From positions 186,001 to 250,000 of the forward strand of contig VDMD01000041.1 of assembly GCA_007026445.1 (NCBI GenBank): DNA of 64,000 nt. The letters run 5' to 3'. The position numbers were made by a program, and so were the translations under genes. How positions within the stretch are numbered: position 1 is the stretch's first letter; each line of letters starts with the position of its first letter. Under the pieces are notes generated by a model, which made no database searches, had not been told where the DNA came from, and was given only the letters and a program-made list of their open reading frames with translations. This stretch comes from Schizophyllum amplum. Taxonomy: Eukaryota > Basidiomycota > Agaricomycetes > Agaricales > Schizophyllaceae. This document shows positions 1-64,000 of the stretch, piece by piece.

Positions 1-903
1 GCACCAGCATATGGCTTTTGCTTGCCGCTCTTCTGGCTTGTCGCGGCCTACGATCCGCACGGCAAGCAGTGCGCCGCCTGAACGTTGCACGTACGTGTGG
101 AGAGCGATCTGCATCTGCTCCGTCTTCTTCTGCATTTGAGATATGTCCTGATCTTCGGATGAGTAGTACAACTCCCATTCCTCGGCAATAGCGATGCGGA
201 ATTCAGGGCACCACAGGGGTGGCGAGTCTAGAACAATAGCACGCCATCGCTGGCAGACCTGGCTGACGACGACGACGGGATAGCTTGGCTCTATCAAACT
301 GAATTCGACGTGAGCACAGACGTAGCCAAGGATCTGCATCAGAGTCTCCGTTGGCAGTCGTCGAGCGGGAGAAATAAGAGCTCGCTGCTGCGCTGAAAAA
401 GCGACGGCCTGCCGCTCGTACCCTTTGATCTCGGAGACAACCGCGCGGAGGCGAGTGATTTCTAACTTCAAGGCGCTGGCTGCTCGACTCGCGTCATCCG
501 CCTGAGTGGATATATGTTGGATCTCCGCTGGCGTTGTAACAATGTGTCCCGAACGTATATCGTCTAGAGTGGAAGCGGACGGCCTATAGATTGCAGCATG
601 GACCACCAGCTCTTGGAGGGATCCGGATGGCGCCTTTCCATCGTCTCTTTCCATCCGAGGAGGCGTGCGGATGTAGGACCGTTTACTGCTGTTACAATCA
701 GCTTTGAAAAACCCAAAGATACCCGAGAACGCACAGAAAAGTGGGACACGACGATCGTTCTGCACCTGAGGAGGGTACAGCCAAAGTTTCAGTTGGTCGC
801 TAAGAACAATGGGACCGGAGATTGAGCCGACTTCCGCCACGGGATATTCGGGCCGGACCCCTGAGGCTAGCGGAGCGCCATCGTTCCCCTTCCTCTCGAC
901 CAT
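1..903 (-). CDS. F-box-like domain protein, 5' part only (runs off left edge)
   Basis: One reading frame stays open from an ATG at 903 (or an in-frame ATG at 654) down to base 1, with no stop in the window. It translates to a helical/coiled stretch (ISTQADDASRAASALKLEI) and then an F-box-like core, RRLPTETLMQILGYV, followed by VVVVSQVCQRWRAIVLDSPP and LWCPEF. That order, a helix and then LPxEIL...VSxVCRxWRxIALxxPxLW, is the signature of the large Agaricomycete F-box-like families. Such proteins usually act as substrate adaptors of SCF ubiquitin ligases; the target here is unknown. A possible 37-nt intron (GTATCT...ACAGCAG, near 675-711) would change the N-terminus, so the start is uncertain. 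The C-terminal part, usually leucine-rich repeats, is outside the window. Confidence 0.7.
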   Translation of the reverse strand, partial: MVERKGNDGAPLASGVRPEYPVAEVGSISGPIVLSDQLKLWLYPPQVQNDRRVPLFCAFSGIFGFFKADCNSSKRSYIRTPPRMERDDGKAPSGSLQELVVHAAIYRPSASTLDDIRSGHIVTTPAEIQHISTQADDASRAASALKLEITRLRAVVSEIKGYERQAVAFSAQQRALISPARRLPTETLMQILGYVCAHVEFSLIEPSYPVVVVSQVCQRWRAIVLDSPPLWCPEFRIAIAEEWELYYSSEDQDISQMQKKTEQMQIALHTYVQRSGGALLAVRIVGRDKPEERQAKAICWC

Positions 904-1083
904 CTCCTCGTATCACAGTTACCAAGGGACACCGGCTGTCGCTCGTCCTAGCTACTGACGGCTGCTCCTCAAGGTAACTGGGCGCAGTCGCGCAGGCCCT
1001 GGAGCCGTCATCGCAAGGTCATAGATCGCACGGGAAACCGAATACGACAGAGCATCGCGTTAGGTTCCTTGTCTTACGCCGTC

Positions 1084-4000
1084 ATGATGGGAGAAAGCGA
1101 CCATCTCAACGAGCTCGAACCGCTCTTGAGCAGGTGCGTTGGACGATCCATTCGAGAGCATCAAACCTCATGCTTACTGCGTACCAACAGGGACGACATA
1201 GAAGTCACGCCGGTGTACCCCATCATACATATGATCAAGAACGTTAGTATGTTCTCTTTCGCGAAGTCTTCTATTAACACGATTCGCAGGATATGATTGT
1301 ATGTGAAGCTCTTCTCTTCTGTAGGGCTGACCTCATGTCGGACACCTACCATTAGCATTTCATCGGCGCGTATTGTCTATACTTGCTTGACTTTCCAGTA
1401 CTTATCGCCTTCCACCCACGCAGACACGCCCCTCACGTTCGAAGCTCTCACCGCGCCAGACCTCACCTATACCCTCATCCGACCTCTTCACGAGAAATAT
1501 GGCAGTTTACAACGTGCAGGCAACATGTCCGTCGTCTTCTGCCTCCTCCTCAACCGCGCACACTTCCGGAGCGACGAAAACATGTCCACGTCCCCCGTCA
1601 GTCGCACGCGTGCTGAGCTCTGCGAATTACTCGCTATCCGCTGCTTGCGCGACTACGGCGACAACACGCTTCGACTGGCGCATGTTGTGACGACCACCTG
1701 GCCCGTCTTCAATGGCGCCGACGAGGAGGTGCTGAGGCAGGCGCAGGAGGACCGGGATGACCTTGAAGAGCGAGTGGGGAACGCCATCGAAATGGCCATC
1801 GTAGGGAAAGCAAAGCGCTTCATCAAGAGCTCGCCATGCCAGAAGGTCATCAACGCTATCTGGAGGTGCGTACTGTGAAGTCGCTTTCAGATTTACGCTC
1901 ACAACACTGTTAGCGGGAAGTGCGTATACCAGGCCGAGAGTAGCCATTCCATATTGTCAGACGTGAGTTTCAAGCGAACTGTGCGGTGTCTTCCTGGCTG
2001 ACCACCTTACAGACGTACAAACGCACGCCCATACATTACTACGACCCTCACAAGGCGCCGTTACTTGATCATTATCGTCTCAAGGTTCCTTCGATCCGTG
2101 CAGTCCTCGAATTTTGGAAGTATGTGACCGGATGCGTGTCAAGTTCAATCGCTGACGATGCCTTTAGCTTCGTCCTCCTCTTCATCCTCTTTGTGGTGGC
2201 AATAGAATTCTCAGAGCGCGACAATGTCAACGCGGCTGAAACGATATTTATGGTGTACGCCCTCGGATTCAGCTTGGAAAAGTTCGCCGCTATGCAAGAG
2301 CACGGCATCAGAGGTGCATTACTTCAGTGACTGCCCACTCCGGTCCATGCTGAACCTGCGCGCAGTATACACGAAAGGAACATGGGTACGTCTCGGCGTT
2401 TCTGCATTGGCGTGATCATAACCGACCTAAATTATAGAATGGATTCGACATGGCCTTGGGTTCGCTTCGCTTGTGTATGCTTTTTTGAAGGCCGAGAACT
2501 GAGCTGCGTCGATTAGTGACGACGTATCTCGTCTATCTGTTTCTGCGCGTCTACGGCGCGGTGCACCCTAGTAAGCGCCTGTCCCTCTAACAAACCACTC
2601 GCCCTTTTTATGTTGGCCCTTCTTTAACAAGTCAGCAGGCAAATGGGCACGCTCGCTAGGCATAGATCTTCTGGCTCTCATTGCTTGTTTGCTTTTTCCG
2701 AGGTGCGTTGACCAGTGAGAGGGCGAACATGATGTGGTGCAAGGCTGACGATGACCTAGACTGGCCTTTGTGACGCTGAAGGACAATTTGATGGTCCTGG
2801 CTTTGCGGGCGATGATGATGCAGTTCTTGGTCCTGATGCTGATCGCGGCGTTTTGCTTCTGCGGGTTCTTGTATGCGTTGTGGACGTGCGTATGAGCCAC
2901 CTACGGACCACTCCGGTGATACTGAAGTATACACGTAGGTTGAGTCGCAACGAGCCATGGCCGTATAGCGCAAGGTGAGCGAGATATAAGGCTGCCCTGC
3001 CGGCTTTCGCTGACAGAGGCATAGTACCATCGCATGGTGGATGCTTGATCTCTGGTTTGGGCTTGACGCCAGCGGGTTTGAGAAAGCCAGTCCGTCAGAT
3101 CACATTGCTATGCTGTGTGCGGCTCTGACGACACAAAACAGCCACTTTTCACCCTTACTTTGGTCCCGTTCTCATGGTTACCTACGCCTGCCTGAGTAAC
3201 ACGCTCTTGCTGACCGGTAAGCCCATCATTTCTACGATACAGTGATCGCGAACGCTGATCACATTGCAGTCCTTGTCTCTGTAAGTTCGTTCTCCCGAGG
3301 TTATTGTCGAGATGGCTCAAGTGTGGTGACTCAAGATCCTTTCGAATACGTTTGCGACTATCAGCGAGGATGCCGTGGCTGAGGTGTGCCCTTGAATCTA
3401 CGACTGATACATGTCACTGACCCTTGCGTAGGCCATGTTCCGGCGCGCCGTTTCCACTATCGAGGGGTGGGAGTTCATCATAAACTGTGAGCATGATGAT
3501 GCTAATCTGGTCACTTCAGAGTGAAGGCAGATTCACTATTCTCTTATCACCCTCCTATCAACCTCCTCGCGGTCTGCATTATGTTCCCGTTGAGCTTTAT
3601 CTTGACTCCGAGATGGTTCCACAAGGTGGGTGTGCCCTCTTCCTTTGTCGGACTGGCATACACTTAATACTGCATCGCAGGTGAACGTGTTCTGCATCCG
3701 GATCACTAGCTTTCCCATTTTACTTGGGATTGCGTTGTACGAAAGGCAAGCAAAGAAATATGGGACGACCTCGTTCTATGACACGCTGTCTGTGACGGCC
3801 GAGAAGATTTTCGATACTCTGCCAAGGCCAATAACCCGTTTGAGTGAGTACGACATCTATATCTGCACGACAAGACTAATATGACACCTCAGGCATCTTT
3901 GAGGGCTTTGCCGGTTATGGAGGGGACATCGCCGCGGTACTTGTATTCCTCGGATCTGCTCGCGTGAGATGCTGAAGCAATGGTGACTTCAAGATCTTTG

Positions 4001-4824
4001 AGATTGAAGACGAGCTCGGCGCTAGCGCTCTTGATACGCGCTCTGAAGGCGAGATCGAAAATGGTCAACCGCAATCGCCGTATGTAGGCTTGGTGCCACC
4101 GTCCCAACATCAGCGGCGGTTATCGACGTCGACGACTGCCACCAAACGCAGGCCATCGACGCCGCTACACTCGCCTATGACGACAACACCCATGCAACAA
4201 AATGCGCCCCCGCTGCGCGCAAGAGCGAACTCCATGATGAACCGCGGATTTGAGGCGGCGCAGAACTTCACGAGCCCGCTCGCGCAGATCTTTCAGCCCT
4301 TGGTTGTTGACGACGACCTACTGGAGGAGGAGGACAACGCGAGCGAGGTGTCGAGCCCGCCGCAGGCCACAGGTGTGAACTTTCCCTCGCCGCCGCAGGG
4401 CGTCAGCTACGGGCCGGCGAGTCGGCGGCGGCTGTCGTCGATGCACCGAAGGACAGAACCTGCGGTGCCCAGACGCTTCCCGGTCTTGGGTCGTGTGGTG
4501 AGCGGGGCCACCGGCGACGGCGTGCTATCAGAAAGCCCCGAGCAGGGCGGCGGGGTGCAGGGGTCGCCCAGCCAACGCGAAGTGTTGAGCGCGGGGGTGA
4601 GTCCGCGGAAGGCGTCGTCGATCGCGGCGAGCGCGTCGGAGGGGCCGTCGCCGTCGCCTGCACCGTCGGTGACGGCGCAGCAGGTGGTGGATACGCGTGC
4701 GGATACCGGAGCGGCGCCGGGGTGGGTGACGAGATTGGATAAGATGGAGGCGAGGCAGAGGCGGATTGAGGGTATGCTGCAGCAGCTGGTGCAAGCGGCG
4801 TCGAAGGGGCCTGCGTCTGAATAG
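1084..4824 (+). CDS. YVC1: YVC1-type TRP cation channel (vacuolar calcium-release channel)
   Basis: The spliced product matches the fungal YVC1/TRP family along its length. An N-terminal helical domain includes TPVYPIIHMIKN, LTAPDLTYTLIRPLHEKY and KAKRFIKSSPCQKVI. Several membrane segments follow: FVLLFILFVVAIEF, TTYLVYLFLRVYG, LLALIACLLFPRLAF, and a pore region with LDLWFGLDASGF and PVLMVTYACLSNTLLLT. The C-terminus has FEIEDELGASAL, a Ser/Pro-rich tail and a final coiled coil. Family members release Ca2+ from the vacuole. I traced about 22 exons with GT-AG borders, for example 1084-1133, 1191-1242, 1290-1298 (9 nt), 1399-1865, 1914-1962, 2013-2119, 2168-2313, 3270-3280 (11 nt) and a last exon from about 4014 to the stop at 4824. 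The intron before the exon near 3526 uses a CAGAG acceptor to keep frame and is less certain. Start chosen as the first ATG in frame with exon 2. Confidence 0.88.
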
Positions 4825-4944
4825 GCGGCGAGGCGCAGGCAGGTTGCTTTGTTTCGACGAGACCTAGGCTATTGTACGCGTAGTGACTCAGTGCATGACT
4901 GTCCAAGAATCATTGTCAATGTACGTGTCTTGCCCAGTGCCCAT

Positions 4945-5344
4945 TGACACCGGGGGCAAAGTCCAGCCCACTTCAATTTGAAGGGCGCTAAAGTCACTAT
5001 GTCACTCACCTACCGACTCACTATGTCACTCACTTCGCTCTTCCGGCGTAGTTTTGCCTCTCGCTGCAATAAAAATTGCCATTTTTGTGTGCCAGATCCT
5101 GTCTAGAGCACCCCTGTAGCTGTCCTGTACCATTGGAGGGCCTCACCGGGTGGCGCGAGGGGGAAAACAAGGTCGAGTTGTGCACTGTTGACACCGGGAT
5201 TCGAACGATCGACCTCCTAGAAGGTCGAATTTGGCGCCTCATTGCAAGGCTGGGAGGTGACTGACATGGTGAGTCGGTGAGTGAGTGACGTAGTGAGTCT
5301 AGCGCCCTTCATATCGAAGTGAGCTGGACTTCGCCCCCGGTGTG
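4945..5344. mobile_element. 400-bp MITE-like element with ~90-bp terminal inverted repeats
   Basis: The left end (TGACACCGGGGGCAAAGTCC) and the reverse complement of the right end (CACACCGGGGGCGAAGTCC) stay alignable for about 90 bases, including CACTTCRATWTGAAGGGCGCTA and a run of direct GTCACTCAC-type repeats. The 9-mer AGTGCCCAT flanks both sides (4936-4944 and 5345-5353), as expected for a 9-bp target site duplication, a size typical of Mutator-like elements. There is no transposase reading frame inside, so it would be non-autonomous. The interior on the minus strand has GTTCGAATCC (about 5195-5204), a perfect tRNA B-box, next to a GGTCG/CGACC hairpin, which suggests a degenerate tRNA-derived segment. 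Confidence 0.75.
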
Positions 5345-5654
5345 AGTGCCCATGACTCTTGCGAGGAAGTCCGCGCTCGGATCATGTATGCGCGTCTTCC
5401 GTACGTTCCGTATCAAAGGACCGCGCACACTCGATCACTGGACGGGTCAGCTCGCTTGGTTTCAATCGAAACAGCTGTGGTATCGGGCCAGCGACTTGAC
5501 TGTATATCTTCTGCTGATAACTTGACACAGGAGCTCGACTGATCAATGCATGGTTCCTCTTAGGATCTCGTGGCGGTCGTTGCAGACAGAATATGCCCAA
5601 AAATCAACTAAAAAATCAGGCATTAAAAGTTGAACATCACGTGAAATTCATCCG

Positions 5655-5760
5655 GTCCCGCCCCGCCCCTTACTTTTCTGCCTCCGTGTGACGCCCCGGT
5701 TCATGTGGACATGCGCACCCCAGATATTTATCGCCCCGGCCCCTTGTGCGGGGTTTGGAG
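5655..5760 (+). promoter_or_regulatory. Cluster of Cre1/CreA-type motifs upstream of the pentitol dehydrogenase
   Basis: Within about 105 bases, 130-235 bp upstream of the ATG at 5891, at least six matches to SYGGRG occur on either strand: two GCGGGG (from CCCCGCCCC at 5661), CCGGGG at about 5693 and 5733, CTGGGG at about 5717, and GCGGGG at about 5748. A TATA-like AGATATTTA lies at about 5722. SYGGRG is the established binding motif of the fungal carbon-catabolite repressor CreA/Cre1. The motif is short and the region is GC-rich, so binding is inferred. Confidence 0.45.
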
Positions 5761-5890
5761 ATTGTCCGGGCTAGAGGGGCCGCCGCTGCGTACATCGATA
5801 ACGCGCATCGTGTTCCCAAAGCCGAAGCCGCGCCGCTCGACACAAGTCCTCCATCCATCGCCCACCACTCAACCTACATAGCCGTCCGCA

Positions 5891-7370
5891 ATGGTCCTGA
5901 CCGCCAACCACGCGATCTACGATCCCGCCAAGGTTCTCAAGGACCCCAAGTTCCGCCTCGTCCCCATCGGCGAGAAGACGCCCAAGGACGCGAACATCGC
6001 GGCGTTCTACAACCCCCAGCACGAGGTGCACCTTGTCGAGAAACCCAAGCCAACACCGGGGCCCGGACAGGTGCTCATCCATGTGCGCGCCACCGGAATC
6101 TGCGGGTGCGTCCTGCGCGAAAATCACAGACTGCGAAGACCCGCGATCGCGCTCGACGATGGCCGGCTGACGGGACGCGTGCAGGAGCGACGTCCACTTC
6201 TGGAAGCATGGGGGCATCGGCGACATGATCGTGACCGACGAGTGCGGGTCGGGCCACGAGTCTGCGGGAGAGGTCATCGAGGTCGGCGAGGGGGTGACTG
6301 ACTTGAAGGTCGGCGATCGTGTCGCGCTCGAGGTTGGCATTCCGTGCTCGCAGCCGGGGTGCGAAGCATGCCGTACGGGGAAGTACAATGCCTGCCCGGA
6401 TGTGGTGAGTTCTGTTGTGTTGTTCTCGTGCGGCGCGAGACTCATTTGAGCGGTAGATCTTCTGCTCTACGCCGCCCTACCATGGTGAGTGGGTTTTGAG
6501 GTCGTAATGACGACGACACCGACAAGCACAGGCACCTTGACCCGCTTCCACGTCCACCCCGCACAATGGTGCCACAAGCTACCGATGAACGTGTCGTATG
6601 AAGAGGGCGCGCTCTGCGAACCGCTCGCCGTCGTCACCGGCGCAGTCGAGAAGGCCGGGCTCGCACTCGGTGACGCTGTCCTCATCACGTATGCCTGACG
6701 GGCCCTCATGCTTGAATTCCACGCTAACTCCTCGCCAGCGGCGCCGGCCCCATCGGTCTAGTCGCTCTCCTTTGCGCTCGCGCGGGAGGCGCCGAGCCCC
6801 TCGTCATCACCGACCTCTTCCAAAGCCGATTGGACTTCGCCAAGAAGCTCGTGCCGAACGCGCGCACGATCCTCATCGACCCAGCAGATACGCCGAAGCA
6901 GAACGCTGCGCGCGTGCGGGAGGCGGCGGGCATGCCGATCAAGTTGACGATGGAGTGCACGGGCGTGGAGAGCAGCATCCACACGGCGATCTACGCGAGC
7001 AAGTTTGGCGGGAAGGTCTTCATCATCGGTGTCGGCCGGGCTGAGCAGAACGTGAGTCCAGCTTCGTAGCGAGAAGGATGGGAATTAACCAGTACACCAG
7101 TTCCCCTTCATGCACTTGAGTGCGAACGAGATTGAGCTGGGCTTCTTGTACCGGTATGCAAACCAGGTATGGATGTTGGTTCTGCTTCACGCAATACTTA
7201 GTTGACGCGTTGTGCAGTACCCGAAGGCCATCCGCCTGGTCGCTGGAGGCATCATTGACCTTCGTCCGCTTGTGACGCATCGTTTTGCGCTCGAAGACGC
7301 AATTGACGCGTTCCAAACGGCCGCGGACCCTACGCAAGGTGCGATCAAGGTGCAGATACGGGACGAGTGA
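5891..7370 (+). CDS. LAD1: L-arabinitol 4-dehydrogenase / xylitol (sorbitol) dehydrogenase, zinc MDR family
   Basis: Seven exons (5891-6105, 6185-6404, 6457-6484, 6532-6688, 6739-7051, 7101-7166, 7218-7370) give 383 residues, the normal length for fungal pentitol dehydrogenases. Catalytic zinc ligands are visible in [14 protein letters not shown] and in GHESAGEV. The structural zinc cysteines are in [14 protein letters not shown]. The Rossmann motif is [17 protein letters not shown], followed by VITD, whose Asp fits NAD+ rather than NADP+. These enzymes oxidise L-arabinitol to L-xylulose or xylitol to D-xylulose in pentose catabolism in the cytosol. Which of the two is preferred cannot be told by eye. 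Exon 3 is only 28 nt. The gene converges on PET117, and a GH10 xylanase lies about 17 kb away. Confidence 0.93.
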
Positions 7371-7579
7371 AGGAAGGCTTGAAGGGTAACGCAAGGAGCG
7401 GTAGAGATCGCGTTGTAAAATTACAGAATCCGGTACATTGGTACGAGCAGCATCCATACCAATGATACAGTGACCCGCGCAACGTCTGGTGCGTTTGTGT
7501 GTGAGAAGGGGGAAAGGCGGGACAAGTGGCTGCGGGAGCGGCGGTAGTTTAGGGGGTTCAGGCGGTTGCAAGACGGTGT

Positions 7580-7926
7580 TCATTCTAGTGATCTTGGGTC
7601 TATGCTCTGCGCACGCTCGTAAATTTCGCGTTTCTTCTTTGATTCCTCGAAATCAAGTTGACGCTGGAGCATCTTCTCTCGCCGTCGTGCATCGTCTTTG
7701 AGAACACCCTGGTACATAGCCTGCAAACGTCTCGTCAGAAAAAGGATGTAGGGAGACTGACATAGAATATGGACCTCTCTCTCAGACTCTTGCTGATAGT
7801 GCACCCCCCATACCTGCGTTGTAGCTCAGTTCGCGACAACACGCGCCACAAGCGGCGCATACTCACAGTCAGTGACGAGAGGAAGACGACGGTCCCCAAG
7901 GTGATTGCTGCACGCCGGGATGACAT
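7580..7926 (-). CDS. PET117: PET117-like cytochrome c oxidase assembly factor
   Basis: Three exons (7867-7926, 7775-7813, 7580-7720) encode 79 residues. The order is a short N-terminal membrane anchor (MSSRRAAITLGTVVFLSSLT), then VWGVHYQQESERE, then MYQGVLKDDARRREKM and a charged helix ending in QRQLDFEESKKKREIYERAQ. This matches PET117, a small mitochondrial inner-membrane protein needed for heme A synthesis and cytochrome c oxidase assembly. The HYQQ...ERE..MxxGVxRDxxRR pattern is the family signature. The start is the only ATG that gives the hydrophobic segment. It is divergent from the CID-domain gene, sharing a promoter of about 265 bp. Confidence 0.87.
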
Positions 7927-8191
7927 TCCAGGCGGCGCTGAGGCTCTCTGTCGGCTGTCCACGACGGCGAAGGGAAGAGTAGGAGAGCTGAAGGCCTCGA
8001 CGCCGGCGGCTACTCTCAGTCGCGAGCGGAGATCGCGCCGAAAATGCCGGCGACGGTCTGGAGCGTGACGCACGGGCCATGTCAACAACCGCAAACTGAC
8101 ATCTCTTCCAACCCCCACCGTCCCCCACGACCAGCTCGTCGCTGTTTCTGCCCGCCGCACGCGTCCGTTTCGACGTCGCTGATGAGAAAGG

Positions 8192-10801
8192 ATGCCCGAT
8201 ATTGCTGTGAGTAGTTTTACAGGAAGTGGCCGCGAAGACTTACTCCCTCCGCAGTCCTTTGAGTCAGCGCTAAAAGCCGTCGTGCAAGCCAAACGGTTAT
8301 CGGGGTCGAAGATGACCGCGTTGACCGCAGATGCTATGCAGCTGCTAGCGGTGCGTTGCATTGTCTTTCCACGCGTACCTTGGACTGATGTCCATGATCG
8401 GCGCAGTACGACACCCAGCTTGTCTCCATCCTCTATCGCACGCACAAATCTCTGTCAGGCTCTTCGAAGATCTCTAGTCTCTATGTCTTCGACTCCTTTG
8501 CTCGCGCTGCTCGGTCGAAGGCAAATAAGCAAGGCTCTTCTGGCTCTGGTTCCTCTGGCGGCAACGCGCACTCCTTCCTGTCGAAACTCGAAGGGGTACT
8601 GGATGGTCTATTCCATGATATGGTGACCTGCGGTCTCTCTGAAGGCAAGGTTCGTGCCAATATGCTGCTCTGACCGTATTGCCCTCGTCGTGTAGCCCGA
8701 ATAGCGATAGCCTCCTTGTGAGCGCGTCGTGTAGGAGCATACTAACTCAGCCGGCTCTGTGCCCATGTTGTTCGTGGTATGCACCTACAGTCTTGTCGCA
8801 TGCAGGAACCACTGGGGCCAGATGCCGGCACGCTCCCGTCCTTCCGTCAAGTAGAGCAGTCGACCTAATAACCCGCGCCTTGCGCTTACAGGAGAAGGCG
8901 AACAAAATCATTGATATATGGTCCAAAGGAAATACCTTCCCGCCGTCAGTGCTGTCAGGATTGATGGCTACGGTGTCAGCGAACGAAAAAGGTGCTTGTC
9001 ATATCGAGTTTGCGCTAAGTACTCATTTCATCTGTACAATCTACATCTCGATCGCCCGCGCAATTGAACGAATTCGTGAACTGAATCATCATATGTTTGC
9101 TTTCGTCAGAATCCGACGTAGCCAAGTCGAGCGATCCGCGAATACGTAGCACGTCTACCAGCCAGACGCCACCAAATGCACCGCTGGCCCCATCAGTGCA
9201 GGCAAACGCAGCAAGGGCATTCGCACCGCCTACCCAATCCACCCCGGGGCCGGCACCGGCCGATGCCCAGGCTGCGTTGCTTGCGCTGTTGACGCAGGCC
9301 GCTGCCGCAAAACAGCCTTCAACGTGAGTCACACCGCTTCTCCAGCCGAGCAACCTGCTGAGATGTACGATGCAGACAAACACCCACAAATAACACACCA
9401 CCACAGCTCGATCCGACGCACCTAGCTCTGATTCAGCAGCTTAGCCAAGCTGCTCAACACGCAACACCACCGCCAGCTCCAACGACCTTCCACCAACCCC
9501 AGCCGGGATACAACGCACAACCAAATGGTGGCTATCCACACCCTAGTACTTCTCAATCACCACCATACGAAGGCAACGGTCCATACGGACGTCGAGACTA
9601 CCGACAAGACCGCCCAGGCAGCGTCGACAGACCTCGGCCATACGAAGACTACCCATACGACGACCGGGGTGGTGGTCGCGGCCGTGGCTTCAGAGGTGGA
9701 TTCCGCGGCCGCGGGCGGGGAGACGGTAGGGGTAACAACAGATGGGAGGACAGGAGCAAGCCCAGGGAGTGGATTAATCCGCGGCGGTCCAGTCGCTCGC
9801 GAAGCCCGCCCAGTAGATACGGCAGGCCCGGGCGCGACATAAAGCCATATAGCCCGCCGCACCGGCCGTCGCTCGCGCGGTCGCCGAGCCCGCCGCGGGG
9901 GCGCGACCCGCGGCTGGCGATGGTGGAGTCGGGCAAGGACGAATTTGGGCGGGACATACGGTCGCCGTCACCGGAGCCGCCCGATGCGACGCCGCCCCCG
10001 GCCCCACCGAGTAGTCAGGATGAGAAGTCCGTGCCCGTGTCCTCGTCGATGCCTGTGTCGGCGATGCCCATGTTCACGTCCGTACCTGCGAATACATCGT
10101 CTGCGGGCCCGCCTGTGCAAGTGCGCCCTGCGGGCATCGAAAGCTTTGACCCGTCGACGTTCGATTTTACGGCGGAAGCGTCATGGGAGGCGCTGGGCCA
10201 TCTGTGGCATAAATCCTACGGGGTGATGCCGTCGACGGAGGAGCTCATGCAGTTCGTCGTCGGGCAGACGCAACAGCAGCAGTGGGGCGCGGCCGGCAGG
10301 GGGATGGGGGGCGGGATGGACATGGGCATGGGGCAGGGAGGCATGGGACCAGGCGGGGCACAAGGAGGCATGGGTATCGGTGGCATGGGCATGGGTCAGC
10401 AGGGCGCGGGCATGGTCCAGGGTATAGGAATGGACAACAACATGGGTGGTGGCGACATGGGCGCCATGCGCGGTCAGAGATGGCGGGGAGGCGCACGCGG
10501 GGCGCGGGGTGGCTTCCGCGGACGCGGCGGGTTCGGGAACGGCCGAGGCGACTTCACACACAGTGCAGCGGCGCAGAACACGGACGCCATCGTGCTGGGC
10601 GGCGACACAACCCCGCCGCAGATGCCGAACGATTATATGGTGGGAACAGGGCCGATGGGGGGAACAACCTCGATGGGAGGCGCAGGGTCTATGGGCGAAG
10701 GAATGGACGACGGAGGGGATGCCGGAGGCGGCCCTGGAGGAAGGATGCAGAAGATTGGGGACAGATGGGTGTTTGTGCGGCAGGGAGCCGCGTCTGCATG
10801 A
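8192..10801 (+). CDS. CID-domain protein (RNA polymerase II CTD-interacting; Nrd1/Seb1/SCAF-like)
   Basis: Exon 1 (8192-8206, MPDIA) joins SFESALKAVVQAKRLSGSKM. The CID domain continues through YDTQLVSILYRTHKSL, SSLYVFDSFARAARSK, FLSKLEGVLDGLFHDMV and EKANKIIDIWSKGNTFPPS. CIDs bind the phosphorylated C-terminal repeats of RNA polymerase II and couple transcription to RNA processing. The rest is low complexity: a Gln/Pro segment, an RS/RGG region (DDRGGGRGRGFRG), PPRGRDPRLAMV, a conserved WEALGHLWHKSYGVMPSTEEL block, then Gly/Met repeats (GMGMGQ) and a second RGG patch. I see no RRM, unlike Nrd1 or Seb1. Exons 8890-8991, 9110-9323 and 9376-10801 join in frame. The stretch 8648-8889 is read as one long intron, but it holds a perfect TACTAAC, so a small extra exon is possible. 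Confidence 0.85.
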
Positions 10802-10904
10802 TACCAGGGTGTGCACATATTGGACTCTTTTCTATGTAAAGCCCCCAAGCCAGCTCCTCTCTATAGTTGCACCTACGTTTACAATCAACTTTTCCATGTA
10901 TGTA

Positions 10905-12160
10905 TTAAGTCGTGTTGTCGATATCGATATCGCCCTCGACGCCGTATAGCTGAAAGTGATCCTGCTCTCTCCGTCCGTCGTCGTGGTACAGCATCCGTGG
11001 CAGGTGCGCGCCTTCTGCAAGCAGGGGCGAAGGCCAGTACATCAGGTAAGATATCGTCGCGAAGCCTATGCCTAGCAAGGAGCCGACGATGATGTCTTCT
11101 TTGTGGTGGCGCTGTGCGCCGCTGTGTTAGAAGAAATTGCTTTTTAAACAAAGGAGATTGCGCACGTAGTCTTCGAGGCGGCTGATAGCTACCCAAGTGG
11201 CCCAGATGAGGGGCAGCATCGCGAGGAAGAACCTCAGCATGTGGCTGGACAGTACGCTCATTGCGGGTGGAGGTCCGGTAAAGCACCACGCGCCGGTCTG
11301 ACCTGCTATCCAAAGCGAGAGTAACATCATCCCACTGAACGCACTGTATCGACGCATACATTAGCTGCAGGTTTCTAGCCTTTCACTGACTACTTACGTG
11401 GATGAGTGACCTGAAGGGAAAGACTTCCGACCTTCCTCAATTGCGGATAATTTTCTGCGCTAGTTAGAAACACAGAGCATTCGCCGTTGATGTAGGCTGA
11501 CCCTGTGCAAGCGGTTGCGACAGCATCCCACTGACAGCGGCTCATGAAGTCGGGGCGCAGGCGACCTGTTATTTGACTGAGTCAGACGAAAAGGCTGAGA
11601 ACTCACAAATCTCACCAACGAGGTGCTTGACAAATTCAGTGACGAACGCGGTCAACCCTCTGTGCTCCTCAGTGAAAAAGAAGGCGGCAGACAGATACAG
11701 GACTCACCTTGAGGATGCAAGGGCCAGCGTCCCATGGTGGATATCCATGAAGGACCGCCGCTTCAGCCCGACAGCAGCCATCATGCCTACAGGAAGGACG
11801 AAAGCGGTAAAGTGATTCGCCCAGCTTGGCACTCTGCAAATGGGGCCGTTATTCCAATCGCCCCACAGTAATCGTGTAGTTCAGCGCGTGCAGAATACAG
11901 ACTCACTGATTCTGATGATGACCATGAGATATTATGGGGTCGTCCGGCGAAAATTCTCGATGGTAGACGGGAAAGAGGCCAACAATGTAGGCTCCCGCCC
12001 AAAGACTGCCTACGACCATCCTGTGTAACACGTTGGGAGAAAGGTCTGAGTTAGAGAGCAGTCAATTTCACCAGTCCATGATATAGTCTCTGTGAAACCA
12101 GTCCAGTGCATCATAGCCGAATATATCACGAAGCTTTTGCACAATGAAAGCGCGGTCCAT
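10905..12160 (-). CDS. PAP2-family lipid phosphatase (DPP1/LPP1-like)
   Basis: The gene is split into about nine exons. All three PAP2 motifs are present: KHLVGRLRPDF (K-x6-RP), FPSGHSS (PSGH) and ISRLEDY/RHHKED (SR-x5-H), the last split by an intron. Hydrophobic segments (WMVVGSLWAGAYIVGLFPVY, FVLPVGMMAAVGL, MMLLSLWIAG, FFLAMLPLIWATW, DIIVGSLLGIGFATISYL) give the usual six-pass topology. Family members dephosphorylate phosphatidate, lysophosphatidate or diacylglycerol pyrophosphate in vacuolar or Golgi membranes. Start at 12160 (MDRAFIVQKLRDIFGYDALD); the stop is at 10905-10907. It is divergent from DNMT5 with only about 160 bp between the ATGs. Confidence 0.88.
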
Positions 12161-12321
12161 GGGTGTCGGGCACGTGAAGGTTTGAGATAACGAGCGTGGG
12201 AAACAACTGCGCTCGCGATGCGTGACAGTTTTGTGACGGGTCGCGTCGCGCCTAGTCGGATAGTAGTCGCGCTCTTACCCAGCTCTTGCCATCATCCCAT
12301 TCGCCGGCTGGCTTTGTCGTT

Positions 12322-15300
12322 ATGGCGCCAAAGCAGAAACAAAAGAGCCTTATGGCCTTTGGCTTCGCCCCTCCTAAGAAGGCAGCCAAGGACGACTCTT
12401 CCGACGTCGACATGGCAGACGCGCCGCGCGCCGCCCCGAAGAAGAGGATAGCGAAAAACAGTGGCCCCACGTCGAAGGTGAAGGCGAGGCCGAAGCCGAA
12501 GCCGAAGAAAGCGGCTCCTGAGCCGGAGCCGTCTGACGACGAAACCAAGAACGCGGGTTCTGACGAGGAGGAGGCGGCTCAGTCAGACGACGACTTCCGA
12601 CCGGCGCAAGACTCTGACGAAGAAGAGGAAGACGCGGACCAGGTGGAGGACGAAGCCGTATCCGATGCCGACGAGGGCGCAGATGACGAAGAAGCGGATG
12701 ACGAGGGCGCGGACGACGAGGACATCGTCCCGGAGCCAGCAGCGAAGAAGGCTAAAGGGGCGAAGGGAGTCAAGAAGGATAGAGATATCGCCAACCTCCC
12801 TCCTATTCACGAGATTACCGACATCTTCTCTGATCTCGTGCGTCGCGCACCGGCTCTCGAAGCATTCGCAAAACACATCTCCGGCCGCAAGCTGCGCGTC
12901 GCCACTATGTGTTCGGGCACAGAGTCACCATTGCTAGCACTGGACCTCGCCAAGACATACATCAAGGAACACTACGACGTCGAGCTGGAAGTCGAACACG
13001 TCTTCTCATGCGAAATTGAGCCCTTCAAGCAGGGCTATATCGAGCGCAACTTCATGCCCGCTCTTCTCTTCCGGGACGTCTGTGAGCTCGGCGACGATGA
13101 AGCGTGCGTGTTTTATCGGGGTTTTCCCGAATGGTACTGATATTGCTGCAGTCATACCGCCTTCGGGTCCCTTTGCCCCGTGCCCGGCGATGTTGACCTC
13201 CTTGTGGCTGGCACGTCTTGCGTCGACTTCTCCAACCTGAACAACCAAAAACAGGACATCGACGGTGCAGGTGAATCGGCACGCACCTTTCGCGGCATGA
13301 TGGCTTGGATACAGAACCACCGTCCGCCCATTGTCGTCATGGAGAATGTCTGCACTGCGCCTTGGGAAGAGGTCAAGGCCTATTTCGAGCAGAAAGGCTA
13401 CAGCGCGACGTTCAAGCGTTTCGACACCAAGCACCACTATATTCCCCACACTCGCGTGCGTGGCTATCTCGTCGCGGTCGACCAGAAGAAGTCCGACATC
13501 CCCGCGCAATGGCTGCAGTCCGTGGCCGACCTTCAGCGGCATGCTTCCTCGCCCATCGACGCGTTCCTTCTTCCATCCGACGACCCTCGCATATATCAAT
13601 CACGCCAGAAGCTTGTCCAAGAGGCGTACAATGCGCCAGAGAAGAAGTCATCCTCACGGACGGACTGGGGCCGTTGTGAATCGCGTCATGCTCGCGCCAG
13701 ACTCGAGGAGAAGCTCGGGAACAAGCGCCCCATGACGAACTGGGAGAATGGTATGGCTCCTGCTTATCTTACGCTTCAGCATATCTGATGTTGCCATCAA
13801 GGTGGTACATGCAAGCTCCCCGAATATGCTTGGAACGACTGGGGAGCAGCCCAAGTCGAGCGTGTATGGGACTTGATGGACATTACCTTGCTGCGAATGG
13901 CCAAGAACAACGTCGACCCGAGCTATAAGACGTGAGTCTATATCTCTTGCAACTCATAGCGCTTGCTCATTCTCGCAGGCATGTATGGAATCTGTCCCAG
14001 AACGTGGACCGCACCACGGGCAGCAATGCGGTGGGTATATGCCCTTGTCTCACGCCGAACATGATCGCGTACATCACCAATCGTGGAGGCCCACTAGTGG
14101 GTAGGGAGGCTTTGTCGCTGCAGGGTCTGCCTGTCGACAAGCTGCTTCTCACGCGTGAAAGCGAAGACCAACTGGCCGACCTTGCCGGCAACGCAATGTC
14201 GTCGACTGTCGTAGGAACGTGCATCATCGCAGCCCTCACACGTGGCATGAAGCTCTTGAAGGCCGGCGATGCGACTCAGTCATACGAGAAGCAGAAAGAC
14301 CTCGTGGACGAAGACGACGAGGATACTGCCGCGCAAGAAGTAGCAAAGGATCTGGCCACTCGCTCCGAGGACCACATCGTCGGCGACGACAACCTGGTGT
14401 TCCGCACACTTGATCTCTCACCCACGCAGGCGATTGCCCTCCCCGAGTTGCTCTCCTTGGCTGAACGCAGCCGCCGCCTTTGTGTATGTGAAGGCAGGGT
14501 TGACCGGACCACTAGCCCCATTTTACAATGCGCGGACTGCCAGACTACTATTTGCGCACGTTGCAGCCGCGTCGGGGAGCACCGCGACCTCACTACGTTG
14601 GACTTCACGTCGGAACCGCGACTCTCTCCCGTAGAGCAAGCCCGGATGCTGAAGGCGTCGCTTCCGATGTGTATCCGGGTGTCCGGCGTCAGCGCTGACT
14701 CTCTCGACTCCCTTCGGCCCCAGGACGGTGTTGGTATGACCGACGAGATCTGGGACAAGTGGCGAGACGCCGTTCTTCGCGCAACTTCGTCGGACATTCA
14801 CTTCGTCGAGGTGAAGCGCCAGGAGATTTGGAGTGCCGTCTATGCCTCGCCAGGTGCCACTCTGGAGCTACTCATACAGCAGGGACGGCCGGAGTGGAGA
14901 CTCTACGCCAAGGCTGAACCTGAGGAGCTCAGCCAATCCGAGATACGCCGGGTCCTGTCGACAGCCGTCGGTCGCCAGAGCTGTGCCACTGACGACCTTA
15001 TGTCAGGCCGCTTCGAATTTGCGCTCCCTAATCACCGCGAGTTCACCATACGCATTGTAGCGTCCGGAGAGAAAGTCCCTTCCTGGCGCAACCGCCTCGG
15101 ACTGGAGGACTATAAGGAGGACTTCGTTTACTCCCACCTAACTATCAGTGTCTCTGACGAAGATCGCGCTTTCCTTGACTGCGATATCTCCGGCGTATAT
15201 GACTTGTACGACAAGTGCGGCACGGCGAATGGAGCGCTTCACAAGAGGCGCAGCGACGACCCTGCTGCGCCGCCGCTGTACATGCTGTACGACCCGGACC

Positions 15301-18300
15301 GCGTCTTCGACAAGCTGGACAGCTTTGTCTTCTCTTTCAGCAAGCGGCGATACGAGTACGGCGAGACTCGTCCTATTGTGTGCAGGGTGGACCCGAGCTG
15401 GGACCTTCCGAGGGACGAGAACGAAAGCGAGGCACGCTGTCGTTTGTCATGTCAGTGGACGCCAGTTGCCTCTGTTGGCCTCAAGGTACCGCACGATAAT
15501 GACCATGATCTTTTCTCTCGCTAACATCAACTCCAGGCATCGATTATCCCGGATGCCAAGTTCGGCACTCCCGCGCATGCGTTATACGACTCGTTGGGCG
15601 AGAATGCATGCTCTAGTGCGACTGCGTTGCTGTCTTGCGTTATCCCTTTGCCCAGCCAGTCGGCCGTGCACTGGCCGGAGGGTGATTGGCACACCGTCGA
15701 CAAGATCCACGAAAGGAGCGTATTCAAGCAGCTAGCGTGGATCTTCGAGCGCAGTCGTGCCGAAGATGTTGTCTTCAACCAGTGGCACGACGTCGCGTGC
15801 GGCGACGCTGAGCGCTGTGAGCGCTGTGCGCCGAGGACACCTGCTATCCGATGGGTGCAAGCGGCCAAGAAGAAGAAGATGGTAGCCATCGAGGACGCAT
15901 CTGAAGCCGGCGATTACGAGCGTCGACTCAAGCGTCGGCCGAGCCCTTTCGTTACGCAGTGGAAACAGGACGACAATGGAACGGGACAAATCAGGGTTGC
16001 CATCAACCTCCCTTCGCTGCTACATCGCGCGCAGTCGCGTCTTCCTCCGACTCCGCTCGAAACCTCGCCTGTTCAGCTGTCATGGCGGATCGACACGAAC
16101 TACATCCCGGCCCTAACGAGCCGCCTGCCTAAATTCACCCTGAAGAGCAACAAACAGGACGAGGAGCATAAGCAACCGCCGCACTTTAAGATCAACCTTC
16201 GCAAGGAGCAGCTCCGTTCGCTGACGTGGATGATTGAGCAAGAGTCGGCCGACGCCAAATCGTTCTCAGAAGAGGAGATATCCGAGGCCATTCTCGAGCC
16301 CTTGCGGTGGCGTGCCGAGGCCCGAGCAGTGCGAGAGGTCAAGGTCCTGGGCGGCGTTCTCGCTGACGCGGTCGGGTACGGCAAGACGGCTATCATGTTG
16401 GCCCTCATCGACTGTATGAAGAAGAAGGTCAACAAGGAGCACGAGAAGGCGGAGGACATTCCGGGCAAGATATCCATCAGCGCTACCTACGTGACAGTTC
16501 CGCCCCATCTCATCCGCCAATGGGAGTCGGAAACGAAGAAGTTCACGGGGAACACTCTCAACGTCATGGTTTTATCGTCGCACGCCAGTATAAACTCCAA
16601 GACCATCGAGGACTACGAAGACGCCGATTTGATCATCGCGGCCTCGAATCTCTTCAAGAGTGACAACTACTTGGATAACATCGCCGCCATCGCGGGTTGT
16701 GGCAGTTTTCCTTCCAGCGAGGGTCGCTACTTCGACGCCCATCTGTCCCGGTCCTTGGACGCCCTGAAGAAGAAGACGGAAATCCTCAAGACCGAGGGGT
16801 CAGCCGCTTTGTTGGCGAGTATGAGGGCTGACCAGAAGCGGAGTGAGTTCCTTTCCCCATATCGCTCATTGAATTGTGAACTAAATCCCGTACAGTGCAC
16901 GACGAGGAGCTTGCCGCCGCAGCCGCCAATATTATCCCTTCCAAGCGTCTGAAAGGCAAGAAACTGCGCGACGCTACCGAGAAGGTGGATACTGAGGCGC
17001 ACAAGGTGGACGTTGAGGCGAGCAGCACAGTCGTGAGCAGTGCAGCAACCAGTCCGGCGCCCTCCCCTTCCGTCAGTTCATCATCGTCCGTCACTGTTGA
17101 AGTCGTCATCTCGAGACGTCCTGATCTCACCGGCTTCAAGCATATCGACGATGAAGATGAAGAAGAGGCTCCGAGCCGCGTCGTCGGCGTAAGACGCGCT
17201 GCGAAGAAGGCGATCGTCGTATCGGACGACGACAGCGATGCAAAGCCCACGAAGCGTCCGGCAACGAAGGCGAAGGCAAAGCAGACGAAGAAGCGGGCGC
17301 GGGACTCTGATGACGATTTCAAGATGGCCTCCGAACATGACGAGCCTGAGGAGACGCCGGAGCCGGACTCTGAGGAGAGCGAGCCGCCGGCGAAGAAGCG
17401 GAAAGGTGCTGCCAAACCGAAAGCCTCGCGTAAAGCAGCGTCAACATCCGGCAGTTCCACGGCGGCCTCTTCGGATAAGGAGGTCGATGCTCCTAAGAAG
17501 AAGGGTACGAAGCGCAAGGCCACCGCTATGGAGAAACCAGCGAAGAAGAAGCCTAACCGCACCGACACCGACCCTTGGAAGCTCGGGTCGCCGCAGGTCA
17601 GGAAGGATTGGAAGCAGATGAAAGCGCCGCCGCTGGAGATGTTCCACTTCGCTCGCAAAGTCATCGATGAGTACACGTACTTGGACGGCAAGGTACTCTC
17701 GCTGGTGACCAAGCTGGAGCGAAGCGAATCTGGGTTCTCTCCGGCACGCCCCCCGTCCATAATTTCGCCGCTCTCAAGACGATCTCCAACTTCCTCAATA
17801 TCCACTTAGGCGTCGACGATGTCGGCGAAGGCAACGCGAAGACAACAGCCGAGCTCAAGAGGCGGGCCAGGGACCAGACAGGTTTGTGAACTAGTTTCCA
17901 CAATCGATGTTGCTGCTGACACTGCTATGCAAGCCGCCGAGAATTTCCACTCCTTCCGGGAGGTCCACAGTCTTGAGTGGCACGCGCACCGCCACGAACT
18001 TGGACAGTTATTCTTGGATCAGTTCGTCAGACAGGTACGCATGAAATCATGAATGTTCATACATTACTGATTCGTTGCAGAATGTGGCGGAGATCGACGA
18101 GATTCCATGGGAGAACAAGATGCGCCATGTCCGGCTTCCCGCCGCAGAGTATGCTTGCTACCTCGAGCTGGAACACTACCTGCTTGCCGTCGAGATGCAG
18201 GTGAAGAAGGGAAGGAAGTCGGAGAGCGATCGCGAGAAACGGTTGGCTAAAGCTCTGGGCGAAAGCCAGTACGTTGCAGTCATCTTGTCGATCTCGTTCA

Positions 18301-19586
18301 TGGTCTGACGGCTTTACAGAGATGCCAAAGAAGCACTACTCAAGCGCTGCTCGCACTTCGATCTCGAGCTGAAGCAGATCAATGCTATCACGGCCTGCGA
18401 TGCCATAGTGCAGGAGCGTGAGAGACAGCGAGACCTAAATGTGGAGGAGTTGCGACAGGCCGTCAAGGTGCGCGCGAATGAGGAGCGTCAAATCTGGAAG
18501 GCTATCCCACAGGCGCCGGAGTCGCTCTTCCACGAATGGGTTCGCGTCATGCACACCGAAGGTGTGGAGGACAAGGAGGCGACCATGATCATTCGCGATA
18601 TCCTGACGGATCTCGACGTCGGAACCCGGCCCAGGCCAGCTAAGGACACTGGGGACAAGCTGCCAGAGAAGGACAAAGAGCGCATCTGGGAGCATCGCGA
18701 GGCCACTCATGAAGTCCGCAAGCTTGTGAAGGAGCTGGTCGGCCGTCTGCGAGCGCTAAGGTTCTTCACTCTTGTGCGCGACTTCCAGCAGGAGCGAGAG
18801 GAGCCGATGTTGATCAGCTGCCGGGCCTGTGGGCGGAAGGACGTGCCAAAGGAGGAAGCTGCGCTGTTCTCGTCTTGCGGACATGTGGGGTGTTATGAAT
18901 GCCTGAAGCAGTGCGCCGCCAATGAGGCATGCGTGGAAGCGAAGGATGGCTGCAGAGCTATTGCACGCAAGATCAACATCGTGCAGGCCAAGGTCCTCGG
19001 TGTCGATACGGCACGGGATGGCAAGGGGCGCCACTATGGTCGGAAGCTCGAAGATGTCATCAAGCTAATCAAGTGCGTACATCTCATTCCTTACGCGCGT
19101 ATTTCCTCGTTGACACTATCTATCAGGAGCCTGGCCGAGAAGGAGCGCGTTCTCCTGTTCGTGCAGTTCCCGGACCTCACCAAGAAGGTCTCGGAGGCGC
19201 TTGAGCACCACAAGGTCCCGCACCTCGAGATCAAGGGCAGCGCGACCGCTCGTAGCAACGCGCTCGACAAGTTCCAGAACAAGAGCAACGAGCGCGTCCT
19301 GCTGCTCAACGTCCGCGACGAGAGCGCTAGCGGGGCGAACCTGACATGCGCGAACCACGCGATCTTCCTGTCCCCTCTTCACGCGCCGACGCGAGAGCTA
19401 TACCAGGCATGGGAGACGCAGGCGGTGGGGCGCGTTGTGCGTTACGGGCAGTCGAAGCCTGTCCAGATACACCGGTTCATCACAAGCGACACGATTGACG
19501 AGTCAATCTTTAAGGAGCAGCATGCCGATTTGGCGCAGGAGGGCAAGGGCATCGAGGATGTGACACGCGCGATGGAAGTGGACTGA
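12322..19586 (+). CDS. DNMT5: DNMT5-type cytosine DNA methyltransferase fused to RING and SNF2 ATPase
   Basis: Order of parts: a basic/acidic disordered N-terminus; a C5 methyltransferase domain with SAM motif CSGTESP, catalytic VAGTSCVDFS (Cys about residue 284), ENV motif and C-terminal LQGLP...LAGNAMSS; a Cys-rich CVCEG...CADCQTTICARC patch; an SNF2 ATPase with Walker A ADAVGYGKT and VIDEYTYL in place of DEAH; WVLSGTPP; a RING finger (CRACGRKD...CGHVGCYEC); and helicase C with GRVVRYGQS. This is DNMT5, which in Cryptococcus is an ATP-dependent CpG maintenance methylase. Exons include 12322-13103, 13152-13750, 13802-13931, 13979-15485, 15537-16842 and 16896 onward. The frame breaks at about 17722-17733 between KLERS and RIWVLSGTPP. 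No chromodomain is seen. Start chosen at MAPKQKQK; an in-frame ATG lies at 12286. Confidence 0.93.
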
Positions 19587-19863
19587 CTCAACGCGTCGGA
19601 GTGAATTCTAGAACATATTATCTAGCGTCGCTCATCCGTGCACTATATGTCTTACATAGAGGCTTGATGCTATTAGAACCGGTCTACGCGTACCCTGCAG
19701 AGGAATGCAGCCTTAGCTTCATGCCTGAATCCTGATGCATGATGAAGCGCAGCTGCTGGACTTCCGGACTTCCGGACCGAAATGCATCTCGTCACGAGGC
19801 TGCGCACGCCTGTCCAACGCTCGTCTCTCGTTTCCATCTGGCTGCCGCTGAATTGTGGAATGC

Positions 19864-20717
19864 CATGACCTTGCCTTCTAAAATGAGCTACGGAAATCCT
19901 CTCATCAGTGTAGGTGCTGTCGACCGACTGGTTTTGCAATCATCTTACAGCATCACAGGCCTTGCGACCCACGCAGGCTATCGTCAGCATACTTTGCGAA
20001 CATGTCCTTGCGATGATACGGTCGATGTCTCAATCCTTGAGAGACACGGACAAGGCGAAGCCCGCCATATCTCTCCGTCCGGCCGTGGAATCCGGGGTCT
20101 CTGCGCTCATCGAGTATGTTGAACGAATAGCGCTGCTCTTGGAGACGTTTAGAGAAATCTTCGGCGCTGTCTCGACCGCTGTGACCACCAAGGACGTCGC
20201 TCTGGACACGCATCTGCACAACATCTCAGGGGAGTACGACGTCTTCTCGCGCCGCGTCGAATCAGCTCGCCTCTGTTCGGCTGCGACGCTCAAGGCCCTG
20301 GATCTATACGAGCACGCAGTGATGAAAGCTCTTGCGTACGATCCAATCACCCATTTCCTCGTTTTCTACATCTTCTCTCCCATTGTCTATCACTGGAACA
20401 TGGCAAAATACGTCAGCGAATGCGAGCACGCCTTGCGTGTGATTCCATCACAGATGAACACCATACGATACCTTATTCGCGAGGATCAGCGGTCTATTCG
20501 CGAGCTCGAGAGCGCCTTGAACGAAATGCGGGACCGCTTCAAGGTTTCAGGTCTCGAGCACGTCCGCGGCCTCCCAGATGATGCTCGTTCGCAAGTTGCG
20601 TCCGTCATCACACGAGCGGCGGGCAAGCTCTGGGGAGACGGACAGACGTTACGACTACACATGCAGCTGGCTGCAGAAGATCGGGAATTTCGCTGTTGGG
20701 GAAGCGGTAAGTTATGA
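19864..20717 (+). CDS. Orphan helical protein, function unknown
   Basis: An ATG at 19864 (MTLPSKMSYGNPLI) joins through a short intron (GTGTAG...TTACAG, ending about 19951) to a long frame beginning TSQALRPTQAIVSILCEHVL. The product is mostly helical, with heptad-like stretches (ALIEYVERIALLLETFREI, RSIRELESALNEMRDRF) and one hydrophobic segment (ITHFLVFYIFSPIVYHW) that could be membrane-associated. A GTAAGT at 20707 may splice to about 20757 and give a slightly different C-terminus. I recognise no domain. It lies directly downstream of DNMT5 next to other orphan genes, which marks 19.8-23.5 kb as accessory DNA. Confidence 0.5.
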
Positions 20718-21053
20718 TCCCCTTAAGAACGGGCGATTGCTGACACAGCTCTTCAGCGTGAAAACCGACGGCGCCGGCTTTTGAGCACAGGTTCGCGCGC
20801 TTTATTCCTACAGACCGACGTGTTACGAAGACATTATTCAGTACCAGCTAGTCATAGTGGCGCTTAAAATGTCGGCCTCACGTCCCAAGATACTTGCACA
20901 TCTTATTATTTAAGCGAAGACGTTGATTACGACTCGGCTTCCTACAGTATGTCGCTTGTAAAATCCCAAGCCTCATATCGCAAATTTAAATACAATGGCA
21001 AGGAGGTACCACAGTGCCTTACACTGGCATAGAATAGAGCGCACTCCTGAGGT

Positions 21054-22966
21054 CTACGTATGACTACCGCCCGTTCTGGCGCGTCCTGGGAGGACTCGAG
21101 GAAGTTCCACATACTCAACGGCCGTGCCGGGCGCCTGGCAAAATTCTGTGTCAGTTACGATTGATCGGAGCAGATTGATCAGTCTAAGGACCTCAGTCTA
21201 CTTACCTGATTTTCATCAACGGCGGTGGTATTCTAGTCGCAATAAGTCCTACTCTCTCAGGATATGATTGAACTTGACTCACGCTCCCTTGGGCTAAAAG
21301 AAAGCTTCCAGTCATACGCACATCCGGATCAACAGGGAGCGACTTGGTCGTGATTCTGGAGAGCTTTGCCGTCGTCTTTGGCCCTAGGTCCCCGTGATGG
21401 GGCTTGCTGCGGTTCACGCATGCGATGAAGGCTTTCTTGATGGTGAGGTCTTCGGACAAAGGCGTAAACTATCAGAGCATAAATGAGTCGGTATACGGGG
21501 GCGCGACAGGCTTACTTTGCTATTGAAAGACTCATAGAAAAGGATGATGCGCCGAGCCTCGTCGTCGCTCAAGGTTCTTGCGCCCATCTCTGCCTGCATG
21601 ACAAGAAGCAGAACGGCATCTAACTCGACGTAGGCGACCAACAGGTATTCTGCTACCTCCTTGAACTCCGAGCCGGTAGGGGACGATGCTTTGATGGTCG
21701 CCAATCGTCCGTGTTCGGGGTCCCGGCCTGATAACAGGCCGGTAAGCGAATGTCATAGGACACTAGTGATACCACATACTATCAGCGTACTTGTCGATAG
21801 CCGCGCAGCCAGCTACACAAAGAGAGGCGATCGCTGCCGCTGGCACGGCGCCGAGGGCGTCATTTGCCTGAGCGACCGACGTCGCAACAATGGCCGCGAC
21901 CGTTAGGCAGCCGTGTATAGGATCGACGCGGCGCCAAAATTCCGATATGACCTTGCCCATCATGCCGTTGTGCGCCGGGAGATCCTGTGAGAGGCTGCTC
22001 AGCAACAGGGATGGAGATGTAACCAGTCACTGTACATACCTCGGGCAGTTCTGCGACAGTTTTCATCAAGGATAATGTGTGGGCGCACAGCAGATCCGCG
22101 TTCCTGCTCAAGCTTTCCACATTCAGTTCCTCGCTCGCTGTAGTAGTGTCAGACCGTATATTTCTACTGATAAAAAATAATGACAACGCACCCTGCGCCG
22201 AGAGCACAGACGGGGCGTCCCTCTTCAGAGAGGACCCGTGTGCTGTTTGCCCTCCTTCCCTTGAAGCCGTATCAACTGTACGAAGTGGTTAGGCGCTTTC
22301 ATACTGTCCATGAAAGTATATACCGTTTGCGCGCTGCAGCGCTTCCCGAATAGCGCGGCTAGCAGGCAGTGATTGCTTGAGCGTCTTTATGTAGCGCTCA
22401 GTCCTTGCGAGAACTCCTGTCGTTGCCTGAAGATAGTGGATATTCTCGACCAAGCTGCCGCAGTGCCATCAACATATTCCACCCCGCAATTGGAGCAGAA
22501 CTTCAACGCACTTCTTCAGGGAATAAAAGCGGGATGCGTCGATGCCGATCTGAGAGATAGTCTCAGTCAGCGTGGACAACAGGCTGTTGGCATTGAACTC
22601 TGGGGAAGAGCCCTTGTACAGCAACTCATCCACGTGCACCGCGGACGATGCAAGCGCGTGCGTGTTCGACATGTGGAGAAGTGCGGGTGAAAAGAAATGG
22701 CAGTCTATGCTTGCAAGGGTGCCATCGTCTTCCCTGCGAGCTTGCCCAGCGGTCGCTGGAAGAGGACGCGTCGCGGCGACGTCCGGCACAAGACAAGACC
22801 GGTCGATTCGACGATCTTGAGCAGGACATTCTGTACCGAACGTGTCCTCCATCGTCCGTGACTGGCCGCTGCGCTGGGGGATCGACGACTGGCTGCCTGA
22901 TAGCGATTCATGCAACGGCGAGACGTATGTTGGCAGAAGACTGTTGGTATGTTGTGGAGGCGACAT
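21054..22966 (-). CDS. Orphan protein A, paralogous to the gene at 39.4-40.9 kb
   Basis: Conserved blocks, each matched by the copy at 39.4 kb, run in order on the minus strand: LASIDCHFFSPALLHM, VHVDELLYKG, TERYIKTLKQSLPASR, ADLLCAHTLSLMKTV, FWRRVDPIHGCLTV, YLLVAYVELDAVLLLVM, RRIILFYESFNSK, FTPLSEDL and RITTKSLPVDPD. Introns separate most blocks. The middle, from DPIHGCLTV to ASLCVAGCAA, is hydrophobic. The last exon is read as APGTAVEYVELPRVLPG with a stop at 21054. The 5' end is uncertain; ATGs at 22966 and 22852 are candidates. I know no family with these motifs; a lineage-specific helical protein is the best description. Confidence 0.55.
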
Positions 22967-23072
22967 GGATGCGAACTGAGACGAAATGGCGCGTGGCAGG
23001 AGGCTGCATGTATGTGTACTTCCTGACACGCCCACATGTATGCAAGTAGATCCTAATCCGGACGTCAGGACA

Positions 23073-23476
23073 CTTGCTGTCGACTGCATTGCGGAGCTAG
23101 TGTCTGGCCGATGGACATGCGCAAGGCGTGCAGGCCCATAGTCAATTGGTCCCACTTGAGCGCGTCTTCGAAGGTGGCCTGCAGACACCATGCGGAGCTA
23201 CGAAGGCCACGCGTCAAAATGAGACATACCATTGAAGGTTGGCGACTCTGTACATAGACGAACACGTACCTCCTTCGAACGCCTAGTATGCGGCATGGAC
23301 TGCACGCGCTCGATGGACATCAGATAACCGGCCGACTGCGAAGAGCGGCTGACGAGGCCCTGCGTACCCAGTGTGTACCTCCATAGACCAGCTTGCCTTC
23401 CTTGACAGCATGAGTCGGGTCTCAAGACCTTATGTGGGCGTAGCGACGAGATGGGGCGAAATATGGTCGGTCTCAC
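23073..23476 (-). CDS. Small orphan ORF pair, possibly a two-exon gene
   Basis: A first frame (from 23476, MRPTIFRPISSLRPH... to MPHTRRSKE) ends at a good donor, GTACGTG, at about 23271. A second frame, SSAWCLQATFEDALKWDQLTMG to a stop at about 23073, follows a CGTAG acceptor. It could be a small gene of its own or the 5' part of the orphan at 21-23 kb. No domain is recognised. Confidence 0.25.
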
Positions 23477-24166
23477 TACGAATGAGCGGACTGCATGCTG
23501 AATATGAATGTCAGGTTGCCCAGAATATTTATTCTGCTGGTCTGTGACGAGAAAGGTCAGAAGAGAGCGTAGGTTGTGAATTGCTTTGAATCGATGTTCA
23601 AGGGTCCGAATCCGAAGTTTGGATCAGGTCTAGACTTTCGGTGTTCGCCGCCAACGTCCCACGGTCTTGCCGCACGTCACCGCGTCACCCGTTATGTTCG
23701 ACGACAGAGGCAAAACCTAAATAAGACATGCATGAGAGCCCTGGCTGCATACATAGCGGTGCGCCTGAGGACTGCCAGTGCGAAGCAGCGAAATCGTTGG
23801 TTCAATGATAGTGTGATGCCAAACTTTCCCTTTGAATGACTCATAACGAGAAAACGCTAAGTAACTTACCTTCATGACGTGCAGGCCCCTTATTCTAGCC
23901 CTTGCGCCTCTTGCAATAGGGCTCACACTGTCTGCAAGCCCGCGACGCTGGAATTGCGGATCACCTACACCTAGTCCCGTTCTACTCAGTTGAGGTCTCA
24001 GAAAGTTCACGAAGCTGACTGTACAAGTACTTAGCCATAACAACAATGTGCAAATCAGCCACCAGCACAGTCAACGTTTCCTGTTTGTCCATCATGATGA
24101 TACCAAGAGCACCATTCACCTAAATAGAGTACCGATATAACCATTATCTTCAAATCTAACGATTTC
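23477..24166. other. Intergenic, no feature seen
   Basis: About 690 bp between the orphan cluster and the 3' end of the xylanase. Only short frames without family resemblance, and no repeat or RNA signature that I could find. Confidence 0.4.
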
Positions 24167-25567
24167 TCACGAAAGCATATCGACCACGGCGGTGTATGCC
24201 GCCTTGGGGTTGTAGCTGCTGTCGAAGAGAAGGGGGCTCTCGCCAGAGCGCCACGAGTTCTGCGAAGACACTATCAGCGATATAAAGGGCGCACCGCTGA
24301 GCTGATACGCACGGCGTCAGAAACACCCCAAGTCGTGATGGACACGCAGAGCGGCTCATCGAGACACGCCTGCGCGACAGCAACGTAGTCCGCCGCCGGA
24401 GCGCTCGCGATATCGAGCTCCGTCACAGCCACCTCACAGCCCGTGCTCGCGAGCGCCGCGATTGCCGCTGCAACGCCCGAAGAGCCGCCCGCGGACAGGT
24501 GCGTCTGCGTGCCGATGCCGTCGATGTAGTTGCCGCCAGCATTGATGCTGTTGACGAGGGAGACCATGCCCTGGACCTTGGCGTTGTTGGAGTCGAGGTT
24601 GTAGTCGTTGATGTAGAGCTTGGCCGTCGAGTCTGCAGCGCGAGCGGCCTCGAAGGCGATCGTGACAAAGTCCTGGCCAAGGACGTTGTAAAAGACACTC
24701 GAGCGGAGCGAGCCGTCCTCGTTGAGGATCTCGCTGGAGCAGTTTCAGCGGAGGTACCTCGTCAGGATAATGCGACGCACTTGCAGACATCCCACTGGTC
24801 GAAGATCAAGATTCATCAGCTCGGAATGAGTGACTGTCAGAACAGAGAACATACAGCTGAAAAATGTTGGGTTAGTATTTGTTCTCGCCAATCCAGATAC
24901 ACGCATACCGTAAAGCTGGCCGGCGTAGCGCCCCGCAAGATTCGAGATGTGGTTTTGGATGACGCTCGTCTGCAATAAAGCTCGGTAACTAACACACGGA
25001 TTATCCTGGCTGGGACAACGCACCAGGGTCGCGGCGTCGCCAATGGAAGAAACCCAGGACGGGAGCTGCGAGTGCCACACTGGCGCTTATATGAGCAGGC
25101 CGAGACCCGCGAGGGAAAAGGGACAACGTACCAAGTGTGTGGCCGCGGACTTGCTTGCCATTGGCGTTGGCCCAGTCGACAACCGCGTCAGAACCGGTGT
25201 AGCTGAAGCTGTTCTGGCTGGCTAAGAGGGCAAACGTGACCACGTGAGGCTTTCGTCACGAAGATATGAGAATCCAGGCTCACGCTCAGTTGAGTCCCAC
25301 TAGAAACGCGCGTCAGACAAAAGCAAATGGACATTGAATCAAGTGAACCTTCATCGAATTCTCCGGCGTCACCGCGCCGAACTCGCTGGCAAGGATCGCC
25401 TCGTTTTGGCTGATGCTGAGCGTGTTCGAGTCCGCGATGTTTCCCCAGAACAGCTTGCCCTGCGCGACGAACAGGTCGTTCAGGCCGGCGAGCTGCCGAG
25501 CAGACGGTGCCGCTGCGGCGTGAGAGATGGCCATGGCCATGGATACATATGCGAGGAGGCCTTGCAT
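24167..25567 (-). CDS. Secreted GH10 endo-1,4-beta-xylanase
   Basis: [20 protein letters not shown] is a clear signal peptide. The GH10 barrel follows: [59 protein letters not shown], then WDVCNE (acid/base Glu), [21 protein letters not shown] (nucleophile Glu) and [10 protein letters not shown]. The enzyme cuts the xylan backbone outside the cell. No CBM1 is visible at either end. The first intron lies after PENSMK (25349). Exon 2 is a 16-nt microexon, TGGGACTCAACTGAGC, at about 25289-25304. Stop TGA at 24167. An upstream in-frame ATG at 25591 would add eight residues before the signal peptide, so 25567 is preferred. The xylan-derived pentoses would feed the dehydrogenase pathway represented at 5.9 kb. 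Confidence 0.93.
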
Positions 25568-25591
25568 GTTTGCGCTGAGAGGGAGTTGCAA

Positions 25592-26486
25592 AGCGAAGGA
25601 GGAAACGAGAGGCAGGCAGACGATGCGATGAGAGACCAGTGGACGCGTTGCGGCAGGTTATATAGGTGGGTATGCGTTTAGCAGCTTGGCAGTCATGGGA
25701 CGCTGAGAGCAACAGCCGGGTCGTCGAGCGCATGGCGATGGAGCCCTCGGGGAAACCTCTGGGACGACCTCACGCACGAAAGCGGATGATCTGTGAGACT
25801 AGTTCGGAGACGGTGAGCTCTCTGGGCGCGCAAACATGTACGCACGCTGGGAAAGCGCGTCAGTGTTGTATACTCCTCTGGGGCACAATATGATCGCAGC
25901 GGGGTCCCGCTGTCCCGCGCATGTTCTCGCTGGACGTGATGTCGAGGGGACGTCCACTGAGGATAATGAGCGTGATAATGCCTGGGAATTGCATGACCGC
26001 GCTTGGAGTGCGATGAAATGGAATGGGTCCAGTCCCATGGGAACCTGTCCGCCACTCTTGTCAACAAGCGTATGCAGAAACCACCGGAAGAGCCCCTGGA
26101 GTAATCGAACAGAGGAAGGTACATGGTCTACGGGTGCCCGCGAAGAACAGCAATTACTGGCCTCTGCATGTTTTTCCGAGCGTCGATCCGGGTGGCAGAA
26201 CAAGCTCATGAGTCGTGCAGGCATGTTAGAACCCCTCATTCAAGGCTACAGACAGCTGTCAACGACTAGTCAGTGCCCGCACCATCATATGAACGGAGAA
26301 CAAGCACACCTGTAATGCAGAAGGCTCATATCCAGCCTTCGTCGTGTTGACGGTCGGCGGCAGTCATCAGAGGAGACCAGACCCACGCCACGCAAAACTT
26401 CCGATAAAAAAATGATGCATACGAAAGCAAAAAGAATGAGCAGTCGGTGTATGTACACGAGGAAGGGTCGCTCATAGACGAGCCTC
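25592..26486. other. Intergenic, xylanase upstream region
   Basis: About 900 bp without a supported gene. It must hold the xylanase promoter; one GCGGGG (SYGGRG-type) lies near 25897. The long antisense frames at 25.7-26.2 kb show no family resemblance. Confidence 0.4.
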
Positions 26487-26591
26487 GAGAGCAAGTATAC
26501 TCCCCGCGAGAGCAAGTATACTCCCCGAGAGAGCAAGCATACTCCCCGCGAAAGCACGTATACTCCGCGGTAGAGCAGAGACACTCCGCGC
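26487..26591. repeat. Minisatellite, five tandem 21-bp units
   Basis: Five units start at 26487, 26508, 26529, 26550 and 26571, with core GAGAGCAAGTATACTCCCCGC. The first three are nearly identical; the last two are decayed. As 21 is a multiple of three, the array stays open in several frames, which explains the repeated REQVYSP frame here; I do not regard that frame as a gene. Confidence 0.85.
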
Positions 26592-26725
26592 TCGCCTCCT
26601 CCCCCTCTATGATTAATTCATCCCGCGCGCAACATAGCTGACCGGCCAGCGCTCCAACCTACCAGATCCACAGTAGGCTCCTCCTGCATCCGCACTGAAG
26701 CGTCCCGCACAGAGCAAGTGCAACC

Positions 26726-28585
<1,860 letters not shown>

Positions 28586-28814
28586 TTACTTGGCAACGTG
28601 TGGCGTGAGAACATCCGCGCCTCGTGACCGTTTAGACTCGCCGATTGCCATATCCAGTAACACAAAGGGAGTCCCTAAAGGTGAAGGGGAAGCAAATTTC
28701 GTCCCACTACGGCCAGACGAAAGTACATGACTGGTATGTATGTACAGAAGGTATACACAGAACACTGAACAGCAAAAACGATCAAGAAAGTGGGGAATGT
28801 CTCCAGTTCGGTTT

Positions 28815-31484
28815 TCATAATACAACCCCGTCCCGCACCTTCTGCATAAACCCAGATACCCGGCCAATGTCCACCTGTTGAGTCTCGCTCTCTAGCGCAA
28901 TCAGCAGATTACCCAATCGCTAGCAAAAATTGTCAGCAAATACGCTTCCCCGCTCATCAAAGGCAGCTCACCTCCTCGACCTCATCTACTGGCGTCCCCG
29001 TGCACAGCGCCACAATACGCCGACACAGCACCTCCTTCTCCGCCCCCGCCCCGCGCAGACCATCAATCCTCGCGCGCATCACCTCCTCCATCCGTGCGTG
29101 CCACATTCGAATACGCCGCATGCGCACGAGCGCCGCGGGGCTGTTCTCCGCCGGCAGCGGCGGGTCCGCGTCAAACTCTGCAGGCACCGCAGGCGCAGGC
29201 AGCCCCGCAATCGACCCGCCCCTGCCACGGTAGGCAAACGCAGAGCCGGATTTTCCCTCCGCGGGCGCCTTCTGTTTCCCGTCATCGGCGTCCACGTCCA
29301 TGGCACTGATGCCTTCCATCTCTTCGGGAGCCTCCACGGCACGGCCCGTCCAGTCAAACGCGTCCTCGTCGACGAGCGCGCGCCGCACACTGCGTACTTT
29401 GGCTGCAACCTGTTCGCGTTCTGCGCATCGTCCTTGCGCCGCCGCAATTTGTCGGCGCTGTTCAGCGAGGGAACGCGTGCCCGCTCGCAGGTGCGCCTGA
29501 GTTAGATCAAGCGCGTCCTGCTTTGCCTTAATTTCTGCCTGGAAGTCCGCGCTCAGGGCCTGGATCATGGCAGTCATGTCTGCCGCATGCGATCAGCAAA
29601 AGGGAAGGCAGGGTGGAAAAAATGATTTACCAGCAATAACATCCTGAGCTTTCTGTACCGGCACTGACGGCCCAGATCTCAAGCTAGCCATCACATCCTC
29701 AGACTTGGCTGCCGCAAGCTCCTGTGTAAGGCTTTAAGCTATGTTCACGCAGCCTTGTAAACGACACTCACCTCCGTCTCCACCCAAAGTCACCAGGCCG
29801 CAGACCGAGCTTATTTGGCAACGACCGATTCGCGCCCACATCCAACAACGTCCGCACCAAGCTCCGGTTTCCCACTCTCGCCGCCACATTCAGCGCCGTA
29901 TCCCCATGCTCGTCCTGCATATCTACAAAGCTCTTATAGTCTCCGTCCTCATGCTGCGCGACCCACGTGAACAGCGCGTCGAGGTAGTAGCGCGCGTGCA
30001 CGGCGCGCCCCCGCACGCCGGCGAGCGCGACGATATGGTGCAGCACGCTCTTGCGCGACGTGTCGAGCGTGCGGATGGACGTGTGCAGCATTTCAATCAG
30101 AGTGTCCATGGAGCCGCCGTCGAAGGCGTGCGTGGATAGGCAGGCGCGCATGAGAGGCGTCTCGCCAAGATGGTTGCCGCGGTGCGGGTCCGCGCCCGCG
30201 TCGAGCAAAGCTTTGATGGTTTGTTTGTGGACGAGGGATGCGGCTATATGGAGTGCGGTATGGCCTTGTTCGTCAAGGACCACGTCAGGCTCTAAACGAG
30301 ATGGACTGCCTCCGGGTTCGGGCGGAGTGAGCTCTCGTAGAACTTCGAGTACGGGTCCTGGATCATCCATCTGGCAGACACGCGCGATTGCGGTCGCGCG
30401 ACGCGTATCTTTGAGCGGGAGAGTGGGATCGTACGTCCGCGGTAGCACGGGCCTGGAAGCAAGGCGGGCATGGCGACCCGGCGGTGGCTGGGGTGATGGC
30501 GGTTTCGTGCTAGGAGGCGCCGCAGAGCTAGGCGGTCGTTGGGTCCCACTGAGAGGAGGCGAGATGCCATTCGTTAGCATGCTGGGCGACAGATCTTTGC
30601 GCGCGCGCTTGGTGGGCGATGGGCCCTCGTCCGGTTCAGTTCGCGTGTCCGACATCTGAATGTCAATCGGCGCGTCGAGAGGGAGCGGCTGGGATGCCGA
30701 CATTGGCGCCTGCGTGGGAGTGGCATCGCCATCGACGTCTGCCTCGGAGCGATGTCGCTTGAGAGTCTGTGCAGGCGGCGGTGTCTGAGACGAGGCGGAG
30801 AAAGGGGACTGAGCAGCGGTGAAGCTGGATGCGAAGGGGATGGGCGAGTTGAACCCCGACCCAGGTCGACTCATGCCATGCGACATGCCGGACGTGGAGG
30901 GCGTGAAGAGCCCTTGGGCACGTCCCTGATTGAGCAGACGCAGAGCAGACCCAGGCATGATGGGTGGTGGGGCGAGAGACGATGGCATCGGGGCATATAG
31001 CCGCCTGCTGCGCGTTAGCGCGAGTCAAAGGCAGACGAAGCAGTGGGCTCACCGACGGGGAGGGGCGCGAGCGAGTTCGTGCTCGGCGTAAAGTCAAAAA
31101 GAGGCGCGAGCAGGGGGGCGACCCCATACTGTGCAGCGATAGTGCGACCGCGGTCAAGAGGGATCCTGCAGGCGATCAGTCGACGTGAACTGACAGGGGC
31201 GAAGGAAAGATTCCAACACACCAAGTCCCCTGATACTTCCCATATCCGCCCTGCACAATCTCGTGCGTTCCTGGCAGAATCTCTTTCTCCAGAATCTTCG
31301 TGCGCCGGCCTTTGTCGACGCCAGCGACCTTGAGGATCTGGGTCGCATTCACGTAGGAGTCGGCGCGCCGGCGCATTACCGCAATCCCCCGTATCATGCA
31401 TTCGTAGACCTGGACAGAGGAGTAGACCGCGTTGTAGATCTTCACGGGCGGTTGCCCGTTCCCAGCAGGGCGCGTACTTTGCAT
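28815..31484 (-). CDS. MBP1: APSES/KilA-N transcription factor with ankyrin repeats (Mbp1/Res-like, MBF subunit)
   Basis: The N-terminus has the APSES DNA-binding domain: [69 protein letters not shown] (in pieces across exons). A Ser/Pro-rich linker follows, then ankyrin repeats ([55 protein letters not shown]), a coiled coil, and the conserved C-terminal tail [16 protein letters not shown] at the Swi6-binding end. The Mbp1-Swi6 complex binds ACGCGT and drives G1/S genes. Start is ATG 31484; the upstream frame to 31529 begins with TTG. Its own promoter has an ACGCGT 55 bp upstream. Confidence 0.93.
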
Positions 31485-31538
31485 TTTCGCGCGTCGAGGG
31501 GGGTGAGGACGAGGCACGTCACGTATCAACGCGCGACG

Positions 31539-31544
31539 ACGCGT
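31539..31544. promoter_or_regulatory. MCB motif ACGCGT in the Mbp1-like gene promoter
   Basis: A perfect palindromic ACGCGT lies 55 bp upstream of the ATG of the Mbp1-like gene, in the 246-bp promoter shared with the divergent methyltransferase gene. MCB boxes are the known MBF target, which suggests autoregulation (inference). Confidence 0.45.
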
Positions 31545-31730
31545 TTCGGCAGATGCCGGGACGTGACTCTGCCGTCATTTTCACACGGTGCATGTGACTA
31601 TGGTTTGATTTTCGATCTTCATCCTCCTTTTCGCACCATCGACGCCTCTTCGGGGTCGCGATATACGTCTGCGACCAGTGAGAGGGCTCACAACTTAAAT
31701 TGGACGTGTTTACAGGCTGAACTATCTTCG

Positions 31731-32555
31731 ATGTCGCGCGCAACGTCCGATTCACCAGGGCCGAGCAATCCTCCGGAAAGCTCGGAAGATGTGCTGTCTG
31801 ACGCCCTTTTCACACTATACGACTATCAGCCCATAACCCACGCATCTGCTGGACAGTCATATACGTACAACTACCCATCGCAAACCTCCCCTCTCTCCAT
31901 CACCCTCACCACTCCCGACACCGATGCCGCCAATTGGGAATTACACGCGTCGTCTATCTGGATGTCCGCCGTCTACCTCGCAGATCACATCGACGAAATA
32001 TCACTCCCGCCAGACGCAACTGTACTCGAGCTCGGCGCCGGTGCTGGCCTACCAAGCATCGTTCTGGCCGCCCTCCATCCACAGGCATCCATCACCATCA
32101 GCGACTATCCGGACCAGCAAGTGCTCGCAGCCATACACGAGAACATCGAACGGAATAAAGTAGTCTCCCACTGTCGCGCGGCCGGATTTGCATGGGGCAC
32201 GAATCCCGAGCCCCTCCTCCGACACGCCCCCGCGGGCTACGATGTCGTGCTGGCAGCGGACACGCTGTGGAACCCCACGCTACGCGAGTCGTTCATCGAC
32301 AGTATCGAAGGGACCCTTCGGAAATCCGAGCACGCTCGAGCCTACATAGTCGCCGGGCTACACACTGGAAGATACACGCTGCAGGCATTTCTCGACGCCG
32401 TCCAAAAGTCGTCCAAGCTCGCAGTGGTCAGCCTGGTCGAGTGCGAAGCGCGTGGGACGGAGCGTCGAACCTGGGATGTCACGCGAGCCGACAATGACGA
32501 CGACAAAGAGCGTCGAAGATGGGTGCTGTGGATTGTACTCAAATGGAAGCCGTAG
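31731..32555 (+). CDS. EFM7: Seven-beta-strand protein methyltransferase (EFM7/NNT1-like)
   Basis: A single uninterrupted exon of 274 codons. It holds WMSAVYLADHI, then SAM motif I VLELGAGAGLPSIVLAALHP, motif Post I TISDYPDQQVLAAI, and the motif II region YDVVLAADTLWNP. This is the family of yeast Nnt1/Efm7, which methylates eEF1A at its N-terminus, and related lysine methyltransferases of the METTL21 type. The substrate here is not shown by sequence. Start is ATG 31731 (MSRATSDSPG); the frame is open upstream but without evidence. It converges with the F-box gene; stops are 67 bp apart. Confidence 0.82.
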   Translation: MSRATSDSPGPSNPPESSEDVLSDALFTLYDYQPITHASAGQSYTYNYPSQTSPLSITLTTPDTDAANWELHASSIWMSAVYLADHIDEISLPPDATVLELGAGAGLPSIVLAALHPQASITISDYPDQQVLAAIHENIERNKVVSHCRAAGFAWGTNPEPLLRHAPAGYDVVLAADTLWNPTLRESFIDSIEGTLRKSEHARAYIVAGLHTGRYTLQAFLDAVQKSSKLAVVSLVECEARGTERRTWDVTRADNDDDKERRRWVLWIVLKWKP

Positions 32556-32622
32556 ACCAACACAACGCTATAGAAAGTCGGACTTCTTCATCTTGCTTCT
32601 TATCTGTATTCTTCTTCGTCCC

Positions 32623-34305
32623 TCAATTATCGCGATGGACCCCGAACGTCAGCACAGCGGCTGCCTTGTTTCCACTGCGAGAGTCCTGCATCTCAATGAA
32701 CTGACTCGCAGCAAGAAACAATCAATCCACTCACATATTCCAAGACCACATTATCTTCCGTCGCCGCCACACTTACCAGTTCCTGCCTCTCCCCAGGCTC
32801 AGCAACCACCGTCCGCTCCACCTCCACCGGCGGCGGCCCAGCAGCCGCCCCAACCCACGACCACCCCGCGCTCGGCCGCGCCGCCCCCGGCACATCTCCC
32901 GGTACCTCGATCGCATGCAGCATCGCGTCCCCTCCGCGCCCGCCCACCGCGTACACTACGCGGTTCCCCGCCACACACGGGCCTCGCGCGCGCGCCGGGA
33001 CCTCCTTGACCGCGCAGCGCGCGCCCCACAGCGCCCACGGCTCGAGCGCGCGGCTCTCCGGGTGCAGGGTAGCGGAGAGTAACACCGCCTCGCGGATGAC
33101 GAGCCAGCTCTGGGTGTGCGCATGCTGTGGGTCGGCAGAAATGGCGCAGAGGACGGCAACGCGTTCCGTGGGCGCGGCGGCGAAGAGGGCGGTTGCAACC
33201 GGGCGGGCACCACGCGCGACGGAGACGTTTGGGGCGAAGACGAGCTCCCGGTCCGCCCAGGCGTCTGGAAGCGCATACTCGCGGAGCGTGCGCGGCTTGA
33301 GGAGGTCACTGATGTCGGAGAGGCGGAGGCGGCCGTGGTAGACGGTGACAACGTACTTTTCTTCAATGAGATATGGGCTTTCGCCTTTGATCCACTTTGG
33401 CAAGTCAGCTGCTTGTGGAAAACTGAGAGAAGCATGTGTCACTCACGCTGGATGCGAAGGTCTTCCAGTTGAAGAGGAGAACCTTCGGAAGGCCCGTAAC
33501 GAGCCGGGCTGTGATGCAGATAAGAGCGCCGCACGTCGTGAGCGAGATGTGCTCGACGGCGCCGCCGGGCATAAAGTCACGGAATGGGTGCGGGGTGCGT
33601 GAGTGCTGGCTGAACGACGGCATCTCGCGCAGCGACACGCGGATGAGCATCTGCCTATATTGTGGTCAGCTACCCCGATGTAATAAGGACGTGCAGGCAC
33701 GCACGGCATGACTTCGCAGGTGACTGCGAGGTTCTGCGCCGGGTCGTAGGAAAAGGCGCGTAGGTTAACGCCGTCGAGCCGGAAGCGTAGGTGGCGCGTC
33801 ATCGACGGGGCGCGGTCGAGGCGCGGGGACGGCAGCTCGCGCAGCTCGAGCACCGTGGTTCCCCCTGCGTCGTAGTACCGGTACATAAATCCGCCCGAGA
33901 CGCCCATGACAGCGGCGGCTGACACTTTCAGAGAGAGTTTGTGCCCCCACTGTAGAGCACCCCACTGCCTCCTGTACGCCTTGATAGCCTGCAGCTTCTG
34001 ACTTGTGGTGACATGGCGAAAGGCTGCATTGTCTTCTTTAGCGGAGCTGACGAGCTCCAGCCTGTAGTATAAGATGCTGTAGGTTTTCGCAACTCCGATC
34101 GCGCGACTAAAAGCCTGGGAAATAGTAAGCAGGAGTGAAGAAAGACGGGTCCACTACTCGCCTTGCAGAAGCGCCACAGGGAAACATAGTCGAGCTTGAG
34201 GAGTATGCAAGCAATCACGTCGTCCGGGATGCGGTACGTCCCCGATTCGACGAGCTGCTCACTGTTCCTAACGCTGGCAGATGCGTAGCGTGAGTCAGTG
34301 GCCAT
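32623..34305 (-). CDS. F-box domain protein
   Basis: The N-terminal exon encodes SGTYRIPDDVIACILLKLDYVSLWRFCKAS, a good F-box helix pattern (LPxDVIxxILxxLDxxSLxRFxxxS). Later exons (MGVSGGFMYRYYDAGG, AVEHISLTTCGALICIT, LFNWKTFAS, WIKGESPYLIEEKYVV, AGNRVVYAVGGRG) read like a divergent beta-propeller of the kind found in Agaricomycete F-box proteins. A final intron (GTGAGT...AGTCAG) joins VVLEY to FIEMQDSRSGNKAA and HRDN, with stop at 32623. Likely an SCF adaptor with unknown target. Start is ATG 34305 (MATDSRYASAS). Confidence 0.75.
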
Positions 34306-35575
34306 TCTGCTACACTTGCTGGTCCCAGGACACTTACCAGCTCTTTTATACGCGTAAGCTCTCGCCCTCCTCCTGGTCCTTACAAAACCTCGCTGGCAGC
34401 ACTTGCACAAAGCGTCGGGCGAAAGACAAATAGCCATAAAAGCGCGAGGACCAGGCCGAGCCGGGGGCAGTGAGCGAAGGCGCGCGGAAGCTTCTCCCCT
34501 GGCGCGCTAGTTGTCCTGCACCGCGACCGCGCCGATCCTCGAGGGCGGGGTTCGGCGACGCGCGAGCCCTTCCCGCGGTTACGACGCGGATCCCTTTTGT
34601 GCGAAGGGCCCGGGAAGGGGCAAGGGAGAACCAGGTGGCCCGTGTGCGCCGCGCTTCCCCCGAGCGGGTGGTGCGCGACGCCGAGGAGGGCAGTCGCCGC
34701 TCTAACATACGCGCGCTTGCCAAAAATGAACGACAATAGGCGCCCGTGACCGGGTTCGGACCTGCCACTCGGGGTATGCCGATCAAGCAGGCGCGCACCA
34801 GCCGGTGAGGGAGAAGCAGAGGTGCAGACAATAATCATTGTCCGGGATATATCAGGCCGTGCGAGGAGCAGAGTTCAGGTCCAGCCTTTTAGGTTCGGTT
34901 CTGTTGCTGTCGGAGCTTGGCTGGAAGTGGGAGGAGCAGAAAAAACCTCGGGGCAATGTCCATTGTCGCAGGAATTGCCTGCCCGTAAGTTTGCAACGTA
35001 CAAGACGCTGGCTCGAAGAAGAAAGCGATAGGCGGCGCGATACAAGACGAACTTCGAAGCAGTCCGCTGGAGTCGGCGTTCGGGATAGCAGATGCGTGTG
35101 ACGCTGTGTAACGACAGCCACGTATTCTGGACTCGGCGTTTACCGCACGATATTCGCACGCACGTTCAACAGTGACGAAGGTTGCGTGATCCGGGACATT
35201 CACAGCAGAATAAGTAATGCAACACCATCATCGCAACCTCAGTAATCATCAAATCTTCTCCCCCGTGTAATTCTCTGACTGGGCAAGGCTCGCATTCCTC
35301 GCCCTTGATCTGCCGGAGGGCAGCTTGATGTTGACAGCCTCGGTATCATTGAGAACATACTTCAACAGAGAGATGAGAGCTATGAAGACATGAATGGTAG
35401 GGCGGTCCATATACCAGCGAGCTTCTCCAACTCTCGTCGGTGAAAAACGAACCGTGAGAGCAGCCTGCGTAGACGCCGAGTCACGTTTTAAGTCACGGGT
35501 CAGCGTTAACAGGCGTTAACGTCACACATCTGTCACAGATGTCTTCAGTGCTGCCCCTGGTGCTGACCACGATCT
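34306..35575. other. Intergenic region with a GC-rich island (34.48-34.72 kb)
   Basis: Between the F-box gene and CRIPT. A block of about 240 bp (34480-34720) is markedly GC-rich and full of short inverted repeats, e.g. CCCTTCCCG against CGGGAAGGG. It is open in several frames only because of composition. A tRNA-like GGTCCGAACCC follows on the minus strand at about 34757. I find no protein family. Confidence 0.4.
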
Positions 35576-36040
35576 ATGGTGTGTACAAAGTGCGAGAAGG
35601 TACGTTCCCAGTGTCCAGTCACCGACAGTGAAATTAACAGTGCACCCCAGAAACTATCCAAGCTTGCTGCTCCAGATCCCTTCAAGTCCAGCTCCAGCAG
35701 TATCAAGGAGGGTTCCCGCAAGGTCGGCGAGAACAAGCTTCTCTCCCGACCAGGGAGCTCGAAGAACCGATTTCAGGTGCGTCGCCATGTCAGTTTGACT
35801 CCTTCCCCCTACTAACTCATTATCACCCAGCCGTACCAAGGAAAATGCAAAGACTGCAAGTCTAGCGTGTCCCAGAATAAGGCGAAGTACTGCCATGGTG
35901 CGCGATCATACTTCCTATACCCTCTAAGCGTGTTGACCGACCTCCCCTCTCTCCCAGGCTGCGCGTACAAGAAGGGTCTCTGCGCAATATGCGGCAAGCA
36001 AATCCTTGACACGACGGGCTACGTGATGTCCAGCAAGTAA
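35576..36040 (+). CDS. CRIPT: CRIPT family zinc-binding protein
   Basis: Four exons (35576-35599, 35651-35776, 35831-35897, 35958-36040) give 99 residues, against about 100 in the family. The spliced product starts MVCTKCEKKLSKLAAPDPFK, then ENKLLSRPGSSKNRFQPY, CKDCKSSV, KYCHGCAYKKGLCAICGKQILDT. Four CxxC pairs and the CAYKKGxCAxCGK signature identify CRIPT, first described as a PDZ-binding protein in animals and also reported as a spliceosome-associated factor. The first acceptor is fixed by the KCEKKLSK junction, which is conserved in the family. Confidence 0.92.
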
Positions 36041-36922
36041 ACATGCGCTTCCAACGCCCTTCACCATTGGCATATGTCCAGACTGTACACTAGTACGACG
36101 CTGTACCATATCTGTATCTTTGACAGTCCCCCTAATGACTTTTGACGCATTCACGCAGGCCGCGAAGCGAGCACCATTGCGCCTCGACGTTTACGGAAGC
36201 GATAGGATATTCCGACAGCGATTGTGACTAGCGATAGTCAACCGGCACCATGTCCAAGGCATCATAGAACATATTCTGCGAGACGAGTAGCCGTTGCGTA
36301 CCAGCGCGTCTCACGGGGAGGTGAATGTGGGATGAGATGTATAGGTCGGTCAGTGGATGCGACTCGTATGCACGTGCGTCTTGAGATAGCCAGGGGCAGG
36401 CATCTATACTGATATCAAGAGCTCACTGCATTGACCTGAACTGCCCCTGCCAGGTGTCGCTCAGCCTGCTAAGGATACCTTGAAGAAACATTCTGCTTGG
36501 GGGGCATCGTAAGGCTTCAGATTATCCTGAGGGTGTCGACTCCCTTAGCATGCCCTGGGTGTGCTTCCAAGGTCGTCGCAGGCTCGAGCTCAGCTTCGGA
36601 CTTCAACTGAGCAGTACTATATCCGGGCGCCTCAGGGCGCTGTTGTTAGAACTCAGTGTCAAGGTCTTTGAAGTTCATGACACAAGGGAACAGGGTTACT
36701 CCTCCATACTTATAGAGATAGTCCTTCAAGTTATTTGCAGAATAGACGGCGGGAGTAGCATGATGTAGACCTAAGTATGATACAGAGCGTGGCTCGAAAA
36801 CGAACAAACATTTGGAATTGTTTGCTCCTTCGCGATCGGACCGGGCGGACGAACTTGACGAACGCGGTCACTCCATTGTTCTCTGACTCCCACATACGAC
36901 GCCGACGCGCGCCTTGCCCATC
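36041..36922. other. Intergenic, no feature seen
   Basis: About 880 bp between CRIPT and PRP4. Only short frames; no repeat or RNA gene recognised. Confidence 0.4.
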
Positions 36923-38899
36923 ATGGATCTCACGTATGACACCTTAATGGACGATGGCAACTACCTGGGATCCGAGCGCGCGCGCGCAGAGAACCAGGCC
37001 CTCCTCGACGAGCTCGAGCGCAAGAAAAAGGCGCGCGCTATGGCCGTCCCCACCGACGATACGCGTGTCAAGCTAAGGTTACGCGAAATTGGGGAACCGA
37101 TAACACTGTTTGGTGAACGCGTGAGTTGGCAGAGGTTCGGTAAGCGGCTGCAGCACTGATGCGAGCGCAGGCGGCAGACAGGAGAGACCGTCTCATATAT
37201 GTGCTATCGCAAATAAATGCTGCAAGGGGGGACGAGGGTATGGCTATGGAAGTCGAATCGGAGTCAGAGAGCGAAGATGAGGTGCGTGCTCATGATTTAC
37301 TGCAACCAATGTCCGCCTGACGCATACGCGACAGGAAGAAGAGTTCTACTCCCCCGGCTCGTTGGAGCTATTGGAAGCACGGCGGCGCATCGCTGAGTTC
37401 TCTCTCCCCAGGTGGGAATCTCGCCCGCGCACACACACAAGGTGCTTACGGCCATTCCTCTCCCTCGTCGTGCCAGAGCTCAGAAGCGCGTCGCCCAGCA
37501 GCGCCTGGAAACGAAGATCGAGCTCAAGCGGCTCGTCGATATACGGAAGAAGGTGTTCGGAAATGTCAAGGTGCGCGGCGCGCGGACATACTGCTCTTGT
37601 CGCTCTTATCCGGCGCTGACTCTCCTTCCTTCAAGCGATTCGCAAATCTGGGCTCGCAGATCGGCGACGAGCGGCCGCTGGCGCAGATCCGCTTCTCCCC
37701 AAACAACGAGCTGCTCGCAACGGGGAGCTGGTCGGGATGTGTGCGACTCTGGCGTGTTCCCTCCTGCACGCCCATCCGGACAATGCGCGGGCACAGCGAC
37801 CGCGTCGGCGGTGTTGCCTGGCACCCCGATGCTACCCTTTCCCTCGGGCCGGATCTGGTCAACCTTGCCAGTGGCGCTGGAGATCACTGCGTGAATTTAT
37901 GGTCGCTGAACGGCGACCAGCCGCTCGCGGTCTTGCAAGGACATCAGGGGCGCGTGTGCCGCGTCGCATTCCATCCCTCGGGCGACTATGTTGCGAGCGC
38001 CAGTTTTGACACAACATGGCGGTTATGGGACGTGGGAACGCAGAAGGAATTGCTGCTGCAGGAGGGTCACGCGAAGGAGGCCTTTGCAGTGGAGTTTCAA
38101 GATGACGGTGCACTGATAGCGTCGGGGTGCGTCTCTGCTTTATTTTTTAATATTTGTTGACTACATGAGTGCCTCCCAGCGGTCTCGACGCTATTGGGCG
38201 CGTATGGGATATGCGTACAGGCCGCACGGCGATGGTGCTTGACGGCCATGTCCAGCCTATTTACTCCATGTCATTTTCGCCGAACGGGTGAGTGGTGTAC
38301 TTATACATGCTACCTTACCCCCATTCACTGATGTTTTCAACAGTTACCAAATCGCGACCGGCGCTGGCGACGACACCATTCGGATATGGGACATGCGCTC
38401 TCTGAAAGCACTGTACACCATTCCAGCGCATCTATCGAACGTGTCCGAAGTCCGCTTCTTCCGCGCCAACGACCGCTTCTTCGTTCCCCCATCCGAGGCC
38501 GACGTGCCCATGCAGGACGCCGACGTCGACATGAAGGACGAGAGCGGCGGCAACCCTCCCAATAGCGATGCCAAAGACGACGCCAATGGCGCGAAAGACG
38601 CAAAAGACGCTTCGAAGGACGCCACTGCCGATGCCACCGCCGACAAGTCCACCGACCGGCCGGACACCAGCGCGTACAGCTGGGAGGAGTGGAAGTACCG
38701 CTCGGGACTGTTCTTCGCGAGCGCGGGGTACGACGGGCTTGTGAAGTTGTGGAGCGCGGACGACTGGCAGCTGCTACGCACTCTGTCGACGGACGCAGGG
38801 AAGGTGATGTCGTGCGATATCAATAGCGACGGGAGCATGATTGCGTCGGGGACGTATAATCGTAACTTTCAGCTGTATGGGATGGAGGATGCGGTGTAG
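36923..38899 (+). CDS. PRP4: U4/U6 snRNP component PRP4 (PRPF4), WD40 protein
   Basis: The N-terminal PRP4 (SFM) motif reads [17 protein letters not shown], followed by [14 protein letters not shown] linker has [18 protein letters not shown] and [17 protein letters not shown]. Seven WD repeats follow, e.g. [50 protein letters not shown] and [14 protein letters not shown]. It is a core protein of the U4/U6 di-snRNP. An acidic insert rich in KDA/ATAD repeats sits between WD5 and WD6 (about 38500-38660) and seems lineage-specific. The start is ATG 36923; about six introns. Confidence 0.93.
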
Positions 38900-39405
38900 G
38901 TACGTGGGCGCTCGTATCTTGATGTGTAATGTATCTTGCTTGGGAGGACGAGCGCATGCGCATTAGGAGCAGATGTCTTCGAGCTGGGCCTGAGCATGGA
39001 CTCGCGGGGATTCAATGAGCTTGCCCGTTGGCTACATCTTGTTGTTGAGTCCGCATGAGGTCTCAAGACTCAGTGCGCTCTGCGACGGTCTGCGAAGGCG
39101 AGTAAGTGCGCAGTGCTTGATGAGCCTTTTGCTTGGCTTCCTCGACGGGCCATCGACTACGCATGCATTGCTCATGCTGCGAGAAAGGTGCGCAATATGT
39201 ACTATTTACACTTCTGCGCAGGCCTATCATAATATGAACTTTCTGACCGCGAAGCCTTCATAGATTCCTCGCGTGTAACTACCGGGGATACACAATGTTG
39301 GCCATTGAGCGCCTGGAAAGCGGCCTTGGGCCTGCGTGCAGGCATGCACGTGAAGTGCATACATATAGGCGCCGATGCTGTGAAGTCATCTCATCTCTCG
39401 CAGCC
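38900..39405. other. Intergenic, no feature seen
   Basis: About 500 bp between PRP4 and the orphan paralog, with no supported gene. Confidence 0.35.
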
Positions 39406-40941
39406 ATGTCTTTCGCTCAATGTACCGACAGCGTTCTCTTTACGCTCGTCTCGCGGTCAGAGAAGTCGGAAACAGAGAGTCAGACGTCTTTACGCCAGCG
39501 CAGTGGGATATGTACAACAGAGGCCGCCCTCGGACGCCTTTCCCAGGATCACCAAATCGACAACCACAGTCCTACATCGGCGGTTGGTGCTGCTTCTCTC
39601 ATTACAGACCCAGGTGTTGCGCAAGCTCCCAGGAATGTCGAAATAACCCTTGCAAGCGTGTGCCAATTCTTCTCCCCCGCTCTAGCGCATATGCCACATG
39701 GACACGTGCTTTCGTGGTCCGCCCTGCGCGTGGATGATTTGTTGTACGAGGATGCCGGCGTTTCTTCCAAGTTCAATGTCAACTGCTCTTTAGCCCTGCT
39801 CACTGGAGCTCTTTCGCGCGTCCTCGTCGATGCATACCGTTTCCGTTCATTGAATCAGTATGTCTTCCGTCCGTTGATACAGCTTGACATACGCTGATAG
39901 TTCCCGACAGTCTGTCAAAAAACATTGAGGAATACCAGGAGGTATTGGGAGTGCTCGTCGAAACCGAGCGCTTGGTCAGGATGCTTCAGCGACTGTTGCC
40001 TACCAGTCGTCTTCGAGACACGCTGCAGCGTTTCGACGGTACCGGTATGCCCTTCTGACCAAGATTATGAGAGCACAGGTTGAGCATCGTCCTTTTCAAG
40101 GTTATGTCGTTCTAGGAGAGGCAAAACAATCGCGCAAGGCTCCAACCAGATCTCGTTTACAGACATGTCAGAGGGCACGTTGTCATTACCTTTGTGGCAC
40201 ACGCATGGTCTAACTCTATCTCTGTAGGCTCGAAACTCGATGTCCGCCGATTGAGAACCACAGCGGACTACCTGTGCGCCCACAATTTATTCTTGATGGA
40301 TGCCGTGGCGCGGCTCGCCGGCGTACGTACAATCAATGCCGTTTGCGTTACTGTCGCTGAAAATTTGCCAGGATATCGTGGCCCGCGACAGCTGGAGAAG
40401 CTGGCTCGCATCGGAGCTATGGCGCCGCGTCGATCCTGTCCATGGCTGCCTGACGGCCGTGACCCACGCTGCGATGCAGATCCTTCGTGCAACCGGTGCC
40501 CTCAGCGCATTGTCGGCGGCATGTATCGCCGCTGTTTTTGTGATTGCCTGCGCAGCTCTCGGCGAACACGTAGACAGTATGTTCTGACCTATCTTTCATC
40601 GCGATGGTCGCTTATGAGGCTGTATTCTCAGGTCGTGACCCCAAACATGGTCGGCGGGCAATCATCAAAAATTCATCTCCTCTGGGATCAGAGCTCAAAG
40701 AGCTGATGAAAGATCTGCTGCTTGCCTATGTCGAGCTGGATGCCGTCCTGCTTCTGGTCATGGAGGCAGAAACTGGGACCAGGACTCTGAGCCCCGACGA
40801 ATGCCGGGGCATCATCACTTTTTACGAGTCCTTTAACGACAAGGTAAGCTAGCCCTGCCTGCACCTGAAATTGAGTGACATATTTGTTGTCAGTTCACGC
40901 CTTTGAGCCATGATATGTCCATCGGAAAGGCCCTCGAGTGA
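39406..40941 (+). CDS. Orphan protein A', second copy of the 21-23 kb orphan; 3' part decayed
   Basis: The spliced frames match the minus-strand orphan at 21-23 kb block by block: LASVCQFFSPALAHM, LRVDDLLYED, ETERLVRMLQRLLPTSR, ADYLCAHNLFLMDAV, LWRRVDPVHGCLTA, LLLAYVELDAVLLLVM and GIITFYESFNDK. After FTPLSHDMSIGKALE the frame stops at 40941. Homology resumes one frame over as RQHPDLGAKRAVIFARITTRPLLVDPQ and ends NFLLD-stop near 41082, where the other copy has an intact Gln codon. So the 3' end has a frameshift and a nonsense codon relative to its paralog. It may survive as a truncated gene or be a pseudogene. Start at 39406 is tentative. Confidence 0.5.
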
Positions 40942-41627
40942 CTCCGACGTCACATCTCGCAACGTACGGCAGCACCCGGACCTGGGGGCAAAGAGAGCTG
41001 TGATATTTGCTAGAATCACGACGAGGCCCCTTCTTGTTGATCCGCAAGAGCGACAGGCTGGGAACTTTCTCTTGGACTAATGGAAGGTGCATCTTCCCGC
41101 TTAAGGTGAGAATATTTTCGCTAACTGTGTCCAGGCTAGCGCCGAAGCTGCTCAAGCTACACGTTCCGCGCGCAAGAAACGGCAAGTGGTATATCTACAA
41201 CGTATAGCCTGCGTCTTGCTGTCTGCACTGGCGGCCTGTTCCATGATGCTGACGCTGTTCCGATACTCGTCACAAGATGCTGGCAGTTAGTCACATACCA
41301 CTGTGATCCTCTTTCGTGAGACCGATCTTTGTTCGTTACTCTCGCCGCAGCCGTGGCTGGATCGAACACGAATCTGCAGCATATCTGTGAACCTATAGTG
41401 ATGTTAGTACAGAGCAAAACGAACACGGCTAGTGACAAACACTGGAATCCGATGCATCGTTTGGGAGGTCTTGTACTACCATGAAGCCGACCAGAAACAT
41501 ACACACATTATGTACTTGTTGGCCCGTGTGCGTGAATGTTGACCGGTGTCGGTGAATGTTACGTTCAACGCTGAACGTGCAACGTTGGATACAACGACTT
41601 GCAAAAAATAAACAAACTGCAACGCTA

Positions 41628-41730
41628 TGTCCGCAGCCAGGATCGAACTGGCGATCTCCGGATTAAGGTCGGGTAGACCCGCATACATGAAGTATGAGAC
41701 CGGCGCTCTAACCAACTGAGCCATGCAGAC
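41628..41730 (-). tRNA. trnM(cat): tRNA-Met(CAT), elongator, with a 29-nt intron
   Basis: On the minus strand the acceptor GTCTGCA pairs with TGCGGAC (one G-U), discriminator A. D-arm GCTC-AGTTGGTTA-GAGC, anticodon arm CCGGT-CTCATAA-TCCGG, variable AGATC, T-arm GCCAG-TTCGATC-CTGGC. The T-T mismatch closing the anticodon stem also occurs in yeast elongator tRNA-Met. The intron of about 29 nt (starting CTTCATGTATGCGG) sits after A37, the canonical position. A T-rich run (TTTATTTTTT) about 14 nt downstream is a Pol III terminator. Confidence 0.95.
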
Positions 41731-41983
41731 GCTGACTCGCCATCTCCTGCGACTGACTCGTAGTCTTCAGCGTCTGCCATTGTCAGCAATGTCAACCATT
41801 TTTTGAAGTCTTCAGACCAGCCGGTGGTACAAACGTGGGCGACTTGACTTCCACTCAGGTCACTCGCAGACATGCACTTATGGCCCGATCAGCTCAGGCT
41901 CGACTCAAACTAACTAATTGCTGGGCCCCATTGTTCTGTCCAAAAAATTCAAATGTCACCTACGAGCATCACCTATCCGAGTG

Positions 41984-43708
41984 TCACCGTGTCGACAGCT
42001 CGACGGCGTTCTTGAACGCGCCTAACAGCGCCGTCATCTGAATCTTCTCGCTGCCTCCGGTGGATAGGCGATGCCTGGTGGGGTGTTATTAGCACGGTGT
42101 CAGGCAGGAGCAGCGTTGTTTAAGGGTGAGGAAGCGAGCCACCATGTCGCGGAAAGGAAAGAGCTTGGTCGGCGGAGATCAACCCACAGTAGCTCAGCCG
42201 TCAGCAGCTCAGCAGATAAGAACACAGAAACTCAGCTCACAAAAAGGGAAAGTAACTCACTCTGTCGTCGCCAGATAATCTAGCAGGTATACCCTCGCGT
42301 GCGGCTTCAGCTCAATGGTGTCTATGTAGTCGAATGCGCCTGCGATTAAGTCTTGCAACGCCAGCCCACGCTCAATCTTCATCTTGTTGATCACTGGAAG
42401 GAGTGAGGCGTCAGCTGTGTTCGCTCGAAATCTGCGAGCACGAAAGCGATGACAACCATGAAAGCAATCGCAATGCCGAAAGCCCACAACTCCGAAAGCA
42501 AGCACACTCCATACTCACTCTCATACGCCGTCGTAAACTCGTCCCCCAGCATCGCGTTCACAATGGTCTCCACGTCCGCAGGATGCGGTGCGCCCGTGCA
42601 CGCGTATACCTCCGTGTCCGTCGTTGTGTCGTACGCTGCGTGGCACGCTTGCAGAACGTTGAGCACGCGGCGCATGTCACCGCGGGCGAGGCGCAGGAGC
42701 GCGGCCTTGCCCTCGGGGTTGATGGAGACACTGGGTGGAGGGGTTAGGGGGTCGAGGAAAGAAGGATAGAGAGATACATGGAAGCAGGGGGTAGCGATGC
42801 GGATGCAAGTAGAGACACTTACCCCTCCGCGTCAATTACCATGTCCACCCTTCGCTCGACCTCCGCCAGCGGCAGCGGTGAGAACCTGAAGCGAGTGCAG
42901 CGACTCTGAATCGCAGGCGCGATCTTGCCAACGTAGTTGCAGATGATGCAGAAGCGCACGTTGCGTGTGTACTGCTCGATGACGCGGCGGAGGGCGGCCT
43001 GCGCGGCTTGGGTCATCATGTCGGCTTCATCAAGGATGACGAGCTGGGTGTGCGTGAGTTTGAACGTGCAGAAGAGTGAGGATGGGAGAAGAGGGGGAAG
43101 GTACGTGAGGATGGCACGAGGAGAGGACGACGAGGCACATGGTAAGCGCCGGGTGAGGTTCTGCGCGCAAAGACTCTGACCTTGAATCCCTTCGCAAATA
43201 GGGTGCGCGTCTCTGCGAACTGCTTGATCTGTTCGCGCACGACGTCAATGCCGCGGTCGTCAGACGCGTTCAGCTGCATAGGGAGGTGCGTTAAACGAGC
43301 CTCAATGCGAAGAGGGTAAGCGTACCTCCAGGACCTGTTTCCTAAATTCGGGCCCATATATTCTTCGAGCGACTGCGAGAATGGTAGATGTCTTCCCTGT
43401 ACCTGGAGGGCCGTAGAAGAGGAGATGTGGCAATCTATTCTTCTCGATGAACTTGTCGACTGCAGCCCGACGTTAGGACAAGCTTCTAATGACTCTGTGC
43501 ACAACGCACTTGTGGTAGTTATGTCCTTGTGCGAGACGACATCGTCAAGCGTGACGGGTCGGTACTTCTCTACCCTGCAAGCGCGTCAGGACGCGTCGCG
43601 CGCCGACCTTCAAAGCTCTGCATACCAAGGGAGATTGTCATCGTCATATGGATTTTCCGTCGCCTTTCCCTTTCCCTTCGCCGCGCTCGGTATCGGGTCT
43701 ACTTCCAT
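41984..43708 (-). CDS. RFC3: Replication factor C subunit (yeast Rfc3 / human RFC5 type)
   Basis: The N-terminus is [18 protein letters not shown]+ motifs follow: [23 protein letters not shown] (Walker A), [44 protein letters not shown] (DEAD), [19 protein letters not shown] (SRC arginine finger), then [20 protein letters not shown]. The C-terminal [24 protein letters not shown] is the family's closing motif and identifies the Rfc3/RFC5 subunit. It loads PCNA at primer ends. Stop TGA at 41984. The promoter holds two ACGCGT boxes. Confidence 0.95.
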
Positions 43709-43745
43709 AATATCAACAGCTTTATGTGAAACCCCAACGAGGACA

Positions 43746-43770
43746 ACGCGTCGAAAGTAGCAAGACGCGT
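43746..43770. promoter_or_regulatory. Two MCB motifs (ACGCGT) in the RFC3 promoter
   Basis: ACGCGT occurs at 43746-43751 and 43765-43770, 38 and 57 bp upstream of the RFC3 ATG, with near-matches (GACGCGACGCG) just beyond. Paired MCB boxes are typical of MBF-controlled replication genes in fungi. They lie in the 251-bp promoter shared with the ubiquitin-eS31 gene. Confidence 0.6.
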
Positions 43771-43959
43771 CTTGACGCGACGCGCCGACGCCCCAAATTC
43801 GGATCGGAGCTCGAATTGGCACGCGATCCTGAACTCTAACTCGCCCATCCACGTGATCACCACACAAAAGCAAGCGGCGAGAAATTGCTTTGTGATCAGA
43901 ACTGCCTTGGTCGAGGACTTCATCGTTCACGTCGTTGAACAGACTCAGGCGTCTGCAAC

Positions 43960-44596
<637 letters not shown>

Positions 44597-44826
44597 GATG
44601 CATCCTAGTGTAGCTTAGTACTTATCCATGTAGCCTGCTATGCGATATGCGTATGTCTGTACGATGAACTGCTCATGGTGTGATGTCGATCAGAGAACAA
44701 TGTATGTCAATGGATAAATAGGTTACATCCAGCAGAAGGTCTATGATTACGAAGAGTAGTAGGGTATCGCTCTAAGCTACAGCTGCAGCTGTGTGTTTGC
44801 TACACATGCACCCATCCTCCTCCAGC

Positions 44827-46318
44827 CTACGCACAACTGAGGTGCATCGCATCTCTCACCCCAACCCACAATTCCTCATGCTCTGGCATGCCATCCACGC
44901 CCTTCAGCAGCGGGAACAGTGCCTGCAGCCTCTCCGCCATGACTGCGGAGTTGAAGACCGTGGGCGAGAGAAGGGTCAGGCGTTCCAGGGCTCTTACGCC
45001 TCCCTCCATCTCCTCAAGTCCCTGGCCCGCGTCAACGCTCTTCCCAGCGTCCACCTCCACCTCCTTCCCCGCATCTACCGGCACCATCAACACATTCAAA
45101 CGCGGGCACGCCCGCGCCAATACACCCAACACGCCCACCGTCCCCTTGCACCCCCACTTCACACGCTCCTCCCTCTCTGCCACGGGCGCCGACCCCAGCT
45201 CGAGCCACTCCAGCCCCGGCCACCCCTTCACCAGTCGCCTAACCTCCTCGTCCGCCAGGTCTGGCACACACCGCGTATCCAAGACCAGGTGCTTCAGGCT
45301 CTCGAGGGCCGCCAACGGCCTCAGCGCATGTGCATTCAGCTCGCCCTCCCCGTCGTGGTGCCATTCGAGAGTGACGCTGTGTAGGCTGCGCTGACCCGCA
45401 TGTGCGATGGCCGCGCAGACATGCTTGGCCGTGGACGCCGGTAGCGAGGTGTCCTCAATATCGAGGAGCAGATCCGTGAGTGTGTCGCGCGGGACGAGTG
45501 CGAGGAATGCAACGAGCGTCGCTGCATGCGCGCGCAGGCGCAACCAGCGGAGCGCGGGAAGCAAGCCCGGCGCAGGCAACGGCAGCGCATCCGCATTCAA
45601 GCGCTCCGCATGCAGCTCGAGCGTTTCTAGGCGGGGCAGCCGCACGAGTGCCGTCACCGCCGCCGGGCGCAAACTCGCGCCGAGCTTGAGCGACAACGCG
45701 CGCAGGTCGGATTGCAAGCGTAAAGAGGTGTCGCTCTCCTCGCTCACAGGCCCGCGCACGCGGAGAGCGGCGAGCGCTGGGCAGAGGGTAGGTAGGCGCG
45801 CGAGGGCGCCGTGTAGGGCGGGGCTGCGCGAGGTGTCGAGTTCGAGAGTGCGCAGTGTTCGGCCAGCAAAGCGGGTGAGGTCGACGTCGCCAGCACCGCC
45901 GGTGAGGCGAAGACCGGAGATGCCTGGGAAGAGAGAGTCGAATACGGCGTGTAGGGCGGGTGGGAGGACGGGGGAGCTGTAAATGGAGATCCGGCGGACA
46001 CGATGTGCATAGGCGGTGAGGCGGGCAAAGTCCGTGGAGTTGGGATGCTGGGTTAGGGTCTGAGATGGATGTAGACCGTGATGTCAGTTGGACAAGCGGG
46101 TACACTAATATGGAGGCACGCACATATTGTTTGCCCTCGTACTTCAGCTGGGGCAGGAGGGCGAGGACAGGGGATATCGAGGGCAAGACGCGCCAAAGCT
46201 GATCAAGCGCGGGATCCTTCCACGCTTGGCACGTCCGTGCGGCAGCGCTGAGCGCACCCTTCTCGCAGTCCTCGAAAATCTCCCGCAGGATCTCGTCGAT
46301 GAGGAGAGCGTGGTGCAT
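44827..46318 (-). CDS. F-box/leucine-rich-repeat protein
   Basis: The first exon starts MHHALLIDEILREIFEDCEKG and continues AAARTCQAWKDPALDQLWRVLPS, an Agaricomycete F-box-like motif. After one intron (about 46060-46124) a long exon carries irregular leucine-rich repeats, e.g. GISGLRLTGGAGDVDLTRFAG, LRALSLKLGASLRP, LETLELHAERLNAD and LEWLELGSAPV. The likely role is substrate recognition in an SCF ligase. Both boundary codons are clear: ATG 46318, stop at 44827. The strong GC bias of the long exon makes antisense frames open; they are shadows. Confidence 0.82.
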
Positions 46319-46990
46319 GGTTGCTCCGTGTCTATAGTTCCTCGGGGTCTGGTTCCTCGGGGTTCGTTCGCTGATGCTAAGTCCGTGTTGTTGTTGAATA
46401 GGCGTCGGCCTTGGAGCTGCTTGAAGCTGTCTATGCGAGCGATGGTCTAATGCGAGCTGTTTCTATGTCGGAAAGCGAGCCGGGGCGGTATGTGTAGAGC
46501 CTTTTATGCGTCTGAGAAGTCTATAGTCTAAGAGCCGCAAGCAGAACCAAGACCGATGACCGGCGTAGGGACCGTGAGGGTGGAGAAGCGGAGGGCGAGG
46601 AAGGGGAAGGGAACCTTGAAGGTGGAAGGAGAACGTGGGGAACGGAGGCTTTGTTTGCCATCAGGAAAACAATGGACCGATCTGTGCGGGGAAATCCGAT
46701 CAATCACGTGCAATGCTCAACTGCCACTCAAGTTCTGCTCCCTATAGCACTGACAAAAGGAGAGCACTACTTGCGTCTCAGTGAGCTCTACTTCGTGTTA
46801 GTGAAACCATGTCGTGTCTTCCAGGTCGTAAAGTACATGCAACTAAACATGGCGTAGTTATCTAACCTCTCAAATTGCCCTTTTCAATTTTGTGTGGGCT
46901 CTCAGGAGCATTTCGGCGTGTCTATTGTAGTTTTAATCATGCCTTCGCAAATATCCGTCTGTCCTTGCTAAAGCGCACTAAAAAATCTTG
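46319..46990. other. Intergenic, no feature seen
   Basis: About 670 bp between the F-box/LRR gene and the MFS transporter. No supported gene. Confidence 0.35.
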
Positions 46991-48781
46991 TCAGCTTTTC
47001 GTCTCCGTCTCCGCTCGCATGAAGAACGCACGATGCAGAACGAAGAACGACCCAGCTGTCATCATCACGCCGCCGTACACAATCAGCGCGGTCCAGCTAC
47101 CGCCTGTCGCATCGAAGATGGCGCCGCCGACTGCACCACCGCTGAGCTGGCCGGGCGCGGTCATGAGCATCATGATGCCGGTCATCGTCGCCAGGTTGTC
47201 GACACCCCACATCTCAGCACACATGACGGGGAGGAGAGTGAGGAAGCACCCGGCAAATATTCCCCAGAGCTACGTGGACGAAAAATCAGTATAGACCAAT
47301 GCGTTGTGAGTAGGAGATAACGGACCACAGCGAAGACGTTGATAGCTGCGAAGCTCTCCGCGAATTGCCAGAAGACGAGCTGGAGTACACCTCCCAGGAA
47401 GACACTGATGAAGAAGACATTGAAGGTGCCGAAGACATCCGCAGCCCAGCCCACGAAGATCTGAATGAATGAGTTGTGAGTGGCAGGTCACGATGATGGA
47501 CCCAATGGTATTCACCCTTCCCAGGCCACCAGCCAGGTTGAGGAGTGTAGTCGGAACTGCCGTCACGAGCGAGTTTGGATCCAGCGACGGTACTTTCTCC
47601 GTTGCATATTGTGGCAGGTAGTATACCGGGAGCTGCGTACTGTCAGTACACATTCTCGCCCGAGATGTGTAAGCCAGACGAGTCGTACCAAGTAGCCGAA
47701 GTTCAGCACAATGAGGCACACTAAGCAGTGCAACGTCAGCCATCGGCGTACAGAGTGCTCTTTCATGACTACTCACGCGTCAAGCTCCAGAAGCGCAGAT
47801 CCGTCAAGTATGTCTTGAACGTCGCCCGCATAGTTTGCGTCGGTCCTGCTTCCGTCCCCTGGCGCCTTGCAGGCGGGCGGCGCTCCTTGATGAGTAGGCA
47901 GGCAATGATGTAGAAGAAACCATGGATAAACGAGTAGATCAGTAACGTCTTCTTGTACCCGACCGTCGTTAACCTGCAATAAACAAATCAGTTTGTGATC
48001 ACAGGAAGAAAACAGTATGGGTAGAATCCCTTACAGATCGTTGACTTACAACTGCCTCAAGATCAACGTCGCCACCGCGCTACCGATGCCAGTGCCACCG
48101 CCAACCATGCCGGTAGCTAGACCCCGCCTCTTGAGGAACCACTGTGAGGGAAGCGCCATGTACATTGGTGTCCCGAGACCGATCGCAGCGCCTGTGCACG
48201 CGGCTTGCAGAACGAAGACCTGCACGAGAGTTGTGCTGAAGGACGAGGCAAGCATGAAGATGAAGGTGAGGATGCAGCTGATGATGATGAGGGGCTGCAG
48301 ATGGGGTCAGAAGATGTTCAAGAGGTCTTCTGGTCCGCCAGCACGTACGCGATATCCACTGCGTGAAGTGTTGGTCAGTATACGACCTTTGTTGTCAATG
48401 AATGCAAGACACGTACTATTTATCCCCCAACCTCCCTGCAAACAGCGTCGCAATGATGCATGTGAAGCTCATCAGCCCACCCGCCAAGCTCAGCACGCTG
48501 ACGGGCGTGTCCGGGAACACGTTCTCCTGGTAGTATGACTGAAAGATGCCCCAGGTGAAGCCCCAGCCGAGGCCGCACGCGCCGAGGAGGAAGCATCCGA
48601 AGGCGACTCCCCATGCGCGCCAGCCGCCGTCCGGGAATGTCCACTCTTCGTCCTCGGAGACGGGCGATTCGAGGTCTACGATGCTCCGTGCTTTCTCGGA
48701 GGCAGGCGTCTGAGCCTTCTCGTCAACCGGGGTCTCCGGGACTGCCGCCTCTGCTACCTTGGAGAGCGTCGGTACGCTCAT
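46991..48781 (-). CDS. Major facilitator transporter, monocarboxylate-porter type
   Basis: The N-terminal cytosolic tail (about 60 residues, acidic) leads to WTFPDGGWRAWGVAFGCFLLGACGLGWGFTWGIFQSYY, which has the PDGGW motif that opens TM1 in fungal MCT/SLC16-like proteins. Further helices: VSVLSLAGGLMSFTCIIATLFAGRLGDK, WFLKRRGLATGMVGGGTGIGSAV (loop 4-5 signature), and after a long loop GQLSGGAVGGAIFDATGGSW and ALIVYGGVMMTAGSFFVL. About eight introns. The substrate is unknown; related proteins include monocarboxylate and riboflavin permeases. Start ATG 48781 (MSVPTLSKV); stop at 46991-46993. Confidence 0.87.
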
Positions 48782-49648
48782 AGCTGATCGAAGAGATGGT
48801 ATGATCAGAGCTAGCAAAGAGGATGCGCGCTAGCGAGAGAGACAACACCGAGGACGGAGGAAGGAGGGGAGGGGGATGGGGTCCACGAGAAGGGAGGGAG
48901 ACTCACTTCGCCGCACTTGCGCCCTACATATAGGCGCCTGCCCTGAGGCCCAGCAGCTTATCGTTGAATGAAGATTGGAGACCCGCGGAGGATGATCGCC
49001 ATCGCCAGATGATACAATTCACAGTGAAGCGCATGGTGCAGCCGTGATGCGAGCGCCTGAGCGGAAACAGTGACTCTGCGAGTCGAGAGTTCGTCCGTTG
49101 AGCTTTAGAGCGCGTTCCGTAGACGAGTAGGTAGCATTGCCAGGAGGGAAAGTTCGTCACAAGCAGCGTAAAAGTCAAGAGCCGCACCGAGACCGCAAAG
49201 TGAGCCGTAAACTGAATGCAACGCGCTATAGGCGCCTACCAAAGGGAGGTAAGCAGCGAAACGACAATGCGCTGCATAGCCACAAGATAGGCACCAGATG
49301 ATCCGTCGGCAGACGCCCCGACGAACATAAAACTTGCCTGTTGAAGGATTATCTTCGCGGCTCTACAAGGTATACCTTTTCGGGAGGAAGACTTCTTCAT
49401 TGTCAGCAGTCAAGCGTCCCAGAGGCCAAAGCCTGTCAGGACACCGCAGAAAAGTGGTAGCAAGAACTTACTTACACATTACTCAAGTCCGAACTTCCGC
49501 CATTTTATCTCGAGTTGCGAGCTTGATCCATCCGCTCGCCTCAGCGGAGGACCTCGGCCAACCAGCGACGGCTATACTTTCCCGCACGGGCGCGAACCCG
49601 CTTACTGCGGCAAGAGCTTGAGCAGATAACTACGCAGCACGCTGAGGG
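48782..49648. other. Intergenic region upstream of the MFS transporter
   Basis: About 870 bp. It contains only short frames. At about 49585 the minus strand shows GGGTTCGCGCCC, which resembles a tRNA B-box but lacks the invariant A58. Confidence 0.35.
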
Positions 49649-50767
49649 TAGTCTGCAATCAAACGCCAGCGGTTTCTGAGGTGAGGGGTATTGTTGCCAT
49701 CAGGTCAAAGCGGATGTCAAAGCGCTGAAGGCCCGCGGCGGACCGGCGCACGCGACGGCTCTGCGCGCTCGACTCTGTTGTTTGCTGTCCAATTTCTGCT
49801 GTCTCCTGTTCATCCACACCCGTCCAATGGAATCATCTCATCGCCGATCCAGCCATTGAGAAAAACAAAGGTATCTACACGAATATTTAGGACTATCTGT
49901 CCCAATATACAGTAGATATAATGGGGTTTCCTCTTTTTGCGCCTATCCTGAGGTCCCTGGCACGAACGCTGCTGTGCAGTGTGCCTCACCGGCACCCTTC
50001 CCAGGTATTGCGTCGCTCCGCCGCTAAATGTGATTGCATTCCTATGATTTTGAATGGAGGACCGCGATACGGCGCCGCCAACAAACGGGCACAAAGATAT
50101 TGGCTTCCAAAGTTGCACCTTGCTTGGTCTGTCTTCGGAAAGCAGGCGGTCAGCAGATAGATCTTATGTCAACATGCAACAAAACTTGCAGAGCAATGCC
50201 GTCGCTACAAGGGTTAGTATCACAGCAGACACGAATATGGCTGTGAGCTGGCCATGTATTCATTCCCTTGACCTATTACAAAGTCACAACGGCCTCGTTG
50301 CGTCCATGGGGGAGCTCAAGTCCCACTGTATCACGTTGACCAGCTTGCAGGGACGTGCAGTACGTTGAACAGCGACAAGGGGGCGGAAGAGGGGCGGACA
50401 AGGACGCGTCTAAATTACGCGCGGTACAAGCGAGTGTCAAAGCGTCGAGCCTCACGTGATGAAAAACCGGCCGACATGCCAGACGCCCGCATTTGATTAG
50501 TCTCCCGTAGGCAGACGTTCCGCAAGGAACGTCTGCTATCAAATGCGGGCGTCTACGGTAAGCCGGAGCTGCACGGCAAAAATCGCGTTTGACCGGCCGT
50601 GATGGCAAGATCAAGGGATCGAATCCGCGTGCGCGCAGACTTTTGAAAGTACTTTCCTTGGCTTTTTCTGGCCCGGACAGCCCCAAGTGCCCTCCATGCA
50701 GCCCCTAATTGACGGTAAAAGGTTGAAATTCGCTGAGATAGGCTCAGAAACGTCGAATCCGAGGTCG
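49649..50767 (+). repeat. Left arm of the foldback element
   Basis: Inverted counterpart of 51212-52330, identical by eye. It contains an internal hairpin (50481-50554): AGACGCCCGCATTTGAT and its complement enclose a 40-base module with the inner palindrome GCAGACGTTCC-GCAA-GGAACGTCTGC. Confidence 0.88.
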
Positions 50768-51211
50768 GAAGAGGTCTCGGCAAGTGCCGAAACAGCGTGC
50801 CCTGCGGCGGATGCCGATAAGTCACGCGATACGATGTTGAAGTTACTATAGTTAGTCGCAACCACGAGTAGCATACTTTTGCAGAGGCGCGTGTGGCTGC
50901 GCACTTCTCATAACTTTTGACTTTACTTACGGGACTAGCACGCATTAATGCTTGTATCTGGGCTACAGAGACGGCTCTAAATAGATATCGACTTCAATCT
51001 ACCATGTAGACCCATCCGAGGCCTTACTGCTATACATTGTAGCTCAAGCTCTTCAGTAAGTAATTCAAACAGATACTAGTGCCCTCAAGGATGTTCTATG
51101 CTAAGAAGAGACCACTTCGCGTGTCCAACAAGGCAGGATTGCTACCGTGGGAAACACCTTCCTCAGAGATCAGCAAGCCCACGTCGTCTCGGCGTTTGCC
51201 GAGATTTCCTT

Positions 51212-52330
51212 CGACCTCGGATTCGACGTTTCTGAGCCTATCTCAGCGAATTTCAACCTTTTACCGTCAATTAGGGGCTGCATGGAGGGCACTTGGGGCT
51301 GTCCGGGCCAGAAAAAGCCAAGGAAAGTACTTTCAAAAGTCTGCGCGCACGCGGATTCGATCCCTTGATCTTGCCATCACGGCCGGTCAAACGCGATTTT
51401 TGCCGTGCAGCTCCGGCTTACCGTAGACGCCCGCATTTGATAGCAGACGTTCCTTGCGGAACGTCTGCCTACGGGAGACTAATCAAATGCGGGCGTCTGG
51501 CATGTCGGCCGGTTTTTCATCACGTGAGGCTCGACGCTTTGACACTCGCTTGTACCGCGCGTAATTTAGACGCGTCCTTGTCCGCCCCTCTTCCGCCCCC
51601 TTGTCGCTGTTCAACGTACTGCACGTCCCTGCAAGCTGGTCAACGTGATACAGTGGGACTTGAGCTCCCCCATGGACGCAACGAGGCCGTTGTGACTTTG
51701 TAATAGGTCAAGGGAATGAATACATGGCCAGCTCACAGCCATATTCGTGTCTGCTGTGATACTAACCCTTGTAGCGACGGCATTGCTCTGCAAGTTTTGT
51801 TGCATGTTGACATAAGATCTATCTGCTGACCGCCTGCTTTCCGAAGACAGACCAAGCAAGGTGCAACTTTGGAAGCCAATATCTTTGTGCCCGTTTGTTG
51901 GCGGCGCCGTATCGCGGTCCTCCATTCAAAATCATAGGAATGCAATCACATTTAGCGGCGGAGCGACGCAATACCTGGGAAGGGTGCCGGTGAGGCACAC
52001 TGCACAGCAGCGTTCGTGCCAGGGACCTCAGGATAGGCGCAAAAAGAGGAAACCCCATTATATCTACTGTATATTGGGACAGATAGTCCTAAATATTCGT
52101 GTAGATACCTTTGTTTTTCTCAATGGCTGGATCGGCGATGAGATGATTCCATTGGACGGGTGTGGATGAACAGGAGACAGCAGAAATTGGACAGCAAACA
52201 ACAGAGTCGAGCGCGCAGAGCCGTCGCGTGCGCCGGTCCGCCGCGGGCCTTCAGCGCTTTGACATCCGCTTTGACCTGATGGCAACAATACCCCTCACCT
52301 CAGAAACCGCTGGCGTTTGATTGCAGACTA
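51212..52330 (-). repeat. Right arm of the foldback element
   Basis: Inverted counterpart of 49649-50767. The internal hairpin is mirrored at 51425-51498. Divergence from the left arm begins at about 51211, where the spacer still shows weak similarity (CTCGGCAARYGCCGARAC), so the original palindrome may have been longer. Confidence 0.88.
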
Positions 52331-52379
52331 GCATTTGATAGCAGACGTTCCTTGCGGAACGTCTGCCTAAGGGAGACTA
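52331..52379 (-). repeat. Third copy of the 49-bp hairpin module, at the element's right end
   Basis: On the minus strand it reads TAGTCTCCCTTAGGCAGACG and onward, the same as the module at 50498-50546 except for one base (T for G). It contains the perfect 11-bp stem GCAGACGTTCC/GGAACGTCTGC. Confidence 0.85.
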
Positions 52380-52514
52380 CGCTGAGGGCAGGTTGGGGCA
52401 GCGAACTGCAGCGCATCGGTCAGACGGGACTTACAGATAATTACATACATCGCCTCCTCCGCTAGGGAGCCTCCTACGATTCCAAGCCGCAGTACAGTGT
52501 TCAGATATGCTGCC

Positions 52515-55362
52515 TACTCGAATGGTATAGGGATCTCGTCAACGTGCTTCGCCGCGAAATGTAGCGTCCAGCTCTTCAGCAGTCGTCTCGAGTTCACCTC
52601 GTCGCCCGTCAACCTACGCGCGACATCAGTAAGTTGCACTGCCCAACAAGAGAAGCAAAGTTACTCACCCAGGTGCCCCATACGTGAGCGGGGAGAGGTA
52701 CATGAACATCGAAATCAGCGCGAATGTCACTATGCCGAGGCCCACGACGCCCTTCGTGCCCAAATCCGCGTATTGCGATGGCCGCGCGCGCGTGTTCGGC
52801 CCACGCTCCGAGATAGGGTAGTTGATCGACTCCGAGAGGATGAAGCTGAACACAGAGCCCGCAACCATCGCCGACGCCAAGTGCGACGGGAGGTAGTGGT
52901 GGATGAACAGCTGGCGGCTCATCAGGAAGAAGGGGAAGTAGTGCACGGCCCAGAAGAGCAGGAAGAAGCCCGTGCTGTTCCATAGCCGGTTACGGACAGC
53001 TGGGATGAACGTCAGATGCGGGTTCAGACGGCAGAAAATCAGGACGCCTCACCGTCGGGAATGGGGTCAGCAGCGCGACGGCGCGCGAGAAGGTCGGCGC
53101 CGAGGATGCCGACGAAGATGGACAGGCCAACAACGCATATCCACCAACCGACGAGGTTGCCGATAAGGTAAATCTGCTTCTGGGACTCGCCCTCCGTCCA
53201 GAAGCTTATACCGCTAATGAGGAACGGCCAGTTGATCGGGCTGCTGGCGTAAGGGTGGGACTGGGTCAAGCCAGCGTTGTGCGCGAGCATCAAACCCTGC
53301 AGTTCCGCCCATTTCCTGATGAAGCTCATGCGCTTCGGCGCCTTGTCCTTCTTCTCGCCGATACGCTCGTATACATCTTGCTGAGCTGGGGCCGATGTAA
53401 GATATGCGGGTGATTGAAGCATAACGAGACTGTCGCTTACCGTCTCCATCGATGATCTGGTCGACATACCAAGTAGCAGACCTATCCGACGCCATCTTGT
53501 TGCCGTTCACCTCCTGCTGCTTGTACGCCCAATCGGGAAGATGGTTCGCGTACGTCCAGAGCGCAACCTTGGTTGCAGCATGCACGAGCTTGAAGTAGCC
53601 GGACTTGCTCTTCCAGGCCTCGCCATCGAATCCGTCGATGAGCTGGAGGTAGAACAGGGTGTCGTTGTAACGAGAGATATCGTCCTTCGAGACGGTGGTA
53701 AACTCTTGATTCGTGGGCATGAGGGGCGATGCGACGTCGTGCGTAAGAAGGAGTGTGTCGGTCTCGACATGGCGAAGTTGGATAAGGTCGTCGTTGCGCA
53801 CGATCCGGCCGCGGCCAGTCTCGGGAAGTGCCTTCGTAGGGATTATTTGCCAGTTGTTGTTGGTGTCGGCGTGTGCGTAGCCGGTGACCTGCTGCCCTGC
53901 GGATTTGTTACACACTGTTGAGCGGAATCAGCGGGGAGTGCAGCTTACCTTGACTGCTGATACGGCCATCATCGTAGCGCAACGGGTAGTGCGCGTCATG
54001 AGAGTGCAAGAAGACTTTCGTGTCCTTGTGCTTCATAGTGACCACGTCGTAATAACGTATCTCTAGAGTGCTTATCAGCAATGAGCTCTAACAGAAGATA
54101 GCAAGGGCTTACCTTGACTGTTCAATAGCAGTTCGTTGCCCACCAAGGTCTCCTGGAATGCTGGGCTCATGAACGTGTCGCCTGGACCGGTGTTACGGAG
54201 GACTTTGAAGTGGACCCAGAAAAATGACAGATAGATGATGAAAGGAATGAGGATAAAGCCCAACGCTCGCGCCGCAAAATGTCTCCAGAAATATTCCTTA
54301 AGAAGACGTGAGGGCCATTGTAGGCATGGAAAATTTAAGACGTACCATGGTGTGACCTTCCTTGCGCACGTCCAGGATGTCCCAAAGGTCAATAAGGACG
54401 GCAATGCCGACGCTCACTACGCAGAGAATGCCGTTGACCTTGGACCCCCACGCGCAGGCCATCATGACACCGGTGGATATCAGCCAGAACCACCACATTT
54501 GAGTGAACTCTCTGAAGGCAAATAAGCAGGGACAGGGGAGGGGGAGGGGGGCGGACGCACAGGTAGCGGTGCTTCATGAACTTGATGTAGCAATACATAG
54601 TGGCCGTAACAAAGAAGATGAGCGTCGCGTCGAGGAGAATAAGACGAGATTGCGCGATGTGAGCGTTGTCTGTACCGATTTAGCATGTGTAGATAGCGGA
54701 TATGTGCACGACGCACCAAAGCATATAAGAACAGCCGAGAAGGCAGCCGCCACTGTCGAATGTCCACATTCCTTCATGATCAAGTACACCAGAGGGACCG
54801 TAGCCGTGCCCAACAATGCCGGAAGCATGCGCATACCCACGTAGGGGACATTGTTGGCAATGTAGCTGTCCCCAATGTTTTCGAACTCGAAGCTGCCGTC
54901 GAAACCCACGAACCAGCCCGCTAATCCGAAGAGAAGCTTCGCAAAGGGAGGGTGCACATCGAAGTAATACGAGCGCTGGAGGTAGTACGCGGCGAACTTG
55001 CCAAAGTGGACTTCGTCGAACCTGGGCGACGCGTCAATATGGGGACGCGAGGCGCGTAGGATGGGACGCACACTACTTGGTCGGGATTGCCGATCTTGTA
55101 GAGGCGCAAGCAAAGGGTAACGATGGTTATGAGAGAGATAGCAATTATGCTAGACTGTTTTGTGTCCAGAAGCTGCTCAATCTGGCTGCGGCGTCTCTGG
55201 AAAAAGGGAGCTTGGTGAACAATGCGCGCGCGCGGGTTCGGTTGGATTGCGCACTGGGTTCTGGTACACGTCGTTGACGTGTTCGTCGTTCTGGACAAAG
55301 TCATATGGGACGTCTTCGCCCTCGTCGGGGATGCGCTGCCGCAGTTTGACTCGCTGAGCCAT
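52515..55362 (-). CDS. PMT4: Dolichyl-phosphate-mannose:protein O-mannosyltransferase, PMT4 subfamily
   Basis: Exon 1 encodes MAQRVKLRQRIPDEGEDVPYDFV. A 71-nt intron joins it to RRRSQIEQLL. The GT39 core has SLITIVTLCLRLYKIG, then FDEVHFGKFAAYYLQRSYYFDVHPPFAKLL (catalytic acidic loop), MKECGHSTVAAAFSA and CAWGSKVNGILCVVSVG. Then GDTFMSPAFQETL and MIR repeats (TKVFLHSHDAHYPLRYDD, QQVTGYAHADTNNNWQI, LRHVETDTLLLTHDVAS). C-terminal helices include FLLFWAVHYFPFFLMSRQLFIHHYLPS. The FMSPAFQETL and HSH...YPLRYDDGR features point to PMT4 rather than PMT1 or PMT2. It works in the ER, attaching mannose to Ser/Thr of membrane and wall proteins. Stop TAG at 52515-52517. Confidence 0.94.
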
Positions 55363-56557
55363 GATGGAGGGAAGTGAGAGGTTCGCTTGAACAGAGCACG
55401 GAGGCGAGCGCGTCGTGTCTCCATTTCGCACGCGCACGTGCAGACAATGTGGCACCATTGTTCAACTTCTGAAATCTCCAACCGCCGTCCCACTGCCGAG
55501 AACACACGAAGCCATGACTGTAGCCGACAATCTGCTGTCCGGGACACGCAGATAACGGTATATTGTAATGGATATACAGTACAAGTTATAGTGGTAGACT
55601 GCTGAGGCTGGATCCGTACTCGCCACTATAATTCAAGGATCGCGATGGGACAGGGGAGCAGTCATCGTACTCGGGATGCAGACACAAAACGGGAGGAGGC
55701 AGAAACGGAACATAAGGCGAGATAGTGTAATAAGATAGCGCATGGAAGTCATTCATCCGGTATATATCCACAAACCAACGGTAGTTTCTGAAGACTGATA
55801 GATAAAGTAGTCTGCAGCGTAAAAGAGAATCCAAAGCGAGTGAGAGGTAACACAACAAATACACACTACCAGAGGGGGAAGTAAAGAGGCAAAGTACATG
55901 TGAGGTCGCTCGGAAGAATATGTGCAGCGGCGACAGGTATAAACGAACGTAGAGAGGTTAAGGAGCGAATGGGTTGATGATGATCATGCTTGAGAAATAA
56001 GGAAAGGTAAAGACACATACAGAGACCAGCCTCCGATACGCGAGGACACGGGCAGCCGAGCGCCCATGGGATGCCGTAAGAGCCTGCACGGTTCCGGCGA
56101 GAGTGCGGCCTGATCACGTCTGTGAGCTTGTGTGGAGCGTCATGAACGTTTTAGAAGGGGATAACGCGGTGGAATAGCAATGGCATCAAACGGAATCAGA
56201 CATGGCGATTGCAACATCAACCCCGCGGGCGTCAACATCGACTAGATCTGCTGATCCGGGCCAGATGTACAACACCATCCTGCTTTATCCCTACTCGGCC
56301 AGCGCAGCGGGGATAGCATCGCAGTGGTCAAACAGGCACGGGCTAGGCGAAACAAGAACTGTCCCACCGCAGAGCTTATAAAGACGCCAACGTCTGCGAA
56401 GTCCCAAAGCCTTCCTCTCCCTTTCCCCCTCCCCATCGGTGCCCACGACAATCGACCTCATCCACCCGCCAAGACAGAAGAAGCAGACATCGAATGCTCA
56501 CCCCGCATCCACGACCCAGCACCCAGCTCCAAGGCATCTAGCTCCTCGATTGACTAT
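55363..56557. other. Intergenic, no feature seen
   Basis: About 1.2 kb between PMT4 and the 3' end of the disordered-protein gene. AT content is a little higher than in the genes. Only short frames. Confidence 0.35.
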
Positions 56558-59500
56558 TCACAAAGGCATCGGCGGCGCAGCTCTCTTCTGCACCTGCGAC
56601 GGCGTCCGCAGGGCGCCCCCGCCTGTGCGAGAGCTCCTGTACACCATGCCCGTGCCCGTTCTGGGCCTCAGCTTGCCATCCGGGCCCACTGGGTTCGGTG
56701 ACGAAGGCGCAGTACTTGGCGAGGCTGGCGACGGCAACCCGCTATGCCCGGCAGGCAACGAGCGCGCAAGACTCGGCAACCCGCTGTATGGCGTCGCGGG
56801 CGTCTCGAGTGACGCGCTAACCCGAGGGACCGGCACCGCTGGGCGGTCGCCGCCAACACGCATCGGGAGCTGAAGTGGCCGTGGGCTGCGCGTCATCTCC
56901 ATGGGCCTATGGGTGGGTAATGGCGGCGCCTTGGTGGATGGTGGTGCGGGTATAGAGTTGCCTGCAAGACGGGGTTAGACGACACCTCGAGACCACATAC
57001 GAGCAGCACTCACTGCCAAAGCTGGGTCTCCGCATCCTCGACTCCGGCGTGGACGAGCGCGACTTCATTTCTGACGTGGACATGTGCGTTTTCGTCTCTG
57101 ACGTAGACGCGCGAGGCCTTGCATCGGGTGTACTCTTCATGCTGGCTATTGACGTCGTCTTCCGGACGCTTTTCTGCGACGCCGCGCGACGCACACTGTT
57201 ACTAGCCGTGCTCCCTTGCCGCCGGATACTGCCTATACTTGGTATCCTCGGCAGATCCTAAAAAGCCCGTCAGCCGTAAGCCTCATTCAAACCCTAACAA
57301 GCGAACGCACCTTGTTCCGGTTATAGGAGCCGGCGTACGTCGGCGTAACCTCGTCGTCCGCAGGCGTGTCCGGGAGAGATATGCTGGCCGTGGAGTCGCT
57401 AGACGGCGTGCCTTCACTACGCTGCCCGTACGCCTCGTGTGCGCGACTTCGCACGGGCGCGGGTTGGCTCAGCGCTTTCCAGCTCTTCGACCGCCCAAAC
57501 TCATCCGCTTCCTCTTCAGCATCCTCTTCGTCAAACTCCGTCAAAACACTACTATTATGGGTGCGGCAGAGCCCGGGATAGCGGTTCTTGTACCCACTCG
57601 ATCGCGAGGAGGTGCGAGACAGGGCCCCGAGCGACTTTGAAGTAGGCATACTGGACGTGCTCCTGACCGATGGAGATTTGGACGTCAAGCTCCGTGTAGT
57701 CGGTGTTCTTGATGACGGCGCATCCTCGTCAATCGAGCCTAGACTCAGCGTCGAAGCAGTCCGCAAATTTGACGTCGACAGCGAGCGGGAGAGGGTGATT
57801 TTCGATACGCGGCGTGTGAAAGGTGAAGGCGCGTCCTCATCTTCACTGTCACTCCAGCCAAGCCCGGTCGTCAAACCAAGACCGCCTCGCAAGAGTTTGC
57901 CGTCACGATGACGTACTCGGCGAGTAGGCGTGTCTCGCGTGTCCTTGAGTATGGAAGACGTCGACACAGCTGCGAAAGGTGCTTAGTACACAAATTGCCA
58001 CTAAAAGAACAAAGAAACGCACCGCTAGCAAAGCTCATGACGCTACCGCGCCCCTGCGCCCCAAGAATGTCCTCCTCCTGTTGTTGAAGGACTTTGGAAT
58101 TCGGAGAAAGGACACCATCCCGAACCATCATCTTCCTACAATGTCGCGTCAGCCACCCAATGCAAGCCCAACAAAGTACTGATACTCACGACAATGGAGT
58201 GTGCAAGTCGATGCTCGACCCATCACTCTCCTCGTCCGACTCAACCACCTCATCGTAGAACGGACCCTCGCCCTCGTCGTCGCTACGAACAGCTTCGACG
58301 GCGAATGCATCCGGCCTCTTGTCTCTGCGCCCGCTGCCCTCACTCGCGTCGCTCGCCTGCCCATCCAGCATCATCTCCATCTCTGCAAACAGCTGCTCAT
58401 CGTCCGGATGGATCCCACCATACGGATTGCTCGCATCACCCTGCATGGAATGCATGGAGCGCCGCAGCGACTCGAATGGACTCGCGCCCCGCCTCGCAGA
58501 GCGCGCATCCCCGCGCGTAGACGTAGACACCGACGATGGCGAGCGCTCAACAGTCAGCAGGCTCTCCTGCCCGCTGGTGTTGCCGCTCGCGTACGGATCG
58601 TTCGAATTCGAGCTGTCTCGCTTGTAAGCCGAGTCGCGTACGCCGTAGGCGCTGAGCGAGAAGGCCGACACGGTGCTGTCTCGGGCACGGTCGGCCGCCG
58701 CCTGTGAGGATGCACGCTCCTGCTTTATAGGCCGACTAAAGCTGGAGGGGGGCGGCGGGGGAATGTCCTTCGAGCGCTTGGCGCGGGCATAGGGCGTATC
58801 GGCACCAAATGACTTGGCGTGAGGGCGTCGCGCGCGTGCGTCGTCGCTGGCGTATGAAGTGCTGCTTTCCTTTGAATATCGCGCGCTGCTTCGACTTGGC
58901 CCAACGCTCTTCGAAGACGCGCTACGTGCCAAACTCTTTGTGGATGCGCTTCGTGCTAAGCTCTTCGACGACCGCTTCGGTTTAGGCGTTCGCTCGATAA
59001 TCTCGCTGATGTCAGGCGAGTCCCTACCGTCCGTGCCAGAAATGAGTGCTGCTGCCACCTTCTTCGGCTTGCCTAGAGTTCGGCCTCTTGGTGTACTTGT
59101 GACGGCGTTTTCCGTAGGTTGTGGCTGCTCCGACATAGACCGCGAGAGGATGGGCCGCACTGGACTAGGAGGTATATCCATGAAGTCCACGCGGGACCGA
59201 AGACTCTCCTTGTGTCCTCGACTACGGGATCTTGCGCTGCGTAGCTCGCGATGCAGGGCAATCGGGTCGGAGGGGGATTTGGGCATTGGAGAAGGGCAGG
59301 CGGATGTGTTTGGCGAGGGCAGTGTAGACGGTGGTGTGGATGTTGAGGTGTTTAATGCAGACGATACGGAGAATAAGGAAGTATTTGGACTTGGCTTGCG
59401 AGTGAAGGACGCGCTCAGGACGTCCTCGCTGTCGTCGGCCGGGTCATGACGCACCTCGCTGATTCCGGAAAGGGGAGGGGAGGGAAATAGGGCAGATATG

Positions 59501-60203
59501 TTGGAGTGAGTGGAGGACACCGACTGGCGCGGTTGCTTATGCGTGTCGATGGAGGGCATCGGTCGAATGGGAGTGTCTATGGAGGGACGGGGAGAAAGAC
59601 CCTCGAAGTAGTCCTGCCTGGAGTAACGCCATCAGTCTCTCATGAGGGATCCTCACTCGTGGATACACGTACCTGGCAGGCGCGAATCTATGCTCGGAGG
59701 ACCTGCCCGACCTGTCACGGCGTCAATATCTCGCGATATACAAGAAGGACAGAGACGCACCGAACGCTCTCCTTCCCCAGACTCCGTATGCTCGCACTGT
59801 CTGAAGTACTCTTCCGGTTACTTGACGACAGTAAGAGACATGGCGCGTCAGAATGTGGAACCGGAGGTAGGGGCTGGGAAGGGGGCAGAGATGGCGGTGG
59901 GTTGGCGTGCGGCAATGGCGGCGACTGCGCCAGGGGCGAAGGTATGTGCTTGGGAGGGCTGGTTGCCGAACCGCCGCTTAGCGTGGAGATGAAGGAAGTG
60001 GGCGGGGTGTAGTACGCCGACAGCGGGGTCGTTGGCGTGGTCGCCTTCCTTGGCGGCGAGCCGGCGTGCTGAGGTATTTGCAGTGACCCGGGTGTCGTGG
60101 GCGTCGCCGGTATGAAGGTAGGCGGGGCCGGGAAGGACTCGAGGAGACGGGGAACGCCCTGCCGGCGCTTGGGCGATCTTGAGTCGGCTGGAGGCGAGCT
60201 CAT
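56558..60203 (-). CDS. Large Ser/Pro-rich, mostly disordered protein
   Basis: Start ATG 60203 (MSSPPADSRSPKRRQGVPRL). A proline-rich first exon (LLESFPAPPTFIPATPTTPGS) is followed by a very long exon (58186 to about 59610) rich in Ser, Arg and Pro, with a near-perfect short repeat, KSLARSAS-TKSLARSAS-SKS. Conserved-looking islands: GGIHPDDEQLFAEMEMMLDG, KLLRGGLGLTTGLGWSDSEDEDAPSPFTRRVS, and near the end KLRPRTGTGMVYRSS. The last ends at AAPPMPL and a stop at 56558. No catalytic domain is seen. The phosphosite-rich composition and RTGTGMVYR motif suggest a regulated scaffold, perhaps cortical or cytoskeletal, but this is a guess. Confidence 0.7.
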
Positions 60204-60998
60204 GGCTGTCGTTGGGCGTGTCGTGGGTGCTCCTGGCTGTCGTTGAGCTGTCTATGGCGAGCAAGATGTCGTATCCGGACTGATGTTGTTGTGTATAGAC
60301 CGTGTGATCCTCCGTGGGTGCGCCTGTCCCGTGATTGGTGCAGCGCTGAACAGAGGAGGATGATGACGGCTCTAGCTCAGTCCCGTCGCCCGCCCAAGAC
60401 GCGTTAGAGCCCTGTCAGAGCCCGAGTCTCATCCACAGCGAGTCAACGACCCTGGATAAATCGCGGAGGAGGCGCTGGCGAAAATGGAAACCGCGGCAGT
60501 TTCCGAAAAATGTTTTCAAATGTCTCCTCTGAATCGGACTCCGATCCCGTCCCGTTGATCAACTTATCTCTCAATTGTCTTTGACCTCGACGCAGTCTCC
60601 TTCAAGTTCTACTTAAGTTCTATAGAGCGCAACGCCAGGAAGCTGAAGGCCAACTCTGCACCCACCGACATACACAAAGCGCCTCGGCAGCATCAGGTTG
60701 ATTAAGCCCAAGGGTCCAAGGGGCGTAGTGGAAATGAAGTCAACTCGACCCTTCGCGGCACCCAGGTCCTGACATGATGCTGAAGGAACAATCAGGCCAC
60801 GAATATCTGCATTCAGAGAATGAATCGACAGTATCGATGAGTGGATATGCAACTCTACTTCATCAAGGACTTCACTTCGATTACAAGGGCCCGACTGAAT
60901 TGTCATTCGTGGGCAGTGCCGCCACCGCGGGCAGTTGAGTTGGTAGCCACGTGACACGCCGAGCAATGACCTCACGCGACTCTCACGCGCCCACGCAA

Positions 60999-61004
60999 AC
61001 GCGT
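60999..61004. promoter_or_regulatory. MCB motif ACGCGT upstream of the Rtt106-like gene
   Basis: A perfect ACGCGT 50 bp upstream of the ATG at 61054. Another copy lies at 60399-60404, closer to the divergent disordered-protein gene. Confidence 0.45.
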
Positions 61005-61053
61005 CGACCAAGCTTCTCCTCGACCATCGCGTCCACAGTAAGCTGCTACGCCG

Positions 61054-62474
61054 ATGACCACAACACCGGAAACACTTTTCCTGAATTCCACCCTCCCATG
61101 TCTTCCCGAAGAGATCCGCGCGCAGCTCGACCCTCTTCTTGCTTCTCAGCCGAATGTCCATCTCTTTGAGAATTTCATCCGATTCCTATCCGGCGCCTCT
61201 CCGGCCCCCTCTTCGTCCTCTGCGCTTGCTAGTGCATGGTCTGCCAAGCAACGTCAACTGTCAGAGGCTCTGCGAGCGTCTACAAAGCGCCCTCTCGAGG
61301 ACGCTGACAATGCTGCTACCTCAAAACGGCAGCGGATCTCCGAAGAAACCGTCCGCTATCGCCTGCACGCCGTCTCCGTCACCTCCCCCGTCCGCAAAAA
61401 GGTGGATATCACCGTAACGGACGAGTCTATCGTGTTCACGAACCCGTCTACGTCCGTGGTGGAGGCCACCGTCCCGCGGTCCTCCATCACGCGCTCCTTC
61501 ATCCTGCCCACGCGCGGCAAGACAAAGGCGCACTACACCGTGGTCATGCTCGACGCGGACGTGGCGCGCCCAGCAAAGGGCAAGACCGCCGCGCAGGCTA
61601 CCTCGCAGATCATCTTTGGCATGGACGCGCAGGCTCCGGCGAACACAAAGGTCACGCCTGTCGCCGGGCAGTCCTCGACGCTCGAGAAAGGCGCCGCTAC
61701 GCACGAGTATCTCCGCGCGTTCCTCGACGCTGCCGGCACACCCGTGTACGAACCCTCCGCGCAAGAGCTCAAGAGCGCGTGCAGCGCCAGCGCCGTGCCC
61801 GGCATCGAAGCGTACCGCGGCGCGAAACCAGGCACGCTGTGGTTCTTCGAGCAGGGCCTGCTCTGGGGCGAGAGCAAGCCGTGCGAGTTCTGGGCGGTCG
61901 GGGATCTGCTGGGCGCGTCGGACGGGGTGCGGCTGCTGAGCGCGACGGGGCGCACGTGCTCGGTCACGCTGACGCGACGCGGCGCGGAGGCGGAGGACGA
62001 CGAGGGCGAGGATCTGGGGGAGGAGACGCAACTGGGGATGATCGACGGACGGGAGCAGGACGGCATTTTGCAGTGGGTGCGCAAGCATCGGCATCTGTTT
62101 GGGAAGAGCGCGGAGGATGGCGTGCCAACCGGGTCCGTCACGATCCACCAGCTGGCCACGGACTCGGATGATGAGGGCGACGAGGAGGATGGTGAGCGTG
62201 GCGGCAAAGAAGAGGCAGGTCGTGGCTTGATTATTACGTTTGAGTTGGCCCCCAAGCTGGACCCCACCTCATGTTGTGGTGCTCTGGCGGCAAAGACCGA
62301 AATCGCTCGAGATAGTCGTATTTTTCTGCTGTACAAAACAGTAGGGTGTGGGCTGGGGGGTAGGCCACCTGGCTGCCTCAGTCTCGGTGGGCTCGATTTC
62401 AGAGGGTGTGTCTGACGACTGAAGCTCCAGAGAAAAGCAAGGGCAATGAGGTTACTGAATGCAATGAAGGATGA
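61054..62474 (+). CDS. RTT106: Rtt106-like histone chaperone (double PH-like domain)
   Basis: ATG 61054 (MTTTPETLFLNSTLP). The first part is helical; the PH-like core has KVDITVTDESIVFTNPSTS, ATVPRSSITRSFILPT, KAHYTVVML, TSQIIFGMDA, and the second PH has EAYRGAKPGTLWFFEQGLLWGESKPCEFW and DGILQWVRKHRHLFG. The acidic tail is DSDDEGDEEDG. Rtt106 binds H3-H4 and acts in replication-coupled nucleosome assembly and silencing. Read unspliced, the frame runs to 62415 with a tail unlike the family. A good intron (62192-62430, GTGAGC donor, CTGAC branch) instead yields EKSKGNEVTECNEG and a stop at 62474, which I prefer. Confidence 0.82.
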
Positions 62475-63611
62475 ACAAAGGGTCTGGACTCAATTGCAGC
62501 AAACTACCAAACCATAGAGTACTTTCGTGGTACAGGGACATTGGCTCGTACACTATCCTTGCCCCGTCAATCCCCGCTTGCACTACAGCGGATGTCAATC
62601 ATTGAATGAATGCCAAAGCACCGCTCCAGAAAGGGAGATTGCTTGAGGGAGTTAGTGGGACGCATGGGACATAGCGAGAAGGGCAGGCATGCCAACACCG
62701 CTTGCGGGAAGAAAATACATTGCTTCACGTAAGATCCTTGTCAGCCTCTCCAACACGCGAATGCGCATAGCAAGAGGAAGGCAGGCGAGCTCCTCATGCA
62801 AAGGTCGGGAGCGTATCAAGCTCAAACGTGCATCAGCAAGTGCAACATCCCTGACTGTAGCCTCATACCTTGTCATGACGGTGGACTAGGTGAGATGTGG
62901 GGCTTTGCGAGTGGCAAGCAATGGGCTCTTCATGGCCGATTGCTGACAGTCAGGTTGGCAAGTAAAGGCGGGGGCGAACACTGGACATGATGAAACGCTG
63001 ACAAGGTAAGGTCGAGTGTATGAGAGCACAAGGAAAGACCCGAATCCCAAGTCCCCAGCATTCGACTCGAACCCGCTTGTGTGAGCAAGTTTAGCGGACC
63101 CGCGATACAGTACCGATCCTCGTGCAGAGGTGCAATACCCGAGGCCCTGAGGCAATGAGGAAGCATGCAGTGCTGGGAACGGGAGGGCGAGCTCGCGCTT
63201 GGGGCCGCGTTGAGGTTGGGGCGAGCGGCGCGGAGGTCAAGGGTGAGGTGCCATCTGTGCCTGTGCATCAACTAGCTCGCAGATGTCGAGGTTGATTATG
63301 CAGGACTTTGTCGTTTTGAGGGCGCTTCAACGCGAATGTCGGAACTTTCGGCGACGGGCGTTGGGTCGAGCAGTGACCGTGGATAGGATAGGGCGGAACG
63401 CAAAAAATGCAAAGAAAGCGGGCTGCGGAAATGGGCGCTAGAGGCCTAGGCGAACCGTTCACAATGTGCCGGCGACGGTTGACGAGGAGTTGTGGGAGGT
63501 GGTGGTGGAAGAAACACGACGGTCGGCGGCGGACGGTCCGCGGACTCGGTCTGATCGGGCGCGGCACGCATGACTCGATTCCCACGGTTCGTTTTCCTTT
63601 GCCCTCACCTC
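62475..63611. other. Non-coding or unrecognised
   Basis: About 1.1 kb without a frame that resembles a known family. GGTTCGAGTCG on the minus strand near 63070 looks like a tRNA B-box, but no cloverleaf forms around it. Confidence 0.35.
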
Positions 63612-63797
63612 CTAACGCCTGCTCATCCGGTCACACACCTCTTGGGGACTCGTAAACAGGCCTTTTGAATTCAAGAAAATCCATGAAACATGCCTGCGCT
63701 TGCGCTGCCCAGAAATCAATTTATTCGCTCTCTTGCGCGCCTGCGCCTCTTCGGCGACCTCCTGGCGCATATCCACCACCAGCACACGTCCAGACAT
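63612..63797 (-). CDS. Small hypothetical ORF near the right edge
   Basis: A 61-codon frame, MSGRVLVVDMRQEVAEEAQARKR at its start, with a charged helix (QEVAEEAQARKRANKLI). The 3' half (SWIFLNSKGLFTSPQ) does not look conserved, so the true gene may be spliced differently. It could also be chance. No family recognised. Confidence 0.25.
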   Translation of the reverse strand: MSGRVLVVDMRQEVAEEAQARKRANKLISGQRKRRHVSWIFLNSKGLFTSPQEVCDRMSRR

Positions 63798-64000
63798 CTT
63801 CCACTGTCAAGCCGCCTTCCCCCGACCCATACTACAACCCTTTGATGTTTGTACAGCGCTCTGAACCTCAGCCTCACGGGAATACCTCTTACTCACCCTT
63901 CCTGTCCTCCTGCCGCCTTCCGACCTTCCGACCCTTCTCGAACGTCTTCTCTCCCCAAAATCTGCTTCTCAGGTGGAGCTGTGGAGCCTCACGTGACCGC

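Follow-up and report, generated by a model that had tools for sequence, protein, structure and literature searches.

A giant palindrome in Schizophyllum amplum, very probably a nest of AcademH-like transposons extended by arm-to-arm copying

It is rarely possible to read the origin of giant palindromes, which are unstable and may act as seeds of silencing. The maize double Ds (Ac/Ds, hAT) consists of two identical copies of a non-autonomous element, one of which sits inside the other in the opposite orientation. For Drosophila Galileo, a Foldback-like element of the P superfamily, a section of PMC3573991 proposes that one TIR is repaired from the other, by which the inverted repeats are extended and a TIR1-F1-F1-TIR2 structure is obtained. 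Among plant MULEs with multiple TIRs, passages of PMC3310237 describe extra internal transposon ends, the internal TIR being without a recognizable target site duplication (TSD). With regard to AcademH transposons, TSDs of 9 or 10 bp are given in a section of PMC10045372, and a passage of PMC8290104 mentions widespread insertions of putative nonautonomous Academ elements in Marasmius oreades.

Here, we analyzed a window of 64,000 nucleotides of the S. amplum genome, which is part of contig C246 of an assembly searched over 49.65 Mb and 309 contigs, and we consider it very probable that the palindrome at 49649-52379 of this window is a nest of AcademH-like transposons extended by arm-to-arm copying, and not one foldback transposon. 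The original prediction, made on parts of the arms, was that they mirror each other without a difference, and this holds in the full arm comparison: 49649-50767 and 51212-52330 are perfect reverse complements, with 0 differences over 1119 bp, an identity for which chance is out of the question. Beyond these arms, the mirror match goes on for 32 bases with 9 mismatches, up to 50799/51180. The whole is bounded by an outer 9-bp repeat, CGCTGAGGG, on the plus strand at 49640-49648 and 52380-52388. The palindrome is nonetheless asymmetric, as its right-hand 49 bp (52331-52379) are without counterpart at the left end and recur inside each arm, at 50498-50546 and 51433-51481, with 98% identity; this asymmetry is the key to reading the structure. 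No coding role of the palindrome was found. That the arms derive from a tRNA or an Rfam family was considered and rejected, neither search having given a match (no tRNA anywhere in the window, no Rfam match up to E 0.1 within 49000-53000).

The ends of the palindrome are the two different ends (L and R) of a 6.65-kb transposon on contig C1, which has its own 9-bp duplication (a TSD based on one copy) and codes for a RecQ-like helicase and a DUF6589 protein. In Pfam searches, this helicase gave DEAD at 1.4e-05 (25.3 bits for a cut-off of 26) and Helicase_C at 1e-11, and it matched RecQ chains, in agreement with the superfamily II helicase of AcademH. A modeled relative has a transposase-like fold (the structure model and the Pfam count are based on alignment A1, made from 28 of the 34 proteins, P0006, P0018, P0027, P0030, P0033, and P0034 being left out). 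The genome contains 19 DUF6589 pieces, including some on C299, C7, C79, C273, C223, C46, and C245, a diverse family of presumptive transposases. Three 9-bp duplications, CGCTGAGGG, GCATTTGAT, and AGTCCAAAG, fall within the 9-10-bp range of AcademH, with an empty site for CGCTGAGGG only. On this basis, AcademH fits as the probable affiliation of both the C1 element and the palindrome ends, a likeness drawn from published descriptions, and the Mutator-like assignment first proposed is not supported. A TSD of about 9 bp agrees with a MULE, yet it is also an AcademH feature and hence not decisive. The search for a full-length MULE sharing these ends led elsewhere, as the only coding element found with both ends is the one that codes for DUF6589 and the helicase; at least six MULE-domain pieces exist in the genome (on C157, C101, C301, C293, and C245), none of them on the contigs where these ends were found, including C1 and C77. 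The locus is like AcademH in the helicase, the second protein, and the 9-bp duplication of the family to which its ends belong, and unlike the AcademH transposons described in that its copies are non-autonomous, nested, and mirrored.

A further feature of the family is a hairpin in the L end, seen in the window at 50511-50536 with an 11-bp stem (GCAGACGTTCC-GCAA-GGAACGTCTGC) about 13 bp from the terminus of the window copy; one stem base differs in the copies on C1, C77, and C253. As a separate observation, C77:19656-37523 (L023, L038, L039) carries a 99% copy of positions 130-6649 (6.5 kb) of the C1 element, interrupted close to the L end by an insert of about 11.2 kb with termini CACCTGGGTGACCC and an 8-bp duplication TATGATCG. 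This copy was excluded from the TSD evidence, its left flank being unlike that of C1 and without a matching TSD.

Taking out 50498-52330 together with one GCATTTGAT leaves a continuous element of 889 bp, M_b, whose ends read TAGTCTCCC.. and TAGTCTGCAATC.. and which lies on the minus strand: positions 889 to 41, with the R end outward at 49649, occupy 49649-50497, and positions 40 to 1, the outer element's L end, occupy 52340-52379. An uninterrupted alignment of its first 127 bp is obtained with the L ends on C1 (84%, 131 columns) and C77 (87%), and its last 108 bp match the R end of the C1 element at 94%. The sequence taken out, M_a (50498-52330, plus strand), begins with an L end, TAGTCTCCC, finishes with an R end, GCAGACTA, and is bounded on both sides by the direct 9-bp repeat GCATTTGAT (50489-50497 and 52331-52339, plus strand), attributed to its insertion into M_b. 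Positions 1-56 of M_a, with the hairpin, lie at 50498-50553 (plus strand; related L ends on C1, C77, and C253), and positions 41 to 889, with the R end at their right-hand limit, at 51482-52330 (plus strand), the latter being the reverse complement of 49649-50497 at 849 of 849 positions. M_a and M_b are therefore identical outside their first 40 positions, within which there is 1 difference. From its sequence, M_a is best read as a second copy of the same element M that entered the L end of M_b in head-to-head orientation. The alternative of 50498-51481 inserted as a unit was rejected, since its flanks, GCATTTGAT and ATCAAATGC, are inverted and not direct repeats. Among the matches listed for the whole assembly, the interior of M_a and M_b has no further match, which makes it attractive to suppose that the source from which M_a jumped was a sister copy of this very locus.

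This arrangement is like the maize double Ds in that M_a lies in opposite orientation inside M_b, with a TSD (GCATTTGAT on both sides) and 849/849 identity. It is unlike it in its AcademH-like ends and 9-bp duplications, those of double Ds being of 8 bp, and in the further extension of the palindrome by a third element and by copying between arms. It is also like the plant multiple-TIR MULEs, as the palindrome holds additional internal transposon ends, and unlike them, as it has an internal TSD.

The left flank of the palindrome recurs on contigs C171 and C255 at 99%, the right flank is found on both too, and the flanks join there at a single CGCTGAGGG, with the palindrome missing, as an exact empty site. 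It follows that the insertion is real and polymorphic between contigs, as the original prediction had it for the 9-bp duplication. Several other regions of the assembly occur on two contigs, a doubling that suggests an uncollapsed dikaryon; the present locus is on three (C246, C171, and C255). Both empty-site contigs also have an insertion of about 0.4 kb (C171:8799-9191; L053 1799-2191) that the window is without, at about 49346, and whose borders share an imperfect 14-bp match.

The empty sites show the insertion and are compatible with M_b arriving alone as well as with the finished nest moving as a unit. In this regard, one may ask whether the palindrome is after all a true foldback transposon, Mutator-like or other, whose giant inverted repeats move as one 2.7-kb unit, as first predicted. 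The outer TSD and the empty sites would suit such a unit, and, as it is bounded by an R end on one side and an L end on the other, the same machinery could in principle move the whole nest. We nonetheless regard this explanation as improbable: only one copy of the whole unit occurs among the matches listed for the assembly, the 49 bp at the right end are unmatched at the left, a direct 9-bp repeat lies internally at transposon termini, and the ends belong to the helicase/DUF6589 element. The internal GCATTTGAT around 50498-52330 and the end junctions point to three nested insertions in place of the single foldback element.

The third of these, the core (50554-51425, 872 bp), belongs to another family and is itself an inverted-repeat element. 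Two 871-bp relatives at different sites on C246, identical to each other and 98% identical to the core, are flanked by 7-bp TSDs (CGCCGAC and CCCGCGA), and C304 has an empty site with a single CGCCGAC for the first of them. The flanks of the window core, GGGCGTC and GACGCCC, are mirror images with no direct 7-bp repeat; where the right 7-bp duplication is expected, a mirrored copy of positions 1-56 of the M_a L end is found instead (51426-51481, minus strand), and the mirror beyond the core runs on through the M_a L end and the M arms. The core's inverted-repeat arms are roughly 220-240 bp long, of which 214 bp each are perfectly mirrored. Relative to both relatives and to the outgroup L022, four substitutions are private to the window core, and 4/4 occur in both arms, which indicates arm-to-arm copying: a core arm, together with the flank outside it, was copied from its counterpart after the substitutions had arisen. 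The 9 inner mismatches (50768-50795) are also present in the core relatives and are thus old. On its right side, in the old diverged part that adjoins the perfect arms inwards, the window core has 1 extra base and 1 substitution absent in the relatives, both outside the 214 bp counted. Arm differences at alignment columns 43 and 199 were dropped as proof of conversion, as the outgroup L022 assigned them to changes in the c1/c2 lineage. With identical arms and mirrored private substitutions, the expectation of "recent insertion, gene conversion, or both" was borne out. The palindrome would be like Galileo in that an inverted repeat would have been extended by repair templated on the opposite arm, and unlike it in that the template would have been the arm of an unrelated element inside the transposon.

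On C255, a half core-like element (L037 5491-6335) lies between inverted flanks (233 bp, 98%), with about 25 extra bases on one side and further inverted repeats, including 173- and 90-bp pairs at 99%; as a case of a like process, it is weaker evidence. The same half element could also be invoked, along with arms mirrored around a core that is missing its TSD and an M interior seen at this locus only (among the matches listed), for a single element duplicated in inverted orientation around the core, through a hairpin or a breakage-fusion event, with no second M insertion. As such an event leaves unexplained both the L-end remnant at 52340-52379 and the direct GCATTTGAT that bounds 50498-52330 exactly at the L and R termini, we hold it to be quite improbable. 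Finally, perfect arms are typical of assembly artefacts such as inverted chimeras of long reads, and this assembly keeps redundant contigs for several regions. An artefact is nevertheless very unlikely, as the mirror ends exactly at transposon termini and the outer TSD has exact empty sites on C171 and C255, and as the old inner mismatches are common to other core copies.

A nest extended by arm-to-arm copying could have been assembled in four steps. First, the 889-bp non-autonomous AcademH-like element M_b would have inserted, duplicating CGCTGAGGG, an insertion documented by the empty sites. Second, M_a, a copy of the same element, would have entered the L end of M_b head-to-head, duplicating GCATTTGAT, which alone would already yield an 849-bp inverted repeat; the termini and the direct repeat inside the nest support this step, and no allele without M_a was found among the assembly contigs. 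Third, we infer that the 872-bp core, of the other family with 7-bp duplications, inserted in the L end of M_a. Fourth, the core may have been broken on its right side and mended by inverted-repeat synthesis and gene conversion templated on its own left arm and left flank, so that the right TSD would have been replaced by the mirrored left flank and the arms would have become identical. Mirrored private substitutions show the homogenization of the core arms; the break and its direction would follow from the same reconstruction, in which copying from left to right presumably gives the structure in the fewest steps.

The nest is flanked by an MFS-type gene, which at 32.9 bits falls slightly short of the Pfam cut-off (33.4), and by the C-terminal part of a protein O-mannosyltransferase gene. 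Both genes are on the minus strand, and transcription running on from the O-mannosyltransferase gene would pass through the palindrome. Transcripts through it are predicted to be hairpins, and, as the genome has domain pieces of Piwi/Argonaute (21), Dicer-dimer (4), and C5-methylase (12), putative silencing by hairpin RNA is possible there. A C5 DNA methylase domain piece is found in the window itself, at 13183-13647 (C246:199183-199647, 41.7 bits), as well as on C19, and the former is perhaps the DNMT5 named in the original prediction. Moreover, the 2.7 kb of the locus hold five transposon ends, unusually oriented, and from this arrangement it is predicted that, where the helicase/DUF6589 machinery is present, excision would be aberrant and breakage would occur, as in the maize double Ds. 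Putative silencing or chromosome breakage at this locus is thus plausible.

Overall, this is a real and well-preserved case of how transposon nesting and arm-to-arm copying can give rise to a giant palindrome. A single locus retains the scars of every step, namely two 9-bp duplications, one nested in the other, the loss of a 7-bp duplication, and mirrored private mutations, and its empty site is present in the same assembly. The parts are known, and their combination in an AcademH-like family looks new within a limited literature search; it brings a double-Ds-like arrangement to AcademH, a little-studied group, and ties DUF6589, a Pfam domain of unknown function, to a helicase-bearing transposon. 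Among the four core-family places seen, two (the window and the half element on C255) lie between mirrored flanks and two have ordinary 7-bp TSDs. It is a tentative and rather doubtful extrapolation that small inverted-repeat core elements are seeds that turn any flank into a palindrome via inverted-repeat-templated repair. If this were true, such nests would be natural double-Ds breakage sites, and also natural sources of hairpin RNA for the silencing of AcademH elements by Argonaute/Dicer.
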